Source: Pseudomonas sp. L5B5
GTDB lineage: Bacteria > Pseudomonadota > Gammaproteobacteria > Pseudomonadales > Pseudomonadaceae
Length of the DNA stretch: 64,000 nucleotides
NCBI RefSeq assembly: GCF_020520285.1
Contig: NZ_CP084742.1
Coordinates: 6,187,501 to 6,251,500 of the forward strand
Direction: 5' to 3'
A program made the translations under genes and the position numbers. This document shows positions 1 through 64,000 of this stretch, one piece after another. The number at the start of each line of letters is the position of its first letter. The first letter of the stretch is position 1. The notes beneath the pieces are model-generated. The model was not told where the DNA came from. It searched no databases and worked only from the letters and a program-made list of their open reading frames with translations.

Positions 1-1
1 C

Positions 2-403
2 TCCCAGGCCATGGGCAACCTGCATCAGGCGCGCTGGCAGAAGCTGGTGTGGAATGTGCCGTACAACGGCTTGTCGGTATTGCTGCGGGCCAGCACCACG
101 CCGCTGATGGCCGACCCGGACTGCCGGCAACTGATCCAGGACCTGATGCAGGAGGTCCTGCAGGGCGCCGCAGCTTGTGGGCATGTCATCCCACAGGCTT
201 ATGCGCAGCAGTTGTTCAAGTCCACCGAACTCATGCCCGACTACTGGCCGAGCATGTACCATGATTTTCTGCACCAGCGCCCCCTGGAACTGGCGGCCAT
301 CTATGCTGCTCCCCTGGCGGCGGCTCGTGCTGCGGGGTGCGAGTTGCCGAAGCTGCGTGCGTTGTACCAGGCCCTGAGCTTCATCGACCGGCATTCGGCG
401 TGA
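2..403 (+). CDS. Ketopantoate reductase-like protein (PanE/ApbA C-terminal part, 5' end outside window)
   Basis: The reading frame is open from the left edge and ends in TGA, so only the C-terminal 133 residues are present. The run KLVWNVPYNGLSVLL is typical of the helical C-terminal domain of the 2-dehydropantoate 2-reductase family, where the Lys/Asn region helps bind ketopantoate. Such enzymes reduce 2-dehydropantoate with NADPH in pantothenate synthesis, but many Pseudomonas paralogues have other or unknown 2-keto acid substrates, so the substrate cannot be named. The N-terminal Rossmann domain lies outside the window. A 5'-nucleotidase gene follows 30 bp downstream on the same strand, so co-transcription is plausible. 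Confidence 0.75.
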   Translation, partial: SQAMGNLHQARWQKLVWNVPYNGLSVLLRASTTPLMADPDCRQLIQDLMQEVLQGAAACGHVIPQAYAQQLFKSTELMPDYWPSMYHDFLHQRPLELAAIYAAPLAAARAAGCELPKLRALYQALSFIDRHSA

Positions 404-433
404 GCCCGGCTCATCACCTCAAGAGGACGGAAC

Positions 434-1339
434 ATGGCAAAAGGTCTGGATGACAAGCTGGTGGTGGCGATTTCCTCGCGTGCGCTCTTCGACCTGGGAG
501 ACAGCCACAAGGTCTACCTGGCCCAGGGGGTTGAGGCTTACCGGCAATACCAGATCGAACATGAGGAAGAGATCCTCGGGCCGGGCGATGCCTTTCCCCT
601 GGTGAAGAAACTCCTGAGCTTGAATGCCAGCCTGGGGCGAGCACGGGTCGAAGTGGTGCTGGTGTCGCGCAACAGCGCCGATACCGGCCTGAGAGTGTTC
701 AACTCGATCGAGCACTATGGCCTGGGCATCTCTCGGGCGGCCTTCGTTGGCGGGCGTAGCCCCTATCCCTACCTGGCGGCCTTTGGCAGCGATCTGTTTC
801 TCTCCACCCATGCAGAAGATGTGCGCAGCGCACTGGACGCCGGTTTTGCCGCGGCCACTATTCTTTCAGGTGGCGCACGGCGAGCTGAGAATGGCGAGTT
901 GCGCATCGCCTTCGATGGTGACGCCGTGCTGTTTTCCGATGAGTCGGAGCGGATCTACCAGGCCGGCGGACTCGAAGCCTTCCAGGCCAGCGAGCGCCAG
1001 TCGGCCCGCGAGCCGTTGCCGGGAGGGCCGTTCAAGGGCTTCCTGGCTGCACTCAACCTGCTCCAGGGCGAGTTCCCCGGCGATGCCTGCCCGATCCGCA
1101 CGGCGTTGGTCACCGCGCGTTCCGCCCCGGCCCACGAACGGGTGATCCGCACCCTGCGCGAATGGAATATCCGTCTCGACGAATCTCTGTTCCTTGGCGG
1201 CCTGCAAAAGGCCGCCTTCCTCGAGGCCTTCGCCGCCGACGTGTTTTTCGATGATCAGGCGGGTCACTGCGAGTTGGCACGGGAGGTGGTGGCTACCGGT
1301 CATGTGCCCCATGGTGTCAGCAACGAAGCCAAGGCCTGA
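434..1339 (+). CDS. Cytosolic 5'-nucleotidase (NT5C1-like family)
   Basis: A 301-residue protein that matches the bacterial family of cytosolic 5'-nucleotidases related to vertebrate NT5C1 (Pfam PF06189). Family marks seen are VAISSRALFDL near the N-terminus, holding the nucleophile-type Asp; the NSADTGLRVFNSIEHYGL block; the GGRSPYPYL block; and FFDDQAGHCE near residue 275, the late acidic motif of a HAD-like fold. The expected reaction is dephosphorylation of nucleoside 5'-monophosphates in the cytoplasm. A GAGGA ribosome site sits about 8 bases before the ATG. Length fits the family. The physiological nucleotide is unknown. Confidence 0.8.
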   Translation: MAKGLDDKLVVAISSRALFDLGDSHKVYLAQGVEAYRQYQIEHEEEILGPGDAFPLVKKLLSLNASLGRARVEVVLVSRNSADTGLRVFNSIEHYGLGISRAAFVGGRSPYPYLAAFGSDLFLSTHAEDVRSALDAGFAAATILSGGARRAENGELRIAFDGDAVLFSDESERIYQAGGLEAFQASERQSAREPLPGGPFKGFLAALNLLQGEFPGDACPIRTALVTARSAPAHERVIRTLREWNIRLDESLFLGGLQKAAFLEAFAADVFFDDQAGHCELAREVVATGHVPHGVSNEAKA

Positions 1340-1426
1340 TCCCCGGAGCCCGGGGCCCACCTCCCACACTCGCAGGCACTGCTAAGCTGAATCAATCTCC
1401 GCCAGATTGGCAGTTGAGGAGGTCAT

Positions 1427-1927
1427 ATGATTCGTTCGATGCTGTATGCCACTGACCTCGGCGTGTACGCCCCCTTTGTGATGCAACACGCCCTGGAACT
1501 GGCTCGAACGTTCAATGCCGACCTGCATGTGGTACACGCCGTCGAACCCATGGGACTGTTCGCCGAGTCGGTGTTGCAGAGCTATCTGGATGAGCAGTCG
1601 CTGAACGAGTTTCACCGCCAGGGGCTCAATACGGTCATGGCCAACATCGAACAGCGAGTGCTGGACAGCTTTCGCGAGGAACTGGGGGAGGGGATGCAAG
1701 ACCTGACCCTGATCCAGTCGGTACGCGTTCTTCAAGGCGATCCTTCGCAGGTGATACTCGAGCAGACGGTGAAACTCTCGGTGGATCTGCTGATCGTGGG
1801 AAGCCACAGTCATGGGGTGGGGGCGCAAACCCCTTTGGGGCGCACGGCCGCACGGGTCTTGCAGCTGGCTAAAGTGCCGGTCTACCTGGTCCCTCTGGTG
1901 CAGCGGCGACGCCAGAGCGATGCCTGA
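1427..1927 (+). CDS. Universal stress protein (UspA family)
   Basis: A 166-residue single-domain Usp protein. It starts with the usual strand IRSMLYATDLG and ends with the nucleotide-binding signature LIVGSHSHG...PLGRTAARVL followed by KVPVYLVP, matching the G-x2-G-x9-G-S/T pattern of ATP-binding Usp proteins with small deviations. Such proteins are cytoplasmic and support survival in stress or anaerobic energy stress; the exact role here is unknown. A GAGGAGG ribosome site lies just before the ATG. It sits alone between the nucleotidase and cysB. Confidence 0.85.
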   Translation: MIRSMLYATDLGVYAPFVMQHALELARTFNADLHVVHAVEPMGLFAESVLQSYLDEQSLNEFHRQGLNTVMANIEQRVLDSFREELGEGMQDLTLIQSVRVLQGDPSQVILEQTVKLSVDLLIVGSHSHGVGAQTPLGRTAARVLQLAKVPVYLVPLVQRRRQSDA

Positions 1928-2029
1928 GGACGGAATGGAAAATTCTGAATAAAAGTTCTAGATTTATTCTCCTGACCATTAATATAGTTATATACCGTCG
2001 CTGATACCCGTGGCGCCTATCTGCTTTGA

Positions 2030-3013
<984 letters not shown>

Positions 3014-3025
3014 TCTCCCGCCCGC

Positions 3026-3514
3026 CTAGCACACCTCGGTGACAGTGAACTGTCGCCGGGTGCCGGCTACCACGATTTCCACCTCATTGTCTTCGAACTT
3101 GCCCAGCAGGCCCTGGCCCATGGGGGAGCGCGGGGTGATGACCGTCACCAGTTGCCCGACCACCTGGACCTTCAGGCCTGCCCCATCTGGACCGAGGAAC
3201 AGCCATTGTTCGTGGCCATCTTCGTCCTCCAGGCCCAGCAAGGTGCCGATCTGGATGCCCGATTGCGGGTTGTCGGAGCGCAGCACCAGGTTCTGCCAGA
3301 GGTTCAGGGCCTGGCGGATTTCCTCCACTCGTCGGGACTGGCCAGCCGCCAGGTACGAAGCCTCCAGCCCCAGGGTGTCATACTTGTTTTCGGCGACATT
3401 CTCTTCATGGGTTGCGGTTTCGTAGGCCGTTTGCGCTGCGCGCACGGCGACATCCAGATCGTCCTGAAGCTGTTGCAGGACTAATCGGTACACGGACTGT
3501 TTATTCATGGTCAA
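3026..3514 (-). CDS. GreA/GreB family elongation-factor-like protein
   Basis: A 162-residue protein with the two-part plan of Gre factors: an N-terminal acidic coiled coil (about residues 10-75, rich in Ala, Glu and Gln) and a C-terminal FKBP-like domain with ITPRSPMGQGLLGKFEDNEVEI, the Gre C-terminal signature region (SP.G.aLlG...gd.v). Canonical GreA/GreB reactivate backtracked RNA polymerase through acidic residues at the coiled-coil tip. The tip here (ENVAENKYDTLGLE) keeps acidic residues, so cleavage factor activity is possible but not certain. It is not the main GreA. ATG codons at 3514 and 3508 are both possible starts. The gene overlaps the upstream membrane protein by four bases, so the two are probably translated together. 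Confidence 0.75.
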   Translation of the reverse strand: MTMNKQSVYRLVLQQLQDDLDVAVRAAQTAYETATHEENVAENKYDTLGLEASYLAAGQSRRVEEIRQALNLWQNLVLRSDNPQSGIQIGTLLGLEDEDGHEQWLFLGPDGAGLKVQVVGQLVTVITPRSPMGQGLLGKFEDNEVEIVVAGTRRQFTVTEVC

Positions 3515-3906
3515 TTACAGAATTGCAGGACATTGGCCCGACTCTTTTCGCTCGGCGCGTTCTGGTCTTGCTGCAGCCAGAACTGGCATTTGGGATTGGC
3601 CAGGTTGCGCGGGTTGCTGCGAGCGTTATCCAGGGTCTGCAGTTCCTCGTTCTTGCGCAGATTCTCCTGGTATTGCTCGAACAGGCGGTTGGGCTGCTCG
3701 GGAGTGGTCATGGTGGGTTGAGTCAGTTGTTGCACTGCCTGGGCAATGGGTGCCAGGTGCGGGCTGGGCAGAAAGCGCAGTGCCAGCCAGCAACTCAGGA
3801 CAATTGCCAGGAACCCCAGCCACAGGCCCAAGGCGATGCTGCCGCTGAGCGCCAGGGCATTGAAACTGATGCGCAGCGAGCGACGGGCGGGCGGATGATG
3901 CGGCAT
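3511..3906 (-). CDS. Small membrane protein of unknown function
   Basis: A 131-residue protein that I do not recognise. It has a basic N-terminus, one clear hydrophobic segment (about residues 18-45, GSIALGLWLGFLAIVLSCWLALRFL) and then a polar, Gln/Asn-rich tail likely in the periplasm, with two cysteines near the C-terminus (PKCQFWL and QFCN). The layout suggests a single-pass inner-membrane protein. A ribosome site (AGGAGGC on the coding strand) precedes the start. Its stop overlaps the start of the Gre-like gene, so they form a two-gene operon; no functional link is obvious. Confidence 0.6.
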   Translation of the reverse strand: MPHHPPARRSLRISFNALALSGSIALGLWLGFLAIVLSCWLALRFLPSPHLAPIAQAVQQLTQPTMTTPEQPNRLFEQYQENLRKNEELQTLDNARSNPRNLANPKCQFWLQQDQNAPSEKSRANVLQFCN

Positions 3907-4030
3907 GGTTGCCTCCTGGCGGGCAGTGTTGAGCGAGAGCCGATTGTCGCACGAAGATTAATCGAGGTTGGCCCTTCTGCGCTGGAGCATTTATGCGGAC
4001 AATCGGCGCCTTTGCCAATCGGGGACTGGA

Positions 4031-5164
4031 ATGAAAGCCTCCTGGGACATTTTTTGCAGCGTGGTCGACAACTACGGCGATATCGGCGTGACCTGGCGCC
4101 TGGCCCGGCAACTGGTGGCCGAGCATCACTGTGCGGTGCGCCTGTGGGTCGATGACTTGCGCGCATTCGAGCGGATCTGCCCGCAGATCGATATCCGCCA
4201 GGCTTGCCAGCAACAGGACGGGGTCGAGGTCCGGCACTGGCCGGCCCAATGGCAGCCGGAGACCGCTGCCGATGTGGTGATCGCCGCGTTCGCCTGCCAG
4301 TTGCCCCATGTCTATATGGAAGCCATGGCCGATCGCCAGCAGCCTCCCCTGTGGCTGAACCTGGATTACCTGAGCGCCGAGGATTGGGTCGGCGGCTGCC
4401 ATGGCCTACCCTCGGTGAAGTTCCGTGGCGTGCAGAAGTACTTCTTTTTCCCCGGGTTCCAGCCGCAAACCGGCGGACTGTTGCGCGAGGGCGGGCTGCT
4501 GGCGCAGCGCCGGGCGTTCCAGGCGGACGGCCAGGCTCGGGCGGCATTTTTGCAGGCGCTGGGGGTAATGCCTGCCGCGGGTGTCCGGTTGATGTCGCTG
4601 TTCGCCTACGAGAACGCCGGCCTGGGCGGCTGGCTGGACGCCTTGGCCTGTGATCTGCACCCGACCCACTTGCTGGTGCCCGAGGGGCGTATCCTGGGCG
4701 ATGTGCAACGCTGGCTGGGCGTCGATTCGCTGGCGGTGGGCAACCTGCAGGTCCGCCAGTCGCTGACGGTGCAAGTCCTGCCGTTCATCCGCCAGGAGGA
4801 CTACGATCGCCTGCTGTGGTGCTGCGACTTCAATGCGGTACGGGGAGAAGACTCGTTCGTGCGGGCACAATGGGCAGGGCGGCCGATGCTCTGGCACATC
4901 TATCGCCAGGATGAAGACATCCACCTGGACAAGCTCGAGGCGTTTCTGGCGCTGTATACCCGAGCCCTGTCTCCCGCAGCCAGGGCGGCGGTCCAGGCGT
5001 TGTGGCGGTCCTGGAACACCGAGGCGCAGATGGCCGAAGCCTGGGGAGAACTGCTGCTGCACTGGCCGGAAGTCACCGCGCATGCCGAGCAATGGTGCCT
5101 GGAACAGGGCTCGCAGGTCGATCTTGCTGCGGCGCTGGTACAGTTTTACCTAAATTGGATATGA
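4031..5164 (+). CDS. earP: EF-P arginine rhamnosyltransferase EarP
   Basis: A 377-residue inverting glycosyltransferase (GT-B fold, family GT104) that transfers rhamnose from dTDP-rhamnose to Arg32 of elongation factor P, which is needed for EF-P to rescue ribosomes stalled at polyproline. The N-terminal WDIFCSVVDNYGDIGVTWRLARQL is diagnostic; it contains the Asp residues needed for catalysis (DNYGDIG). The C-terminal half has LPFIRQEDYDRLLWCCDFNAVRGEDSFVRAQWAG, the dTDP-rhamnose pocket with the conserved RGEDS. The start is the ATG before KASWDIF; upstream in-frame codons would add 21 non-conserved residues. It sits directly before efp, its substrate gene. Confidence 0.95.
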   Translation: MKASWDIFCSVVDNYGDIGVTWRLARQLVAEHHCAVRLWVDDLRAFERICPQIDIRQACQQQDGVEVRHWPAQWQPETAADVVIAAFACQLPHVYMEAMADRQQPPLWLNLDYLSAEDWVGGCHGLPSVKFRGVQKYFFFPGFQPQTGGLLREGGLLAQRRAFQADGQARAAFLQALGVMPAAGVRLMSLFAYENAGLGGWLDALACDLHPTHLLVPEGRILGDVQRWLGVDSLAVGNLQVRQSLTVQVLPFIRQEDYDRLLWCCDFNAVRGEDSFVRAQWAGRPMLWHIYRQDEDIHLDKLEAFLALYTRALSPAARAAVQALWRSWNTEAQMAEAWGELLLHWPEVTAHAEQWCLEQGSQVDLAAALVQFYLNWI

Positions 5165-5165
5165 T
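5160..5165 (+). promoter_or_regulatory. Probable -10 element for efp (TATGAT)
   Basis: A TATGAT hexamer overlaps the last codons and stop of earP, 48 bases before the efp start, and is followed by the GC-rich start region seen at many Pseudomonas promoters. No good -35 is visible at 17 bases. It suggests that efp can be transcribed separately from earP, which fits the large need for EF-P. Confidence 0.35.
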
Positions 5166-5212
5166 ACGCGGCCTAGATTTTTGTCAATCCCATCCAAATT
5201 CGGATATTCGCA

Positions 5213-5785
5213 ATGAAAACTGGTAAAGAACTCAAACCCGGTACCGTGATCCGTATCGACAACGATCCTTGGCTGGTTCAGAAAGCTGAATTCACCAAGT
5301 CCGGTCGTAACAGCGCGATCATGAAGACCAAGCTGAAGAACCTGTTGACCGGTTACAAGACCGAAACCGTGTACGGTGCGGACGACAAGCTGGACGACGT
5401 GATCCTGGATCGCAAAGAAGCGACCCTGTCGTTCATCAGCGGTGACTCCTACACGTTCATGGACACCACCGACTACACCATGTACGAGCTGAACGCTGAA
5501 GATATCGAAGCCGTTCTGCCGTTCATCGAAGAAGGCATGACCGACGTTTGTGAAGCCGTGTTCTTCGAAGATCGTCTGGTTTCCGTTGACCTGCCGACCA
5601 CCATCGTGCGTCAGATCGACTACACCGAAGGTTCCGCTCGTGGTGACACTTCGGGCAAGGTGATGAAGCCTGCCAAACTGAAGAACGGTACCGAGCTGAG
5701 CGTTGCGGACTTCATCGAAATCGGCGACATGATCGAGATCGATACCCGCGAAGGCGGTTCCTACAAAGGTCGCGCCAAGGTTTAA
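5213..5785 (+). CDS. efp: Translation elongation factor P
   Basis: A 190-residue EF-P with KOW-like domain I and two OB domains. EF-P binds between the P and E sites of the ribosome and promotes peptide bonds at consecutive prolines. The loop residue that is modified is Arg32, in KSGRNSA, the hallmark of the EarP/rhamnose type rather than the lysine type. This agrees with earP immediately upstream (48 bp). Codons are strongly biased toward preferred ones (GAA, CTG, CGT, ACC), as expected for an abundant protein. A strong terminator follows. Confidence 0.98.
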
Positions 5786-5807
5786 ACCTGGCCTGCTTGC
5801 GTAGATG

Positions 5808-5837
5808 AAAAAGCCCGACCTCGAGTCGGGCTTTTTT
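5808..5837 (+). terminator. Rho-independent terminator of efp
   Basis: A hairpin AAGCCCGAC-CTCGA-GTCGGGCTT flanked by an A-run and followed by TTTTTT. It stands 23 bases after the efp stop. The flanking A and T runs could let it work in both directions, also ending the ohr transcript that converges from the right. Confidence 0.92.
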
Positions 5838-5856
5838 GTGCCTGGGATCTGGCGCT

Positions 5857-6276
5857 TCAGACGCTCACGTGCAGGCGTACGTCAACATTGCCGCGAGTGG
5901 CGTTGGAGTAGGGGCAGACCTGGTGGGCCGCATCTACCAGGCTCTGTGCCTCGTCCTGGGCCAGTCCTGGCAGGTTGACGTGCAGGTCGATGTCCAGGCC
6001 GAAGCCACCAGGGATCTGGCCGATGCCGACATGGGCGGTGATCGAGGCGTCATCCGGGATCTTGCGCTTGCTCTGGCTGGCGACGAACTTCAAGGCACCG
6101 ATGAAGCACGCCGAGTAGCCGGCGGCGAACAGCTGTTCGGGATTGGTCGCCTGTCCACCCGCGCCCCCCAGCTCCTTGGGGGTGGCCAACTTGACGTCGA
6201 GGATGTTGTCGCTGGATACGGCGCGGCCGTCACGGCCACCGGTGGAGGTTGCAACTGCGGTATAGAGAGTCTGCAT
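5857..6276 (-). CDS. ohr: Organic hydroperoxide resistance protein Ohr
   Basis: A 139-residue OsmC/Ohr-family peroxidase. It reduces organic and fatty acid hydroperoxides with lipoylated proteins as electron donors. Seen are the start MQTLYTAVATSTGGRDGR with the catalytic-pocket Arg, LFAAGYSACFIGAL with the peroxidatic Cys, and VCPYSNATRGNVDV with the resolving Cys. This CP/CR pair and the VCPYS motif separate Ohr from OsmC. The start is the ATG before QTLYT with an AGAGG ribosome site; a longer reading frame upstream is not conserved. It has its own promoter and lies downstream of ohrR in the same direction. Confidence 0.96.
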   Translation of the reverse strand: MQTLYTAVATSTGGRDGRAVSSDNILDVKLATPKELGGAGGQATNPEQLFAAGYSACFIGALKFVASQSKRKIPDDASITAHVGIGQIPGGFGLDIDLHVNLPGLAQDEAQSLVDAAHQVCPYSNATRGNVDVRLHVSV

Positions 6277-6338
6277 GGTGAAAGCCTCTTTCTGGGGTGT
6301 GGGTGCTAATTGTTGGTGCGCTAAATAATATGGAATAA

Positions 6339-6367
6339 AATATATTGCGCAAATATTTAGTGCGCAA
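6339..6367 (-). promoter_or_regulatory. Probable ohr promoter with OhrR operator
   Basis: On the minus strand a -35 TTGCGC and a -10 TATATT are separated by exactly 17 bases. The 8-base palindrome TTGCGCAA (6345-6352) lies in the spacer next to the -10 element, and partly symmetric GCGCTAAATA and TATTTAG-TGCGC arms surround the site. An AT-rich dyad over the promoter is what is expected for repression by OhrR, which leaves DNA on oxidation of its Cys. The exact operator edges are inference. Confidence 0.6.
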
Positions 6368-6490
6368 GTTAAATTTTCGCGCCACGCCATCCTCAGATGG
6401 TTTTTCATGGCTAACCAATTGATTGGTAATGGAGAATTTTTTATTCACAGGGCCAGCCCCAAGGCGGGGCCGGCAGTCTTTGCGGGGGGG

Positions 6491-6952
6491 CTAGAGGCTT
6501 TCTTGCAGATTGCGGCGCAAGGCCAGGAGGTCTTCCTGCAACTGGCGCAGTTGCGCCACCGTCTGGCCGCTTGCACCGAGGATGCATTGCGGTATTTCCT
6601 TGGCCTGGGCTTGCAGGACGCGCCCCTGTTCGGTCAATTCGACAATCACCACGCGTTCGTCTTCGCGACTGCGGGTGCGGCTGAGCAGTCCCTCGGACTC
6701 CAGGCGCTTGAGCAAGGGAGTCAGGGATCCGGGATCGGTCAGCAGGCGCTGGCTGATTTCGCCGACAGTCAATCCATCCCGCTCCCAGAGCACCAGCATC
6801 GCCAGATACTGCGGGTAGGTCAGCCCCAGGCCTTGCAGCAGTGGCTTGTAGACCTTGGTCATGAGCAGTGAAGTGGAGTGCAGGGCGAAGCACAGCTGGT
6901 TGTCCAGCAGCAGCGGATCGCAAGTGGATGGGGTGATGCGGTCGGTGGTCAT
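6491..6952 (-). CDS. ohrR: MarR-family organic peroxide sensor OhrR
   Basis: A 153-residue MarR-type repressor. The N-terminal LLDNQLCFALHSTSLLMTKVYKPLL carries the reactive Cys that OhrR uses to sense organic hydroperoxides, followed by [16 protein letters not shown], a winged helix-turn-helix ([27 protein letters not shown]) and the wing Arg/Glu residues. It represses ohr. The start is the ATG before TTDRITP; a longer frame is possible but the family starts here. A second protein of the same family (OspR-like) is encoded further right, so operators and sensors are duplicated in this window. Confidence 0.92.
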   Translation of the reverse strand: MTTDRITPSTCDPLLLDNQLCFALHSTSLLMTKVYKPLLQGLGLTYPQYLAMLVLWERDGLTVGEISQRLLTDPGSLTPLLKRLESEGLLSRTRSREDERVVIVELTEQGRVLQAQAKEIPQCILGASGQTVAQLRQLQEDLLALRRNLQESL

Positions 6953-7027
6953 GTGGCAGCCTTGATCGTTAATGATCCTGAATCTAGCGGGCGAGTCTTT
7001 AATGCGCCAGGTAATTCTCGCCAAACG

Positions 7028-7978
7028 TCAGCCCATGGCGCTTTGCAGTGCCAGGTCCCAGGGAGGAATCGGGCTGAACCGGCTCTTGAGGTACTCCAGC
7101 AGCAGGCGACTACGGGCATTGGGGTGTTGCTCCATGCGCAGGGCGTAGATGCCGGCGGTTTCCGGCTTGGGCAAACCGCTGTCGCAAAACAGTGGCACCA
7201 GTTCCCCGCGCAACAGATGTTCACTGGCCAGCCAGGTCGGCAGGTGAGCTATGCCCAGGCCGGCCAGGGCGCCGGACAACAGGGCCTCGGCATTGTTGGC
7301 ACTCAAGCGGATCCGTTGCGGGCGATGGTTCTGCAACTGACCGTCGAGCTCGAACCGCCAGGCGAACAGCGGTGCCAGGCCATCCCAGTCGAGGCCGTCA
7401 TGTCGTTCGAGTTCGCTCGGGTGGCTCGGGGTGCCGCGGCTCTTCAAGTAGGCCGGGCTGGCGCAAGCGATGCGCACGATGCTGGCCAGCGTCGTGGCGA
7501 CCATGCGGGTATCCACCTGCTGCCCGGCTCGCAGTACCAGGTCGACCTTGCCCAGGTGCGAGCCCTGCATGTCGATGAAGCTGTCGATCAGGTGCAACTG
7601 CACGTCCAGGCCCGGATAGAGCACCAGGAAATCGGCGATGGCTGGAGCCAGGTGGCGACGCCCGAAGGCTGCGGGGGCGTCGATGCGGATCAGGCCCTCC
7701 GGCGCATGGCTCAAGGACACCGCCTCGGCCCGGGCCAGTTGCAGCTCCGCGACGATGCGCCGGGCCCGTTCGGCGAATGCCAGGCCCGCGGCGGTGGCCA
7801 CCACCGCGTGGGTGGTACGCATGAACAAGGTCGTACCCACGGCTTTTTCCAGGCCGTCGATGCGTCGGGCCACGGCCGAGGGGGTCAAGGGATGGCGGCG
7901 GGCGGCGGCGGAGAAGCTGCCGGCCTCCAGCACATCGAGAAACAGTCCGAGTTGTTCAGTGAGGGCATTGGGATTCAT
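7028..7978 (-). CDS. LysR-family transcriptional regulator
   Basis: A 316-residue LysR-type regulator. The winged helix lies near residues 10-65 (SAAARRHPLTPSAVARRIDGLEKAVGTTLF); the effector domain follows with the usual LIDSFIDMQGSHLGKVDLVLRAG and GLGIAHLPTWLA blocks. It belongs to the large CrgA/DmlR-like subgroup. The divergent neighbour 106 bp away is the TauE/SafE exporter, so that gene is the likely target; this is inference from arrangement. The start MNPNALTEQ is chosen because the longer frame enters the divergent promoter region. Confidence 0.85.
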   Translation of the reverse strand: MNPNALTEQLGLFLDVLEAGSFSAAARRHPLTPSAVARRIDGLEKAVGTTLFMRTTHAVVATAAGLAFAERARRIVAELQLARAEAVSLSHAPEGLIRIDAPAAFGRRHLAPAIADFLVLYPGLDVQLHLIDSFIDMQGSHLGKVDLVLRAGQQVDTRMVATTLASIVRIACASPAYLKSRGTPSHPSELERHDGLDWDGLAPLFAWRFELDGQLQNHRPQRIRLSANNAEALLSGALAGLGIAHLPTWLASEHLLRGELVPLFCDSGLPKPETAGIYALRMEQHPNARSRLLLEYLKSRFSPIPPWDLALQSAMG

Positions 7979-8083
7979 GGTGAGCTCGCTTATGCGAAAA
8001 CGGCAAAGCCATTGTGCGTTGCTATGCGTTTCCGTACCAGCGGTGACTGCGTAGCATGCCAGCCTCAAGTGAGGAGGGCGGTC

Positions 8084-8833
8084 TTGATCGAATGGGCGAT
8101 GTATCTATTGTTGGGCGCGGCGCTGGGAACGGTTGGCGGTCTGTTCGGCATCGGCGGCGGATTGATCGCCATCCCGGTGCTGGGCGTGTTGTTCGGCCTG
8201 GACCAGCAACTGGCCCAGGGGACGGCGCTGGTGATGGTGGTGCCCAACGTAATGCTGGCGCTATGGCGTTATCACCAGCACAACCGGATCGAAGCACGCC
8301 ATGCCTTGCCCCTGGCGCTGATGGGCTTCAGTTTCGCCTGGCTCGGCTCGATCTGGGCAGTGGGCATCGATCCACAAAAAATGCGCGTCATTTTCGTCGC
8401 TTTCCTGTTGGCCCTGTCCGGTTACAACCTTTTGCGCCTGTTGGGCGACAGGCCTGCGGCGGCCTCCTCGATGCGCTATTCCTGGCCCTGGCTGGGGGCG
8501 CTGGGGGCGGCCTCCGGCGCCCTGGGCGGTCTGTTCGGGGTGGGCAGCGCGGTGGTAGCCACGCCGGTGCTGACCAGCGTGTTCGGCACCACCCAGGTGG
8601 TGGCCCAGGGCCTGTCCCTGGCCTTGGCCCTGCCCAGCACCGGCGTCACCCTGGTGACCTACGGCTTGCATCACCAGGTGAACTGGCTGGTGGGCCTGCC
8701 CTTGGCAGTCGGCGGCCTGTTGAGCATCAGTTGGGGGGTGAAGGTCGCCCATGCCCTGCCGGAGCGCCTGTTGCGCGGTTTGTTCTGCGCTTTCCTGGTG
8801 GTGTGCGCGGTGATGCTTGGCCTCAAGCTCTGA
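8084..8833 (+). CDS. TauE/SafE family sulfite/anion exporter
   Basis: A 249-residue polytopic inner-membrane protein with about eight hydrophobic segments and two repeated halves. Each half has the family's glycine-rich signature: GTVGGLFGIGGGLIAIPVL near the N-terminus and ASGALGGLFGVGSAVVATPVL in the middle. Members export sulfite, sulfoacetate or other organic anions. I choose the TTG start because a GAGGAG ribosome site stands 7 bases before it; the next ATG (8099) is 22 bases from that site. Its 3' end overlaps the convergent LysR gene by 11 bases. Confidence 0.85.
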   Translation: MIEWAMYLLLGAALGTVGGLFGIGGGLIAIPVLGVLFGLDQQLAQGTALVMVVPNVMLALWRYHQHNRIEARHALPLALMGFSFAWLGSIWAVGIDPQKMRVIFVAFLLALSGYNLLRLLGDRPAAASSMRYSWPWLGALGAASGALGGLFGVGSAVVATPVLTSVFGTTQVVAQGLSLALALPSTGVTLVTYGLHHQVNWLVGLPLAVGGLLSISWGVKVAHALPERLLRGLFCAFLVVCAVMLGLKL

Positions 8834-9677
8834 AACCTTCGACGATATGCTCGGCCAGGCACTCGGTGATGGGCGAAGGTTTGTGGAGGTTGCGCAACAG
8901 CATGATGCTGGCCTCTGGCAGCAGTGGCAGTCCGTCGGTTTCTCCCAGGATGCGCAGGTCAGGGGTGATCAGGCTTTCCAGTTGTGCGGTGATGGCCAGG
9001 CCTGCGCTGACCACCGCCATGAGCGCTGCCAGGCTGGAACTGTTGTAGGCAATGCGATAGTCGAGGCCGATGGCGTCCAGGGCATTGCAGGCCCATAACC
9101 GGCAGAAGCAGTCGCTGTTGAACATCGCCAGGGGCAGGGGTGTCTGGGCCGGAGGTGCGAAGCACTCGGCGGCGGCCCAGACGAAGCGTTCCTTGCGTAG
9201 CAGCTGGCCGATCTCGTTGCCCGGCTCGCGGGTGACGATGGACAGGTCCAGGTCCTGGCGTTGCAACAATTGCCTGGACGATTCGCAATGCACCTCGATC
9301 TGGATCAGCGGGTAGCTCTGGGCGAAGCGCGAGAGGATGCCGGGCAAAAAGCGCATCACATAGTCGTCCGGAGTGCCGATGCGCACCAGCCCCACCATGT
9401 GCGGTTCGCGCAAGGTGTTGAACACCTCGCTGTGCAACTTCAGGATGCGCCGGGCATACCCCAGCAATACCTGGCCTTCAGCGGTCAGCTTGACCTGGCG
9501 CCCATCGCGCTGGAACAGCTGGCGCTGCAGCACGTCTTCTTCCAGGCGTTTCATCTGCATGCTCACCGCCGACTGGGTACGGTTGACCCGCTCGCCGGCC
9601 CGGGTGAAACCGCCTTCGTCGGCGATCGCGACGAAGGTACGCAGCACGTCGGTATCGATACTGGGGAACTGGGACAT
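8823..9677 (-). CDS. LysR-family regulator (probable DUF1127-linked)
   Basis: A 284-residue LysR-type regulator with helix-turn-helix FTRAGERVNRTQSAVSMQMKRLEEDV (about residues 20-46) and a typical effector domain (VRIGTPDDYVMRFLPGILSRFAQSYP). Directly upstream on the plus strand is a pair of sites that recurs, diverged, 4 kb away in front of the DUF1127 gene. In P. aeruginosa gene order as I remember it, the equivalent LysR gene stands next to a DUF1127 gene. I infer that this regulator controls the DUF1127 gene and itself, and that a block was inserted between them. Confidence 0.85.
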   Translation of the reverse strand: MSQFPSIDTDVLRTFVAIADEGGFTRAGERVNRTQSAVSMQMKRLEEDVLQRQLFQRDGRQVKLTAEGQVLLGYARRILKLHSEVFNTLREPHMVGLVRIGTPDDYVMRFLPGILSRFAQSYPLIQIEVHCESSRQLLQRQDLDLSIVTREPGNEIGQLLRKERFVWAAAECFAPPAQTPLPLAMFNSDCFCRLWACNALDAIGLDYRIAYNSSSLAALMAVVSAGLAITAQLESLITPDLRILGETDGLPLLPEASIMLLRNLHKPSPITECLAEHIVEGFRA

Positions 9678-9678
9678 T

Positions 9679-9760
9679 CATCAAACCCTGAGATGTTTAG
9701 GCGGGAAGCATTCTTGTGCTTGATCTTATGCTGCGCAGGACACCGCCGCCATTACTGGAG
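9679..9760. promoter_or_regulatory. LysR-type intergenic site, copy A
   Basis: Holds CATCAAACCCTGAGATG (an ATC-N9-GAT dyad of LysR-box type) and, starting 30 bases later, CATTCTTGTGCTTGATC, then a GCAGGACACCGCCGCCAT stretch and TGGAG. Each element has a diverged counterpart in the same order in copy B upstream of the DUF1127 gene. It abuts the start codon of the LysR gene, so it is probably that gene's own control region. No gene starts here on the plus strand. Confidence 0.6.
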
Positions 9761-9801
9761 CATGGACAGGCGATCAAGGGCATGGCCGCTGGCGTGTCCA
9801 T

Positions 9802-10371
9802 TCATGCCGGCTGCTGTGACGACAGCCAGGCCAGCACCTGTTGCGGGTTCCGATCAGGAGGGAATACCGGATAGAACAGGTGCTCGATCTGCCCATCCTT
9901 GATCACCAGGGTCAGGCGTTTGAGAAATCGCCTGCCATTGAGCTCGAACTCCGGCAAGGCCAGGGCCCGGGTCAGTTGCCCCTGGGCATCGGACAGCAGG
10001 GGGAAGGGCAGGTGGAGCCGTTCGACGGCTTCACGCTGATAGGCACTGTCCTGGGTGGACAGGCCGAACAGTCGGTCCACCCCGGCCAATGCAAGTTCCC
10101 GGGCATGTTCCCGGAAGGCACAGGATTGCGGAGTGCAGCCACGGGCACCGGGAGTGATGTCCCAGCCCTCCAGCAATGGCATGTCTGGCCGGCCTGTGCG
10201 CGGATAGATATACACCACCGTCCTGCCTGGCAACGCCGACAGATCCACGCTCTGGCCAGTGGTCGAGGGCAGGGACAGCTCGGGCATCTGCAGGCCGGAC
10301 AAGTGCCGAGCCGCACCGTCATCCTGGGGCGCCGGGATGCTCGACCAGTCCACGTTCAGCATGTCTCTCAT
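9802..10371 (-). CDS. Peroxiredoxin, PrxQ/BCP-like
   Basis: A 189-residue AhpC/TSA-family protein. The core VVYIYPRTGRP...DITPGARGCTPQSCAFREH corresponds to the PrxQ/BCP active site: peroxidatic Cys in GCT and resolving Cys five residues later (C-T-P-Q-S-C). It should reduce hydrogen peroxide and alkyl hydroperoxides with thioredoxin in the cytoplasm. The spelling PGARGCT instead of the usual PGCT is an insertion typical of a divergent subgroup. The ATG start has a GGAG ribosome site at good spacing. It is transcribed away from the peptide operon and belongs to the block that separates the LysR gene from DUF1127. Confidence 0.8.
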   Translation of the reverse strand: MRDMLNVDWSSIPAPQDDGAARHLSGLQMPELSLPSTTGQSVDLSALPGRTVVYIYPRTGRPDMPLLEGWDITPGARGCTPQSCAFREHARELALAGVDRLFGLSTQDSAYQREAVERLHLPFPLLSDAQGQLTRALALPEFELNGRRFLKRLTLVIKDGQIEHLFYPVFPPDRNPQQVLAWLSSQQPA

Positions 10372-10735
10372 CGCTAGTGCTCCATGGCTGTGCTGGGATG
10401 CGATTGCCGTGTCGTCGGTTCCGGCAACTGCATGTCTGGTTATAGGCGCTATTGCTTCGCCACGCCCGTGACCGGGAGTGAGTTGCAGATAAGAGTTTCG
10501 CAATAGTTGCTATCAGGCTTGGATATAAGTAGATGGTTTAGTTGCTTTTGTTGGCTATAGGATTTGTTGGCTTAATTGCCTGTGGCGATAAAAATTAGTC
10601 AGTGGCAGATAGCCCGATTAATGGTGGTGTTTATTGTTCCTGGAGTTTGCCTAAAGCAATATCCGCTACTAGTGTTCGTTTGCCATGTACAGATGGTCTG
10701 TACTGGGATTGTGACCAATTTTGGAGGGTCCTTTC
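10372..10735. other. Divergent intergenic region between prx and the peptide operon
   Basis: 364 bases with clearly lower G+C than the genes around it (notably 10,500-10,690). It must carry promoters for the peroxiredoxin on the left and the peptide operon on the right. No further reading frame is convincing. The notable element is the near-start dyad listed separately. No clear -35/-10 pair could be chosen by eye. Confidence 0.6.
10687..10703. promoter_or_regulatory. Perfect dyad GTACAGA-TGG-TCTGTAC before the peptide gene
   Basis: Two perfect 7-base inverted arms around a 3-base centre, 32 bases before the peptide start codon. Its size and position, between promoter region and ribosome site, fit an operator for a dimeric repressor. 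It does not fit the lux box, LexA box or OhrR pattern. Without a T-run and with an odd 3-base centre, a terminator or strong RNA hairpin is less likely. The regulator is unknown. Confidence 0.55.
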
Positions 10736-10903
10736 ATGAGCGCGAAAGCGGAACATACCGAACCAACTAACGTGGAACTTACCCAGCTCAAGGCGAAGCT
10801 CAAGGCCGGCAAGTTGGCGCCAGAAGACCTCAAGGCCCTGGTCGGCCTGGTGGAGCGTACGGAGAAGGCGGCCAAGCAACTTAGGGCAGCCATCGTCGAA
10901 TAA
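10736..10903 (+). CDS. 55-residue peptide, first gene of the HDO operon
   Basis: A short gene with a strong ribosome site (TTTTGGAGGG) 9 bases before ATG. The product is 55 residues, Lys/Glu/Ala/Leu-rich, without Cys, Trp or signal peptide: a charged N-terminus followed by an amphipathic helix-forming part (LTQLKAKLKAGKLAPEDL and LVGLVERTEKAAKQLRAAIVE). I do not recognise the family. The spacing to the next gene is only 33 bp with no terminator, and that gene has a similar TTTGGAGGG leader, so the peptide is probably co-expressed with the oxidase. It could be a scaffold or precursor peptide, or a small partner protein; the sequence alone does not decide. Confidence 0.65.
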   Translation: MSAKAEHTEPTNVELTQLKAKLKAGKLAPEDLKALVGLVERTEKAAKQLRAAIVE

Positions 10904-10936
10904 CCGACGCTAACGCTTTGGAGGGCGGGATCAGAA

Positions 10937-12808
10937 ATGGAAATCACTACTCGGAACAATCATGTTGATGTATCTGAACCATTGCGTAGCCCTCCATTTT
11001 TAGCGCGAAGTACCCTTGGCAATCATTCGGTGCTGTTGTTGGGAAGCCTCGAAGCACCCATTTCGACACTGAGCGATAATGCCGCATTTACCGAACGACT
11101 TGCCCAGAGTCTCAACTTGTCGACGCTGGGCAGCCACTTCAGTGCGGAAGAGTTCATCTTGTTGCTCGGCGAGCAATATACCGCCGCCGAAGAGTTCGTT
11201 TATGGTCATCCCATCTGGAGAAAGATCCGCGAAGGCGATCAATCCGCCTTGTATGCCTATCTGCTGGAAACCCGGCATTACCTGGCCGCCGCTGCCTCCA
11301 GGATGTGTCCTGCGGTGAGCCCGGGCATCGGCTTGTCGCCCATCACGCTGATGCTCTCCAGGCATGCGCTGGAGGAATGGGATCACGCGCAATTCTTCAA
11401 CGACGCGCTGGGGCTGATCGGGTGCTCGAACGACATGGTCAGGTTGGCCAGGCCCTTGCCGGCGACGCTGGAGTGGATTCACCTGTCCCGGCAGATCGCG
11501 GCCATGGGCGAGTTGGTGTCGGCGGCGTGTTCCGGCTTCATGGAGCATTCCTCGGTGGAGAAGGAAGCCGTGCTCGGCTGGCACGATCTGCTGGTGGGCC
11601 ACAACCTGCTGAGCCGCCTGGCAACCAATAAAGTCCTGGGACACTTTTCCACCGACCTCGAGTACGGGCACTCCGAGAACTGGAAGAAAGCAGTCCGTAC
11701 CCAGGACTGCCACCCCGCATCGGTCGTGGCCACGGTGCTCAATACGGTGTGCAGCCTGAGCGAGATGATCTATCGCTGGTTGTCCGCCCTCGAGCAGGGC
11801 TGCGCCAGTTCGATTGTCACGGCGGCTCAGGTCATGGCCGAGGACGGTCTGGACCGGCCACTGCACGACCCGGATTCGCCGCTGGAGGTGGGAATCTTCC
11901 AGGGGCTGCCGGTCTGGCCGGCCAGCGTGATGAGCCTGGTCAATGGCGAGCGTTCCGGCGAGGACAATCCGTCGGACATCATCGTTGCTTCCTGTTATGC
12001 CCTGGGGCATCGGGTGCCGCAGCTGGCGGCCAGTGGCGCCCCGTTCTGCCTGTTGCTGGACCAGATCCATGAACAGCTGGTCGATGGCCAGGACACAAGC
12101 GCCGACAGTGTCGCGGCCATCGAAAGCATGACCACGGACTGGCTGGTGTCCGTGGACGGCCATCCGTTGTGGCAGCAGATGACCGAGGGCTGCAGTGACG
12201 AACTGGTGATCGGCTACATGCTGGAGAACTTCCATTACCTGGCCTCGGCCACCCGGCACGTCAGCCCGGCGATCGCTGCCTGCCAGGATGCGCGGATCCG
12301 GGAGAACCTGTTGCAACACCTGCAGGATGAGCTCACCCATTGCGACATCCTCAAGCCCCGGCTCAGGGAGCTGGGTGTCAGGCAGCCGACGGCTATGCGC
12401 CCCTTGCCGACTACCGCGGCCTTCGTCGGTTATCTCAGCGACCTGGCACGGCATGACTGGAAGGGCTACCTGATCGGCTCGACCTACCTGCAAAAAAGCC
12501 TCAGCGAATGCCGTGGAGATGATCGCCACATGAAGTTCTATTCCCGGGTGTCGGCCAATAATCCACGCTGTGCCGCGCTGCTTGGCGCCATGGCCGCCCA
12601 CGATGAGCTGGACGACGAGCTGGGGCATGACCTGCGACCCTCGCGCAATATCCAGTACCTTTTGGCGCGGGGCGAGGTGAGCCGCGACTCCGTGGCGCGT
12701 GCGGCGATGTTGCCATCGATGGCCTGGAGTTTCCTGGATGGCATTCGCGCGCACTATGGCTCAGGCAAGGATTCGGTGCTGCAGCGCCAGGCCTGGAGCG
12801 CCAAATGA
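10937..12808 (+). CDS. Tandem haem-oxygenase-like di-metal oxidase (iron-containing redox enzyme family)
   Basis: A 623-residue soluble protein built from two similar halves of the haem-oxygenase-like/TenA-PqqC fold (Pfam PF14518 type). Half one has GHPIW (90-94), ETRHYL (111-116), H143-x2-E-E-x2-H150 and H236-x3-D240-x-E242-x-G-H245. Half two repeats GHPLW (408-412), ENFHYL (430-435), H461-x2-D-E-x2-H468 and H555-x3-D559-x-E561-x-G-H564. These are the ligand-bearing helices of di-iron members, which do N-oxidation, C-C cleavage or desaturation. Both halves keep them, except that acidic residues just before GHPIW (E85/E86) are not matched in half two. The substrate is unknown. The stop overlaps the next start (ATGA). 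Confidence 0.75.
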   Translation: MEITTRNNHVDVSEPLRSPPFLARSTLGNHSVLLLGSLEAPISTLSDNAAFTERLAQSLNLSTLGSHFSAEEFILLLGEQYTAAEEFVYGHPIWRKIREGDQSALYAYLLETRHYLAAAASRMCPAVSPGIGLSPITLMLSRHALEEWDHAQFFNDALGLIGCSNDMVRLARPLPATLEWIHLSRQIAAMGELVSAACSGFMEHSSVEKEAVLGWHDLLVGHNLLSRLATNKVLGHFSTDLEYGHSENWKKAVRTQDCHPASVVATVLNTVCSLSEMIYRWLSALEQGCASSIVTAAQVMAEDGLDRPLHDPDSPLEVGIFQGLPVWPASVMSLVNGERSGEDNPSDIIVASCYALGHRVPQLAASGAPFCLLLDQIHEQLVDGQDTSADSVAAIESMTTDWLVSVDGHPLWQQMTEGCSDELVIGYMLENFHYLASATRHVSPAIAACQDARIRENLLQHLQDELTHCDILKPRLRELGVRQPTAMRPLPTTAAFVGYLSDLARHDWKGYLIGSTYLQKSLSECRGDDRHMKFYSRVSANNPRCAALLGAMAAHDELDDELGHDLRPSRNIQYLLARGEVSRDSVARAAMLPSMAWSFLDGIRAHYGSGKDSVLQRQAWSAK

Positions 12809-13704
12809 ACCGGCCCTACTTCCAGACGGTGCAGCCCCTGGCGCGCCTGCATGAGTTGCTGTTCGAGCAGGACGACTTCGATGCACTGGCCAGGCGCCTG
12901 CCGGAACCGCGAATGCCGCTGGCCATGTGGCGCGATGTATTGCACAGCGAGTTGCTGGGATTGTTCCGCTGGGCGCTGATCCGTGCCAAGGAGGGGCTGG
13001 CTGAGCCACATGGCCAGGGCTACGGCGAGGAAGTCCTGTGCCTGCTGCCCTACTATGGTTTCTGCCTGCACGCCATTCGCCGTGCGGTGCCGTTCGCGTT
13101 GATGGGCATCCCCACCACGGTGTCTGTGCGTGACGATCGATACCAGGAGGCCTGCGCGGTCATTGCCGAGCTGGCGATCCTGCTCGATGTGCAGGACTGG
13201 CTGCAGGTCAGCGATCAGCCATCGGCGAGCCTGGTCAGGCAGTTCCATGATCGGGCCGGGCTGATCGTGCTCACGGGCAAGCAGGCCACGTATGCCAACC
13301 TGCGCAGTGCTTATCCGGAGGCCCGGATCATTGGCGCCACGGGCTGCTGCGCCGTGGTCATGGCAGTTCAGGAAGAACCGGCGCGGCTGATCGAAGAGCA
13401 GCGCAGGCAAGGCCGGCTCTCGGTCAGTTGCAGCAATCACGGTCACACCGTCCTCGTCGAAGCATTGGCTCCGGGTGCGGCGGTGCTGGCCATCGACGGT
13501 GCCAGGCCGGCGACCGGCAGCACGGTGCAGGAGGTACTCGGGCAATTGCATCCATCCATCGTCCTGGCACCGTCGTCGACCACGACGTTGCCCGATGACC
13601 TGGGTGGCTACAGCGTGCTGGCATGGGACGGTGCCACTTCGGCCAGCCTCGACGGTTTTGGGCGGGATCCGCTGGGTGGCTGGCCGGGGGATTACCGGCT
13701 CTGA
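12805..13704 (+). CDS. Short aldehyde-dehydrogenase/acyl-reductase-like protein
   Basis: A 299-residue protein whose family is uncertain. The middle reads like the catalytic half of the ALDH/LuxC superfamily: PFALMGIPTTVSVRDD (95-111) as a cofactor-strand analogue, IVLTGKQATYANL (154-166) like the ALDH 'tGs' turn, ARIIGATGCCAVVMA (173-187), and SVSCSNHGHTVLVE (206-219), where C209 would be the nucleophile. It is 150-200 residues shorter than usual ALDHs, and a long N-terminal part (1-90) is unlike them. If it is an ALDH-like enzyme, it could make or use an aldehyde or thioester connected with the oxidase. It is translationally coupled to the oxidase by ATGA. Confidence 0.45.
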   Translation: MNRPYFQTVQPLARLHELLFEQDDFDALARRLPEPRMPLAMWRDVLHSELLGLFRWALIRAKEGLAEPHGQGYGEEVLCLLPYYGFCLHAIRRAVPFALMGIPTTVSVRDDRYQEACAVIAELAILLDVQDWLQVSDQPSASLVRQFHDRAGLIVLTGKQATYANLRSAYPEARIIGATGCCAVVMAVQEEPARLIEEQRRQGRLSVSCSNHGHTVLVEALAPGAAVLAIDGARPATGSTVQEVLGQLHPSIVLAPSSTTTLPDDLGGYSVLAWDGATSASLDGFGRDPLGGWPGDYRL

Positions 13705-13732
13705 GGCAATATCGGATGGCGCAGGGATGATC

Positions 13733-13817
13733 CATCAAATTCTGAGATGCAGGATATAAGAAACATTCGTTGGATTGATCATTGGCCCCGGCAGACACTG
13801 TCGTCATCCCACAGGAG
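13733..13817. promoter_or_regulatory. LysR-type site, copy B, with DUF1127 leader
   Basis: CATCAAATTCTGAGATG, then 31 bases after its start CATTCGTTGGATTGATC, then GCAGACACTGTCGTCAT and the AGGAGG ribosome site of the DUF1127 gene. The order and spacing match copy A upstream of the LysR gene about 4 kb left. As it stands directly before DUF1127, this copy is probably the working promoter of that gene. Confidence 0.6.
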
Positions 13818-13823
13818 GGCAAG

Positions 13824-14042
13824 ATGATGAAAGGTCAAAAGGGTTATCTGCTGGTCCAGTCGTTCCATGGCTTCTCGCTCGCTGCCCTGTGGCACAAGGT
13901 GGCGCGCTGGTATGTCCTGGGTCATGAGAGGCGGATGCTCGCCGGTTTGAACGACGATGCACTCAAGGACATCGGCCTGTCCCGGGCGGACGTGGAGCAT
14001 GAAAGGGCGCGTCCGTTCTGGGACGATCCACTGCAGAAATGA
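13824..14042 (+). CDS. DUF1127 family small protein
   Basis: A 72-residue basic protein ending in the DUF1127 pattern: RRMLAGLNDDALKDIGLSRADVEHERARPFW. Small DUF1127 proteins are widespread in Proteobacteria; some bind RNA or affect phosphate and carbon metabolism, but most have no known role. An AGGAGG site precedes the two adjacent ATG codons (13824 and 13827); either may be used. The promoter carries LysR-type dyads that recur at the LysR gene 4 kb left. The gene converges on the diguanylate cyclase with a 23-base gap. Confidence 0.85.
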   Translation: MMKGQKGYLLVQSFHGFSLAALWHKVARWYVLGHERRMLAGLNDDALKDIGLSRADVEHERARPFWDDPLQK

Positions 14043-14065
14043 GAGGTTGCAGGCGGGTCGAGATT

Positions 14066-15241
14066 TCAACCCGGTTGGAGCTCCAGGGGGTGCCGCGACA
14101 GGGTCTGGACCCGGTTGCGGCCCTTGCCCTTGGCTTGGTACAGCGCCTCGTCGGCCTGGGAGAGCAGGCGCGACAGGTCGTAGCCCAGGGTTTGGCTGGT
14201 CACCACGCCGATGCTGACGCTGAGCAGGCCGGGTTCCAGCAACGGCAGGCCCGCGAAAGCCATGCGGATTCGCTCGGCTACATGCACGGCTTCCTGTTCG
14301 TCCACCGTTGCCAACAGGCAAGCGAACTCCTCGCCACCGATACGCGCAAAGACGTCGTTTTCGCGCAAGGCGTGCGCCAGCACTTGGCTGAAGGCAATCA
14401 GGGCCTGGTCGCCGGTCTGATGGCCAAAGGCATCGTTCAGGCGCTTGAAGTTATCCAGATCGCACAACAGCAAGGCCACTGAGGCACCTTGTCGGCGGCC
14501 GTCGGCCAAAAGAAGTTCGCCGTTGACCATGAAAGCCCGACGATTGCCGATTCCGGTCAAGGCATCGCAGAAGGCGGCAGCCTTGAAGCGACGCTCCACC
14601 CGCTCCTTGACCATGGCCAGGGTCACGAAGGCGATACCAATTACGTAGACCATCGATTCGAACAGCATGAACGAGAAGAACGGTACACCTTCGCCATCGC
14701 CCTTCAGAGCCTGGGCCAGGCCCAGTCCTTGGTCGATGACACTGCGCACGGCATAAAAGCAGGTGTGCAGCAAGGTCAAGGCCAGTGCCGGCAGGTAGGC
14801 CACTTCCAGGCTCCTGCGGCTGCGCCAGAACTCCAGGGCCGTCAGCGCGCCATAACCGCCCGCGAGCAGTGAGTACACCGTGACCCGCACGGTCATCGAC
14901 TGATAGAAGGGCGGGACCAGGCACAATGCCACCCACAAGCCAGCACCGGCCAGCATGCCGGGTACGTGGGGCGAGCGCCCGGCGAAAACCCGCATGGCCG
15001 TCCAGTTCAGCGCCGCGCTGAACAACAGGATCACGTTGCCGAGCACTACGGGGACGAAATCCGCCCCCTCGTGGCGCCAGCTCACCAGCACCACGCCGAC
15101 TGTCGCCAGCAGCATCATGCTGCCCAGGTACGCCAGTGGTCGTTCACGGCTTTCGCGCAGCCAGGCATGGAGCGTCAGCAGGCCCATCAGGAAGAAGATG
15201 AACACGGACACCACAAGCAAGGTGGGGAGGTGCAGCGCCAT
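14066..15241 (-). CDS. Membrane diguanylate cyclase (GGDEF)
   Basis: A 391-residue protein with about six transmembrane helices in the first 210 residues and a GGDEF domain from about 222. The active site is GGEEF (302-306), which is catalytic in this family, and R293-E-N-D296 five residues before it is a complete RxxD inhibitory site. It should make c-di-GMP from two GTP at the inner membrane with product inhibition. The N-terminal module resembles the small multi-helix sensor parts of Pseudomonas cyclases with unknown signal. The start is the ATG before ALHLPTLL. It is a single gene, facing DUF1127. Confidence 0.88.
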   Translation of the reverse strand: MALHLPTLLVVSVFIFFLMGLLTLHAWLRESRERPLAYLGSMMLLATVGVVLVSWRHEGADFVPVVLGNVILLFSAALNWTAMRVFAGRSPHVPGMLAGAGLWVALCLVPPFYQSMTVRVTVYSLLAGGYGALTALEFWRSRRSLEVAYLPALALTLLHTCFYAVRSVIDQGLGLAQALKGDGEGVPFFSFMLFESMVYVIGIAFVTLAMVKERVERRFKAAAFCDALTGIGNRRAFMVNGELLLADGRRQGASVALLLCDLDNFKRLNDAFGHQTGDQALIAFSQVLAHALRENDVFARIGGEEFACLLATVDEQEAVHVAERIRMAFAGLPLLEPGLLSVSIGVVTSQTLGYDLSRLLSQADEALYQAKGKGRNRVQTLSRHPLELQPG

Positions 15242-15539
15242 ATCCTGGGTTCTCGTCAGCAAGAGGCGGGGTGGATAAACAACCGCCGATGCGGCCAATG
15301 GCTATTAGTGGGCGCGATTGTAGCGAGAACATTGGGACGTGGGTGCAGGAACTGGACATCCACCGTCGTTACCTCAAGCCGCACCGATTCCGATGCGGCA
15401 CACGCCATCTCGACCCGGACAGGCGAGCTCAGCGTTGTCATCCGTTGGCCAGGTCGATGCTGGGCGGGAAAATGGCTCCCAGGTGACTATCCAAGCGGGC
15501 CGTGGGTGCGATAGCGTGCGGGCAAACAAGGAGAATCCC

Positions 15540-16754
15540 ATGCCCGCAGCTCATTGCTTCTCCCTCAAGCAGGCGCGCCGAATGGCCCTGGCCGCCCAGG
15601 GGTTTGGCGGTCGCCAGCCGCCGGCGTCCATCAAGGCCGCGCGGCTCAACCAGCAGATAGAGCGCCTGGGCCTGTTGCAGATCGATTCGGTCAACGCCCT
15701 GGTCCGAGCCCATTACCTGCCGTTGTTCTCCCGGCTGGGCAGTTATCCACAGCAGTTGCTGGACCAGGCAGCCTGGAGCCAGGGGCGACAACGCACTTTG
15801 TTCGAGTACTGGGGGCATGAGGCATCGCTGCTGCCGATGTCCATGTATCCGCTGATGCGTTGGCGGATGCAGCGGGCCAGCCAGGGCCAGGGCATCTATT
15901 CGCAGCTGGCGCGTTTTGGCCGCGAACGCCAGGCCACCATCGGCAGGGTGCTGGCGGCGGTGCAGGAGCAAGGCGCATTGGGGGCCGGCAGCTTGTCCAC
16001 CCGTGAAGAGCGGGCGGGACCCTGGTGGGATTGGAGTGACGAAAAACACGCATTGGAATGGCTGTTCGCCGCAGGAGAAGTGACAGTGGCCGGGCGTCGC
16101 GGTTTCGAGCGCTTGTACGACCTGCCGGAGCGGGTGATTCCCCAGGCGATTCTTCGGCAGCCGTTGCCGGACGAGGCCCAGGCCCAGCGTCAATTGCTGT
16201 TGCAGGCGGCCAGGGCCCTGGGCGTGGCCACGGAAAAGGACCTGCGCGATTACTATCGCCTCGAGCCCACAGACAGCCGAATGCGATTGGCCGAATTGGT
16301 GGAAGACAGCCAGTTGCTGGTCTGCCAGGTGCAGGGCTGGCGCCAGCCGGCCTATTGCCTGCCCGAGGCCAGGGTACCGCGCAAAGTCAGCGCCAGTGCC
16401 TTGTTGTCGCCTTTCGATTCGCTGATCTGGGAGCGCAGCCGCACGGAACGCTTGTTCGACTTCCACTATCGGCTGGAGATCTACACGCCGCAGCACAAGC
16501 GGGTCTATGGCTATTACGTGCTGCCCTTCCTGCACAACGAGCGTATCGCTGCGCGGGTCGATCTGCGGGCGGAGCGGGCCCAGGGGCGTCTGGCCGTGCA
16601 TGCGGTGCATGAGGAAACGCCCGGCCTGAACGAACAGGGCATCCAGGCGCTGGCCAGCCAGTTGCGCCAGATGGCCGGCTGGCTGGGACTGGCGGATATC
16701 CAGCTGAACTGTCAGCGCGAAGGGGCGCGGCGTTTGCGCCAGGTACTGGTCTGA
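15540..16754 (+). CDS. YcaQ/AlkX-type winged-helix DNA glycosylase
   Basis: A 404-residue protein of the HTH_42 family (YcaQ, AlkZ). Seen are the N-terminal FSLKQARRMALAAQGF, LLQIDSVNALVRAHYLPLFSRLG, which carries the catalytic Q-x-D motif of the YcaQ (AlkX) branch, and SPFDSLIWERSRTERLFDFHYRLEIYTP in the C-terminal part. E. coli YcaQ unhooks interstrand crosslinks and alkylated purines; the Q-x-Q variant marks AlkZ, so this one is closer to YcaQ. An AAGGAG site lies 7 bases before the ATG. It converges on the DAHP synthase gene. Confidence 0.85.
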   Translation: MPAAHCFSLKQARRMALAAQGFGGRQPPASIKAARLNQQIERLGLLQIDSVNALVRAHYLPLFSRLGSYPQQLLDQAAWSQGRQRTLFEYWGHEASLLPMSMYPLMRWRMQRASQGQGIYSQLARFGRERQATIGRVLAAVQEQGALGAGSLSTREERAGPWWDWSDEKHALEWLFAAGEVTVAGRRGFERLYDLPERVIPQAILRQPLPDEAQAQRQLLLQAARALGVATEKDLRDYYRLEPTDSRMRLAELVEDSQLLVCQVQGWRQPAYCLPEARVPRKVSASALLSPFDSLIWERSRTERLFDFHYRLEIYTPQHKRVYGYYVLPFLHNERIAARVDLRAERAQGRLAVHAVHEETPGLNEQGIQALASQLRQMAGWLGLADIQLNCQREGARRLRQVLV

Positions 16755-16756
16755 AG

Positions 16757-16785
16757 GCCTCGCGGACCGGGCTGCTCCGCGAGGC
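16757..16785. terminator. Hairpin between convergent ycaQ-like and DAHP synthase genes
   Basis: A perfect 10-base stem GCCTCGCGGA / TCCGCGAGGC with a 9-base loop sits directly after the first stop and 15 bases before the second. It lacks a clear T-run in either direction, so termination is plausible but unproven. Confidence 0.5.
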
Positions 16786-16799
16786 GTCTGGCTCTCGCC

Positions 16800-18146
16800 C
16801 TAGCGCTTGACCTGCTTGAGGGTCTCGGCGATCAGGAACGCCAGTTCCAGCGACTGGTCGGCGTTCATTCGCGGGTCGCAATGGGTGTGGTAGCGGTCCG
16901 AGAGGCCGTCTTCGGTGATTGGGCGGGCTCCACCGATGCACTCGGTGACATTCTGTCCGGTCATCTCGATATGGATACCGCCGGCATAGCTGCCTTCGGC
17001 CTGATGGACCTGGAAGAACTGCCTGACCTCGGTGAGGATCTGTGCGAAGTCCCGGGTCTTGTAGCCGCTGCTCGCCTTGATGGTGTTGCCGTGCATCGGG
17101 TCCGAGCTCCAGAGCACCTGCTTGCCTTCGCTCTCCACGGCGCGGATCAATCGCGGCAGGTGATCGCCAACCTTGTTGGCGCCCATGCGCACGATCAGGT
17201 TCAACCGGCCCGGGTCATTGTCCGGGTTGAGGATGTCGATCAGGCGAATCAGCTCGTCGGTGTTCATGCTGGGGCCGACCTTGACCCCGATCGGATTGTT
17301 CACCCCGCGCAGGAACTCCACGTGGGCGCCGTCCAGTTGCCGGGTACGGTCGCCGATCCACAGCATATGCGCCGAGCAGTCATAGTAGTCGTTGGTCAGG
17401 CTGTCACGTCGGACGAACGCTTGCTCGTAGTTGAGCAGCAACGCTTCGTGTGCGGTGAAGAAGCTGGTTTCGCGCAACTGCGGCGAGCTGTCCATGCCAC
17501 AGGCGCGCATGAACGCCAGGGTCTCATCGATGCGGTCGGCCAGCTGGCTGTACTTCTCGGCCAGGGCCGAGTTGGCGATGAAGTCCAGGTTCCACTTGTG
17601 CACCTGGTGCAGGTCGGCGAATCCGCCCTGGGCGAAGGCTCGCAGCAAGTTGAGGGTGGCAGTGGCCTGGTGGTAGGACTGCAGCAGGCGCTCGGGATCC
17701 GGTACCCGGCTTTTCTCGTCGAAACCGATGCCGTTGACGATATCCCCACGGTAGGCCGGTAGCGTCACGCCGTTGATGGTTTCGTCGTTGGCCGAGCGTG
17801 GCTTGGCGAACTGGCCGGCCATGCGCCCGACCTTGACCACCGGGCAACCGGCGGCAAAGGTCATGACGATGGCCATCTGCAGCAGCACCTTGAAGGTGTC
17901 GCGGATCTTGGCCGCGGAGAACTCGGCAAAGCTTTCGGCACAGTCGCCGCCCTGCAGCAGGAAGGCCCGACCCTGGGTGACCTCGGCGAACTGGCGGCGC
18001 AACTCCCGGGCCTCTCCAGCGAACACAAGGGGCGGATAGCTGGCCAGACTCTGCTCGACCTTGAGCAGGTGCGCCGCGTCGGGGTAATGGGGTTGCTGCT
18101 GGATTGGCAGGGCGCGCCAGCTGTCGGGGCTCCAGGGTTGGCTCAT
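16800..18146 (-). CDS. Class II DAHP synthase
   Basis: A 448-residue type II 3-deoxy-7-phosphoheptulonate synthase, condensing phosphoenolpyruvate and erythrose 4-phosphate as the first shikimate step. Seen are the WSPDSWR start, [12 protein letters not shown] (metal Cys), [14 protein letters not shown] (PEP-binding Arg/Lys), [27 protein letters not shown] and [16 protein letters not shown]. Pseudomonads have class II enzymes beside class I isozymes, some linked to phenazine or housekeeping synthesis; no phenazine genes are seen here, so a housekeeping role is likelier. The start is the ATG before SQPWSPD. Confidence 0.95.
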
Positions 18147-18306
18147 CGCGGACTCGATTGCTTTACGGTGGGAGGGGCATGTTAGCAGCAAATTAGTGCG
18201 TGACCTGCTCCTCTTGCTTGGTCGACAATCGCGCCTTTGCGCTCGCCAAAGAGCGGCAGGTTTATCGCGTCGGCAAGGTTCCTGGCCTGCGCGACTAGGA
18301 GATGAA

Positions 18307-19062
18307 ATGACTGAGGAACGCGTCGAGCGTGTACTGGCTGAAGTTCACGACGAATTCGGCATGATCCGGGTCCTGGAAGTGGCCGATTACCGGTTTCTCG
18401 AATTCGGCGAGGCCATCGAGCAAAGCTGTGTGTTCACCGCCGATCCCAGCTGGCTGGAGTACGACTACACCCGGGCGATGCTGATTGGTGCGCTGTGCCA
18501 TGACGCACCGGAGAGCGCGCTGTTTCTCGGGCTCGGTGCCGGTACCCTGACCCAGGCGTGCTTGAAGTTCCTCCCCCTGGAGGATGTCGAGGCCATCGAG
18601 CTGCGCCCGGAAGTGCCACGCCTGGCCATCGAGTACCTGGGGCTGGACGACGATCCGCGCCTTTATATAAGGATTGGTGATGCCCTGGAGTTGCTGGACA
18701 GCGCCGAGTCGGCCGACCTGATCTTCGTCGACCTGTACACCGATGTGGGGCCGGGGGTCGGGCACCTGGCCTGGGGGTTCCTGGAAAACTGCCAGAAACG
18801 CCTCAATCCAGGAGGCTGGCTGGTGATCAACCAGTGGGCTACCGATGACGGCAAGCCCCTGGGCGCCGCGCTGCTGCGAGGGCTCTATCACCGGCACTAC
18901 TGGGAACTGCCGGTCAAGGAGGGCAACGTGATCCTGATCGTGCCAGCCGACCTTGACCAGGAACTGGACACGCCGGGCCTGGTTGCCAGGGGCGAGGCCC
19001 TGGCGCCGCGCCTGGGCTACTCGCTGCAATCGCTGATCAAGGACATTCGTCCCGCCACCTGA
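18307..19062 (+). CDS. Spermidine synthase-like methyltransferase-fold protein
   Basis: A 251-residue protein of the polyamine synthase superfamily. Seen are [33 protein letters not shown] (the nucleotide-cofactor loop), [10 protein letters not shown], and [15 protein letters not shown] corresponding to the DAY/DxxD catalytic region. The key Asp after the cofactor motif is in a non-canonical setting (FVDLY), so true putrescine aminopropyltransfer is doubtful; many such paralogues in Pseudomonas have unknown roles. The start is the ATG at 18307, shortly after an AGGAGATG run. Confidence 0.75.
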
Positions 19063-19069
19063 GGGCGTC

Positions 19070-19103
19070 CCCGGCTGACAGCGCAAGAATGCTGTCAGCC
19101 GGG
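19070..19103. terminator. Perfect 13-bp hairpin between convergent genes
   Basis: CCCGGCTGACAGC and its exact complement are separated by 8 bases. It lies between the converging spermidine synthase-like and crotonase genes. A T-run is missing, but the stem strength and position suit a two-way terminator. Confidence 0.55.
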
Positions 19104-19105
19104 CT

Positions 19106-19897
19106 TCAGCAGCCCTTGAACACCCCGGGACGTTTCTCCAGCATCGCTCGTACACCCTCCTTGGCGTCCTCGCTGTTCATCAGCTCGTGCACCAGCGATG
19201 GCAAGGCCTGGGCGGCTGCGGTTTCTCCTTCCAGGCGGGCCTGGCGTGCCGACATCAGCGTGGCCTGGACGCCCAGTGGCGCCTGCCGGGCAATCCGTTG
19301 TGCCAGTTCGATGGCCCGTGGCAACAGGTCCTCGCTGGCCATGACTTCTTGTACCAGCCCCAGGCGCAGGGCCTCGTGGGCGTCGAATTCATCTCCGGTC
19401 AACAGCCAGCGCATGGCGTTGCCCCAGCCTGCCAGTTGTTGCAGGCGCAGGGTGGCGCCACCGAAGGGGAGGATCCCTCGTTGCACTTCCATCTGGGCGA
19501 AACGGGTGTTGCTGGCGCACAGGTTGATATCGGCGGCCAGCATCAGCTCGATGCCGATGGTCAGGCAGTAGCCCTGAACGGCGGTGATCACCGGCTTGCT
19601 TACCCGTGGCCCGGCGAACACGCCCCAGGGGTCGCAGCCGCCGGGCGGGACCTGCCAGCCCTGGGCCATGGTGGCAGCCACGTTGACCAGGTCCAGGCCG
19701 GCGGTGAAATGCTCGCCATGGCCGAATACCACGGCGACCCGTGCCTGGTCATCGGCTTCGAACTCGCCGTAGGCCAGGCTCAGTTGGTCGAGCAACTCCA
19801 GGTCGAAGGCATTGCGCTTGGCGACCCGGTCCAGGCCGATAAGCCACAGATGGCCACGTTGTTCACGGGTGACACGGCTGGCACGGGGCTGATTCAT
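19106..19897 (-). CDS. Enoyl-CoA hydratase/isomerase (crotonase) family protein
   Basis: A 263-residue crotonase. The oxyanion-hole segments are HFTAGLDLVNV (first NH donor near Gly) and VQGYCLTIGIELMLAADINL (second), and the Glu in FAQMEVQRGILPFGG stands where catalytic Glu residues are found. The substrate acyl-CoA is unknown. The start is the ATG before NQPRASRV. It is divergent from the DEAD-box helicase gene across a 421-bp region. Confidence 0.85.
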   Translation of the reverse strand: MNQPRASRVTREQRGHLWLIGLDRVAKRNAFDLELLDQLSLAYGEFEADDQARVAVVFGHGEHFTAGLDLVNVAATMAQGWQVPPGGCDPWGVFAGPRVSKPVITAVQGYCLTIGIELMLAADINLCASNTRFAQMEVQRGILPFGGATLRLQQLAGWGNAMRWLLTGDEFDAHEALRLGLVQEVMASEDLLPRAIELAQRIARQAPLGVQATLMSARQARLEGETAAAQALPSLVHELMNSEDAKEGVRAMLEKRPGVFKGC

Positions 19898-20318
19898 GGA
19901 CGCTGTCCTTGGGAAGGGAAGGGGCGGTTTGCCGGGTTGGTTTCGAGCATCAAGGTGAACCGTTTAAGCTGCAGGGCCCGATACGCCCGGGCTAGAGCAA
20001 AGTAACCTGCCGTCCAGGCCTGCGCAAAGCCCATGGAAATTGGGCGTTCAGCGGATTTTTCCGACAAAAAAAACTCCCATTTTTTAGTAATTCCGGTATA
20101 GTGCGCGCCGGCCTTTAGCAGGGCCTCGTTTAGGTGACGCAATTCCCCGAAGTCAGCTTCGGCTGCTTGTCCGCTGCGCGGACTATCCTTGACGTTCATT
20201 TCTTTCAATCGTTTTCGCAAATCCCCGCCGACAAAGCTGCCAGGGTGACTCTCGAGTCTTACACGGCATGCGCAGCTTTGGAGCATGGGTCTTTGCGGAT
20301 GCACTTAGAGGCAGACCC
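19898..20318. other. 421-bp divergent region with long deaD leader
   Basis: Between the crotonase and helicase starts. The right half (about 20103-20318) would be an untranslated leader of roughly 215 bases if transcription starts just after the -10 element listed separately. It contains small hairpins such as GTCCGC-TGC-GCGGAC and GAAG-TCA-GCTTC. Long leaders are common in cold-induced deaD/csdA genes. The left half shows no gene. Confidence 0.5.
20097..20102 (+). promoter_or_regulatory. Probable -10 element of deaD (TATAGT)
   Basis: TATAGT is followed by GCGCGCC, a spelling often seen at the start region of strong Pseudomonas promoters. The -35 region 17 bases earlier is weak by eye. It lies about 220 bases before the helicase start. 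Confidence 0.5.
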
Positions 20319-22010
20319 ATGACCCAGGAAATCGGCGGCTTCGCCGCTCTTGAACTTCATCCCAGTATTGTTGCAGCGGTAGTCGCCACCGGCTACGAAG
20401 AGCCTTCGGCCATTCAGCAGCAATCGATCCCGATCATCCTCGCCGGTCACGATATGATTGGCCAGGCGCAAACCGGTACCGGTAAGACCGCTGCCTTTGC
20501 CCTGCCTATCCTGCACCGCATCGATCCGTCCAAGCGCGAGCCGCAAGCTCTGATCCTGGCCCCAACCCGTGAGTTGGCGCTACAAGTAGCAACCGCCTTT
20601 GAAACCTACGCCAAGCAAATGCCGGGCGTGACTGTTGTGGCCGTCTACGGCGGTGCGCCGATGGGCCCACAACTCAAGGCAATCCGTAATGGCGCACAGA
20701 TCGTTGTCGCCACCCCGGGCCGTCTGTGCGACCACCTGCGTCGTGACGAAAAGGTCCTGGCCACCGTGAACCACCTGGTTCTGGACGAAGCCGACGAAAT
20801 GCTCAAGCTGGGCTTCATGGATGACCTGGAAGTGATCTTCAAGGCCATGCCCGAGTCCCGCCAGACCGTGCTGTTCTCGGCCACTCTGCCGCAGTCGATC
20901 CGTGCGATCGCCGAGCGTCACCTGAAGGACCCGAAACACGTCAAGATCCAGAGCAAGACCCAGACCGTCACCGCGATCGAGCAGGCTCACCTGCTGGTCC
21001 ATGCCGACCAGAAGACCGGTGCTGTCCTGAGCTTGCTGGAAGTCGAGGACTTCGACGCCCTGATCATGTTCGTGCGCACCAAGCAAGCGACCCTGGACCT
21101 GGCCAGCGCCCTGGAAGCCAAAGGCTACAAGGCTGCCGCGCTGAATGGCGATATCGCCCAGAACCAGCGTGAGCGTGTGATCGACTCCCTCAAGGATGGT
21201 CGCCTGGATATCGTGGTGGCTACCGATGTCGCCGCTCGTGGCCTGGACGTACCGCGTATCACCCACGTGTTCAACGTGGACATGCCTTACGATCCTGAGT
21301 CCTACGTACACCGTATCGGCCGTACTGGCCGTGCCGGTCGCGAAGGCCGTGCCCTGCTGCTGGTGACTCCGCGTGAGCGTCGCATGCTGCAGGTAATCGA
21401 GCGTGTAACCGGGCAGAAAGTGGCAGAAGTTCGCCTGCCGGATGCCCAGGCCGTGCTCGATGCTCGCATCAAGAAGCTGACCAACAGCCTGGCCCCGCTG
21501 GTGGCTGACGCCGAAGCGAGCCATGGCGACTTGCTGGACCGCCTGACTGCCGACATCGGTTGCAGTCCGCGCGCCCTGGCTGCGGCCCTGCTGCGCAAGG
21601 CCACCAATGGTCAGGCGCTGGACCTGGCGACCATCGAGAAAGAGCGTCCACTGGTGCCTAACAACGCCCCGCGTGGCGAACGTTCCGAGCGTTACGGCGA
21701 CCGTCCCGATCGCGCAGATCGTGGTGACCGTGGCGATCGTGAGCGTCGCGCACCGGCCCCGCTGGCCGAAGGTCGTGCTCGTTGCCGTACCGCGCTGGGC
21801 GCGCGTGACGGGATTGCTGCCAAGAACCTCCTGGGGGCGATCCTCAACGAAGGTGGCCTGGCTCGTGAAGCCATCGGCCGTATCCAGGTGCGTGACAGCT
21901 TCAGCCTGGTCGAGCTGCCGGAAGATGGCCTGGACCGTCTGCTGGCCAAGCTCAAGGACACTCGCGTTGCCGGCAAGCAGCTCAAGCTGCGTCGCTACCG
22001 CGAGGATTGA
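20319..22010 (+). CDS. deaD: DEAD-box RNA helicase DeaD/CsdA
   Basis: A 563-residue ATP-dependent RNA helicase. Motifs in order: Q motif (PSAIQQQSIPIIL, near 30), AQTGTGKT (50-57), PTRELALQV, TPGRL, LDEADEML, SATLP, then VATDVAARGLDVP and HRIGRTGRAGR in the second RecA domain. A linker rich in Arg and Asp (RGERSERYGDRPDR...) precedes a C-terminal DbpA-like RNA-binding domain ending RYRED. DeaD unwinds RNA during ribosome assembly and mRNA turnover, mainly in the cold. Preferred codons indicate strong expression. A clear terminator follows. Confidence 0.95.
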   Translation: MTQEIGGFAALELHPSIVAAVVATGYEEPSAIQQQSIPIILAGHDMIGQAQTGTGKTAAFALPILHRIDPSKREPQALILAPTRELALQVATAFETYAKQMPGVTVVAVYGGAPMGPQLKAIRNGAQIVVATPGRLCDHLRRDEKVLATVNHLVLDEADEMLKLGFMDDLEVIFKAMPESRQTVLFSATLPQSIRAIAERHLKDPKHVKIQSKTQTVTAIEQAHLLVHADQKTGAVLSLLEVEDFDALIMFVRTKQATLDLASALEAKGYKAAALNGDIAQNQRERVIDSLKDGRLDIVVATDVAARGLDVPRITHVFNVDMPYDPESYVHRIGRTGRAGREGRALLLVTPRERRMLQVIERVTGQKVAEVRLPDAQAVLDARIKKLTNSLAPLVADAEASHGDLLDRLTADIGCSPRALAAALLRKATNGQALDLATIEKERPLVPNNAPRGERSERYGDRPDRADRGDRGDRERRAPAPLAEGRARCRTALGARDGIAAKNLLGAILNEGGLAREAIGRIQVRDSFSLVELPEDGLDRLLAKLKDTRVAGKQLKLRRYRED

Positions 22011-22040
22011 TCTGCCCTCTGGGTTGATCGATCGAGCATG

Positions 22041-22072
22041 AAAAATCCCCGGCGGGTCCGGGGATTTTTTTT
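22041..22072 (+). terminator. Rho-independent terminator of deaD
   Basis: AAAATCCCC-GGCGGGTCC-GGGGATTTT stem followed by a run of T. It stands about 30 bases past the helicase stop and may also serve the convergent dioxygenase gene through the A-run. Confidence 0.9.
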
Positions 22073-22092
22073 GCCTGCGATTTGCCCGGGCC

Positions 22093-22860
22093 TCAGCCGA
22101 AGCGGTAGATGTCCATGCCCAGCGCGCCCAGGGTGAATCCCTGGTGGGCGAGGTTGAAGGCGCCCCCGGCACCCCGGGCGAAATACAGCGGCAGCAAGTG
22201 TTCGTCGCTGGGGTGGCTGCGAACGGCGTGGGGCGCTTGCTGCCGGTAGTCATGCAGTGCTGCCTGGTCATCGCCGGTCAGTTTTTCGATCATCCAGTCG
22301 CGAAAGGCCTTGGCCCACGGGGTGACGCTTTCAGGGCCGGCCTGCCAGTCCAGTTCCCGCAGGTTGTGGGTGATGCTGCCGGAGCCGATCAGCAGCACGC
22401 CCTGTTCGCGCAGGCTGGCCAGGGCGCGGCCGATGCGAGTCTGTAGCGCCGGACCCTGGCGACTGGGCAGGGACAGCTGGACCACCGGGATGTCCGCTTG
22501 CGGGTACATCAGCGACAGCGGCACCCAGGTGCCATGATCGAAAGGGCGCCGGGCGTCGAGTGTGGCTGCCAGGCCGCTGGCCTGGAGCAACTGCACCACC
22601 TGTGCCGCCAGCTCCGGGTCTCCCGGGGCCGGGTACTGCACGGCGAACAGGGCGGCGGGAAATCCTCCGAAGTCATGCCAGGTCTCGGGATGCGGATGGG
22701 CGCTGACTCGCAGGTCCGGGCTTTCCCAGTGAGCCGACACCACCAGAATCGCTCGGGGTCTAGGCAGTTGCGCCGCCAGGCTTGACAGGGCGGGGCCACT
22801 CTCGCCGGGTTCCAGCGCCAGCATGGGGGACCCATGGGAAATGAACAGGCTGGGGAGCAT
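22093..22860 (-). CDS. LigB-type extradiol ring-cleavage dioxygenase (DODA/YgiD family)
   Basis: A 255-residue class III extradiol dioxygenase. Metal ligands of the family are in FISHGSPM (His near residue 9), SAHWES (His near 44) and the later GSGSITHNLREL region; RPFDHGTWVPL carries another conserved His. Related enzymes open 3,4-dihydroxyphenylalanine (E. coli YgiD) or other catechols with Fe(II) or Zn. The physiological substrate is unknown. It diverges from tpm across about 100 bp. Confidence 0.85.
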   Translation of the reverse strand: MLPSLFISHGSPMLALEPGESGPALSSLAAQLPRPRAILVVSAHWESPDLRVSAHPHPETWHDFGGFPAALFAVQYPAPGDPELAAQVVQLLQASGLAATLDARRPFDHGTWVPLSLMYPQADIPVVQLSLPSRQGPALQTRIGRALASLREQGVLLIGSGSITHNLRELDWQAGPESVTPWAKAFRDWMIEKLTGDDQAALHDYRQQAPHAVRSHPSDEHLLPLYFARGAGGAFNLAHQGFTLGALGMDIYRFG

Positions 22861-22962
22861 GAAAAAGGTCCTGAAGGTTAAGATGCGCCATCTTCAATCA
22901 GATCATTGATCTAAATCTAATATAAGTTTTAGGGCTTTTTGATCGAATTCCAAGGACATTCC

Positions 22963-23628
22963 ATGCAAGCAGACTTTTGGCACAAGCGCTGGGAACGCGA
23001 CCAGATCGGCTTTCACCTGGCAGAGGTCAACCCCTATTTGCAGCAGTACTGGCCGGACCTTGGTCTGGAGGAACAAAGTCGGGTGCTGGTGCCACTGTGT
23101 GGCAAGAGCCTGGACCTGGCCTGGCTTGCCGCCCGTGGGCACCGGGTGCTGGGGGTCGAGCTTTCGGATAAGGCCGTGGAGGATTTTTTCCGCGAGCACG
23201 CGTCGCAGCCAGAGGTCCGCCAGCAAGGCGTGTTCAAGGTCTACACCCTGGGTTCGATCCAGCTCTGGTGTGGGGATTTTTTTGCCTTGACTGCCGAGGA
23301 CGTTGCCGATTGCACGGCCTTGTATGACCGCGCGGCGATGATCGCCTTGCCTCGGGAGATGCGCCAACGCTACGTCGCCCACCTCAATGGCCTGTTGCCA
23401 GTCGGCAGCCGCGGACTGCTGATCACCATGGACTACGATCAGGCCCAGCTGGATGGGCCCCCCTTCGCCGTGCTGGACGATGAAGTTCGCCAGGGCCTGG
23501 AAGGCAACTGGCAGTTGCAGGTGCAAACCGAGCGCGACATCCTGGGTGAAAGCTGGAAGTTTCTCCAGGGCGGGGTCACCCGGCTCGTGGAGCGGGTCTA
23601 TCGCCTGGAGAAGCAGGGCGCACGCTGA
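22963..23628 (+). CDS. tpm: Thiopurine S-methyltransferase
   Basis: A 221-residue SAM-dependent methyltransferase matching bacterial Tpm: [19 protein letters not shown] at the start, [28 protein letters not shown] (SAM-binding motif I), and [15 protein letters not shown] later. Bacterial Tpm methylates selenium and tellurium oxyanions and thiopurines and is linked to tellurite resistance in pseudomonads. The ATG before QADFWH is the usual start; an upstream in-frame codon would add 8 residues. A terminator follows. Confidence 0.94.
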
Positions 23629-23643
23629 GTTTCCAGGCCCATG

Positions 23644-23670
23644 CAAAAGGGCGACTCGCGTCGCCCTTTT
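23644..23670. terminator. Terminator between tpm and htpX
   Basis: AAAAGGGCGAC-TCGC-GTCGCCCTTTT: a stem with A-run and T-run on the two sides, so it can end both tpm and the converging htpX transcript. Confidence 0.88.
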
Positions 23671-23690
23671 GGGTGTTGCCGTCGTGCGGA

Positions 23691-24578
23691 TCAGCCGCGA
23701 CGGCGCAGGGCGTCGATGCGGTCTTCCAGTGGCGGGTGGCTCAGGAACATCCGGGCCAGGCCCTGCTTGATGCCGCCGTTGATGCCGAAGGCATTCAAGG
23801 TATCGGGCATGTGCACTGGCAGGCCCTGTTCCGAGCGCAGGCGTTGCAAGGCACCGATCATCGCGTTGGTCCCGGCCAGGCGGGCGCCGGCTTCGTCGGC
23901 ACGGTATTCGCGCTTGCGCGAGAACCACATGACGATGGCGCTGGCGAGGATGCCCAGTACCAGTTCGGCGAAGATGGTCGCCACGTAGTAGGCAATACCC
24001 TGGCCTTCTTCGTTCTTGAAGATCACCTTGTCGACGAAGTTGCCGATGATCCGCGCGAAGAACATCACGAAGGTGTTCACCACGCCCTGGATCAGGGCCA
24101 GGGTCACCATGTCGCCATTGGCGACGTGACCGATCTCGTGGGCCAGCACCGCCTTGACTTCATCGGGCGAGAACCGTTCCAGCAGGCCCTGGCTGACCGC
24201 CACCAGGGCGTCGTTCTTGTTCCAGCCGGTAGCGAAGGCGTTGGCCTCGTAGGCCGGGAAAATCCCCACTTCGGGCATCTTGATGCCGGCTTCGCGGGAC
24301 AGTTGTTCAACGGTCTGCAGCAACCATTGCTCATGGCGGGTACGCGGCTGGGTAATGATCTGCGTGCTGGTGCTCATCTTCGCCATCCACTTGGAGATGA
24401 ACAGCGAGAACAGCGAGCCGGCAAAACCAAAGACCGCACAGAAAATCAGCAGCTGATTGAGGTTCAGATCAACCCCGTTGGCCGCCATGAACCCGTTGAA
24501 GCCGAAAAGGCTCAGGGTAATGCTGGCAATCAGCACGACCGCAAGGTTAGTGGCCAAAAACAGCAGGATTCGCATCAT
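23691..24578 (-). CDS. htpX: Membrane zinc metalloprotease HtpX
   Basis: A 295-residue M48B protease. Two hydrophobic helices lie near residues 5-25 and 40-60; the zinc motif is H147-E-I-G-H151 with the third ligand Glu in [14 protein letters not shown]; two more hydrophobic stretches follow the motif. HtpX degrades misfolded inner-membrane proteins together with FtsH and is usually induced by heat or envelope stress. It has a good promoter 46-74 bases upstream. From memory it holds the same position in P. aeruginosa. Confidence 0.96.
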
Positions 24579-24623
24579 GGTTGTAGAAATCTCCTCAAGC
24601 TAAAGATGTAGCGTTCCGCGGGG

Positions 24624-24652
24624 TATATAAGGCGCGGCAACCACCTATTCAA
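24624..24652 (-). promoter_or_regulatory. htpX promoter, TTGAAT-N17-TATATA
   Basis: On the minus strand TTGAAT and TATATA are spaced by exactly 17 bases, about 46 bases before the htpX start. The surrounding TTGAA...CCTTATATACC also has some likeness to a heat-shock (RpoH) promoter, in keeping with htpX regulation elsewhere, but the sigma-70 reading is better. Confidence 0.65.
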
Positions 24653-24841
24653 CACGGCTTCTATTTCAAACTGTGTCGCATGGGGCGGGCATGACAGGGG
24701 TATTGCAGGCTCATGACCCGTCGCCACGGACGACCGTCGCCCGGTTGCGGCGCAGACGCTGTGACAGTGGGCGCGACGGAAAGTGCAAGCTTAGTAGAAG
24801 GGGAGCGGGGAAGGTCAGTGAAGATGTGTTGCTGAATTAAT

Positions 24842-24872
24842 CGCCGTGCGATCCGCGACAGATCGCACGGCG
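24842..24872 (-). terminator. Hairpin after the alanine aminotransferase gene
   Basis: A perfect 12-base stem CGCCGTGCGATC / GATCGCACGGCG with a 7-base loop, 9 bases past the stop. In the direction of transcription it is followed by ATTAATT, a weak T-rich tail. Confidence 0.6.
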
Positions 24873-24881
24873 TTCATTGGC

Positions 24882-26093
24882 TTACTGACGGTAGGACTTG
24901 AGGAAGCCACCGATCCGGCCAATGGCCTGTTCCAGGTCGTCCACCCGTGGCAGGGTCACCACGCGGAAGTGGTCCGGCCATGGCCAATTGAAGGCGGTGC
25001 CTTGCACGACCAGGAGTTTTTCCGAGAGCAGCAGGTCAAGGACGAACTTCTCGTCGTTGTGGATTGGGCAGACCTTCGGATCGATCCGTGGAAAGGCATA
25101 CAGCGCGCCCATGGGCTTGACGCAGCTCACGCCGGGAATGTCGTTGAGCAACTCCCAGGTGCGGTTTCGTTGTTCCAGCAGGCGGCCAGGTGGCAGAACC
25201 AGGTCGTTGATGCTCTGGTAGCCACCCAGGGCGGTCTGGATCGCATGCTGGCTGGGCACGTTGGCGCACAAGCGCATGTTGGCCAGCATGTCGATGCCTT
25301 CGATGTAGCTCAGGGCGTGCTGCTTGGGACCGGAGATGGCCACCCAGCCAGAGCGGAAACCGGCCACGCGATAGGACTTGGACAGGCCGTTGAAGGTCAG
25401 GCACAGCAGGTCCGGGGCCAGGGAGGCGGTGCAGATGTGCACGGCGTCATCGTAGAGAATCTTGTCGTAGATCTCGTCCGAGAACACCACTAGATTGTGC
25501 TGGCGAGCCAGTTCCAGCATGCCCAGCAGCACTTCCCGGGGGTACACCGCGCCGGTGGGGTTGTTCGGGTTGATGATCACCAGGGCTTTGGTGTTCGGGG
25601 TGATCTTGGCCTTGATGTCGGCAAGATCGGGCCACCAGTTGGCCTGTTCATCGCACAGGTAATGCACCGGGTTGCCGCCGGCCAGGCTGACCGCTGCGGT
25701 CCACAATGGATAGTCGGGGGCCGGGACCAGCACTTCGTCGCCGTTGTTGAGCAGGGCCTGCATGGCCATCACGATCAGTTCGGAAACACCGTTGCCCAGG
25801 TAGATGTCCTCGATGCCGATGCCTTCCACCTGCTTCTGCTGGTAGTACTGCATCACCGCCTTGCGCGCGCTGAACAGGCCCTTGGAGTCACTGTAGCCCT
25901 GGGCGGTCGGCAGGTTGCGGATCACATCCTGGAGAATCTCGTCCGGCGCTTCGAAACCAAAGGGCGCCGGGTTGCCGATGTTCAGCTTGAGGATGCGATG
26001 GCCTTCCTCTTCCAGGCGCTTGGCGTGCTTGAGCACCGGGCCGCGAATGTCATAACAGACGTTGGCGAGCTTGTTCGATTTGCTGACCTGCAT
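24882..26093 (-). CDS. alaA: Alanine aminotransferase AlaA (class I/II)
   Basis: A 403-residue PLP enzyme. Its start [20 protein letters not shown] with [18 protein letters not shown] is characteristic of AlaA; the PLP lysine is in [17 protein letters not shown], and [10 protein letters not shown] is the usual Asn/Asp region. It interconverts pyruvate and glutamate with alanine and 2-oxoglutarate. The start is the ATG before QVSKS; a longer frame runs into the divergent msrB leader. It is divergent from msrB. Confidence 0.9.
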
Positions 26094-26317
26094 GGCGATG
26101 TGTTCCCGAAAATGAACGATCCAGGCGGAGGATGAACTACCGTACTGGGAATCCTGCCGTGTTACACCGGGCTGTAGCCCGCACCGGCTGCGGCAAAATC
26201 CGTTTGAATGGGTGTAGCGCGGCTGCCAGACTGGCGTCTGACGAGGCGCAATCATACGTGCCGCCCGATCCGTGGAAAAGATACAGATCGGGCTTTTTCC
26301 GTTGCAGAGGAAGGACC

Positions 26318-26710
26318 ATGGAAAAGCTGGAAAAAACCCTGGAAGAATGGCGGGCGATGCTCGATCCGGAGCAGTACAACGTCTGTCGGCTCAAGGGCAC
26401 CGAACGCCCCTTCTCGGGCGAGTACAACGGCACCAAGACCGACGGGGTGTATCACTGTGTCTGCTGTGGCGAAGCGCTGTTCGACTCCAGGGCCAAGTTC
26501 GATTCGGGTTGTGGCTGGCCGAGCTTCTACGAGCCCATCGCTGACAGCGCCATGATCGAGATCCGCGACCTGAGCCACGGCATGATCCGTACCGAAGTGG
26601 TCTGCGCCAAGTGCGATGCCCACCTGGGCCATGTGTTCCCGGACGGCCCGCCGCCCACCGGCCTTCGCTACTGCATCAATTCCGTCTGCCTGGACCTGGT
26701 GGCACGCTAG
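26318..26710 (+). CDS. msrB: Peptide methionine (R)-S-oxide reductase MsrB
   Basis: A 130-residue MsrB of the zinc type. CVCCGEALF and [10 protein letters not shown] supply the four zinc cysteines; [31 protein letters not shown] includes the active Cys in RYCIN. It reduces methionine R-sulfoxide in proteins with thioredoxin. A GAGGAAGG ribosome site precedes ATG. It is part of a redox repair group with gpx just to the right, separated by a REP pair. Confidence 0.96.
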
Positions 26711-26718
26711 GCGAAAGG

Positions 26719-26813
26719 TGTAGGAGCGAGGCTTGCCCGTGATGGAGCGCTGCGTTTATCCAGTCAGTACGCGCTACCGTTTACAAGCATCGCGAGCAAG
26801 CTTCGCTCCTACA
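26719..26813. repeat. Inverted pair of Pseudomonas REP elements
   Basis: TGTAGGAGCGAGGCTTGC on the left and its diverged reverse complement GCAAGCTTCGCTCCTACA on the right are separated by about 60 bases. This is the common intergenic REP unit of P. fluorescens/P. putida genomes, moved by a RAYT transposase encoded elsewhere. It may stabilise or end the msrB transcript. Confidence 0.85.
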
Positions 26814-26868
26814 GGGATCACCTTGCTTAACTGACTGGCATTAAGCTCAATGGAGCCCTTTTTTCGTG

Positions 26869-26892
26869 AATTAAATTGCATGCAATTTAATT
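26869..26892. promoter_or_regulatory. 24-bp perfect palindrome, probable OspR operator of gpx-ospR
   Basis: The half-site AATTAAATTGCA and its exact complement TGCAATTTAATT meet without spacer. MarR/OhrR-type repressors recognise such AT-rich dyads with a TTGCAA-like core. It overlaps the -35 region of a promoter whose -10 is TACTAT (26896-26901), 36 bases before the gpx start, so binding would block transcription. The assignment to the OhrR-like protein of the same operon is inference. Confidence 0.75.
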
Positions 26893-26937
26893 GAGTACTA
26901 TTTTTATCCGTTCCTGACCTCGAGTGGAGTTGCCGCC

Positions 26938-27423
26938 ATGACTGACGCGTTGCTGACTATTCCCTGCACCACCATCAAGGGCGAACAGAAGACCCTGGCG
27001 GATTTCGCCGGCAAGGCCGTGCTGGTGGTCAATACGGCCAGCAAGTGTGGCTTCACGCCCCAGTACAAGGGGCTCGAGCAGCTGTGGCAGGCCTACAAGG
27101 ACCGAGGCCTGGTGATCCTGGGCTTTCCGTGCAACCAGTTCGGTCAGCAGGAGCCGGGTAACGAAGGGGCAATCTCGGAGTTCTGCGAACTCAACTATGG
27201 CGTGAGTTTCCCGCTGTTCAAGAAGATCGAGGTCAACGGCGCCGGGGCCCATCCGTTGTTCGTCCAATTGAAGAAGCGTGCCCCCGGGGTCCTGGGCTCC
27301 CAGGGCATCAAGTGGAACTTCACCAAGTTCCTGATCGGCCAGGACGGCAAGCTGGTCAAGCGCTTTGCCCCGACCACCAAACCCAAGGACCTGGTCGGCG
27401 AGATCGAAGCCCTGCTCAAATGA
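26938..27423 (+). CDS. gpx: Glutathione peroxidase-family thiol peroxidase
   Basis: A 161-residue Gpx-type peroxidase with a Cys active site. [16 protein letters not shown] has the peroxidatic Cys, [14 protein letters not shown] the conserved Gln and a Cys, and KWNFTKFLI the Trp/Asn of the catalytic tetrad. Bacterial Cys-Gpx proteins reduce peroxides mostly with thioredoxin. Its stop overlaps the start of an OhrR-type regulator (ATGA). In P. aeruginosa the equivalent gene is controlled by OspR. The palindrome upstream fits that. Confidence 0.93.
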
Positions 27424-27881
27424 ACGACCAGCCTGGCGTATCACTGCAGCTCGACAGTCAGTTGTGCTTCAAGCTCTATGCCGCTTCGCGGGCAGTGGTG
27501 CGTGGCTACAAGCCGATGCTCGATCGCCTGGGCCTGACCTATCCGCAGTACCTGGCGATGCTGGTGTTGTGGGAGTGGCATGCGGCGCCGCCGTCCTTGC
27601 CGACGGTGAAGGCCTTGGGAGAGCGCCTGGCACTGGACTCCGGCACCTTGACGCCATTGCTCAAGCGCCTGGAGCAGTTGCACCTGGTGCAGCGTCGGCG
27701 GTCGGGGCGCGATGAGCGCGAAGTGCACCTGAGCCTGAGTGACACGGGGCTGGCCCTGCGCGAGCAGGTCGCGCCGCTCAAGGCGGCACTGTTGTGCGAG
27801 AGCGGGATCGACCTCGACAGCCTGGGCCCACTGCGCGACAGCCTCGACCAATTGCTGCAGCAGATCAGAGCTTTGTCGTAG
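27420..27881 (+). CDS. ospR: OspR/OhrR-type peroxide-sensing MarR regulator
   Basis: A 153-residue MarR-family protein, clearly a paralogue of the OhrR encoded near 6.5 kb: [26 protein letters not shown] holds the sensing Cys in the same place, then [43 protein letters not shown] and a charged wing. It should repress gpx and itself until oxidised. In P. aeruginosa OspR also affects pigment and antibiotic tolerance. It is translationally coupled to gpx. Its 3' end overlaps the stop of the convergent sagS by 17 bases. Confidence 0.88.
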
Positions 27882-30228
27882 TCGGCACCCACAGGTCCAG
27901 TAGGGCGATCAGCTCTTCGCGACGAAACGGCTTGGCCAGGTAGTCGCTCATGCCCGCGGCCCGGCAGCGCTCACGTTCCTCGGGCATGGCGTTGGCGGTC
28001 AAGGCGATGATGGGCAGGTCGGGCCAGCGCCCGCTGCGGCGAATCTGCCGGCTGGCCTCATAGCCGTCCATGACCGGCATGTTGCAGTCCATCAGGATCA
28101 GATCGAAGCTGCTGTGCTCCAGCTGATTCAGGGCCTCGGCCCCATGGACGGCCACGGTCACGGCGCACCCCAGCTTGCTCAGCATGCCCTTGGCCACGAG
28201 TTGGTTCACTGGGTTGTCTTCCACCAGCAGAATGTTCGCCCGGCGGATCTGCACCGGCATCTGTAGCTGTTCATCGTTGAGGGTAATGGGTTCGCTCTGC
28301 AGCGAACGGCGCAGCGTCTGGTACAGGGCATTGCGCGCCAGGGGCCGGGCCTGCTGCTGCAGCGGCGCCAGGGCGCTGGCCTCTTCGCTGGGCAGGAAGC
28401 TGCCGTAGGCGGTCACCAGCAGGATCGGGGCGCTGATGGCCGGACGCAGGCCGAACAGGCATTCCGGGCAGTCGGTGATCAGCAGGTCGGGATTGAGTCC
28501 GGCTAATGAATCCTCGATGTCGCAGCGCTGGTAGCTCAGGCCCCAGGCCGGCAACAGGCTCGACAGCAGCTCGGCCAGGCCGCTGCCGGTGTCGGTGATG
28601 GCGATGATCTTGCCGGATAGCCTCGGTGGTGGTGCGGCCGGAGTGTGGCAGGGCAGCGGCAGGTCGGCGCAGAACTGGCTGCCAAAGCCGACTTCGGAAC
28701 TGATGCTCAGGCGGCCGTTCATGGCTTCGCAGAGGTTGTAGGTCAATGCCAGGCCCAATCCGGTGCCGCCGTACTGGCGAGTGATCCCCGCGCCGGCCTG
28801 GGTATAGGGCTGGAAGATCTTGACCTGGGCTTCCTGGGCGATGCCGATGCCGGTATCGCAGATCTCGATGCGCACCCCGTCGGCCTGGGTCCTCAAGCGC
28901 ACATCGACTCGGCCGAAGCGGGTGAACTTGAGCGCGTTGGACAGCAGGTTGCTGACGATCTGCCGGACCCGGGTCGGGTCGCCCAGCACCAGGGCCGGGA
29001 AGTCCGGGGCAATCAGGCAGGTGAGCTCGACGCTGGCGGCAGCATTCTGCGACAGCAGGTTGGCGGTGTCTTCCACCAGTACCCCGAGGTCGAAGGGGAT
29101 GCGCTCGAGTTCCAGTTGCCCGGCGTCGAACTTGGACATATCCAGGATGTCGTTGAGCAGCTCCACCAGCACTTTGCCGGAGTCATGGGCGATGGACAGC
29201 TGCTGGCGCTGCTCGGGGTTCAGCGGGCTGTCCAGGGACAGGGCGATCATGCCCAGCAGGCCATTGAGCGGTGTGCGGATCTCGTGGCTCATGTTGGCCA
29301 GGAACGCCGCGCGGGCCTGGGCCATGTCCAGGGCCGTGCGTCGAGCGGCTTCCAGCTCCTCGTTGGACTGGCTGAGCCGGGCATTGCTGGCCTTGAGCTC
29401 GGTCGTGCGGGCCGACACGATGCTTTCCAGTTGCCCGAGGTATTCGGTCAGGCGGTTCTCGGCGTTGCGCCGTTGCTGGATCTCGGTGGCCATCACCTCG
29501 AACTGCTGGTTGGCCACCTTGACCAGTACCCCGACCTCGTCGTTCTCGTGCCCATGGGGAAAGTCCAGCTTGGTCTGCTGCGGGCCACGGGGGTCACGGC
29601 TGCTGAGCTCGCGGATCACCTCCACCAGGGGCTTGGTCAGCATCACGTAGAACAGCCCGAGGAGAATCCCGGTCAGGATCAGGCTGCGGACGAAGCCGTT
29701 GAGCAGGGTCACCTCGGCGCGCCGCAGGAAACGGCTGCCGAAGGCATAGGTGTCGACATCCAGGTGCAGGGTGCCGAGGGATTCCTCCGGCAGGTGGCTG
29801 AGGTACAGGCGGTCCTCGAATTGCCGGTCGGCGCCGAACAGGAAGTCACTGATGGCCCGATAGCGGCTCTGCAGCGGCGGGCGCTCGACGTTGGCCAGCA
29901 GGGTATTGTTGTTGTCGATCAGTTGCGCGCGAATGATTGCCGGGGAGCGCAGCAGGCCGAGGGTCAGTTCCTGGGCCAGTTCGGAGTCGATGTTGTAGGC
30001 GATACGTGAAGCCGGGTTATGGCTGATTTCCAGCAGCGAGTGGATTTCACGATTGATGGAGGCGTCTTCGCTGGCATAATCGATACCGATTTGCACCAGA
30101 CTGAGCGCGGTCCCCAGAATGAAACCCACCAACACGGTGAGCCGGGCCTGTTTATAGGACAGGCGGTTGGTGAACTTGATATCCATGGGGGGTTGAACCA
30201 CTTTCGTTTCCCTTCGCTGCGCAAGCAT
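27865..30228 (-). CDS. sagS: Hybrid sensor kinase SagS
   Basis: A 787-residue inner-membrane hybrid kinase. Two transmembrane helices (about 30-52 and 180-200) enclose a periplasmic HmsP-like sensor part; then HAMP-like and coiled-coil segments, HisKA with H315 in FLANMSHEIRTPLN, HATPase (NALKF, DTGIG, GGTGLGLAL) and a receiver with D714 in LILMDCNMPVMDG. SagS of P. aeruginosa passes phosphate to HptB and acts with BfiSR to govern attachment and biofilm tolerance. The long start is taken because PAO1 SagS, as I recall, has 786 residues with its Asp at 713; MDIKFTNR at 30186 is the alternative. Confidence 0.88.
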   Translation of the reverse strand: MLAQRRETKVVQPPMDIKFTNRLSYKQARLTVLVGFILGTALSLVQIGIDYASEDASINREIHSLLEISHNPASRIAYNIDSELAQELTLGLLRSPAIIRAQLIDNNNTLLANVERPPLQSRYRAISDFLFGADRQFEDRLYLSHLPEESLGTLHLDVDTYAFGSRFLRRAEVTLLNGFVRSLILTGILLGLFYVMLTKPLVEVIRELSSRDPRGPQQTKLDFPHGHENDEVGVLVKVANQQFEVMATEIQQRRNAENRLTEYLGQLESIVSARTTELKASNARLSQSNEELEAARRTALDMAQARAAFLANMSHEIRTPLNGLLGMIALSLDSPLNPEQRQQLSIAHDSGKVLVELLNDILDMSKFDAGQLELERIPFDLGVLVEDTANLLSQNAAASVELTCLIAPDFPALVLGDPTRVRQIVSNLLSNALKFTRFGRVDVRLRTQADGVRIEICDTGIGIAQEAQVKIFQPYTQAGAGITRQYGGTGLGLALTYNLCEAMNGRLSISSEVGFGSQFCADLPLPCHTPAAPPPRLSGKIIAITDTGSGLAELLSSLLPAWGLSYQRCDIEDSLAGLNPDLLITDCPECLFGLRPAISAPILLVTAYGSFLPSEEASALAPLQQQARPLARNALYQTLRRSLQSEPITLNDEQLQMPVQIRRANILLVEDNPVNQLVAKGMLSKLGCAVTVAVHGAEALNQLEHSSFDLILMDCNMPVMDGYEASRQIRRSGRWPDLPIIALTANAMPEERERCRAAGMSDYLAKPFRREELIALLDLWVPTTTKL

Positions 30229-30352
30229 AGCTGATCATCTTGAATTACCGGCCTGGGCTGGCAGCAGTTGACTGGGCCTGTAGACCCCTTGATCAGGACT
30301 GCGTTTCGTCTGTGTGCCGCATCATTACCTTGAACGTGCCTGAGGAAAAGTC

Positions 30353-31243
30353 GTGGATGCCCGATTGAATGCATTTCTTGAACGCGCCGATGCGGTCCTG
30401 GCCCGTCTCGAGCCGCTGTTGCCCACCCCGCGCCAAGCCATCGACTGGAACCAGTGCCTGGCTGCCCGCTGGCAACGTGAAGGTCGCAGCGGCTTCCTGC
30501 TGCCCCTGGACGTTAGCCTGGACATGCGCCTGAGCGATTTGATCGGGGTCGACAAGCAGCGTGAGCAACTGGCACGCAACACCCAGCAGTTCCTCGACGG
30601 CCTGCCGGCCAACCATGCCTTGCTCTGGGGCTCGCGCGGCACGGGAAAATCTTCCCTGGTCCGGGCTCTGTTGGCCGAGCACGCCAAGGGCGGCCTGCGC
30701 CTGATCGAGATCGAGCGCGATCACCTGGCGGACTTGCCACGGGTGGTGGAGCAACTGGTCAAGTTGCCCCAGCGTTTCGTGCTGTTCTGTGACGATCTGT
30801 CCTTCGAGTCCGGCGAGGGCGACTACCGGGTGCTCAAGAGCGTGCTCGACGGCTCCCTGGAGCAGGCACCTGAGAATGTGCTGCTGTACGCCACCTCCAA
30901 CCGCCGGCACCTGGTACCGGAAAAGGAAAGCGACAACGAGAACTGGAAGCGCGTCGACGGCGAGCTGCACCCCAGCGAGGCAGTGGAAGACAAGATTGCC
31001 TTGTCGGACCGCTTCGGCCTGTGGTTGTCGTTCTATCCCTTCACTCAGGAACACTTTCTCAACGTGGTCGAGCACTGGATCGGCGAGTTGGCGCGCAAGG
31101 CCGGCTTGCAATGGCAGCGCGACGAAGCCCTGGACATCCTGGCGGTGCGCTGGGCCACCGGTCGCGGCAACCGCAATGGTCGTTGCGCTTATCAATTCGC
31201 CCGTTACTGGGTGGGCCTGCAGTTGCTGGAGCAAAAAGCATGA
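30353..31243 (+). CDS. DUF815 P-loop ATPase
   Basis: A 296-residue AAA-like protein of family DUF815 (PF05673). Walker A is GSRGTGKSSL (about 99-108), Walker B is RFVLFCDDLSFE, followed by LLYATSNRRHL (sensor region), DRFGLWLSFYPF and a C-terminal ATGRGNRNGRCAYQFARYW. The role is unknown; members are soluble ATPases found beside varied partners. The start is GTG in front of the MDARL region. It is coupled (ATGA) to the next gene, a methionine sulfoxide reductase. Confidence 0.85.
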   Translation: MDARLNAFLERADAVLARLEPLLPTPRQAIDWNQCLAARWQREGRSGFLLPLDVSLDMRLSDLIGVDKQREQLARNTQQFLDGLPANHALLWGSRGTGKSSLVRALLAEHAKGGLRLIEIERDHLADLPRVVEQLVKLPQRFVLFCDDLSFESGEGDYRVLKSVLDGSLEQAPENVLLYATSNRRHLVPEKESDNENWKRVDGELHPSEAVEDKIALSDRFGLWLSFYPFTQEHFLNVVEHWIGELARKAGLQWQRDEALDILAVRWATGRGNRNGRCAYQFARYWVGLQLLEQKA

Positions 31244-31722
31244 TCGATCTGAAAAGCACCGGCCAGGGCCTGGACGGTTACGGGCTGTTGTGTGCCCAGC
31301 TGGAGTCGCTGCTGGCCGATGAGCGCGATTTCATCGCCAACGCGGCACAGTTCTCGGCCTTCCTGTTCAGCCAGCTCGAGGACCTGAACTGGGCGGGTTT
31401 CTACCTCAACCGCAACCAGGAACTGGTGCTTGGCCCGTTCCAGGGGCAGATCGCCTGCGTGCGCATTCCCTTTGGTCGGGGCGTTTGCGGCACCGCAGCA
31501 GCGACGCAGCAGACCCAGCGAGTGGAGGATGTGCATGCCTTCGCCGGGCACATCGCCTGCGACAGCGCCTCCAACAGTGAACTGGTGGTACCGCTGGTCA
31601 AGGACGGCCAACTGATCGGCGTGCTTGACCTGGATAGCCCGAAGCTGGCGCGCTTTGGCGTCGAGGACCAGGCCGGCATCGAGCGCCTGGCGCAGATATT
31701 CCTGGACGCCAGCGACTGCTGA
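31240..31722 (+). CDS. GAF-type free methionine-(R)-sulfoxide reductase
   Basis: A 160-residue single GAF domain. The run LNWAGFYL..., GPFQGQIACVRIPFGRGVCGTAA and HIACDSASNSELVVPL contains the three cysteines (in IAC, GVC and HIAC) that define fRMsr enzymes such as E. coli YebR/MsrC. They reduce free methionine R-sulfoxide with thioredoxin. With MsrB and Gpx nearby this adds to the redox repair set. It overlaps the ATPase gene by four bases. Confidence 0.9.
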   Translation: MIDLKSTGQGLDGYGLLCAQLESLLADERDFIANAAQFSAFLFSQLEDLNWAGFYLNRNQELVLGPFQGQIACVRIPFGRGVCGTAAATQQTQRVEDVHAFAGHIACDSASNSELVVPLVKDGQLIGVLDLDSPKLARFGVEDQAGIERLAQIFLDASDC

Positions 31723-31726
31723 GTCG

Positions 31727-34675
31727 TCAGCCGGCCAACCCGGCCTTGCCCAGCAAGGCCGCCTGATCCACTGAATCGATCTGCTGCGGCGTGAGGAAGC
31801 GTTCGGCGTACTGCTGATAGATCCGCTGTCGAATGAACAGCTCGAACAGCTGCGGATCGATATGGGCGTCCCGGCACATCATGGCCATGATGTTCAGTGC
31901 CTCGCTCAGGGTCTTGCCCTTCTTGTAGGGGCGATCCGCAGCGGTGAGGGCCTCGAAGATATCGGCGATGGCCATCATCCTGGCCGGCAGGCTCATCTGC
32001 TCGCGCTTGAGCTGGCGCGGATAACCACTGCCGTCCATTTTTTCGTGATGGCCACCGGCGATCTCCGCCACGTTCTGCAAATGGCTGGGGAAGGGCAGGT
32101 GCTCGAGCATGATGATGGTCTGCACGATGTGGTGGTTGATCACATAGCGCTCCTCGGCGGTCAGGGTGCCCCGGGGAATGCTCAGGTTGTACAGCTCGCC
32201 GCGGTTGTATTTATGGAGCGGCACCTGGAGCTTGAACCCCCAGGGATTGTCCGCGGCCAGAACCTCCGAGCTGTCGCGTTCGAGCAAGTGGTCGGCCCTG
32301 TCATCCAGCAGCGGTTCCATGACCGGCAGGCTGGGCACTGGCGTGCGCTCCATGCGCTGGCTCTCGGCCCAGGACACCCCCAGGCGATTGTCCAGGGTAC
32401 GGCTCCAGGTGCGCAGGGCAATACGCTGCAGACGCTGCTGGTCGGCCTCGGCCATGAACTCCGCCCCCAGGTTGCAGCGGGCGACGAAGGCGAAGTCCTC
32501 GTCCAGCTCTTGCAGGCGTGCATCGCGCTCGCTGGCCAGGGGGGCTTCCTTGGAGCCCAGGGCCAGGGCTTTCCAATAGTCGATCCAGGCATCGCGCTTG
32601 AGCACTTCGAAGCGGGTACGGACTTCATGGATCCGATCGTTCAGGGTTTCCAGCTTGGTGGCCTTGTCCACCACGTACTCGGGTGTGGTGACCTTGCCGC
32701 AGTCGTGCAGCCAGGCGGCCACATGCAGGGCTTCCCAATCATCCTCGCTGGGCTGGTAGTGGGCGAATGCCGGCTCCTGGCTGGCTGCGGCGGCTTCGGC
32801 CAGCATCAGCGCCAGCGCCGGCACGCGCTGGCAATGTCCGCCGGTGTAGGGGCTCTTGGCGTCGATGGCGCCTGCCAGCAGCTGGATGAAGGCGTCCAGC
32901 AACTGCTTCTGCTTGTCCTGCAGGCGCTGGCTTTCGATGCACAGCGCAGCAGTGGCGGATACCGCCTGGATGAAGGCAATGCGGTCCGGGCTGAGCTTGT
33001 CCAGGTCCGCCTCGGTGCCACTGTCCACCAGGAACAGCAGGAGCATGCCCACCGTTTCGTGGTGTCGGTTGCGCAGGCGAATCCCCACCAGATGGGTGCG
33101 GGGGCTGTCCAGGACGAGCAGTATCCGCTGCAGGCGGCCTGCCTGTTCGAAGCCCAGGGTGGTGACCACGGTGTCGTGGTCGGCCAGCTGGCGCAGCCAG
33201 TCCGGATTGTGCGGGGCGGCCAGGTCCTGGGTGGCAATATCGAACGACGCCAGGTCTTGAGGCTGGCCATCGATGATCAGCCCGTGGGGCTCCAGGCGCG
33301 ATCCCTTGTTTTCGCTGAGGTAGATCAGACCTGCCTGGGCCTGGGCGATCTTCACGGTTTCGAACAGCACCCGTTGCAGCAGCGGGTCGAAGCGGGTCTG
33401 CTCGGACAGGCTGGCATTGATTTCGAAAAAACTGGCCAGGGTGCTTTTCATCCGGGCCATGGACACGCTCAGCTGGTCCACCTCCAGCACTGGCGAGCGA
33501 CGTGATGCCGGGTAATGGAAGTCGAAGCTGCGGATGGCATCGGCTTCCTGCACCAGGGTGCGCAGCGGGCGGACCAGGATGCGCGAGATCAGCCAGCCCA
33601 GGGGCAGGCACAACAGCAAGGTGGTCAGGGTAATCAGTGCACCTTGCCAGCGCAGGCGGTAGGCATCGGCCAGCAACTCATCCTCGGGTACCAGCATGTC
33701 CAGTTGCAGCCCGCCGGGACCGCCTTCGGCAATATGGCTGCTGGCCACGATCCAGCTGCGGCCCTGAGCCTGCAAATGGCCATTTACGATCCGGCCTTGC
33801 AACAGGGCATCGAGTGCCGGGGTTAGGTCGCTAGCCTTGATCAGGCGCGCGGAGCGTTGCTCCAGCAACAGCCTGTGGCTATCGGGATAGGCCACGACGT
33901 TGCCCTGGTCATCCAGCAGGGCAATTTCGGTGGCGGGGGTGACCCGATGCTTGGCCAGGGTCGAGGACAGCTGTTCCAGGGTCAGGTCGGCGGCGATGAC
34001 TGCCATCTTGCCGCTGCTGCGGGCCAGGGTGGTGCCGACGTTGAGGGTGGAATAGAACACGTAGGGCCGGGTGGTGATCTGGTCGGCATTGCCCCGGGCA
34101 TTGGCAAACCAGTCGCGGGCCCGCGGGTCGTAGCGTTCGTCGGCGTGTTCCAGGCGCCCGAGCAGTACCAGCCCGGCGTCATAGAACAGGGATTGGGAGC
34201 GGACCTTGCCGGTGTCGGCTTCGCGCTCGATGCTCCACACCTCATAGGCGCTGTTCGCCGGTGCCTGGCGCTTGTTCCTGAGTTGGACGTCGCGCAGGGG
34301 ACGCACCATGAAGAAGTCGCCATTGGCATACCCCAGGTACAGCGAAGCCAGGTCCGGGTTGTCCTGCAATGCCTGGCTGAAGGGCCTGAGCAGGGTCAGG
34401 CGTTGCACCAGGTCCGGTGCCTGGGCCTCGGGGCTGCCCGCCAGCAGGCTCAGCAAGTGGCGAATGGGTTCGTAAGTGGATTTGAGGTCGCCGCGCACAT
34501 CCTGCTCGATGCGCTGGAAGAGCTTTTCGCTGCTGTCCAGGATGATGCGGGTGGTGGCGTGGTAGTTGTAGATGCCCAGTACTATCCCGGTCAGGAGCAG
34601 CAGCAGGGTGAACATTGCGCTGATATGGATATGAAGAGGGAAGCGGCGCTGTGCGGGCAAGGGCGTGCTCGGCAT
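31727..34675 (-). CDS. Membrane HD-GYP protein (putative c-di-GMP phosphodiesterase) with large insert
   Basis: A 982-residue protein: transmembrane helix (about 18-36), periplasmic double-Cache-like sensor (to about 330), second helix with HAMP-type segment, GAF-like domain (about 440-580), then HD-GYP. The HD motif is AAWLHDCGKVTTPEYV near residue 655 and the signature HHEKMDGSGYP near 877, with LPARMMAIADIFEALTAADRPYKKG after it. HD-GYP enzymes hydrolyse c-di-GMP to GMP or pGpG. About 150 residues more than usual lie between HD and HHE...GYP. All main metal residues are visible, so activity is plausible. Confidence 0.88.
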   Translation of the reverse strand: MPSTPLPAQRRFPLHIHISAMFTLLLLLTGIVLGIYNYHATTRIILDSSEKLFQRIEQDVRGDLKSTYEPIRHLLSLLAGSPEAQAPDLVQRLTLLRPFSQALQDNPDLASLYLGYANGDFFMVRPLRDVQLRNKRQAPANSAYEVWSIEREADTGKVRSQSLFYDAGLVLLGRLEHADERYDPRARDWFANARGNADQITTRPYVFYSTLNVGTTLARSSGKMAVIAADLTLEQLSSTLAKHRVTPATEIALLDDQGNVVAYPDSHRLLLEQRSARLIKASDLTPALDALLQGRIVNGHLQAQGRSWIVASSHIAEGGPGGLQLDMLVPEDELLADAYRLRWQGALITLTTLLLCLPLGWLISRILVRPLRTLVQEADAIRSFDFHYPASRRSPVLEVDQLSVSMARMKSTLASFFEINASLSEQTRFDPLLQRVLFETVKIAQAQAGLIYLSENKGSRLEPHGLIIDGQPQDLASFDIATQDLAAPHNPDWLRQLADHDTVVTTLGFEQAGRLQRILLVLDSPRTHLVGIRLRNRHHETVGMLLLFLVDSGTEADLDKLSPDRIAFIQAVSATAALCIESQRLQDKQKQLLDAFIQLLAGAIDAKSPYTGGHCQRVPALALMLAEAAAASQEPAFAHYQPSEDDWEALHVAAWLHDCGKVTTPEYVVDKATKLETLNDRIHEVRTRFEVLKRDAWIDYWKALALGSKEAPLASERDARLQELDEDFAFVARCNLGAEFMAEADQQRLQRIALRTWSRTLDNRLGVSWAESQRMERTPVPSLPVMEPLLDDRADHLLERDSSEVLAADNPWGFKLQVPLHKYNRGELYNLSIPRGTLTAEERYVINHHIVQTIIMLEHLPFPSHLQNVAEIAGGHHEKMDGSGYPRQLKREQMSLPARMMAIADIFEALTAADRPYKKGKTLSEALNIMAMMCRDAHIDPQLFELFIRQRIYQQYAERFLTPQQIDSVDQAALLGKAGLAG

Positions 34676-34912
34676 TCCATTTCTCTCCAGGGGCGCATCG
34701 GGCGGGGCTCAGAAACCAAGCATAGTTAAGGCAGCCGTTCCTGCCTCGGTCTTGCCCGGGGCTAGTGGGCGTCGACTCATTCGCAGGTGTGCGCTTCATG
34801 GATGCGGGTCACGGCGAAGAATACTGGCCTTTTGATATCTTTCTGGCAAGAGGGTGAAGCGACAGGCGACCGCCAGTTCGTGGCGGCCGTGATGTGCGGG
34901 TGGAGTCTGGAG

Positions 34913-36574
34913 TCAGGCAGCAGGCTGGCGCTGGTGCTCGATATGCCGGTGCAGGGACTGGGTAAAGTGCACCAGTGCCAGGTCGAGGTCGCGCACCGTG
35001 GCGTTGAGCGTGTCGATCCCGCTGTTGTCCTGGCAGGCCTGTTCCAGGGCTTCGCAACGGCGATACAGGGTGTCGGCCCCGACCATCAGCGCCGAGCCCT
35101 TGACCTTGTGGGCCAGGGTCCGCAGTTCGGCCTGGTTGCCGACGGCAATCAGCCCCAGCATCCGGCGATCGTCGTGACAGCATTGCAGCAGCTCCCTGAG
35201 CATGCGCAAGGCAAACGAGGTTTCGCCACGGGTGAGGGTCCGCAGGGCCGCCATGTTGAAGCAGTCCGCCCTGGGCAGCGGATCGAGCATCGCCAACTTG
35301 CGGCCCAGCAGGTTGATGCCCAGCGGCTTGAACAGGCAATCGTGCATGCCGGCGTCCAGGCAATGCTGGACGGTTTCCCGGTCGTGACTGGCGCTGTAGC
35401 CGATCACGGTCATCGGCGGGCGTTGGGTCCGGGCTTCGTCCCGGCGTATGGCTTCGGCCAGCTGGCAGCCGTTCATCCCGGGCATGTTGCAGTCGACGAT
35501 CAGCAGGTCGAAGTCCCCGGCCTGCCACAGCCGGTAGGCCTGCATGCCATCCTCGGCGCAGGTGACCCGGTGTCCCAGGTATTCCAACTGCCCGTGCAGG
35601 AGCACCAGGCTGGCGGGATGGTCGTCCGCCAGCAGGATGTCCAGCGGTGGGCTGGCGATCTGGTGCGCCGGTTCCTCGGCTACTGGGACGGGCGCCACGC
35701 GTCCGGCCAGCGATAACCGGACCCGGGCTTCGGTGCCGCTGCCGCTGCGCCCGTGCAGACTCAGGCTGCCGCCCATCTTCTGGCACAGGTGATGGCTGAT
35801 GGGCAGGCCCAGCCCAGTGCTGTCGCGGGGCGACTGGCCGTTCGTGGCGGATTGGGCAAAGGGTTGCAGCAACACGCGTTGACGTTGCTCCTCGGCGATG
35901 CCTGGCCCGGTATCCAGCACCTGCAGGCGCAGCTTGAACTGATCCGGTTGGGTGTCGGGCATCAGGTTCAGCCTGACCCTGACCTCGCCCTGGTGGGTGA
36001 ACTTGATCGCATTGCTCAGCAGGTTGCTCAGTACCTGCTTGAAGCGCAAGGCATCGATCAGTACCTGAGGCTCGGGCTGCGGGACGTTGAATTCCAGGTG
36101 CAGGTCCAGGTGGTTGCGTCGGGCCAGCACCTGGAAGATTCCCAGCACCGGGTCGACGCAGTCCCGCAGGCGGATCCAGTCCGGGTTCAGCGACATCTGT
36201 CCGGATTCGATCCGGGTCACGTCCAGCAGGTCCGCCAGCAGTTCTCGCAGGTCCCTGGCGGCCCCCAGTGCCAGCTCCATGGAGGAGCGGTTCGGGTCCA
36301 GCGGCTGGGTGCGGCGCAGCACTAGTTCCAGCAGGCCGACCAGGGCATTGAGCGGGGTGCGGATCTCGTGGCCGATGTTGCCCAGGAACCGGCTCTTTTC
36401 CCGGCTGGTTTCCTGTGCCTGATGCTTGTCGGCCTCCAGCGCCTGGGCAGTGCGCAATGCCTCCTGCAACGAGGTCCGGCTACGGCGCAGTCGGCAGGAC
36501 AACCAGGCCAGGCCCAGTCCTGCAACCAGGAGCAAGGTCCAGGGGGCGGGTTGTTGCAGCAGGGACTCGATCAT
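34913..36574 (-). CDS. Hybrid kinase, BvgS/RocS-like output modules without large sensor
   Basis: A 553-residue protein: one N-terminal transmembrane helix (about 12-28), coiled coil, HisKA with H69 in FLGNIGHEIRTPLN, HATPase (SNAIKF, DTGPGI, STGLGLPIS), receiver with D361 in LLIVDCNMPGMNG, and an HPt domain with H489 in LAHKVKGSAL. The order equals that of BvgS and RocS kinases after their periplasmic domains, which here are absent. The partner is surely the NarL-type regulator 43 bp upstream on the same strand. Signal input is unknown. Confidence 0.87.
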   Translation of the reverse strand: MIESLLQQPAPWTLLLVAGLGLAWLSCRLRRSRTSLQEALRTAQALEADKHQAQETSREKSRFLGNIGHEIRTPLNALVGLLELVLRRTQPLDPNRSSMELALGAARDLRELLADLLDVTRIESGQMSLNPDWIRLRDCVDPVLGIFQVLARRNHLDLHLEFNVPQPEPQVLIDALRFKQVLSNLLSNAIKFTHQGEVRVRLNLMPDTQPDQFKLRLQVLDTGPGIAEEQRQRVLLQPFAQSATNGQSPRDSTGLGLPISHHLCQKMGGSLSLHGRSGSGTEARVRLSLAGRVAPVPVAEEPAHQIASPPLDILLADDHPASLVLLHGQLEYLGHRVTCAEDGMQAYRLWQAGDFDLLIVDCNMPGMNGCQLAEAIRRDEARTQRPPMTVIGYSASHDRETVQHCLDAGMHDCLFKPLGINLLGRKLAMLDPLPRADCFNMAALRTLTRGETSFALRMLRELLQCCHDDRRMLGLIAVGNQAELRTLAHKVKGSALMVGADTLYRRCEALEQACQDNSGIDTLNATVRDLDLALVHFTQSLHRHIEHQRQPAA

Positions 36575-36617
36575 CGCCCCGGCCTGCGGACTGACCAGGA
36601 CACCAGGGGTGGGCTGT

Positions 36618-37244
36618 TCATATCAGTGCATGGCGCTTGGCCAGGTCCACCAGGGTGTTCATGGAGGTGGTCGCCAGCTTTTGCATGATGCGCTTCTTGT
36701 AGGTGCTGACGGTCTTGTTGCTGAGGAACATCCCCACGGCGATCTGCTGGTTGGTCTGCCCCATGGCGAACAGCTGCATGACCATCAGTTCCCGGTCGTT
36801 CAGCGAGTTGAACTGGGCCAGTTCAAGGGGTTCCCCCAGTGCCGCCCGGTTGGCCAGCAGCGCCTGGCTGGGGAAGTAGTTGTAGCCGTTGCAGATGGCC
36901 TTGATGGCGCTGAGCAGTTCGCTCAGGTCCTGTTGCTTGCAGACGAAGCCGCTGGCGCCGGCGCGCATGCAGCGATTGGCGAACAGGGTCGCCGACTGGG
37001 CGGTCAGGACCAGGGTCCGCAAGGGGCCGTGCATGTTGTTGAAGCGCTCCAGGAGTTCCAGGCCGTCCAGCTTGGGAATGCAGATATCGAGGATGATCAG
37101 GTCCGGCTCGTACTCGCGGACCATCTGCAGGGCATCGACGCCGTTGTCGGTCTCACCAATGACCACGTAGCCCTCGTGCTCCAGGAGAAAACGGATGGCC
37201 AGGCGTATGACGGGATGGTCGTCGATGATAAGTACCGAGCGCAT
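36618..37244 (-). CDS. NarL/BvgA-type response regulator
   Basis: A 208-residue regulator: receiver with IIDDHPVIRLAIRFLLE and D53 in LIILDICIPKLDG, Lys in GFVCKQQDL, and a LuxR-type helix-turn-helix (LNDRELMVMQLFAMGQTNQQIAVGMFLSNKTVSTYKKRIMQKL) at the C-terminus. It resembles BvgA, FimZ and RocA regulators, which control adhesins and fimbriae. It lies between the hybrid kinase and the FHA-like gene. The start is the ATG before RSVLIID; the longer frame enters the intergenic region. Confidence 0.9.
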   Translation of the reverse strand: MRSVLIIDDHPVIRLAIRFLLEHEGYVVIGETDNGVDALQMVREYEPDLIILDICIPKLDGLELLERFNNMHGPLRTLVLTAQSATLFANRCMRAGASGFVCKQQDLSELLSAIKAICNGYNYFPSQALLANRAALGEPLELAQFNSLNDRELMVMQLFAMGQTNQQIAVGMFLSNKTVSTYKKRIMQKLATTSMNTLVDLAKRHALI

Positions 37245-37416
37245 GCTGGCCTCCTGCCGATGAATGGAAAGCCCGAACAGTAGCCCAGCAGCCTTGGGGA
37301 AGGCGTTGCGAAAAAGTCCATAGAACCAATTCAAGAACGGTCCTACAGCGAATAAGGGGAGGTATTACAGTGAGGTGGCAGTGAGAGGAAGCCCATGCGG
37401 GCAGGTCAGCGGGAAA

Positions 37417-37441
37417 GGCCGCCCCCTGGAGGAGGGCGGCC
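37417..37441 (-). terminator. Hairpin after tpsA
   Basis: GGCCGCCC / GGGCGGCC stem with a short loop, followed in the direction of tpsA transcription by TTTCCC. It stands about 7 bases past the tpsA stop and would separate tpsA from the regulator genes. Confidence 0.6.
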
Positions 37442-37447
37442 CGGGTT

Positions 37448-40400
37448 TCAAGGTGCTTTCTGGTCGATACCGGCCTGCAGCAACTGGCTGTCACTGTGGC
37501 CGCCGACACGCAGCGGGCCCAGGTTGAATACCTGGTCCTTCTGGGTGGCGTCGTCCTGCTTGCGGGTCAGTTCATTGCCACTGCCCAGGGCCAGGTTGAC
37601 GGGCGACTTGGACAGGTTGACCCCGGCGTCGACGCGATAGTCCGAGCCGGCCAGTGCGGTGCTGGTGACCCGCGAGCCGCCAAGGTCGACGCGTCCGTCG
37701 CTGGCACCGATGCGGGCACCGGTCAGCTTGGTTTCACCGCTGACCGACAGGTTGACTCCCTGCCGGCCACTGATGCCCGAGGCCCGCTCCACGCTGTCCT
37801 TGCCCTGGTGGCTGAGGTTCAGGTTCAAGGTCGGGGTGTAGGAAGTATTGCCGCTCTTGTCGCCGAACAGCACGTTTTCCGTGGTGTTGGCCACGCTGGC
37901 ACCAGTGGTGGTCTTCTCGTTGACCGAGTAGCTGTCGCTGGTCTTGGGCCAGAAACGTTCCTTCAGGCTGGAGAAGCGATTGCCCACGGCGTCGGCCTTG
38001 TCGGCCAGGTAGCCCTTGGCCTTGTCCACGCTCGTGCCGATGGCACCGCGAGGCTCGGGGTTGACGTCGTAGCTGGCGCTGCGGCTGAGCTTCTCGCCCA
38101 GGCGCTCCTTGGCGTTGCCGGCCTGGCTGACCAGGCTGTCCTTGGCCGAACCGAGCTTGTCGACGCCCTTGTCGACGGCGTTCTCCAGTTTTTCCCGGTG
38201 CTTGCCGAAGCTTTTCTCGGCCTTGGCCTGCAGGTCGTCCTTGAGCGGGCCGGCGGGTTTGGCCAGCTTGCTCACCAACCCTGGCTGGTTCTTCTCCACA
38301 TCCAGCTTGGCGTCGAGGTTGACCTGGGTGGAGCGCACCCGATCCTGGCGACTTTCGACGATCAGGTCGCCACCGATGGCCCCGTCGACCCGTTGCGCGT
38401 CGATGTGCGCACCGGCCAGGTGCACGTTGCCGGCACTGGCGAGCAGGACCTGGTCGGCCTTGATCAGGCTGTCGTGCTGGGTGGTGTTCTGGCGCCGGTC
38501 GACGTCGATCTTGGCCCGGGCGTTGATGCCGTGGGCATTCTTCGACGATCCCTGCTCGGCGTCGGTCGGGGTGGTCTGGCTCAGGTTGGCCCCGGCTCCG
38601 AGGGTCAGGCCCCAGTTGTTGTGGACCTGGGTGGCTTGCGCCGATTCCTGCTGGATGCCGCCCTGGGCGGCATCGAGTACCACCTTGCCGGCGTCGATCC
38701 GGGTGCCTTGCAGGTGAATCGCGTCATCGCCACTGGCGGCGCTGGCGAGCGTTACCTGACCCTGACTGTAGAACTGGCCGCCACGCTGGTCCTGGTCCTG
38801 CTCGGAGACTCGGCCGATGTTGAAGTTGGCGCTGAGGTTGGCGCTCTTGCCGCTGCTCTGCTCGCTGCTGGTCTTGCCACCACCGGCCGTAAGGCCGCCA
38901 CCGAGGTTGCTGCCCTGGCTGGCGTGGGTGTCGGTCGCGGCTTGCAGGTCGAGCTTGCCGCCGGCATTGAGGCTGATATCCCCGGTGGGGCGCGCGGCGT
39001 TGCCGATCTGGGTGCCTTGCAGGGTCAGGTTGCCGCCACTGTCGAGCTGCACCTTGCCCTGGCCCTGGATACTGGCGACTTGCGCCTGGCTGTCTTGCTT
39101 GTCCAGGCGCTTGTGGTCCAGCTGGACCCCGGCACCGACGTTGAGATTGGTGCCGCTGCTGCCGGGCAGGGTGCCCAGGCTCAAGGAGGCATCGCCACGC
39201 AGGCTGGAGTTGCTGCTGTCCTGGCGGTCATTGGCCTGGTTCAACGCCAGCTCGCCACCGGCCTTGATCTTCACGTCGCCCTGGCCGCCATTGAACTGGC
39301 TGCCCTCGAAGCGGCCGTCGCCGGTGAGCTTGATCTCCACGCCCTGGCTGCCGGCATAGCTGCCCACCTGGGCCTTCTCGGTGCTGCTGGTGACCGTACT
39401 GCTGCCACCGGCGCCGCTGCCGCGAATGTTCAGGTCTTCACCGGTGTTGGTGTAGACCCGCACGCCGACCTTGGCGTCCACCGCCTGTTCGTTGCTGCTG
39501 TGGGTGTCCTTGGCGGCGTTGGCCACCAGGCTGCCGGCATCGATCTTCACCGTGCCATCGGTGGCGCGGTACTGGGTGCCCTGGTCCTGCAACTGGCCGT
39601 CGGCCTTGACCTGGACCTGGCCGCCGGTCAGCTGGCTGACCACCGCGGTGCTGCCGCTGGTGTCGAGCTGGCGGTTCTGGTGGCTGACATCCACGTCCAG
39701 CCCGATGTTGGGCTGTTCCAGGGCGTCGAGTACCCCGGGCTGGTGGAACTTGCGCTGGGCCACGCCCTGGACGGCTTTCTCGATCGGCCTGGCCACCCCC
39801 TTGTATTCGACGTTGGCGCCGACATCCACCGCCCAGTTGTTGTCCTGATGGTGGCTGCTTTCGCTATTGCGCGCGGCGCGGTTGTCGATCTGCCCGGCGC
39901 TGACCTGCAGCTTGTCGCCAGCCTTGACCTGGGCGCCTTCGGTGCTCAGGCGGTTGCCGGCGCTGATGGTCAGGTTGCCGCTGGCGGCGATGTTGCTGGT
40001 TTGCGCGGTGCTCTTGCTGCTGCTGTCCTGGCTGCTGTTGTGGGCCACTTCCACGCCGTTGCCGGCGCGGTCCAGGCCGCCGGTGTAGTAGAAGCCGCCG
40101 CCGGTGGTGGTGCTGTCGCTGCGCTTGTCTTGCTGGTTGTCCGCCGCCAGTAGTTCGACGTTCTTGCCGCTCACGCTGGCATCACCGGCCGTGGCGGCCA
40201 GTTTGCTGCCCTGGACGCTCACGTCTTCGCCGGCGCTGACTGCCAGACTGCCACCGCTGAGGCTGGCAGCCTGTTGGCGGGTGGTGTCGCTGCTGTCGTT
40301 GCGTTGCTGGTCCTGGTAGCGCACGCCGGCGCGGTACTGGCCGCTGCCCGGTGCAGTTTGCTTGGCATAGGCATCGAAGCCGCGCTGCTGCGAGCTGCTG

Positions 40401-42406
40401 CTGGTGTGCTGGGTATCCTCGGCTGCCGCCACCTTGACCGAGCCCTTGGCGCTAGCGTCCAGATGGCCCTTGGCGCTGACCTGGGAGCCGCTGATGGCCA
40501 GGTCCTGGGCGCTTTGCAGCTTGAGGTTGCTGTCCGAATGCAGCTGGCTGCCGACGGTGGTGCTGTGCTTGTCTTGCTGGCGACTCTCGTCCTTGGCGAT
40601 ACCGAAGAACTTGCTGTCATTGCTGTGGCTGTTGGCGTGGGTGGTGTCCTGCACGCCGTCGATGGTCAGCGAACCCTTGTCGCTGATGACGCTGGCCTGG
40701 GTGCCGCCCCGGGCCTGACTGCCGCTGATGCGCACACTGTCGGCCTTGACGATCAACTTGCCGTCGGCATTGACCTTGCTGCCCTGGTTTTGGGTCTTGC
40801 CCTTGTCGCCGTCGGCGTTCTTGCCGAAGAAACCACCGCCTACCAGGTCGCCGGAGTAGCGCTGTTCGCTGCTGCTGCTCAGGCGGCTGGCGCTGTTGAT
40901 GTCCACGTCCTTGGCAACCAGCTCGATGTCGCCTTTGCTGTGCAGTTCGGCGCCTTCCAGGCGCAGCTTCTGCTTGCTGTCGAGTTGCAGCTGGCTGCCG
41001 CTCTTGAGCTGGCTGGTGACGGTGCGCTGTTCGCTGCTGGCGGTGTCCCAGTTTTCCTTCCACAGGTGCTTGCGGTGCTGACCCTGGTCGCGCTGGGTGT
41101 GGGTTTCGGTGGCCGCGGTGAGCTGCAGGTCGCCGGCGCTGCTGGCGGACAGGCGATTGCCGGCCTCGATGCTGCTGCCCTGGATCCGGGTGTTGGCGCC
41201 GGACTTCAGCTCGGCATCCTGCCGGGCCACTACCTTGTTACCGTGCTGGCGGCTGTCGCTACCACTCTCGGTGCGATCGTAGGTTTCCCAGGTGATGCCG
41301 ATGGTGCTGTTTTCCCACTGCTGGCGCTTTTCCTGGAGCTTGCGGCTTTCGATGGCGCTCAGGGTCAGGTTGCGTCCGGCATCGAGCTTGACGTTGCGGC
41401 CACTGACGTCGGTGGCGGCAAGGTTCAGGTCGCGGTCGCCATGCAGGTCGATGTCGCCCTGGCTGCGCAGGTCGGCGCGGGTGGCGTCGAGGCTGTTGGC
41501 GACGGCCTGGCCGCTGATGTCCAGGTCGCCGGCGGAGCTCAGCTTGACGCCGTCATGGCCGTCCAGTTGCACCGCACCAACTCGTACCCCGGCCCCTTCG
41601 GCGGTGCTGACGATATTGATCCGCCCGGCTCGCATGGCGCCGAACAAGCTGGCGTCGATGCGCTGTTCCTGGGTGTGGCCGGCAGGGTCGACATGGCGTA
41701 CCTGGCCGCTGGGGTAGTCGACCTGGTTGCGGCCCACGGTCAGGTTCAACTGATTCTGGGCCTTGAGTTCGCCCTGGCTGTCGATACGTGGGGCGATCAG
41801 GTTGATCGAGCCGGCGTCATTGCGCAGGCCGCGGATATCCAGCTGGCCTTGGGCGGCCTGGGTATTGAGGCCTTGCAGTTTGCCGCCCTCGATTTCCGGA
41901 CGGCCTACCACCAGGCTGGCGTTGGGGGTGTTGAGGAAACTGCCGCCGTTGACCGAGATGCCGTTGGGGTTGGCCAGCACGAAATCGGCGGCGGTACCGG
42001 CGATTTCCTGGATACCGTTGAGCTGCGAGGCATTGCGGCTGATCACTTCGTTGAGGATCACGCTGGCTGCCTGGCCCTGGAACTGCGGGTTGGCCGCCAC
42101 CTGGCCCGCCAGTTGCGAAGCTGCCTGGTGCAACACATCGCTGTTGTTGTTGAGCACCACGCCTTGCTGGCCGACGTTGTAGTCCAGGAACTGGTTATGG
42201 GACAGGCCGCCGGAGTTGGGCGCGACGATGTTGACGATGGGTACGCCGCCCTGGTCCTGCAGGATGGGTACGCCGCCCGGGCCTTCGACCACGGTGATGC
42301 CGTTGGCCAGGGCCAGGGGCAGGTGGGAGACCAGCAGCAGGCTGGCGATGGTCCAGCGCAAGGTGCCCTGGGGTGAAAGGTGGAAGCTGTGAGTGTTGTC
42401 AGGCAT
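37448..42406 (-). CDS. Filamentous haemagglutinin-like two-partner secretion exoprotein (TpsA)
   Basis: A 1652-residue secreted beta-helix protein. It has a signal peptide (WTIASLLLVSHLPLALA), then the TPS domain with VNIVAPNSGGLSHNQFLDYNV, NPNGISVNGGSF and GLNTQAAQG, recognised by its TpsB. The body is made of haemagglutinin repeats rich in Ser, Gln, Gly, Asp and Asn with no cysteine that I can find. Residues about 1375-1490 are different: Lys/Ala/Glu-rich and probably helical. No toxin/immunity pair of CdiA type is present at the C-terminus, so it is likelier an adhesin or biofilm protein. Two-partner mates are encoded just upstream. Confidence 0.9.
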   Translation of the reverse strand: MPDNTHSFHLSPQGTLRWTIASLLLVSHLPLALANGITVVEGPGGVPILQDQGGVPIVNIVAPNSGGLSHNQFLDYNVGQQGVVLNNNSDVLHQAASQLAGQVAANPQFQGQAASVILNEVISRNASQLNGIQEIAGTAADFVLANPNGISVNGGSFLNTPNASLVVGRPEIEGGKLQGLNTQAAQGQLDIRGLRNDAGSINLIAPRIDSQGELKAQNQLNLTVGRNQVDYPSGQVRHVDPAGHTQEQRIDASLFGAMRAGRINIVSTAEGAGVRVGAVQLDGHDGVKLSSAGDLDISGQAVANSLDATRADLRSQGDIDLHGDRDLNLAATDVSGRNVKLDAGRNLTLSAIESRKLQEKRQQWENSTIGITWETYDRTESGSDSRQHGNKVVARQDAELKSGANTRIQGSSIEAGNRLSASSAGDLQLTAATETHTQRDQGQHRKHLWKENWDTASSEQRTVTSQLKSGSQLQLDSKQKLRLEGAELHSKGDIELVAKDVDINSASRLSSSSEQRYSGDLVGGGFFGKNADGDKGKTQNQGSKVNADGKLIVKADSVRISGSQARGGTQASVISDKGSLTIDGVQDTTHANSHSNDSKFFGIAKDESRQQDKHSTTVGSQLHSDSNLKLQSAQDLAISGSQVSAKGHLDASAKGSVKVAAAEDTQHTSSSSQQRGFDAYAKQTAPGSGQYRAGVRYQDQQRNDSSDTTRQQAASLSGGSLAVSAGEDVSVQGSKLAATAGDASVSGKNVELLAADNQQDKRSDSTTTGGGFYYTGGLDRAGNGVEVAHNSSQDSSSKSTAQTSNIAASGNLTISAGNRLSTEGAQVKAGDKLQVSAGQIDNRAARNSESSHHQDNNWAVDVGANVEYKGVARPIEKAVQGVAQRKFHQPGVLDALEQPNIGLDVDVSHQNRQLDTSGSTAVVSQLTGGQVQVKADGQLQDQGTQYRATDGTVKIDAGSLVANAAKDTHSSNEQAVDAKVGVRVYTNTGEDLNIRGSGAGGSSTVTSSTEKAQVGSYAGSQGVEIKLTGDGRFEGSQFNGGQGDVKIKAGGELALNQANDRQDSSNSSLRGDASLSLGTLPGSSGTNLNVGAGVQLDHKRLDKQDSQAQVASIQGQGKVQLDSGGNLTLQGTQIGNAARPTGDISLNAGGKLDLQAATDTHASQGSNLGGGLTAGGGKTSSEQSSGKSANLSANFNIGRVSEQDQDQRGGQFYSQGQVTLASAASGDDAIHLQGTRIDAGKVVLDAAQGGIQQESAQATQVHNNWGLTLGAGANLSQTTPTDAEQGSSKNAHGINARAKIDVDRRQNTTQHDSLIKADQVLLASAGNVHLAGAHIDAQRVDGAIGGDLIVESRQDRVRSTQVNLDAKLDVEKNQPGLVSKLAKPAGPLKDDLQAKAEKSFGKHREKLENAVDKGVDKLGSAKDSLVSQAGNAKERLGEKLSRSASYDVNPEPRGAIGTSVDKAKGYLADKADAVGNRFSSLKERFWPKTSDSYSVNEKTTTGASVANTTENVLFGDKSGNTSYTPTLNLNLSHQGKDSVERASGISGRQGVNLSVSGETKLTGARIGASDGRVDLGGSRVTSTALAGSDYRVDAGVNLSKSPVNLALGSGNELTRKQDDATQKDQVFNLGPLRVGGHSDSQLLQAGIDQKAP

Positions 42407-42505
42407 GAGAACCTCGTTCTGAGTGGTTGAGCCCGGCGCGTTCTTCGGTGTAGCGGCGCGTGGTGCTCAGGTTCATCGATTGATTCAGGCTAATCGGCGG
42501 TCGGG

Positions 42506-44230
42506 TCAAATCTGCAGGCTGAACCTGGCCAGCCAGACCTCCGGTTCCGTTCGGAAACCCACCGGAGTGTTGAGGTTGCGTTGGTAGTCCAGGTCGAGCT
42601 GGAGCTTTTTCCAGCTCAGGTTGAGCCCCACGCTGGCACCGCTCAGGTGCCGGCTCTGGGCGCCTTGCTCGGCCTTGATCCAGCCGTTGTCCAGGCCCAG
42701 GCGCGGGGTGATCTTGACCGGCAGCTCGCTGTTGAGCGGCAGGCGCAGGGTGTTGCGCCACACCGCGCCGATGGCGCCGGAGGCACTGTTGAGGCGGTAG
42801 CCACGCACCGCCGAGTCGTCGGTGCCCAGCAGTTGTTCGATGGCCGGCAGCGGGTCCGGGCTGTACTGCGCCGAGAGCTGGCTCTGCCATTGCCAGCGCT
42901 GCGTGCCCAGCTGGCCGTTGCGCCACTGGCTGAGGCCGGCGCGGTACTTGCGAAACTGCGCCTGGGGCAGGTTGCGTTGCACTTGCTGTGAGTCGTCGTC
43001 GGCGCCGAACCAGGTCAGGCCCTGGGCGTAGCTGGCATCCAGGTTCCATACCGCACTGTTGAGCCAGAACAGATTGAGCCCGGCCTCGGCCACGGTCAGG
43101 GTCGGGCTCTGGATCTTCAGGTGGGCCTTTTGCAGGTAGCTGTCCACATCCTTGTAGGCCAGTTGCAGGTTGGCGCTGAGCTGGTGGCTCTGGCCGCGCC
43201 ACAGCACCCGGTCGGCGCGGCCGCTGACCATGTCGGTACGGCCACTGTTGTACAGGGTGGTGCGAGCCAGCTTGAGCGGCGCGCGGTATTCGGCATGGCT
43301 GGCGAACAGGCTGTAGGTCCAGTAGCCGTAGGGCACCGAATAGAACAGGCTGGAACTGCGGCTGTAGCGCGGGCCGTGGTTGAGGGTATCGCTGTAGTTC
43401 AGGTTCAACGCGTCGTTGAGCTGCAACGGGCTGTCGAGGTTGAAGTTGATCGACTGCCGGTCGCGGCCGGTGCTGGCACTGCCCAGGTTGTCCACGCCCA
43501 GGCCCAGACCCCAGCGAGCGGCGCTGCTGCGTGAGCGCAGGATGATTCGCGAGGCCCCGGGCTGGCTGCCGGGGGCGATGTCGGCGGTCAGGTCCAGCGA
43601 GCGCAGGCGGTTGAGCTGGTCCAGGCCTTGCTCGAGGTCGCGCAGGTTCAGCGGCTTGCCGAGCATGCCGGGGAATGCGCCGCGCAACGAGACCGGCAAG
43701 CTCTGGTCGGCCAGCTCGATGGCCTCGACGTAGCCTTCCTCTATCAGGATGTCCAGGCTGTGCCCGGCGGCAGGAGCGCTGGCCAGGTAGGGGCGACTGG
43801 CGATGTAGCCGGCTTCTACATAGAGGCGAGTGATGGCCGCCAGCAGCTGGTTGATCTGGTTGACCCCCATGCACGGCGCGATATACGGCTTGATGTAGTC
43901 ATTGAGCCGGGTCTTGTCGAACAGGCTGGCACCCGCGATGCGAGTCCCGCTCAGGGGCCAGCAGCGTTCGTCGCTGGCGGTCTGCACTGGTTGGCTGGGC
44001 GCGGCCGGAGTGCTGCTGAAACTGCCACGCTGCATTTGCCGCTGGCGCTGTTCCAGTTGCAGTTGTTGCAAATCACGTTGCTGCTGCTGTTGCAGGCGCA
44101 GGGCTTCCTGGCCCGGCTGCAGGTCATCGGCCAGGGCCGGACCGAGATGGGACAGGCCGAACAGCAGCCCCAGGCACCAGCCGCCGGTGCGGGGGAGGAG
44201 AAAGCGAGCAGTGCGTGATGAATGGGGCAC
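42506..44230 (-). CDS. Two-partner secretion outer-membrane transporter (TpsB, ShlB/FhaC family)
   Basis: A 574-residue outer-membrane Omp85-type transporter. After a signal peptide (LLFGLSHLGPALA) comes a Gln-rich linker helix (LRLQQQQQRDLQQLQLEQRQ), two POTRA-type domains (C-WPLSGTRIAGASLF, IEEGYVEAIEL) and a 16-strand barrel whose L6 loop motif VRGY is in DDSAVRGYRLNS. It exports the adjacent TpsA across the outer membrane. The gap to tpsA is 99 bp, so the pair is an operon. The 730-bp region upstream should carry the promoter. Confidence 0.92.
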   Translation of the reverse strand: MPHSSRTARFLLPRTGGWCLGLLFGLSHLGPALADDLQPGQEALRLQQQQQRDLQQLQLEQRQRQMQRGSFSSTPAAPSQPVQTASDERCWPLSGTRIAGASLFDKTRLNDYIKPYIAPCMGVNQINQLLAAITRLYVEAGYIASRPYLASAPAAGHSLDILIEEGYVEAIELADQSLPVSLRGAFPGMLGKPLNLRDLEQGLDQLNRLRSLDLTADIAPGSQPGASRIILRSRSSAARWGLGLGVDNLGSASTGRDRQSINFNLDSPLQLNDALNLNYSDTLNHGPRYSRSSSLFYSVPYGYWTYSLFASHAEYRAPLKLARTTLYNSGRTDMVSGRADRVLWRGQSHQLSANLQLAYKDVDSYLQKAHLKIQSPTLTVAEAGLNLFWLNSAVWNLDASYAQGLTWFGADDDSQQVQRNLPQAQFRKYRAGLSQWRNGQLGTQRWQWQSQLSAQYSPDPLPAIEQLLGTDDSAVRGYRLNSASGAIGAVWRNTLRLPLNSELPVKITPRLGLDNGWIKAEQGAQSRHLSGASVGLNLSWKKLQLDLDYQRNLNTPVGFRTEPEVWLARFSLQI

Positions 44231-44961
44231 TTGGCGTCCTTACTGTAAAAAGACCAAGTGACGAACAACAGAGAAGCCGGTCAGCGGGCTCAACTAGTGA
44301 CGTCGCTTTTAGTTCCGCCTATGAATAGGTGCGCCGTCGATATCGCTATCGGGGAACAATGTTCAAGGGCTCGAGAGTGACAGTTCCTGAGTGAGTACCG
44401 GGTGAGTCAGTGCAGTTTCAGGTATGACAAATAGGTTGAGTGAGTTGGCCTGGGAACGTTACAGCGCAGAGCGGAATTATTTTTTTTCGGGGGCGATCAG
44501 CGGGGAAATTTCCTGTTGAATTCGAGACTATCCGAAACTAAAAACTCTATTTGTACGTAAATTGTAAGTGCATAGAAGGCTAACTATTTTTCTCTTATGT
44601 CCTTGATTGGCGAGGGCTGCAGCTAAGGTGGCAAAATGCCAAAGGTCGGATGTCTGGTTGAGTGGTCACACAATTGTTTAATTCTGTGATGGAGGCTGAA
44701 CATCTACTAATGGATTAAGGAGTGTCACTGATTAGTTAGAGTGTTCTAGTTGAGTAGTTGCTCTATTTTTACTGGTCCTGATGAAATTAGTTTCACTCAG
44801 GGTTTTCCCTAGATATGCGAACCTGGCTATTCGGCCCGGTTTTCGGTTAATTCAAAAAGTATCCACCCGCTAATGGCAGATGGCGGGGTAGGGGAATCCC
44901 TTAGTTGCCGGCGAGGTCTCGGGGAGGTTGCCGGGGCCCGAACGGGCCCTGGCGGGGAGGG
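44231..44961. other. AT-rich 731-bp non-coding region upstream of tpsB
   Basis: Much poorer in G+C than all genes around it, especially 44,400-44,850. I see no reading frame with a ribosome site, no RNA gene that I recognise and no insertion sequence. It probably holds the tpsB promoter with long upstream control. At 44931-44952 a strong CCGGGGCCCG-AA-CGGGCCCTGG hairpin stands just after the dGTPase stop, probably the end of that transcript. Confidence 0.6.
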
Positions 44962-46293
44962 TCATTGCGGGCTGGAACGGCCGGTCATTTCCCGGGCCAT
45001 TTCGCTGGCATAGCTGTCGGTCATGCCGGCGATGAAGTCGATCACCCGCAGGAAGGACTGATGCAGCGGCCAGTTCGGGTCCGGTGCGTTGTTGCCCAGC
45101 AGATCGAGGATGCGCCGGTTCTTGAACGAAGGGCTCTTGCCGCCATGCTGTTCCAGTGCGGCGCCACAGAAGGAGTTGAGAAGGATCTCCAGGGTGGTGT
45201 ACGCCCCGATTTCGTGCAGGGTCTTGCGCTTGTCCTGGAAGATCTTCTTGCGGGCCATGTCCTTGGCGTTGAGCACGCAGCGCTTGGCCGGGCCATGCAT
45301 GTGTTCCACCAGGTCGCCCGGCAGGGTGCCGGCCAGCAGTGCATCCTGTTGTTCGACGAAGGCGCGGGCAGCGGCGTTGGTCAGATGTTCGATGGCCTTG
45401 CCTCGCAGGATCGCCAGGCGGCGCCGGCGTGAATCTCCCGGGCCCAGCTGGCGGTAGGTTTCCGGCAGGTCGTCGCCTACCAGGCCCAGCAGCAGGGACT
45501 CGACTTCGGCGTATTCCAGCAGATCCATCTCCAGGCCGTCCTCGAGGTCGATCAGGGCATAGCAGATGTCGTCCGCAGCCTCCATCAGGTACACCAGGGG
45601 GTGCCGGGCCCAGCGCTGTTCCTCCAGTTGGGGCAGGCCCAGCTTGTGGGCGATCTGCTCCAGCAACGGCAGCTCGCTCTGGTAGCAGCCGAACTTGTGT
45701 TTCTTGTAGCCCAGGGAGTCGGCATGGCGCGCAGTCCAGGGGTACTTCAGGTAGGTGCCGAGGGTGGCGTAGGTCAACCGGGTACCACCGTCGAACTGGT
45801 GATATTCGAGCTGGGTCAGCACCCGGAAACCCTGGGCATTGCCTTCGAAATTGAGGAAGTCCTGGCGTTCGGTTGCGCTCATCGCATCCAGCCAGCCACG
45901 CCCGGCCGCTTGCTGGAACCAGTGGCGGATGGCGTCCTCGCCGGAATGGCCGAAGGGCGGATTGCCGATGTCATGGGCCAGGCAGGCCGATTGCACCACC
46001 ATGCCCAGGTCGCTGGGTTCGCACCATTCAGGCAGGGCCCCGCGCAAGGTTTCGCCCACACGCATGCCCAGGGAGCGACCCACGCAGCTGACTTCCAGGG
46101 AGTGGGTCAGGCGGGTGTGGATATGGTCGTTGCTGGACACCGGGTGCACCTGGGTCTTGCGCCCCAGGCGGCGAAAGGCGCCGGAGAAGATGATGCGGTC
46201 GTGGTCTTTGTGGAAAGGGCTGCGGCCAAGTTCTTCCGGGCTGTGCACCGGCTTTGCGAGGCGTTCACGGTTGAGCAGGGTCTGCCAATCCAA
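44962..46293 (-). CDS. dGTPase-like deoxynucleotide triphosphohydrolase
   Basis: A 443-residue HD-domain protein of the dGTPase-like type. [15 protein letters not shown] has the first metal His, [18 protein letters not shown] the HD pair, and the C-terminal half follows Dgt. Enzymes of the group hydrolyse dNTPs to deoxynucleoside and triphosphate. I choose the TTG start because the 443-residue length is that of Pseudomonas homologues and a GGAGAG site precedes it; the longer frame adds 18 residues. In P. aeruginosa, as I recall, the equivalent gene lies between the YqjD-type operon and the roc2 genes, as here. Confidence 0.9.
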
Positions 46294-46416
46294 GGCGGGG
46301 TCTCTCCGAAGAAAACTGAAGTGCCCAGCTTCCGGGTTCCCGAACATGGCCGCAAGGGGGCGTGAAGCTAAATATCATCGGCTGCGCTCTGCGGTCGTCC
46401 TGGCGTTACTGGTCGC

Positions 46417-47580
46417 TCAGAACCCGGCCGCGTCGATGTCGATCAGCAGCAGGCGCTGGCCGCTGGCGAAGAACTGGCCCGCAGTCAGGCAATACTGATT
46501 GCTGGTGGCGTCGCGGTAAGTGCTGGACAGAATCAGCCGTCGTTCTTCCCAGCCCTCGGCCAGCAGGTGATAGAAGTACGGGCGCCAGGACCAGTTATGG
46601 CCGACATAGCTGGGGTCCGCCTGCCAGCGGCCGTCGCGCCACTCCAGGTTCGGGGTCAGTTGGGTGCCGTGACGGTCGCACTGGTAGAAGCGCAGCAGCC
46701 AGGGAAACGCCTCGACTCGAGGCAGTAGGTCCAGTGGCGCCTGGGCGGCGGCCCAGTCCTGCAGCAGGCTCATCCATTGCGCCAGTTCCTGGCGCAGTTG
46801 CATCAGCCGCCCACGCTCCTGCAGTTTGCCCTGTACATAGGCCTGGCGCAGGCGGGCGAAGGGCTGGACGAACGCGTCGCTGGCAAAGAAGCGCTCTCGG
46901 GCCTGGGCGAAGAGGAACCCCTGTATATAGCGCGATCCGCACTCCAGCGCGAAGTGCAGTTCGGCCTCGGTTTCCACGCCTTCGGCGATGATCCAGCACC
47001 CGGTCTTTTCCGCCATCTGCGCCAGGGCCCTGACCACGTCACTGCTGGGGCCGCCGCGAGCCGCCGCCTGGAACAGGCGCATATCGAGCTTGAGGATATC
47101 CGGTTGCAGGGCCAGCACCCGGTCGAGTTGCGAATAGCCGGCGCCAAAGTCATCGATGGCGATCCGTGCCCCTGCCTGGCGATAACGTGCCACCACCTGG
47201 GCCAGGCGCTCGCAATCGCCGTCAAGCTCGGTGATCTCGAAGACGATGCGCTGTGGGTCGACCTGGTTGCGCTGCAGTTGCTCGAGGCTCGGCAGGGGTT
47301 GTCCAGGACGCAGTTGGCTGATCCAGCGCGGGGAGATGTTCAGGCTCAGGAACCAGTCCGCTGGAGCCTGGTGCAGGCGGTGCAAGGCGTCTTCGCGAAT
47401 CTGCCGGTCGAGCCGGCGCAGGGCGGTCGCGGGGGTACGCGGGTCGGCGAACAGCGGCCCGACCGACGCCAGCTGGCCGTCATGGCCGCGCAGGCGACCC
47501 AGGGCTTCGACCCCGGCGATGCGTCCGGTAGCGGTATCGATGAATGGCTGGAAGCAGGCGAGCGGTTGCCCGTCGATCAC
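46417..47580 (-). CDS. EAL-domain c-di-GMP phosphodiesterase
   Basis: A 387-residue cytoplasmic protein. The EAL motif is GVEALGRLRG (E25), with LSLNISP, IVFEITELDGD, AIDDFGAGYSQL, LKLD and IIAEGVETEAE all present, so c-di-GMP hydrolysis is likely. Residues about 255-387 form an extra domain with many aromatic residues (YVGHNWSWRPYFYHLLAEGW), reminiscent of a Cache-like ligand domain but without membrane segments. EAL proteins with such a C-terminal part are found in other gamma-proteobacteria. It is a single gene. Confidence 0.9.
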   Translation of the reverse strand: MIDGQPLACFQPFIDTATGRIAGVEALGRLRGHDGQLASVGPLFADPRTPATALRRLDRQIREDALHRLHQAPADWFLSLNISPRWISQLRPGQPLPSLEQLQRNQVDPQRIVFEITELDGDCERLAQVVARYRQAGARIAIDDFGAGYSQLDRVLALQPDILKLDMRLFQAAARGGPSSDVVRALAQMAEKTGCWIIAEGVETEAELHFALECGSRYIQGFLFAQARERFFASDAFVQPFARLRQAYVQGKLQERGRLMQLRQELAQWMSLLQDWAAAQAPLDLLPRVEAFPWLLRFYQCDRHGTQLTPNLEWRDGRWQADPSYVGHNWSWRPYFYHLLAEGWEERRLILSSTYRDATSNQYCLTAGQFFASGQRLLLIDIDAAGF

Positions 47581-47692
47581 AGGGCCTCCTCTTGGGCAGC
47601 GGGTTGGCAGGGAAAGATTGCAGCCGGGGGCCGGCCCCTAGGTCAAAGGGGCCGATCCGGGTTGCTTAGCAAGAATGCAGCCAGATCGCGGC

Positions 47693-48034
47693 TCAGGACT
47701 TGCGCGACGAGCCCTGCATCACCAGCTTGATCAACGGCACCAGGCTGGTGCCCAGGCGCACCAGGCGAGCCAGGCTGCCGGCGCCACCGTTCTTGGCGCC
47801 CTTGCCGGTGATGAAACCCAGCAGCGTCACCACCGCCACGCCCCAGAGTGGAGCGTGCTTGATGCCGAAGCCTTCCTGCCAGTTCTGGCCCAGGTTGCGC
47901 ATCCGCTGCAGGGGTTGCAGCATTTGCCGGGACTCATGGCGGATCTCCTGGCGGTGCATCTCCATGCGCAGGCGGATCAGGGCCTTGCGCATTTCCCGGC
48001 GCGAGGCCTTTTGCGGGATATCAGGCAGGTTCAT
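47693..48034 (-). CDS. YqjK-position protein of the YqjD/YqjE operon
   Basis: A 113-residue protein with a very charged N-terminal helix (MRKALIRLRMEMHRQEIRHES) and hydrophobic stretches near 64-78 and 91-106. I cannot name a family with certainty. It follows YqjE by a four-base overlap, the same position as YqjK or an unnamed protein in many gamma-proteobacteria. It is probably membrane-associated, in an envelope or ribosome-tethering operon. Confidence 0.65.
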   Translation of the reverse strand: MNLPDIPQKASRREMRKALIRLRMEMHRQEIRHESRQMLQPLQRMRNLGQNWQEGFGIKHAPLWGVAVVTLLGFITGKGAKNGGAGSLARLVRLGTSLVPLIKLVMQGSSRKS

Positions 48035-48420
48035 GGCAACAGGCGCTCCCGATCATTGGCCAGCTCTTCGAGAGTGGCATGGAAGGGCGAGGACTCGTCG
48101 AACACCGCCGACTTCAGGCGCACGCCACAGAAGATCGCCGCCAGGGCGTAGAACACGCACAGGCCGACGATACCTGCCAGGCGATAGCTGTCCCACAGCA
48201 GGATCAGCACCAGTGCCGACAGCCCCACCAGCAACAGCAGGGCAAACACCAGGGCCAGCCCGGCGAACAGCAGCAGGCTCACGGTCCGCGCCTTCTGCTC
48301 CTGCAATTCGATGCCGAACAGTTCGACATGGCTGTGCAACAGGCCCAGGACTGCCGCCCCCAGGCGCCGCGAAGAAGCGCTCGGGCCACTGCCGGATGCG
48401 CTGGATTCGTCGATCGCCAT
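48031..48420 (-). CDS. YqjE-family (phage holin-like) membrane protein
   Basis: A 129-residue protein with two transmembrane helices in the centre (VSLLLFAGLALVFALLLLVGLSALVLI and YRLAGIVGLCVFYALAAIF), preceded by a Ser-rich start and the helix LGLLHSHVELFGIELQEQKAR. This is the family annotated as phage holin III / DUF1469, though no phage is present. The start is the ATG before AIDESSAS, directly behind the DUF883 stop. Confidence 0.85.
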   Translation of the reverse strand: MAIDESSASGSGPSASSRRLGAAVLGLLHSHVELFGIELQEQKARTVSLLLFAGLALVFALLLLVGLSALVLILLWDSYRLAGIVGLCVFYALAAIFCGVRLKSAVFDESSPFHATLEELANDRERLLP

Positions 48421-48421
48421 A

Positions 48422-48736
48422 TCAGCGCCGCGTCGCCAGAAGGCCAATTAGGAATCCCACACCGGCGGCGATGCCCACCGATTGCCAGGGGTTGGTCTGC
48501 ACGTAGTCTTCTGCGGCCGTGACCGCTGCCTGGCCGCGCTGGCGCAGGGAATCCTCGGTCAGTTGCAGGGTTTCCCGGGCCTTGAGCAGGCTCTCGTGGA
48601 TCTGCTCGCGCAACTCGTCGGCCTGGTCGCCGGCCAGGGTCGCGGTGTGTTCCAGCAGACGTTCCGTGTCACTGACCAGTGCCTGAAAATCCGCCATCAG
48701 TACTTCTTGAGCCGTCTTTGCCGTTTTGCTGGCCAT
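48422..48736 (-). CDS. DUF883 / ElaB-YqjD family ribosome-associated membrane protein
   Basis: A 104-residue tail-anchored protein: long amphipathic helix (LVSDTERLLEHTATLAGDQADELREQ) followed by YVQTNPWQSVGIAAGVGFLIGLLATRR, the family's C-terminal membrane segment. E. coli YqjD and ElaB tether ribosomes to the membrane in stationary phase and are RpoS-dependent. It is the first gene of a three-gene operon with the YqjE-like and YqjK-position proteins. Confidence 0.9.
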   Translation of the reverse strand: MASKTAKTAQEVLMADFQALVSDTERLLEHTATLAGDQADELREQIHESLLKARETLQLTEDSLRQRGQAAVTAAEDYVQTNPWQSVGIAAGVGFLIGLLATRR

Positions 48737-49020
48737 GTTGATGCCTCCTTGGGTGGCTTGTGTGAGCTATGAGTGTGAGCCCCGAGTGAAGGTTCACTGT
48801 AATTGCCTGGTACAGCTTTTGCTTTGTCCTGGTGCGCAGGCCCCGTGGCCTGCGCTGAAAACGAGCGGGGCGGGCGTGCAAGCCGCGCCAACCCTGGCCA
48901 AATGAACCACCACCCCTGGCCATTGCCGTGCGTGCGGTTCGATGTGCAGCCTGCGGCGCGCCAAAACGGTTCACCGGATGTGCCCTTGGTGCGTCCCGGA
49001 GCCAACTTGGTGCAGGAAGC

Positions 49021-50277
49021 ATGACGAGCGCTATGCAACCGGCTGCCATTACCGGATCTGCCTACTCCATGGAAAATCTGCAAAGCGCTGTGGACACCCT
49101 GGTCCACGGTTCCAACACGCTGTTCATCCTGATCGGGGCGGTCATGGTCCTGGCCATGCATGCCGGTTTTGCCTTCCTCGAAGTGGGGACGGTCAGGCAG
49201 AAGAACCAAGTCAATGCCCTGTCGAAAATCCTCAGTGACTTCGCCGTCTCGACCCTGGCTTATTTCTTTATAGGCTACTGGATTTCCTACGGGGTGAGTT
49301 TCCTGCAACCTGCGGCGGTGCTCAGCTCCGATCATGGCTATGGCCTGGTGAAGTTCTTTTTCCTGTTGACCTTCGCTGCGGCGATCCCGGCGATCATCTC
49401 CGGCGGTATTGCCGAGCGCGCGCGGTTCGTCCCGCAACTGTGTGCCACGGTGCTGATCGTGGCGTTCGTCTACCCGTTCTTCGAAGGCGTGGCATGGAAT
49501 GGCAACCTTGGCTTGCAAGCCTGGTTGCAGGCGCATTTCGGTGCCGCTTTCCACGATTTCGCAGGTTCGGTGGTGGTGCATGCCATGGGGGGGTGGCTGG
49601 CGCTGGCGGCGGTGTTGCTGCTGGGACCGCGCCATGGCCGCTATCGCGACGGCAAGCTGGTGGCCTTCGCACCGTCGAGCATTCCCTTCCTGGCGCTGGG
49701 GTCGTGGATCCTGATCGTCGGCTGGTTCGGTTTCAACGTGATGAGCGCCCAGACACTGCAGGGCGTGAGCGGGCTGGTGGCGGTGAATTCGCTGATGGCC
49801 ATGGTCGGCGGTACCGTGACGGCGCTGATCGTGGGGCGCAATGACCCGGGCTTCCTGCACAACGGCCCGTTGGCCGGGTTGGTGGCGGTCTGTGCCGGTT
49901 CGGATCTGATGCACCCGGTGGGGGCGCTGTTCACCGGGGCGATTGCCGGGGCCCTGTTCGTCTGGTGTTTCATCGCGGCCCAGGGCAAATGGAAGATCGA
50001 CGATGTGCTCGGGGTCTGGCCGCTGCATGGTTTGTGCGGAGTCTGGGGCGGGATCGCCTGCGGGATCTTTGGCCAGTCCGCACTGGGCGGGCTGGGCGGT
50101 GTGAGCCTGGTCAGCCAGCTGATCGGCACGGGCCTTGGCGTACTGGTGGCGCTGCTGGGAGGTTTTGCCGTGTATGGCACGATCAAGGCCGTTTGTGGCC
50201 TGCGCCTGAGTCAGGAGCAGGAGTACTACGGCGCCGACCTGTCGCTGCACAAGATCGGCGCGGTCAACCAGGAATGA
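49021..50277 (+). CDS. Ammonium transporter (Amt/MEP/Rh family)
   Basis: A 418-residue polytopic membrane protein of the Amt family with about 11 hydrophobic helices. The twin pore histidines are in SVVVHAMGGWLAL and LGVWPLHGLCGVWGG; GGIAERARF and FFEGVAWNGNLGL are family blocks. It conducts ammonium into the cytoplasm. There is no glnK gene beside it, unlike amtB, so it is an additional paralogue. The start is uncertain: ATG at 49021 has a close AGGA, while MENLQSAVD at 49069 would match family N-termini. Confidence 0.85.
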   Translation: MTSAMQPAAITGSAYSMENLQSAVDTLVHGSNTLFILIGAVMVLAMHAGFAFLEVGTVRQKNQVNALSKILSDFAVSTLAYFFIGYWISYGVSFLQPAAVLSSDHGYGLVKFFFLLTFAAAIPAIISGGIAERARFVPQLCATVLIVAFVYPFFEGVAWNGNLGLQAWLQAHFGAAFHDFAGSVVVHAMGGWLALAAVLLLGPRHGRYRDGKLVAFAPSSIPFLALGSWILIVGWFGFNVMSAQTLQGVSGLVAVNSLMAMVGGTVTALIVGRNDPGFLHNGPLAGLVAVCAGSDLMHPVGALFTGAIAGALFVWCFIAAQGKWKIDDVLGVWPLHGLCGVWGGIACGIFGQSALGGLGGVSLVSQLIGTGLGVLVALLGGFAVYGTIKAVCGLRLSQEQEYYGADLSLHKIGAVNQE

Positions 50278-50336
50278 CGATGACGCTGCTGCCCCGGGGC
50301 TGGTGATCCAGCACTGCGGGGCGTACCGCACTGGGC

Positions 50337-52292
50337 TCAGCCTCCCTGCAGGCGCGCTTCGCAGGCTTCGATCGCATTCTGTGGGCCGGACACCAGTACC
50401 CGGTCGCCTGCTTGCAGGCGCAAGGTCGGCCCCAGGGGCAGGTCGTGGCCGTGACGCTGCACGGCGCGGATGTCCACCCCCAGCCCCTCCAGGGCCAGGG
50501 CTTGCAGGGGCTGGTTGCAGGCATGGGCGTCGGCATCCAGGTTCACTGCGTGCATCTGGACGGCAGGGGGCTCGCGGTTGTCCTGGGTATCGCTCTGCCC
50601 GCCGTGGTAGAAGCCATGGAGCAGCTGGTAGCGGCTGTGGCGCACCTCGTCCACGGTGCGCTGCACCTGTTGTTCGGGCAGGCCCAGCATGATCAGTGCA
50701 TGGGAGGCGAGCATCAGGCTGGACTCCAGCAGTTCGGGCACCACCTCGTTGGCGCCGGCGGCCTTGAGCTCCGCCAACTGGCTGTCGTCGCGGGTGCGCA
50801 CCAGGATCGGGACGCTGCTGTCCAGGCGTCGGGCGGCCTTGAGCACGGTCAGTGCGATATCGGTCTTGTCCACTGCGATCACCAGCAAGCGCGCCCGCTC
50901 CAGGCCTACGGCTGCCAGCAGGTCGCCCCGCCGGCAATCGCCATAGTGCACGCAGCTTTCCGCCGCAGAGGCTTCCTGGACCCTGACCGGATCGTCGTCC
51001 AGGGCGATGTAGCGCAGCTGCTCGTGGCGCAGGAAGCGGCCGATGGATTGGCCGACCCGACCATAACCACAGATCAGCACATGGCCTTGCAGTTGGGCGT
51101 TCTGTGCGCTGATCTCCTCCAGTTGCGCCGCCTGGTTGGGCTTGCGGTGCAGGCGGGCGGTGATCATCGGCGCGGCCCGCAACAGCAGAGGGGTCAGCAG
51201 CATGGAGCAGAACGTGGCAGCCAGCAGCAGGCTGCTGATCTCGGAGGGGATCATCTGGCTGAGCTGCATCTGGGCCATCAGGGCAAAGCAGAATTCACCC
51301 CCCTGGGCCAGGGCCAGGCCGCTGCGCCAGGCGGTCTCGCCATCGCTGCCACGCAGCTTGAGCAGGGCCGCCACCACCGTGCCCTTGATCAGCAGCAGGG
51401 CCAGGGTGAGGCCGATGATCAGCAGGCTGTGGTCGATGAACAGCTGCAGGTCGATGAGCATGCCGATGCTGACGAAGAACAGCCCCAGCAGGATGTCGCG
51501 AAACGGCCGGATATCGGCCTCGATCTGGTGTCGGTAATGGCTTTCTCCCAGCAGCATGCCGGCCAGGAATGCCCCCAGGGCCGGCGACAGCCCCAGCAGA
51601 TGGGTCAGCCAGGCGGTCAGCAGGACGATGACCAGGGCCAGCAGGACGAAGAGCTCGGCGGAGTGGGAGGCGGCGACTTCATGGAACAGCCGTGGCAGCA
51701 GCCAGCGGCTGGCCAGCAGCAGGCCGACGAACAGCACCACCGTCTTGCCCAGCGTCATGGGCAGGGCCCAGTACCAGGCCTGGTCGGTATTGCCGGCGAA
51801 CACCGGGACCAGGGTCAGCAACAGCACGGCCACCACGTCCTGGAACAGCAGCACGCCGATGGCGTTCTGGCCGTGGCTGCTGAAGATCTCGCCCAGGCTG
51901 GTCAACTCCTTGCTGACGATGGCGGTGGACGACAGGGCCAGCCCGGTGCCCAGCATCAACGCCGAGCTCAGGGGCATGCCGGACAGGGCCAGGAGCGCGC
52001 CCAGTACCAGGCCGGTGCACAGCACCTGCAGGCTGCCGAGGCCGAATACCACGCGGCGCAGGGCGAGCATTTTCGACAAGGAGAACTCCAGCCCCAGGGA
52101 AAACAGCAGGAATACCACCCCCAGTTCGGCCAGGTCCGGCAGGTCCTCGCTGTCGTTGACCCAGTCCAGGGCGGTAGGGCCGACCATCAGTCCGACCGAC
52201 AGGTAACCCAGCACAGGTGGCAGGCTCAGGCGTCGGAACAGCGCGATGACCACCAGTGAGGAGGCAAGAATGATCAGCAGGTTGGCAAACAA
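50337..52292 (-). CDS. KefB/CPA2-type cation:proton antiporter with RCK domains
   Basis: A 651-residue protein. The first 380 residues are a 12-13 helix CPA2 antiporter (VFLLFSLGLEFSLSKM, GTGLALSSTAIVSKEL, LFFVSIGMLIDL), then an RCK_N domain from about 405 (GHVLICGYGRVGQSIGRFLR, a Rossmann GxGxxG) and an RCK_C domain at the C-terminus (GPTLRLQAGDRVLVSGP). It probably exchanges K+ or Na+ for protons under nucleotide control. No KefG/KefF-like partner is encoded next to it. Confidence 0.9.
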   Translation of the reverse strand: MFANLLIILASSLVVIALFRRLSLPPVLGYLSVGLMVGPTALDWVNDSEDLPDLAELGVVFLLFSLGLEFSLSKMLALRRVVFGLGSLQVLCTGLVLGALLALSGMPLSSALMLGTGLALSSTAIVSKELTSLGEIFSSHGQNAIGVLLFQDVVAVLLLTLVPVFAGNTDQAWYWALPMTLGKTVVLFVGLLLASRWLLPRLFHEVAASHSAELFVLLALVIVLLTAWLTHLLGLSPALGAFLAGMLLGESHYRHQIEADIRPFRDILLGLFFVSIGMLIDLQLFIDHSLLIIGLTLALLLIKGTVVAALLKLRGSDGETAWRSGLALAQGGEFCFALMAQMQLSQMIPSEISSLLLAATFCSMLLTPLLLRAAPMITARLHRKPNQAAQLEEISAQNAQLQGHVLICGYGRVGQSIGRFLRHEQLRYIALDDDPVRVQEASAAESCVHYGDCRRGDLLAAVGLERARLLVIAVDKTDIALTVLKAARRLDSSVPILVRTRDDSQLAELKAAGANEVVPELLESSLMLASHALIMLGLPEQQVQRTVDEVRHSRYQLLHGFYHGGQSDTQDNREPPAVQMHAVNLDADAHACNQPLQALALEGLGVDIRAVQRHGHDLPLGPTLRLQAGDRVLVSGPQNAIEACEARLQGG

Positions 52293-52607
52293 CGGCTATC
52301 TCCGGACAAGGGGCGGGCAGGGCAAAGCGTAGAGGCAAAAAGGCCGGGAGGATCGCCCGAGCGGCAGGAAACCGTGCTGACCCATGTCATTCTTTCGCGA
52401 GAATGTCCCATCTTCACGAGCCTTCGCTATGCTCAAAAACTGTCGATGGAGGCTGTGCCCGGCAGGGTGCGGGACCACTCCTGCGAGAGCTGGGTGGAGC
52501 GGGCTGGCGCAGCGCGACCGAGCCGAAGACGCATGGCAGTGTTCAAGCAGCCTGCCGGGGCTGCGAGGTGGTCCCCTGGGGCCCGTCAGTGAGGAGCTGG
52601 AGAGGTT
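52293..52607. other. 315-bp divergent region between antiporter and acyltransferase
   Basis: No credible gene. The only structure I notice is an 18-base inverted repeat CATTCT-TTCGCG-AGAATG at 52388-52405, which could be an operator. The right part is G+C-rich and leads to the ribosome site GAGGAG before the acyltransferase. Confidence 0.5.
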
Positions 52608-53702
52608 ATGGAGCGTCTGTATTCACTGCAAGGGTTGCGTGGTGCCGCGGTGCTGGGGGTAGTGCTGTTCCACATGATGTCGGTGGAGACCAAGTATTCC
52701 GGCGGCGATATCCTGCTGCCGGTGTTCCTGGATTTCTTCCAGCTCGGGGTCGACCTGTTCTTTGTCATCAGCGGTTTCGTGATGGTGATCGTCAGCCGCG
52801 GGCGTTTCCAGAAAAGCGTCGAGACCCAGCGCTTCCTGTTCAATCGGCTGTCGCGGATCTACCCCACCTACTGGCTGTATTTCTTCATCACCCTGGGGGT
52901 GTACCTGTGGCAGCCGGCGCTGGTGAACAGCTCCCATGGCGGTTCGAACCTGTGGATGTCGTTCCTGTTGCTGCCCAACGACCGGGTGTTGCTGGTGATG
53001 GTGGCCTGGTCGCTGCTGTTCGAGTTGTGGTTCTACCTGATGTTCACGGTGTTCCTGTTCTTCAAGGAGCGCTGGCTGCCGCTGATCCTGCTGCTGTGGG
53101 CGGTGGCGCTGGTGGTGTTCAATCTCCTGCAGGATTGGCAGGACTATTCCCCGGCCCTGAAGATCATGCTGCACCCCTATGCCCTGGAGTTCATCGTCGG
53201 CAGCGCACTGGCCCTGTTCTTCTACGGACCCTACAGCGCCAAGGTGCCCAACTGGCTGGCCTGGGCCGCGCTGGTGACAGTCCTGCTGCTGGGTTTCCCG
53301 CTGATCTACAGCTACCGGCTATTTCTCAACGAAGGATTGCCGAGGATGCTGGCGGTAGGGCTGGTGTTCGGCACCCTGGTGTTGTCCCTGGCGCTGCTGG
53401 AGCGTCGGCAACTGATTCGAATGCCCGTCTTTTTGACGGCTACTGGCGATATGTCCTACACCATCTACCTGTCTCATCTGCTGGTGCTGGGCGTGGTGGG
53501 CAGGGCCTGGCAGGTGATCGGGGCCTGGCCCGCCAGTTATGTCGATAACCTGCTGTTCCTGGTGCTCATGATGACGGCGGTGGTCTGCTATGGCTGGGTG
53601 GGTTACCAGTTCTACGAGAAGCCGATCCTCGACCGGGCCACGGCCTACTGCAAGCGTCGTTTCAGCTCAACCAGCCAGCGCAAACACTACGGTCCGGTGT
53701 AG
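52608..53702 (+). CDS. Acyltransferase family 3 membrane protein (1)
   Basis: A 364-residue inner-membrane acyltransferase with about ten hydrophobic helices. The start SLQGLRGAAVLGVVLFHM carries the family Arg/His pair, then GVDLFFVISGFVM and RLSRIYPTYWL, and the end TGDMSYTIYLSHLLVL. Such enzymes O-acetylate surface polysaccharides or lipids from acyl-CoA in the inner membrane. It is followed 36 bp later by a second, more distant member. An exopolysaccharide operon lies about 6 kb to the right. Confidence 0.88.
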   Translation: MERLYSLQGLRGAAVLGVVLFHMMSVETKYSGGDILLPVFLDFFQLGVDLFFVISGFVMVIVSRGRFQKSVETQRFLFNRLSRIYPTYWLYFFITLGVYLWQPALVNSSHGGSNLWMSFLLLPNDRVLLVMVAWSLLFELWFYLMFTVFLFFKERWLPLILLLWAVALVVFNLLQDWQDYSPALKIMLHPYALEFIVGSALALFFYGPYSAKVPNWLAWAALVTVLLLGFPLIYSYRLFLNEGLPRMLAVGLVFGTLVLSLALLERRQLIRMPVFLTATGDMSYTIYLSHLLVLGVVGRAWQVIGAWPASYVDNLLFLVLMMTAVVCYGWVGYQFYEKPILDRATAYCKRRFSSTSQRKHYGPV

Positions 53703-53738
53703 ACCGGGACTTTTCCTGCCTGTTCGGGTAGCCATGCG

Positions 53739-54710
53739 ATGCCGAAAGTTCTCAATGGAAATCTCGACGCCCTCAAGGTCCTGCTGGCCGTGATGGTGGT
53801 CACGCTGCATTGCAAGCTGCTGGGGGGCAACTACACCTGGGCCGGCTACCTGTTGTGCAACGGCCTGTTTCGGGTAGCGGTGCCGACCTTCTTCATCATC
53901 AACGGCTACTACCTGTACCAGACCCTGCAGGGTGGCCACTCCTTCGGCCAGTGGTTCAAGCGCGGCTTGCTGATCTACCTGTTCTGGATGCTGGTCTACA
54001 GCCCGCAATACGTCGACCCGGCAACCATCGCCAGCCTGGGCGGGATACTGGGGGTCGTGAAGAAGTTGCTGATCGGCTATTTCCACCTCTGGTACCTGCT
54101 GGGCATGCTCGGTGGCGGACTGATCTTGCTGATGCTGCGCAACTGGCGCTCGCCGGCCCTGGTCGGCCTGGCCCTGGTGGCGTTCCTGATCGGCCTGTGC
54201 CTGCAATACGCGCGGGTCTATTTCGAGCTGCCCAACGCCTTTCTCCAGCACTTCAACCAGAACGACTACACGGCGCGCAACTTCGTGTTCATGGGGTTTC
54301 CGTTCATGGCCATCGGTTTTCTCTGTGCCCGCCATGAGTTGGCGCAGCGCATTGGCCGCCCGTTGCTATGGGGCTGGCTGGTGCTTGGGCTGGTGCTGAT
54401 CCTGGGCGAGGCTGCGCTGAATTTCGCGCTGCGGGCCGATGTCGAGCAGAACTTCGACTTCCTTGCCTCGCTGCTGGTGATTACCCCCGCGCTGTTCCTG
54501 TTGCCCCAGGCGTACTTCCGGGCCAGCCACAGCAACTTTCCGGCCAAGCTGTCGTCGGCGGTGTATTACGTGCATCCCTGGTTCGTCTATGGTGCGCTGT
54601 CGGCGGGCATGGTCTATGGCAACCTGATGGCGGTCGTGGTGCTGGTGCTGGCGTTCGCGGTGGCGCCGTTGCTGATCCTGGCCAGCCGCCGCGTGCGTTT
54701 CATCCTGTGA
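53739..54710 (+). CDS. Acyltransferase family 3 membrane protein (2)
   Basis: A 323-residue polytopic protein of the same superfamily but another subgroup: LNGNLDALKVLLAVMVVTLHC at the start with the His near residue 24, RVAVPTFFIINGYYL, FHLWYLLGMLGGGL (the His-x-Trp-Tyr-Leu motif), and SSAVYYVHPWFVY at the end. It resembles WecH-type or PslL-like O-acetyltransferases. It is probably co-transcribed with the preceding acyltransferase. The acceptor is unknown. Confidence 0.85.
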   Translation: MPKVLNGNLDALKVLLAVMVVTLHCKLLGGNYTWAGYLLCNGLFRVAVPTFFIINGYYLYQTLQGGHSFGQWFKRGLLIYLFWMLVYSPQYVDPATIASLGGILGVVKKLLIGYFHLWYLLGMLGGGLILLMLRNWRSPALVGLALVAFLIGLCLQYARVYFELPNAFLQHFNQNDYTARNFVFMGFPFMAIGFLCARHELAQRIGRPLLWGWLVLGLVLILGEAALNFALRADVEQNFDFLASLLVITPALFLLPQAYFRASHSNFPAKLSSAVYYVHPWFVYGALSAGMVYGNLMAVVVLVLAFAVAPLLILASRRVRFIL

Positions 54711-54784
54711 TGGGGCGGGTCGACGGTGTTTTCTTCCAGGCCCTACAATGAGTGCCTGTTCCTCATTTCAATGGTTGCCCTGTC

Positions 54785-55021
54785 ATGCCCCCTGAATGCC
54801 AATTGTTCGGCACCCTTGGTTGCCACCTGTGCGAACTGGCCGAGGCCGAACTGATGCCACTGGTGGAGCACGGCCTGATGGTCGAGCTGGTGGACATTGC
54901 CGAGAGCCAGGTACTGTTCGACACCTACGGCCTGCGTATCCCGGTGTTGCGCCGGGTGGACAATGGTGCCGAGCTGGGCTGGCCCTTCGACGGCGAGCAA
55001 GTGGTGGCGTTCCTGCGCTGA
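54785..55021 (+). CDS. Glutaredoxin-like protein (DUF836)
   Basis: A 78-residue thioredoxin-fold protein of the Glrx-like DUF836 family. It reads LFGTLGCHLCELAEAELMPL with a CxxC (GCHLC), then VELVDIAESQVLFDTYGLRIPVLRR with the cis-Pro, and ends with EQVVAFLR. It probably acts as a small disulfide reductase or thiol carrier. The start is the ATG before PPECQLF; an upstream in-frame codon adds 11 residues. Confidence 0.8.
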   Translation: MPPECQLFGTLGCHLCELAEAELMPLVEHGLMVELVDIAESQVLFDTYGLRIPVLRRVDNGAELGWPFDGEQVVAFLR

Positions 55022-55097
55022 AAGCGACTCGCATGCGATGGGCCTCCGCCCGTCGCCCTTGCCTGGATTTCGTTGGCGAGATCAGTCGATTCGGTTA

Positions 55098-55113
55098 CTG
55101 TATGCATATACAG
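55098..55113. promoter_or_regulatory. LexA (SOS) box CTGTATGCATATACAG
   Basis: A full CTG-N10-CAG LexA site with the preferred CTGTAT and ATACAG arms. It lies 19 bases before the start of the UmuD-like gene, over the likely promoter. This predicts DNA-damage induction of that gene and perhaps the next one. Confidence 0.88.
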
Positions 55114-55131
55114 CAACCGAGGAATCTCGTC

Positions 55132-55569
55132 ATGTCTCTCACCTTCCTGACCAGTATCGGGAGTTCGCAGCCGTTGCCAGCCCAGCTCCTGGCGCTGGAC
55201 CACAGTGAACCGGCCGATGAGCCGAGCGGCAGTGGTTTCTCCCTGGACCGGACCCTGGGCCTGGGTGCTCCGCAGATCCATGGCCTGCTGGTGGATGACG
55301 ACAACCTGCTGGGGTTCGGCATGTACCCCGGCGACCGCCTGATTGTCGACCGCTCTGCCACGCCGGTGGTGGATCAATACCTGGTCGTGCGAACTGCGGG
55401 TTCCAGCGAATATTCGTTGCGCCTGCTGGCACCCGATCCCCGTGGCGGGTTGTTGCTCAAGGCTGCGCGGCCGTCAATCCCTTCCATTGTCCTGGATGAC
55501 CTGGGTTCGATCGAGATCTGGGGCGTGGTGCTGTGGGTGGTCAGTTACGTGGGGCGCAAGCAGCCCTGA
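55132..55569 (+). CDS. UmuD-like S24 protein with replaced catalytic residues
   Basis: A 145-residue LexA/UmuD-family protein. The C-terminal half aligns by eye with E. coli UmuD: LLVDDDNLLGFGMYPGDRLIVD corresponds to the GDSM...GDLLIVD block, and EIWGVVLWVVSYV to the end. At the catalytic Ser60 place stands Asn58, and at Lys97 stands Arg97, with the same spacing to GDxLIVD. The Cys-Gly or Ala-Gly cleavage site is not seen. So self-cleavage is unlikely. No umuC gene follows. A LexA box is upstream. It may be an SOS-induced modulator. Confidence 0.8.
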   Translation: MSLTFLTSIGSSQPLPAQLLALDHSEPADEPSGSGFSLDRTLGLGAPQIHGLLVDDDNLLGFGMYPGDRLIVDRSATPVVDQYLVVRTAGSSEYSLRLLAPDPRGGLLLKAARPSIPSIVLDDLGSIEIWGVVLWVVSYVGRKQP

Positions 55570-55606
55570 TGAGTGTGGTGGACGCTTCAAACCGTTAAAG
55601 GAATAG

Positions 55607-55927
55607 ATGATGGTCAATGTCGAACAACTGAAAAACAGCGTGAACAGCATGTCCCCCGACGTGCTTCGCGAAGCGGTGCATGAAATGCGCCTGGACGGGT
55701 TGGTCACCGAAGGCAAGACGCCCTTCAACAAGCTGCACTTCAACACCTGTTTCGCCGAGATCGAAGCCCTGTTCCAGCGTGCCGGATACCATCGACAACT
55801 GGATGTGGTGGGTTACCAGGGGTTGCTGTATGCCCTCTATGACCCTGCTCGCTGGGAGGCCGTGGACGTGCTGCGCTGGCTCAAGGAGTTCACCGAGGCT
55901 GCTGCGGCCCGGCAATCCTGTGCCTGA
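55607..55927 (+). CDS. Conserved hypothetical protein after the SOS gene
   Basis: A 106-residue soluble protein (105 if the second ATG at 55610 is used). I do not recognise a family. It appears mostly helical (VEQLKNSVNSMSPDVLREAVHEMRLDG, AEIEALFQRAGYHRQ, ARWEAVDVLRWLKEFTEAAA), with two cysteines. An AAAGGA site lies before ATG. It follows the UmuD-like gene by 37 bp without a terminator, so SOS co-induction is possible. Confidence 0.65.
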   Translation: MMVNVEQLKNSVNSMSPDVLREAVHEMRLDGLVTEGKTPFNKLHFNTCFAEIEALFQRAGYHRQLDVVGYQGLLYALYDPARWEAVDVLRWLKEFTEAAAARQSCA

Positions 55928-56005
55928 TGGGGGGAAACTCTTTCTAGGCTGTGGGGGATCGCTGTTGGATAATGCCGCCTTGCATTGATTCCTCGAGTTT
56001 TTTGT

Positions 56006-56896
56006 ATGTCTTGCGCGAGCTTTTCTGCTGCACAGCACCAGGCCAGCACTTTGTACCTGCCTCCAGGTCCCTGGGCGACCGTGCTGGACTGCCTGTGTGA
56101 TCACTTCAAGGCCATCAGCCGTGAACAATGGCTGGATCGTATTGCCCGGGGCCGGGTGCTGGACGGGAAGGGGCAGCCCATCGACCTGGACCTGGCCTAC
56201 CGCGAAGGTTTGCTGATCCACTATTTTCGCGAGGTGCCGGATGAAAAGGTGATCCCGGTAGTGGAAACGATCCTGTATGCCGACGAACATCTGGTGGTCG
56301 CGGACAAACCGCACTTCCTGCCGGTGACCCCCGCGGGCGAGTATGTCGAACAGACCCTGCTGCGGCGGCTGATCCGGCGCCTGGACAACCCGCACCTGGT
56401 CCCCCTGCATCGCATCGACCGGCATACGGCAGGGTTGGTGTTGTTCTCCGCCAACCCAGGTAGCCGTTCGGCCTACCAGGCGCTTTTCCCCACCCGGCAG
56501 ATCGAGAAACGTTACGAAGCGATCGCCGGAGCTTTGCCTGATCTGCATTTTCCGCTTTTGCACAAGAGCCGGCTGGTGGATGGTGAGCCTTTCTTTCGCA
56601 TGCAGGAGGCCCCAGGGGCGAGCAACACCGAGACCCTGGTCGAAGTCCGGGAAAAGCAGGGTGACTTGTGGCGTTACGGGTTGTATCCGGTAACGGGCAA
56701 GAAGCACCAGCTGCGGGTGCACATGAGCGCCCTGGGTGCTGCGATCTGCAATGACCCGTTTTATCCGCAAGTTCTCAAGGACGTCGAGGACGACCTGGCC
56801 AAGCCACTGAAGCTATTGGCCCAGGGCTTGAGCTTCATCGACCCGCTGACTGGCCAGCAGCGCGAGTTCGAGAGTGGCCTTCGCCTCGACTGGTGA
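56006..56896 (+). CDS. RluA-family pseudouridine synthase
   Basis: A 296-residue pseudouridine synthase. The catalytic motif is VPLHRIDRHTAGLVLFS with the Asp of HRID; ADKPHFLPVTPAG and PVTGKKHQLRVHMSALG are the other RluA blocks. It isomerises uridine in rRNA or tRNA; the site is not evident. A few pseudomonad proteins of this type are called TruC-like. The start is the ATG before SCASFSA; a TTG 21 bases upstream is also possible. It ends before a long two-way terminator. Confidence 0.85.
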   Translation: MSCASFSAAQHQASTLYLPPGPWATVLDCLCDHFKAISREQWLDRIARGRVLDGKGQPIDLDLAYREGLLIHYFREVPDEKVIPVVETILYADEHLVVADKPHFLPVTPAGEYVEQTLLRRLIRRLDNPHLVPLHRIDRHTAGLVLFSANPGSRSAYQALFPTRQIEKRYEAIAGALPDLHFPLLHKSRLVDGEPFFRMQEAPGASNTETLVEVREKQGDLWRYGLYPVTGKKHQLRVHMSALGAAICNDPFYPQVLKDVEDDLAKPLKLLAQGLSFIDPLTGQQREFESGLRLDW

Positions 56897-56910
56897 ATAC
56901 CCAGGCCGCA

Positions 56911-56950
56911 GAAACGATAAAACCCGCACCAGGCGGGTTTTATCGTTTTC
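56911..56950. terminator. Long two-way terminator
   Basis: Arms AAACGATAAAACCCGC and its complement, with loop ACCAG. The A/T-rich flanks give a T-tract on both strands. It ends the pseudouridine synthase gene and, in the other direction, the small lipoprotein gene. Confidence 0.92.
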
Positions 56951-56969
56951 AGATCGGCAGTCGCCAGGC

Positions 56970-57191
56970 TTACAGCTCCTTGACGGTACGCACCTGGTCC
57001 TTGTTGATACGGGTGCGCTTGCCATCCAGCTGTTCGAATTCGTAGAAGCCCGAGTCATTGTCGAATTTAGGGGTGTCCACAGCCTGGATTTCGCGACCGT
57101 CATTCAGGGTGATCACTGTCGGCGATGCGCAACCGGCGAGAGTGGCAAGGCCCAATGCGAGCATGAAAGTGGCGAGGGTCCGTTGAGTCAT
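56970..57191 (-). CDS. YgdI/YgdR-like small lipoprotein
   Basis: A 73-residue protein with a lipoprotein signal (MLALGLATLAGC; the lipobox Cys is near residue 21) followed by SPTVITLNDGREIQAVDTPKFD and GFYEFEQLDGKRTRINKDQV, the small SH3-like fold of the YgdI/YgdR (DUF903) family. Its role is unknown; it should be anchored in the envelope. The start is the ATG before TQRTLATF. Confidence 0.88.
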   Translation of the reverse strand: MTQRTLATFMLALGLATLAGCASPTVITLNDGREIQAVDTPKFDNDSGFYEFEQLDGKRTRINKDQVRTVKEL

Positions 57192-57435
57192 TGTATGTCT
57201 CCGAAATGAGTACTTTTGAGTGCTGGTCTTCAGACGTATACAACGTCTGCAAGTTCCTTGGCCAGGGACATTCTGCCACGTTGGCGGGACGATCGCAGGC
57301 GTTCGCTGGTACGAGTCGTACATTGAGTCTGATTGCCCCACGAGGGCCAGGTTCCGCCTGGCCGCCGTGGCGCGGCGGGGAGCCAGGGTGCTGTGATATA
57401 ACACCGGCCTGTTTCCCCATCACTGGATCGAGCCT

Positions 57436-57975
57436 ATGAAAGCCAAGGCTGATGTACCTTTTGCTCCGCTGAACATCGCCGTGTTGACTGTCAGCGACAC
57501 CCGCACCCTGGACACCGATACCTCCGGCCAGCTCTTCGTCGAGCGCCTGGGTGCGGCGGGTCACCGCCTGGCGGCGCGGGTCCTGCTCAAGGATGACCTG
57601 TACAAGATCCGTGCGCAGGTCGCCACCTGGATCGCCGATGATCAGGTGCAGGTGGTGCTGATTACCGGCGGTACCGGTTTTACCGGACGCGACAGTACCC
57701 CGGAAGCGGTGGCCTGCCTGCTGGACAAGCAGGTTGACGGGTTCGGTGAGCTGTTCCGGCAGATTTCCGTGGCGGACATCGGCACTTCCACTGTGCAGTC
57801 GCGGGCACTGGCCGGCCTGGCCAACGGCACCCTGGTCTGTTGTCTGCCGGGCTCCACCAACGCGGTGCGGACCGGCTGGGACGGGATCCTTGCCGAGCAG
57901 CTGGACTCGCGGCATCGGCCCTGCAACTTCGTTCCTCACCTGAAACAGGCGGCACCCTGTGAATCCCGTGGATAA
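57436..57975 (+). CDS. moaB: Molybdenum cofactor biosynthesis protein MoaB
   Basis: A 179-residue MoaB/Mog-fold protein: APLNIAVLTVSDTRTLDTDTSG at the start, VLITGGTGFTGRDSTPEA (GGTG active loop) and CLPGSTNAVRTGWD. It adenylylates molybdopterin before metal insertion. Its last codons overlap the start of moeA by 17 bases. The pair moaB-moeA forms a unit. Confidence 0.94.
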   Translation: MKAKADVPFAPLNIAVLTVSDTRTLDTDTSGQLFVERLGAAGHRLAARVLLKDDLYKIRAQVATWIADDQVQVVLITGGTGFTGRDSTPEAVACLLDKQVDGFGELFRQISVADIGTSTVQSRALAGLANGTLVCCLPGSTNAVRTGWDGILAEQLDSRHRPCNFVPHLKQAAPCESRG

Positions 57976-59185
57976 GCCGGGCAAGCTCGGGACCCTGATG
58001 CCGGTGGAGGAGGCGCTCGAGCGCCTGCTGGCGATGGCCGAGGCGGCGCCCATCCTCGAGCGTGAGCGCGTGCCGCTGGCCGCCACCGAAGGGCGGGTGC
58101 TGGCCGAGGCACTGGTGTCCGGCCTGGACCTGCCGCCCTGGCCCAACAGCGCCATGGATGGGTATGCCCTGCGCCTGGAAGACTGGAAGGGCGAGCCCTT
58201 GTCGATCAGCCAGCGGATCTTTGCCGGGCAGTCCCCGGAACCGCTGCAGCCGGGGACCTGTGCACGAATCTTTACCGGGGCCCCGGTGCCGGCCGGCGCG
58301 GATTGCGTCGAGATGCAGGAGAACGCCCAGGTCGAGGGCGATCAGCGGGTACGTTTCACCGAGCCGCTTAAGGCTGGACAGAACATCCGCCCCCAGGGTC
58401 AGGAAACCACTGTCGGCGAACAGATCCTGGTGGCGGGTACGCGCCTGGGCCCAATAGAGCAGGGGCTGGTAGCCTCCCTGGGGTTTTCCGAGCTGGAGGT
58501 GGTACGGCGGGTGCGAGTGGCTGTCCTGTCCACCGGTGACGAACTGGTGGAGCCAGGCCAAGCCCTGGGGCCAGGGCAGATCTACAACAGCAACCGGGTG
58601 TTGCTGTGCAGCTGGCTGCAGCGCCTGGGCTGCGAAGTACTGGACGCCGGGATCCTGCCTGATGACCTGGAGGCAACCCGTCAGTGCCTGGCGGGCCTCA
58701 AGGATGTCGATCTGATCCTGTCCACCGGCGGTGTCTCGGTAGGCGAAGCGGATTTCCTTGGCCTGGCCCTGCGCGAGGCGGGCGAGCTGGCGTTATGGAA
58801 GCTGGCGATCAAGCCCGGCAAGCCCCTGACCTTCGGGCACTTCCAGGGCGTACCGGTGATTGGCCTGCCGGGAAATCCGGCATCGACCCTGGTGACGTTC
58901 GCCTTGCTGGCGCGTCCCTACCTACTGCGGCGCCAGGGCGTACAACAGGTCCAGCCGTTACGCTTCCAGGTAGTGGCCGGTTTTGCCTGGCCCCAGCCGG
59001 GCAATCGTCGCGAATACCTGCGGGGCCGGCTCGAGGGTGGACGGGCGATCATCTATCGCAACCAGAGCTCGGGAGTCCTGCGTAGCGCAGCCTGGGCGGA
59101 AGGCCTGGTGGAAGTGCTCGAAGGGCGGACCCTGGCCGAAGGTGACCAGGTCACCTTCATTCCCCTGAGCGAACTGCTGGACTGA
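57959..59185 (+). CDS. moeA: Molybdopterin molybdenumtransferase MoeA
   Basis: A 408-residue MoeA with the four-domain layout: LPPWPNSAMDGYAL and RIFTGAPVPAGADCV early, VLSTGDELVEPG and ILSTGGVSVGEADF in the MoCF domain, GLPGNPASTLVTF, and the C-terminal beta domain. It inserts molybdate into adenylylated molybdopterin. The GTG start lies inside the end of moaB. A strong hairpin follows. Confidence 0.95.
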   Translation: MNPVDKPGKLGTLMPVEEALERLLAMAEAAPILERERVPLAATEGRVLAEALVSGLDLPPWPNSAMDGYALRLEDWKGEPLSISQRIFAGQSPEPLQPGTCARIFTGAPVPAGADCVEMQENAQVEGDQRVRFTEPLKAGQNIRPQGQETTVGEQILVAGTRLGPIEQGLVASLGFSELEVVRRVRVAVLSTGDELVEPGQALGPGQIYNSNRVLLCSWLQRLGCEVLDAGILPDDLEATRQCLAGLKDVDLILSTGGVSVGEADFLGLALREAGELALWKLAIKPGKPLTFGHFQGVPVIGLPGNPASTLVTFALLARPYLLRRQGVQQVQPLRFQVVAGFAWPQPGNRREYLRGRLEGGRAIIYRNQSSGVLRSAAWAEGLVEVLEGRTLAEGDQVTFIPLSELLD

Positions 59186-59189
59186 CCCT

Positions 59190-59226
59190 CTGGAGCAGGC
59201 CCTTGCCGGGCCGGGGCCTGCTCCAG
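59190..59226 (+). terminator. Hairpin after moeA
   Basis: A perfect 13-base stem CTGGAGCAGGCCC / GGGCCTGCTCCAG, 5 bases after the moeA stop and just before the small minus-strand gene. No T-run is visible. Confidence 0.6.
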
Positions 59227-59231
59227 GTCGT

Positions 59232-59471
59232 TCAGCGCAGCAGCAACAACAGCAGCAGGCCGAAACGGCTGTAGAAACCCCAGGTCACCAGGCCCGCCAC
59301 CAGTGCCGCTGCCAGTGCCAATTGAGCCATGCGCTTGAGCAGCGATGACAAGCGGGAATGCGGCGGCTGTGGTTCGCAGGCTTCCCGACTTGAAGGGCTG
59401 GCCAGCCAGGTGTTGTCCTTGATGTGGTTGAGCGACGAATGCGCTCGTGGATAGAACCCCTTGTCATTCAT
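59232..59471 (-). CDS. Small membrane protein of unknown function
   Basis: A 79-residue protein: polar N-terminal half, then hydrophobic parts RMAQLALAAALVAGLVTWGFY and FGLLLLLLLR. The last stretch ends in a Leu-run right at the C-terminus. No family is recognised. The coding sense is plausible from position between moeA and the polysaccharide operon and from the start MNDKGFYPR, but it is a weaker call. Confidence 0.55.
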   Translation of the reverse strand: MNDKGFYPRAHSSLNHIKDNTWLASPSSREACEPQPPHSRLSSLLKRMAQLALAAALVAGLVTWGFYSRFGLLLLLLLR

Positions 59472-59574
59472 GACCTTGTACTTCCCTGTTTGAGGCGTCA
59501 GTGCCTGGCATCCACAGTCACTGATCGGCCTTATCGGGTCAATTCGGGGAATTCTCTTTCTGCGGTCAGAAAAG

Positions 59575-60525
59575 TTACTGCTGCGGCCCTGGCTGGGGTC
59601 GAGCGTAGGGGCTGTCCCAGTAGCGTTTGTACATGCCCAATCGCTTTTTCAGGCCCAGGGGCAGGTAGCGTTCCTGTTGGCTGAGCTTGTAGGCGAACAG
59701 CTTCAGGGCGTTGCGCAGCAGCGACCCCGGCCACTGCGGCAGCCGTCCCGGGCCGAGGAACTGGAGCTCGGACCTGACGTAGCGCAGGCCCTCGCCGCCA
59801 GCGCCGCCGAAGGCCTGGCGGATCCACGGCTCACGGGCATGGAATACACCGATGTCGAAATAACGGCGGAACTCCTCCTTGAGGCTGTAGTTGTGAGAGT
59901 GACGGCAACAGGCACTGCCCTCATAGGCAACCTTCCAACCGGCCAGGAGCATCCTGGCCCCCACGTACATGTCTTCGGAAAGGATCACATGATTGGGAAA
60001 CCCCCCAACCTGCATCAGCGCCTCGCGGCGGTAGGCGCAGAAGGAGTTGGACATGAAGGCGGTCTTGATGCCTAGCACAGGCACATCGGCCAGGCTTTTC
60101 ACCTGGGACGTGGGCGGGTAGTTGAACAACCGTGCATGGCTGGCCAGGGGGCTGGCATCCAGGTGTGGCAGCTGGCGACCGCACACGGCGCCTACCTGTG
60201 CATCGGTGAAGGGTGCGACGATGTTGGCGATACCCTCGGCGTCGGCGAGGTAGGCATCCTGGGTCATGAACACATAGACGTCGTAGTCGGCATGGCGCTC
60301 CACCATCAACTGTCGAGTACCCCCGTGATTGAAGTCGCGGCTGTCGATGCGCAGCACGTGGGGGCAGCGTGACACGGCCAGTTCGTAGGTCCCGTCGCTG
60401 GAGCTGGAGTCGACGATCAGGGTGTCGAAGACCGCGCTCTGGATGGCCAGGGAGTCCAGTAGCCGTGCCAGGTCCCGGCAACCGTTGTAGGTGGGAATCA
60501 CACAAGCCACGCGCAGTGTCGACAT
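59575..60525 (-). CDS. Family 2 glycosyltransferase (rhamnosyltransferase-like)
   Basis: A 316-residue GT-A fold protein. VACVIPTYNGCRDLARLLDSL, DTLIVDSSSSDGTYEL and the acidic SEDMYVGARMLLAGW are GT2 marks, with HSHNYSLKEEFRRYFDIG later, a feature of rhamnosyltransferase-like members. It would add a sugar to a lipid-linked repeat unit at the cytoplasmic membrane. It is the last gene of the operon in this window, 16 bp after the flippase-like gene. Confidence 0.87.
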   Translation of the reverse strand: MSTLRVACVIPTYNGCRDLARLLDSLAIQSAVFDTLIVDSSSSDGTYELAVSRCPHVLRIDSRDFNHGGTRQLMVERHADYDVYVFMTQDAYLADAEGIANIVAPFTDAQVGAVCGRQLPHLDASPLASHARLFNYPPTSQVKSLADVPVLGIKTAFMSNSFCAYRREALMQVGGFPNHVILSEDMYVGARMLLAGWKVAYEGSACCRHSHNYSLKEEFRRYFDIGVFHAREPWIRQAFGGAGGEGLRYVRSELQFLGPGRLPQWPGSLLRNALKLFAYKLSQQERYLPLGLKKRLGMYKRYWDSPYARPQPGPQQ

Positions 60526-60541
60526 TGTCCATGCCTCCGGT

Positions 60542-61957
60542 TCAGGTCGGGTTCTGGCGCCAGGGCCGCAGCCAGGCCGCGAGGATCAGCAACAGCAGCA
60601 GGCCGCAGGCGCTGCTCAGGCCCAGTTGCCACCACATCGAGGTCAGCGGGTGCAGGACCAGCGCCGCCAGCGCCATGCCGCCCAGGCCGATCAGCCAGTG
60701 ACTGCGCCAGGGCACCAGCCCCAGCAACTGCTGGCGGCGCATCAGCAGCAGGCCGGTCAGGATTACCCCGCAGATCGCCGCCAGGGCAATGCCAATCAGA
60801 CCGAGGAAATAGGGCAGGGCGGCCAGCAGCAGGGCATTGAGCAGGCTGCCGGCCAGCTCGCAGTTGAGCGGCATGCGGGTGTCGCCGGCGGCGTAGGCGT
60901 AGCGTGCCAGCAAGGCGTTCCAGGCGCCGAACAGCAGCGGCACCGAGAACCAGGCCAAAAGCTCCGGCAAGGGGCTACCGGCCGCTTGATTGGGCAGCAA
61001 CAGGTGCACCAGCGCCGCTGCCGCGCCGATCAGCCCGACCACCGCTGGAATGGTCAGCAATGTGGCACTGCTCAGGCCCTTGCGCAGCAGGTCCAGGCGC
61101 TGTTCGCCGGAGCTGCCGCTCATCAGCCCGAGCAGTACCTGGTTGAGGCTCATCAGGGCGATCAGCGGCAGGTTGATCAGCTTGCGCGCCAGGTTGATCC
61201 AGGTCACCGCTCCTTCACCCAGCAATGAGGCCGCCATGCGCTCCAGCAGAGCCAGGCCCTGGCTGGCGAGGTTGCTGCTCAGCAGCGGGCCGATGCGTTG
61301 CAGCAGCTCGCGTGCGGCACCGGGCGCGGCCTGCATTCGCCAGGGCCGCCAGCCAGCACGCAGCAGGCTCGGCAACAGCACCATCGGCATCAGCAGGCTG
61401 CCCAGCACGCAAGCCGCAGCCAGCCCGGTGGGGGTCGCCGCGTGGTGCAGGCTTGCCAGGTAGATCACCGGTGGCAGGTTGAACAGCAGCGAGCCCAGGC
61501 CCGCCAGGACAAAACGGGCCCGGGCCTGCAGGGGCACGCAAAACAGGCCATGGAGGATGAACCCCGGGGCGCACCAGGCCAGCCAGTGCAGGCCGCCGCT
61601 GGCCAGGGCATAACCGTCGCTGCCCAGTCCGGGGCCGATCAGGCGTACCCACAGTGGCGCGCCGAGGCTCAGCAGCAGCGCCAGCAGCAGGCCACACAGC
61701 AACAGGCGTGGCGCCAGGGCACTGAGCCAGGCCTGTTGCTCCTCGGCCGAGCGCTGCTGGTACAACGGCAGCGCGGCGGCGCTCAGCAGGCCCGCGGCCA
61801 GGGCCATGCGCAGGGCCTCGGGAAGGAACATCGCCACCAGGAAACCGTCGCTCTGGCCACCGGCGCCCCAGGCCGCCACCAGCAGCCATTCACGGGCAAA
61901 GCCGGCCGCCAGGCCGGTCAGGGTGGCCAGGGTCAACCACAGCGTTGCGCCGAACAT
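60542..61957 (-). CDS. MurJ/PslK-like polysaccharide flippase
   Basis: A 471-residue polytopic protein (about 14 hydrophobic segments) of the MviN/MurJ branch of the MOP superfamily: AREWLLVAAWGAGGQSDGFLVAMFLPEALRMALAAGLLSAAALPLY at the start is the MurJ-type N-terminus. The housekeeping murJ gene is normally elsewhere, and the neighbours are polysaccharide genes, so I read this as an exopolysaccharide exporter like PslK, moving lipid-linked units across the inner membrane. Start ATG fits an operon spacing of 9 bp after the acyltransferase. Confidence 0.85.
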   Translation of the reverse strand: MFGATLWLTLATLTGLAAGFAREWLLVAAWGAGGQSDGFLVAMFLPEALRMALAAGLLSAAALPLYQQRSAEEQQAWLSALAPRLLLCGLLLALLLSLGAPLWVRLIGPGLGSDGYALASGGLHWLAWCAPGFILHGLFCVPLQARARFVLAGLGSLLFNLPPVIYLASLHHAATPTGLAAACVLGSLLMPMVLLPSLLRAGWRPWRMQAAPGAARELLQRIGPLLSSNLASQGLALLERMAASLLGEGAVTWINLARKLINLPLIALMSLNQVLLGLMSGSSGEQRLDLLRKGLSSATLLTIPAVVGLIGAAAALVHLLLPNQAAGSPLPELLAWFSVPLLFGAWNALLARYAYAAGDTRMPLNCELAGSLLNALLLAALPYFLGLIGIALAAICGVILTGLLLMRRQQLLGLVPWRSHWLIGLGGMALAALVLHPLTSMWWQLGLSSACGLLLLLILAAWLRPWRQNPT

Positions 61958-61966
61958 GGGCCGGGC

Positions 61967-62788
61967 TTAGTGGAACAAAGTGAACAGGCCTTTGCCGCCC
62001 ACTTTGTAGTTGAGGTTGCGGCAGCGCTCGCCCTTGATCGCCGCATCCGGCCCGCTGACGATGGCATAGGGCGGCACCGGCTTGGACACCACGGTTTGCC
62101 CGCCGACCACCGCGCCCTCGCCGATGTCGGCACCAAACGACAACAGTGCACGGCTGGCGATCCAGGCATAGTCGCCGATGTAGATAGGCCCGCCGACCGC
62201 CCAGAATTCCGGTTCCTTGAGGTCATGACCACCGGCGATGATCAGTACGTGGGACGCGATGGTCACATGGTCGCCAATGATCAGCCCGCCCCGTGCATCC
62301 AGCTGGCAGTGCCAGGCCACGGTGCTGTCCTGGCCGATGCGCAGGCTGTCGATACCCAGTACCTCGGTGTTGCGCCAGACCGTGGAGCCCTTGCCGATCT
62401 TCGCCCCGCCCATGCGCAACCAGAGCAGGCGCAGGGTATGGCTGGGGATCTTGCAGATCAGGATGTTGTACATCTGCTCCCAGGTACGCAGCATGCGATC
62501 GCGCAGGGTTGGCCAGTTGATGCCGTACATGGGGATCAGCGCGCCTTTGACTTCGCGACCCAGCAGGGCATAGAAACGCCGAGGCAGGGCCGGTTCGATC
62601 TTCGATTCGATGTTCAGGTAGCTGATATAGGTGAGGGTGTTGCCCTTGAGGGGCTGCTCGAAAATCACGTCGTTTTCCAGCATCCACTGATAGGCCGCTT
62701 CCAGTTCCTCGAGGGTCACGCCCATTTTCTGCGCATATTCGGGCAGTGCCTGCTTCAGGTTCTGCGAGTGGAAAAGGCGATGTTTCAT
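61967..62788 (-). CDS. Hexapeptide-repeat acyltransferase (WcaF/CysE-like)
   Basis: A 273-residue protein. Its N-terminal 110 residues are helical; the C-terminal part is a left-handed beta helix: MGGAKIGKGSTVWRNTEV, GLIIGDHVTIASHVLIIAGGHD, GPIYIGDYAWIASRALLSFGADIGEGAVVGGQTVV. These hexads mark O-acetyltransferases using acetyl-CoA on sugars. The catalytic His is probably in GGHDL. It overlaps the upstream ligase gene by four bases. Confidence 0.87.
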   Translation of the reverse strand: MKHRLFHSQNLKQALPEYAQKMGVTLEELEAAYQWMLENDVIFEQPLKGNTLTYISYLNIESKIEPALPRRFYALLGREVKGALIPMYGINWPTLRDRMLRTWEQMYNILICKIPSHTLRLLWLRMGGAKIGKGSTVWRNTEVLGIDSLRIGQDSTVAWHCQLDARGGLIIGDHVTIASHVLIIAGGHDLKEPEFWAVGGPIYIGDYAWIASRALLSFGADIGEGAVVGGQTVVSKPVPPYAIVSGPDAAIKGERCRNLNYKVGGKGLFTLFH

Positions 62789-64000
62789 GGATGGATTCCT
62801 GAGCTAGGGGATTCAGTAGCGTCCGGCGCCGTGGACAGGGCCTTGAGCCGCAGGCGCCTGGCCTCATGCAGGTTCAGGCCCAGCAGTAGCCAGAACAGGG
62901 CTGCCAGTACCTGGGTGAAGCTGAAATAGTGGTCGAACAGGCCGCTGATCAGCGCCGCGCTCAGGCCCGCGCCACTGCCCAGCCACAGCGCATTGTCCCG
63001 GGTCAGGCGGGTTTGCAGGCCAGGGGCCCGGGTTTCCCGCCACCAGCTCCAGATCACCGCGACGAACAGCAGCATGCCGGGTACGCCAATCTTGTAGATG
63101 TAGTTCAACCACAGGTTGGAGATCCCCCACAGGCCGGTGCCAGGCACCGGCGGATCGACCTTGAAACCGATGCCGAAGGGAAACATCGCCATGGCTTCGG
63201 GGAAGTGCGTGTATTCGTCGACCCGCACGCTGGTACTGGCATCGTTGGAGGTGAACAGGGTCAGCAGGCGATCCTGCAGGGGCGGGTAGGACATCATCAG
63301 CAGGGCGCCCAGGACGAAGCCGCCCATGAGCATGCGTCCGGTGTAGGGCACCCGCTGGCGGGCCATCCAGATCAACACCACCAACAGGCTGAGCAACGCC
63401 CCGCGCGAACCCGAGAGCAGCAGCCCGGCGGCACCCAATAGCGCCACCCCCAGCCCCAGGCGGCGTTCCCAGCCGCTGCGGGTCAGGCCGAAGCAGAAAG
63501 CCAGTGGCAGGAGCAGCGCCATGGCCCCGCCGGTGACGTTGGGGTGCATCCAGGGTGAGCCCATGCGGTTGGCCAGGGCGCTGAGGCTGTCGCCCAGCAC
63601 GGCGATGCCGCCATAACCGAGTTTCTCCAGGATCGGGGTCATGGCGGTGGCGGTACCGCTCTTGAGGAATACCGAGATCGACAGCAGCAGGAGCAGTAGA
63701 GTCCCCAGCAGCAGCCCGCAGACCAGTTGTTCCCGGGACCGCTGCTCTTGCAGCAGGCGTGGCACCAGGAACAGCGCCGACAGGTTGAGCAGCCAGCGCA
63801 CCCAGTTCACCGGACCGTTGCCCACGGCGTCGACCGTCAGTTGACCGATGATGAAGGGCACGGCGCTGAAGGCCATCAGTGCCAACAGCAGCTTCTCGGT
63901 GCGCAGCATGCGAGGGGGCCGTGGCAGGTTGGAGAACAGGTTCTGGGTCAGGACGCTGACCCAGACCAGCAGCAGCAACGCTTCCGAGACGGTGGTGCGC
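62785..64000 (-). CDS. O-antigen ligase/polymerase family protein, 5' end outside window
   Basis: At least 405 residues, open to the right edge, with about ten hydrophobic helices and a periplasmic loop containing SPWMHPNVTGG and SGSRGALLSLLVVLIW (the Wzy/WaaL-type SGSRG motif, here LLLSGSRGALL). These proteins polymerise or ligate lipid-linked polysaccharide units. With the flippase and glycosyltransferase it would make a Wzx/Wzy-type exopolysaccharide pathway; PslJ-like function is possible. The start lies beyond the window. Confidence 0.85.
   Translation of the reverse strand, partial: RTTVSEALLLLVWVSVLTQNLFSNLPRPPRMLRTEKLLLALMAFSAVPFIIGQLTVDAVGNGPVNWVRWLLNLSALFLVPRLLQEQRSREQLVCGLLLGTLLLLLLSISVFLKSGTATAMTPILEKLGYGGIAVLGDSLSALANRMGSPWMHPNVTGGAMALLLPLAFCFGLTRSGWERRLGLGVALLGAAGLLLSGSRGALLSLLVVLIWMARQRVPYTGRMLMGGFVLGALLMMSYPPLQDRLLTLFTSNDASTSVRVDEYTHFPEAMAMFPFGIGFKVDPPVPGTGLWGISNLWLNYIYKIGVPGMLLFVAVIWSWWRETRAPGLQTRLTRDNALWLGSGAGLSAALISGLFDHYFSFTQVLAALFWLLLGLNLHEARRLRLKALSTAPDATESPSSGIHP

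Follow-up and report, generated by a model that had tools for sequence, protein, structure and literature searches.

A candidate scaffold peptide encoded beside a tandem haem-oxygenase-like dimetal oxidase in Pseudomonas

The superfamily of haem-oxygenase-like dimetal oxidases (HDOs) is described as large, with functional validation for about a dozen members, and in five substrate-bound structures of 3H/3C HDOs the substrate itself ligates Fe1 (PMC13108848). The HDO MboA oxidises the C-terminal arginine of a tripeptide (PMC13185094), and in a varO deletion mutant thiovarsolin, a RiPP, no longer occurred in its dehydrogenated forms (PMC6511847). The roles of GvgB and GvgC in the synthesis of 4-formylaminooxyvinylglycine (FVG) are left unexplained in the accounts given in PMC8067088 and PMC8064604. 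A search of the open-access literature found no description of the module presented here, an operon-like row on the + strand of a 6.8 Mb Pseudomonas genome that encodes a short peptide, a tandem HDO and a shortened ALDH-fold protein. Positions refer to the window, the whole stretch of 64,000 nucleotides analysed, which contains the following features:

9690..13800, no strand: insert, approximate extent, between a LysR gene (5' end 9677) and a DUF1127 gene (13824), delimited from five of five relatives without the block
9802..10371, - strand: redoxin of the AhpC/TSA type with the motif GCTPQSC, divergent from the peptide operon (Pfam Redoxin, E 5e-19)
10372..10735, no strand: divergent intergenic region with presumed promoters and, before the peptide gene, the leader TTTGGAGGG (read from the sequence)
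10736..10903, + strand: candidate scaffold or precursor peptide, 55 residues (73 homologues; dN/dS; AF2 model)
10880..10900, + strand: near-invariant C-terminal heptad LRAAIVE of the peptide (tally over 73 homologues)
10937..12808, + strand: tandem HDO, 623 residues (46 homologues; conserved motifs; fold)
11138..11800, + strand: HDO domain 1, residues 68-288, with conserved E111-x2-H114, E146/E147, H150 and H236-x3-D240-x4-H245
12104..12784, + strand: HDO domain 2, residues 390-616, with conserved E430-x2-H433, E465, H468 and H555-x3-D559-x4-H564
12805..13704, + strand: shortened ALDH-fold protein, 299 residues, without a Pfam or NCBIfam match
13429..13431, + strand: Cys209 of the ALDH-like protein, in an S-C-[ST] motif and a candidate for the catalytic thiol (invariant in 19 sequences)
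13654..13692, + strand: conserved motif GF..DP..(G)WPGD at the C-terminus of the ALDH-like protein

The original prediction described a compact three-gene system, and its reading of the layout is borne out: the peptide and oxidase genes are separated by 33 bp, the oxidase and ALDH-like genes overlap in an ATGA at 12805-12808, and TTTGGAGGG lies ahead of both the peptide and the oxidase genes. No terminator-like site was found on the + strand between 9700 and 14100, in line with the absence of a terminator claimed earlier, and no sigma-70-like site was found in 10372..10735; these scans are weak evidence, because such sites were no more frequent than in shuffled sequences. The three genes are thus real, but the unit is larger than was proposed, since the divergent redoxin had been overlooked. 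In five of the five fetched relatives that lack the block (L118-L122), the matches to the LysR and DUF1127 genes lie only 93-96 bp apart. The redoxin, peptide, oxidase and ALDH-like genes are therefore present or absent as one block in Pseudomonas, which makes the redoxin a member of the module.

Redoxin copies with 78-84% identity lie upstream of the operon in L013-L015, and the window redoxin is 45-51% identical to those of other HDO clusters (L021-L024 and L047). Among 57 genomes, comprising the genome itself and its relatives, the sole strong match was its own gene, all others having E values of at least 2.8e-7 and identities of at most 38%. From these comparisons the redoxin type appears specific to such HDO clusters, and it also occurs inside the Streptomyces cluster L047. 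It was located in only five of the 11 module loci (the window, L013, L014, L015 and L047), and its two-Cys pattern is found in L013 and L047 and missing in L021-L024.

Six pairwise comparisons among four Pseudomonas copies give dN/dS values of 0.05-0.10 and place the peptide under purifying selection; its C-terminus is strongly conserved. The last residue is Glu in 72 of 73 homologues, position -2 is V in 71, position -3 is I in 59, V in 12 and L in two, and 67 sequences end in LRAA[IV]VE (LRAAIVE 56, LRAAVVE 11, LRAALAE two, LRGGIVE two, LRAPVVK one and IRAAIVE one). A regular expression for this C-terminus matched 27 of the 23,987 reading-frame ends in the loci examined, a count in which overlapping loci were entered more than once, and all 27 were this peptide gene. 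The peptide has no match in Pfam or NCBIfam. A metal-chelating peptide was considered and rejected, given that the window peptide has no Cys and only one His, which is not conserved among the homologues. LysW-type amino-group carriers have an EDWGE tail and zinc-binding Cys residues; this type was rejected too, on the LRAA[IV]VE tail and the same lack of Cys. In an AF2 model of a read-through fusion of peptide and oxidase, the peptide forms two helices (residues 12-24 and 29-53), with moderate confidence only for residues 11-30 (block pLDDT 74-77). In the fusion alignment used (A7), some distant oxidases have variable N-terminal ends that misalign over the peptide. Placement of the C-terminal Glu in an HDO active site draws no support from this model, because the pLDDT of the C-terminal part is low (59, falling to 26).

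The oxidase has 46 homologues (37-99% identity). Both halves model as HDO folds of the helical haem-oxygenase/TenA type, to which they are assigned on the models. HDOs characteristically have three His and three carboxylate ligands, and both halves retain the ligand-type motifs E-x2-H, E and H-x3-D-x4-H. The helix-3 spacing, HxxxDxxxxH, departs from the HxxxDxxH type of the control HDO loci, so that canonical metal binding is not assured. Of 17 HDO domains or proteins that are related, 13 have the longer string, the exceptions being the three HDOs of L025 and a 324-residue protein of L024 that is unconfirmed as an HDO. Twelve of these 17 also contain a string of the HxxxDxxH type, which in most cases is the helix-2 motif, HALEEWDH being one example; only the longer string is therefore discriminating. 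The N half is most similar to the first HDO of each gene pair in related clusters, whereas for the C half the second HDO is the best match only in L021, the first being as good or better in L022, L049 and L050; fusion of an HDO gene pair is one possible origin of the tandem protein. A PDB sequence search with the oxidase returned one weak TenA-type match, and the oxidase profile A9 returned no PDB match. The N-terminal and linker fragments have no Pfam match at E<=10, and no RiPP recognition element (RRE) is recognisable in the window oxidase.

The third protein had been called ALDH-like, a label supported at the level of fold by a structure model and fold comparison, and Cys209 is a candidate for a catalytic role. 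A PDB sequence search with it gave only eight matches, to designed or hallucinated TIM barrels, which were judged spurious. Profiles A1 and A4 had matches that were weak or meaningless.

The idea of a single system would have fallen had most oxidase homologues stood without the peptide gene. In fact the peptide gene lies just upstream of the oxidase in 11 of 11 distinct loci from several phyla, so that each has the arrangement expected of a RiPP, an encoded short peptide adjoining a presumed modifying enzyme. These are the full-length oxidase homologues with upstream DNA read, loci of the same genome being counted once (the genome itself; for example L002 and L003 against L013 and L015). For 17 of the 46 oxidase clusters, the longest contig is identical in size to that of a peptide cluster. 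The ALDH-like gene follows the oxidase in nine of the 11 loci; the sequence of L020 stops within the oxidase gene and is uninformative on this point, and a 6.3-kb contig from Rhodospirillales (L016) has the peptide and oxidase without the ALDH-like gene, which identifies the pair as the core. The module is rare and patchy, being present in three of 298 Pseudomonas genomes and two of 249 from the family to which the Streptomyces genome belongs. The noted absence of an exporter holds for the inserted Pseudomonas block, which has neither protease nor exporter, but not for the module elsewhere: MFS genes are nearby in L017 and L019 (Pfam), an MFS-like gene in L047 (by eye), and an NHLM-type exporter subunit upstream in L019.

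Eleven further genomes have only a distant, partial match to the oxidase, and in 10 of them a short ORF for a peptide lies upstream of the HDO gene, as judged by eye; none was recognised in L038 (G820). The linked peptides are 22-68 residues long and, by eye, unlike that of the window, but each family shares a C-terminus: GVIVK (four genomes), SVIVR (two near-identical loci, L023 and L024, with a 68-residue ORF directly upstream of the HDO), RPILMA[AS]HL (two sequences) and [AT]TCG (two sequences). A profile of ten HDO N-terminal stretches, eight from GVIVK systems and two from L025, had its best match in the first residues of MusD (E 0.0011), followed by weaker matches to LynD (0.027) and PbtF (0.18); we take these matched residues to be RREs. 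Such elements are common, though not universal, in or beside RiPP-modifying enzymes. The profile matches were intermixed with ordinary winged-helix regulators, and the N-terminal domain of some related HDOs can be said, on sequence, to resemble an RRE.

The proposed mechanism builds on what is established here: a conserved unit, a near-invariant peptide C-terminus, two HDO folds with ligand-type motifs, an ALDH fold in the model and presence or absence as a block. We give an even chance to the reading that the product of the module is a small metabolite, derived from an amino acid and made on a ribosomal scaffold peptide whose C-terminal Glu would be oxidised by the HDO. The helical part of the peptide would be recognised by the tandem HDO, and the fixed LRAA[IV]V stretch would hold the free C-terminal Glu as it enters the dimetal sites. 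Between them, the two domains might oxidise Glu or its Val/Ile neighbours in one or two O2-dependent steps, for instance by desaturation, by hydroxylation or by removal of the side-chain carboxyl in the manner of UndA, each of which is unlikely when taken singly. Where present, the ALDH-like protein, with its conserved Cys, may act on an aldehyde or acyl product, while the redoxin may handle peroxide from uncoupled O2 activation or supply reducing power. A housekeeping peptidase would free the product, which could be exported where a transporter gene exists.

The same peptide could belong permanently to the oxidase, as a regulatory or structural subunit with a tail inserted near the active site that gates O2 or substrate, the true substrate being a free small molecule. 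The strict pairing and whole-length helical conservation fit this equally well, as does the lack of a protease among the four inserted genes. We nevertheless consider it unlikely, as the peptides of related clusters are unrelated by eye and yet share an end within each family (two to four sequences each) that common gating would not need, and the RRE-like domains point to precursor recognition. A fixed C-terminal Glu would also suit a carrier that is loaded at this residue with another amino acid or an amine, in a pearlin-like or LysW-like manner, the HDO acting on the attached group. Pearlin synthesis proceeds on the C terminus of a carrier peptide (PMC9303977), and an ATP-grasp ligase-like gene lies close to the module, on the opposite strand, in Mycolicibacterium (L018). 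The four inserted Pseudomonas genes, however, include no ligase-type family, and we hold attachment to be unlikely. A search with PF04738 for a PEARL ligase found no match in the genome itself, but it found none in the control genomes either.

Mycofactocin offers an analogy for a cofactor derived from an excised C-terminal peptide. By this analogy, oxidation might fall on Ile/Val, and a di- or tripeptide excised from the C-terminus might be a cofactor or a peptide metabolite. Conservation at positions -2 and -3 nearly equals that at -1, several phyla retain the core, and the GVIVK and SVIVR peptides also have IV ahead of their last residue; such a rare and patchy system is nonetheless unlike a broadly used cofactor, and we hold this reading to be improbable.

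Returning to the scaffold-peptide reading, we tentatively propose that HDOs modify a wider class of scaffold peptides. The building block may be the last residue as encoded (Glu in ..IVE, Lys in GVIVK, Arg in SVIVR, and others in HL and CG, families of two sequences each), which would be oxidised and then clipped off as a non-proteinogenic amino acid; gvgB and gvgC in FVG synthesis would be explained in the same way. The pairing of a tandem HDO with a peptide of near-invariant C-terminus provides a substrate that can be tested directly and, if the reading is true, carrier-peptide biosynthesis would extend to pathways without a tRNA-dependent loading enzyme.

Among solved structures, CADD, PqqC and TenA fold proteins are closest to both oxidase domains, but the solved chains have one such domain, and we know of no partner peptide for them. 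VarO, a proposed dehydrogenase, likewise is an HDO inside a RiPP cluster, unlike the module in belonging to a YcaO/TfuA thioamide pathway with repeated cores, and its timing is left unclear in the account of PMC6511847. MboA, from the mangotoxin pathway, resembles the proposed oxidase in that the side chain it modifies belongs to the C-terminal residue of a peptide, whereas its tripeptide is built by ATP-grasp ligases and the dedicated reductase MboB is needed for the full reaction (PMC13185094). The pearlin systems (TglA/TglB and TmoA/TmoB) build a product derived from an amino acid onto the C-terminal end of a ribosomal carrier peptide (PMC9303977), as is proposed here; in contrast, the four genes of the module include no PEARL enzyme, as had been noted, and no DUF692, and its C-terminal residue would be encoded rather than loaded. 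The FVG cluster of Pseudomonas fluorescens WH6 requires the esterase-like gvgA, the carbamoyltransferase gvgF, an aminotransferase and more, none of which is in the module, the inserted block of which lacks the gvgA and gvgF core and consists of the redoxin, peptide, oxidase and ALDH-like genes only. No Lys-rich ORF was recognised beside the HDO in 30 PF14518 loci (3.5 kb each), out of many more Pseudomonas PF14518 matches listed. In the FVG cluster the small, Lys-rich ORF gvgB adjoins gvgC, a gene with a haem-oxygenase-type domain, and both of these are needed for FVG (PMC8067088, PMC8064604); a small ORF beside such a gene is the feature in common with the module. GvgB/GvgC are the nearest precedent, likened by description, and the puzzle of gvgB gains a hypothesis from the module.

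The three genes named in the original prediction lie in a row on the forward strand of the 6.81 Mb genome (window at G000:C1:6187501-6251500): a peptide gene at 10736-10903, an oxidase gene at 10937-12808 and a third gene at 12805-13704. The tight spacing is as described, with 33 bp between the peptide and oxidase genes and an ATGA overlap between the oxidase gene and the third, ALDH-like gene, and the similar leader TTTGGAGGG is found ahead of both the peptide and the oxidase genes; the observation is thus confirmed. A scan of the module region, which is weak evidence, revealed no terminator on the + strand. The upstream LysR protein was used as a query in 149 Pseudomonas genomes, and the region was fetched from five with a 90–93% identical LysR (L118–L122). 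In all five, LysR and DUF1127 are separated by 93–96 bp, the redoxin, peptide, oxidase and ALDH-like proteins have no match in the 17 kb of each locus, and the Pseudomonas-wide oxidase search gave zero matches in these genomes. Between LysR and DUF1127 in the window and in three other Pseudomonas copies (L013, L014, L015) stand the redoxin, peptide, oxidase and ALDH-like genes. As all four are present in carriers and missing in the five relatives, they form one unit, at about window 9690-13800.

The full-length oxidase is rare. It was detected in 3 of 298 Pseudomonas genomes, in 2 of 398 genomes of the phylum (own genome counted) and in 2 of the 249 genomes searched from the family to which the Streptomyces genome G686 belongs (G686 counted). 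Of 246 genomes from the phylum that includes the Mycolicibacterium genome G687, and of 248 from the family that includes genome G332, one each had it: G687 and G332 themselves. A pattern scan of genome contigs gave 80 matches, eight of which were confirmed: three from Pseudomonas and one each from Rhodospirillales, a record labelled Melainabacteria, Mycolicibacterium komossense, Streptomyces malaysiense and Gemmatimonadaceae. Together with the window, the Bradyrhizobium-like locus L046 and the Streptomyces locus L047, these make 11 distinct module loci. The single-system idea was to be abandoned if the peptide were missing beside most oxidase homologues; the peptide gene is directly upstream of the oxidase gene at all 11, in a 33-aa form in the two Streptomyces loci, L019 (where it was overlooked by tblastn and recovered by other searches) and L047. 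An ALDH-like gene follows the oxidase at nine loci; it is absent from the Rhodospirillales locus (L016), and the contig of L020 ends before this position. One system of peptide, oxidase and partners is, thus, well supported. The scattered occurrence and the features noted in L046 (at 2485-5374 and 7417-7689), where the module has low third-position GC and is flanked by transposase-like ORFs (by eye), suggest spread by horizontal transfer. Two further genes (454 and 502 aa) lie upstream of the module in L046. An NHLM-type bacteriocin exporter subunit (TIGR03797; L019:3820-7707) lies immediately upstream of the peptide in S. malaysiense, and is possibly an exporter for the module or an unrelated neighbour; a chorismate-binding and glutamine amidotransferase fusion (L047:10422-12341, -) has this position in Streptomyces G706.

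A profile built from seven peptide sequences retrieved 73 homologues from 1363 candidates; among 99 Pseudomonas genomes, it matched only the own genome. The C-terminal heptads of the 73 are LRAAIVE (56), LRAAVVE (11), LRAALAE (2), LRGGIVE (2), LRAPVVK (1) and IRAAIVE (1), with Arg at -6 in 73/73, Glu at -1 in 72/73 and Val at -2 in 71/73. In 17 of 46 oxidase clusters, the longest contig is equal in size to that of a peptide cluster, so the two genes probably share a contig, although a few short sizes could coincide. The peptide is under strong purifying selection (dN/dS 0.05–0.10, versus 0.06–0.12 for the oxidase).

Distant oxidase matches, which led to clusters with haem-oxygenase-like dimetal oxidases (HDOs), were found in 11 genomes (six from the Pseudomonas search, one from the phylum, two from the G686 family and two from the G332 family), 10 of which have a short ORF upstream of the HDO gene; in L038, no such peptide ORF was recognised by eye. 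The peptides are of four types:

L021, L022, L049, L050: 59–61 aa, ending GVIVK-stop, ahead of two HDO genes
L023:8174-8380 (-), L024:6956-7162 (+): 68 aa, ending SVIVR-stop; near-identical loci
L025:8983-9090 (-), L026:6848-6955 (+): 35 aa, Lys-rich, ending RPILMA[AS]HL-stop, near HDO genes
L030:2187-2255 (-), L052:7758-7832 (+): 22–25 aa, ending [AT]TCG-stop, immediately upstream of HDO

The L030 and L052 genomes belong to different phyla. An HDO of about 495 aa lies downstream of the SVIVR peptide, and these loci also encode a 324-aa protein and the same type of redoxin; L025 has a row of three HDO-type genes, the third under the Pfam cut-off. L021 and L022 also carry a redoxin gene and, by eye, aminotransferase-like and ALDH-like genes. 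Across the compared loci, some of which overlap, 23,987 frame ends include 16 with [GS]VIV[KR]-stop, all within these HDO clusters. Among the loci compared, the closest relatives of the window redoxin are the Pseudomonas copies (78–84%), and the redoxins of other HDO clusters are also close (L021 and L022, 51%; L023 and L047, 46%; L024, 45%), so it is not a generic neighbour. Some redoxin match was present in 34 of 57 genomes (own included), and the listed matches other than the own gene had E-values of 2.8e-7 or worse and identities of at most 38%. In L047, the redoxin, peptide, oxidase, ALDH-like, TauD-type dioxygenase, TatD-like (sub-threshold) and MFS-like (by eye) genes form a same-strand row.

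The oxidase is predicted to comprise two HDO-type domains. Pfam TENA_THI-4 matches its C half, the motifs E-x2-H, helix-2 E-x2/3-H and H-x3-D-x4-H are doubled in an alignment of 32 homologues, and a read-through fusion model (mean pLDDT 86, pTM 0.86) shows the two domains. Of the paired HDOs in two-gene systems, the first is the best match for the N half, but the second does not consistently match the C half, which makes the protein no more than a possible fusion of such a pair. Of 17 related HDO domains or proteins, 13 have H-x3-[DE]-x4-H, versus 1 of 30 control PF14518 loci; in the chosen frame, 18 controls have H-x3-[DE]-x2-H and 12 neither string. As 12 of these 17 contain the shorter string too, mainly at helix 2, only the longer one is telling. 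The own genome has five PF14518 matches, and the scan for a Lys-rich ORF covered one of these loci (L081). Ten N-terminal stretches of the related HDOs, eight of them from GVIVK systems and the other two from L025, were combined in a profile. Its best match was MusD (E 0.0011), followed by a HEAT protein, YhgG, LynD (0.027) and then numerous winged-helix regulators, and PbtF scored 0.18; we take the matched MusD, LynD and PbtF segments to be RiPP recognition elements. Single fragments from L050 (PqqD, E 0.078) and L049 (winged helix, E 0.0015) fell below the cut-off. N-terminal and linker fragments and a profile of the window oxidase gave no such match.

The peptide is a plausible putative substrate of the oxidase. 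Glu55 or its neighbours would be modified, perhaps with one step per HDO domain and with assistance from the ALDH-like protein and redoxin, before a peptidase freed the product. Vinylglycine, which would arise if the Glu side chain lost its carboxyl in an UndA-like reaction, is a guess. A free C-terminal carboxylate is attractive because substrate ligates Fe1 in the five substrate-bound 3H/3C HDO structures (PMC13108848) and because the residue oxidised by MboA is C-terminal (PMC13185094). A last residue differing (Glu, Lys or Arg) after a similar IV would be expected if it were the building block.

No description of the module was found in searches of an open-access library, which lacks most subscription-journal papers. 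The closest published system found is gvgB/gvgC, a small Lys-rich ORF and a haem-oxygenase domain protein, both needed for FVG and with roles left unexplained (PMC8067088, PMC8064604); the module is not a gvg cluster, because the other gvg genes are missing. Its proposed mode of working resembles carrier-peptide biosynthesis, but the block contains no PEARL. VarO provides a precedent for an HDO within a RiPP pathway (PMC6511847).
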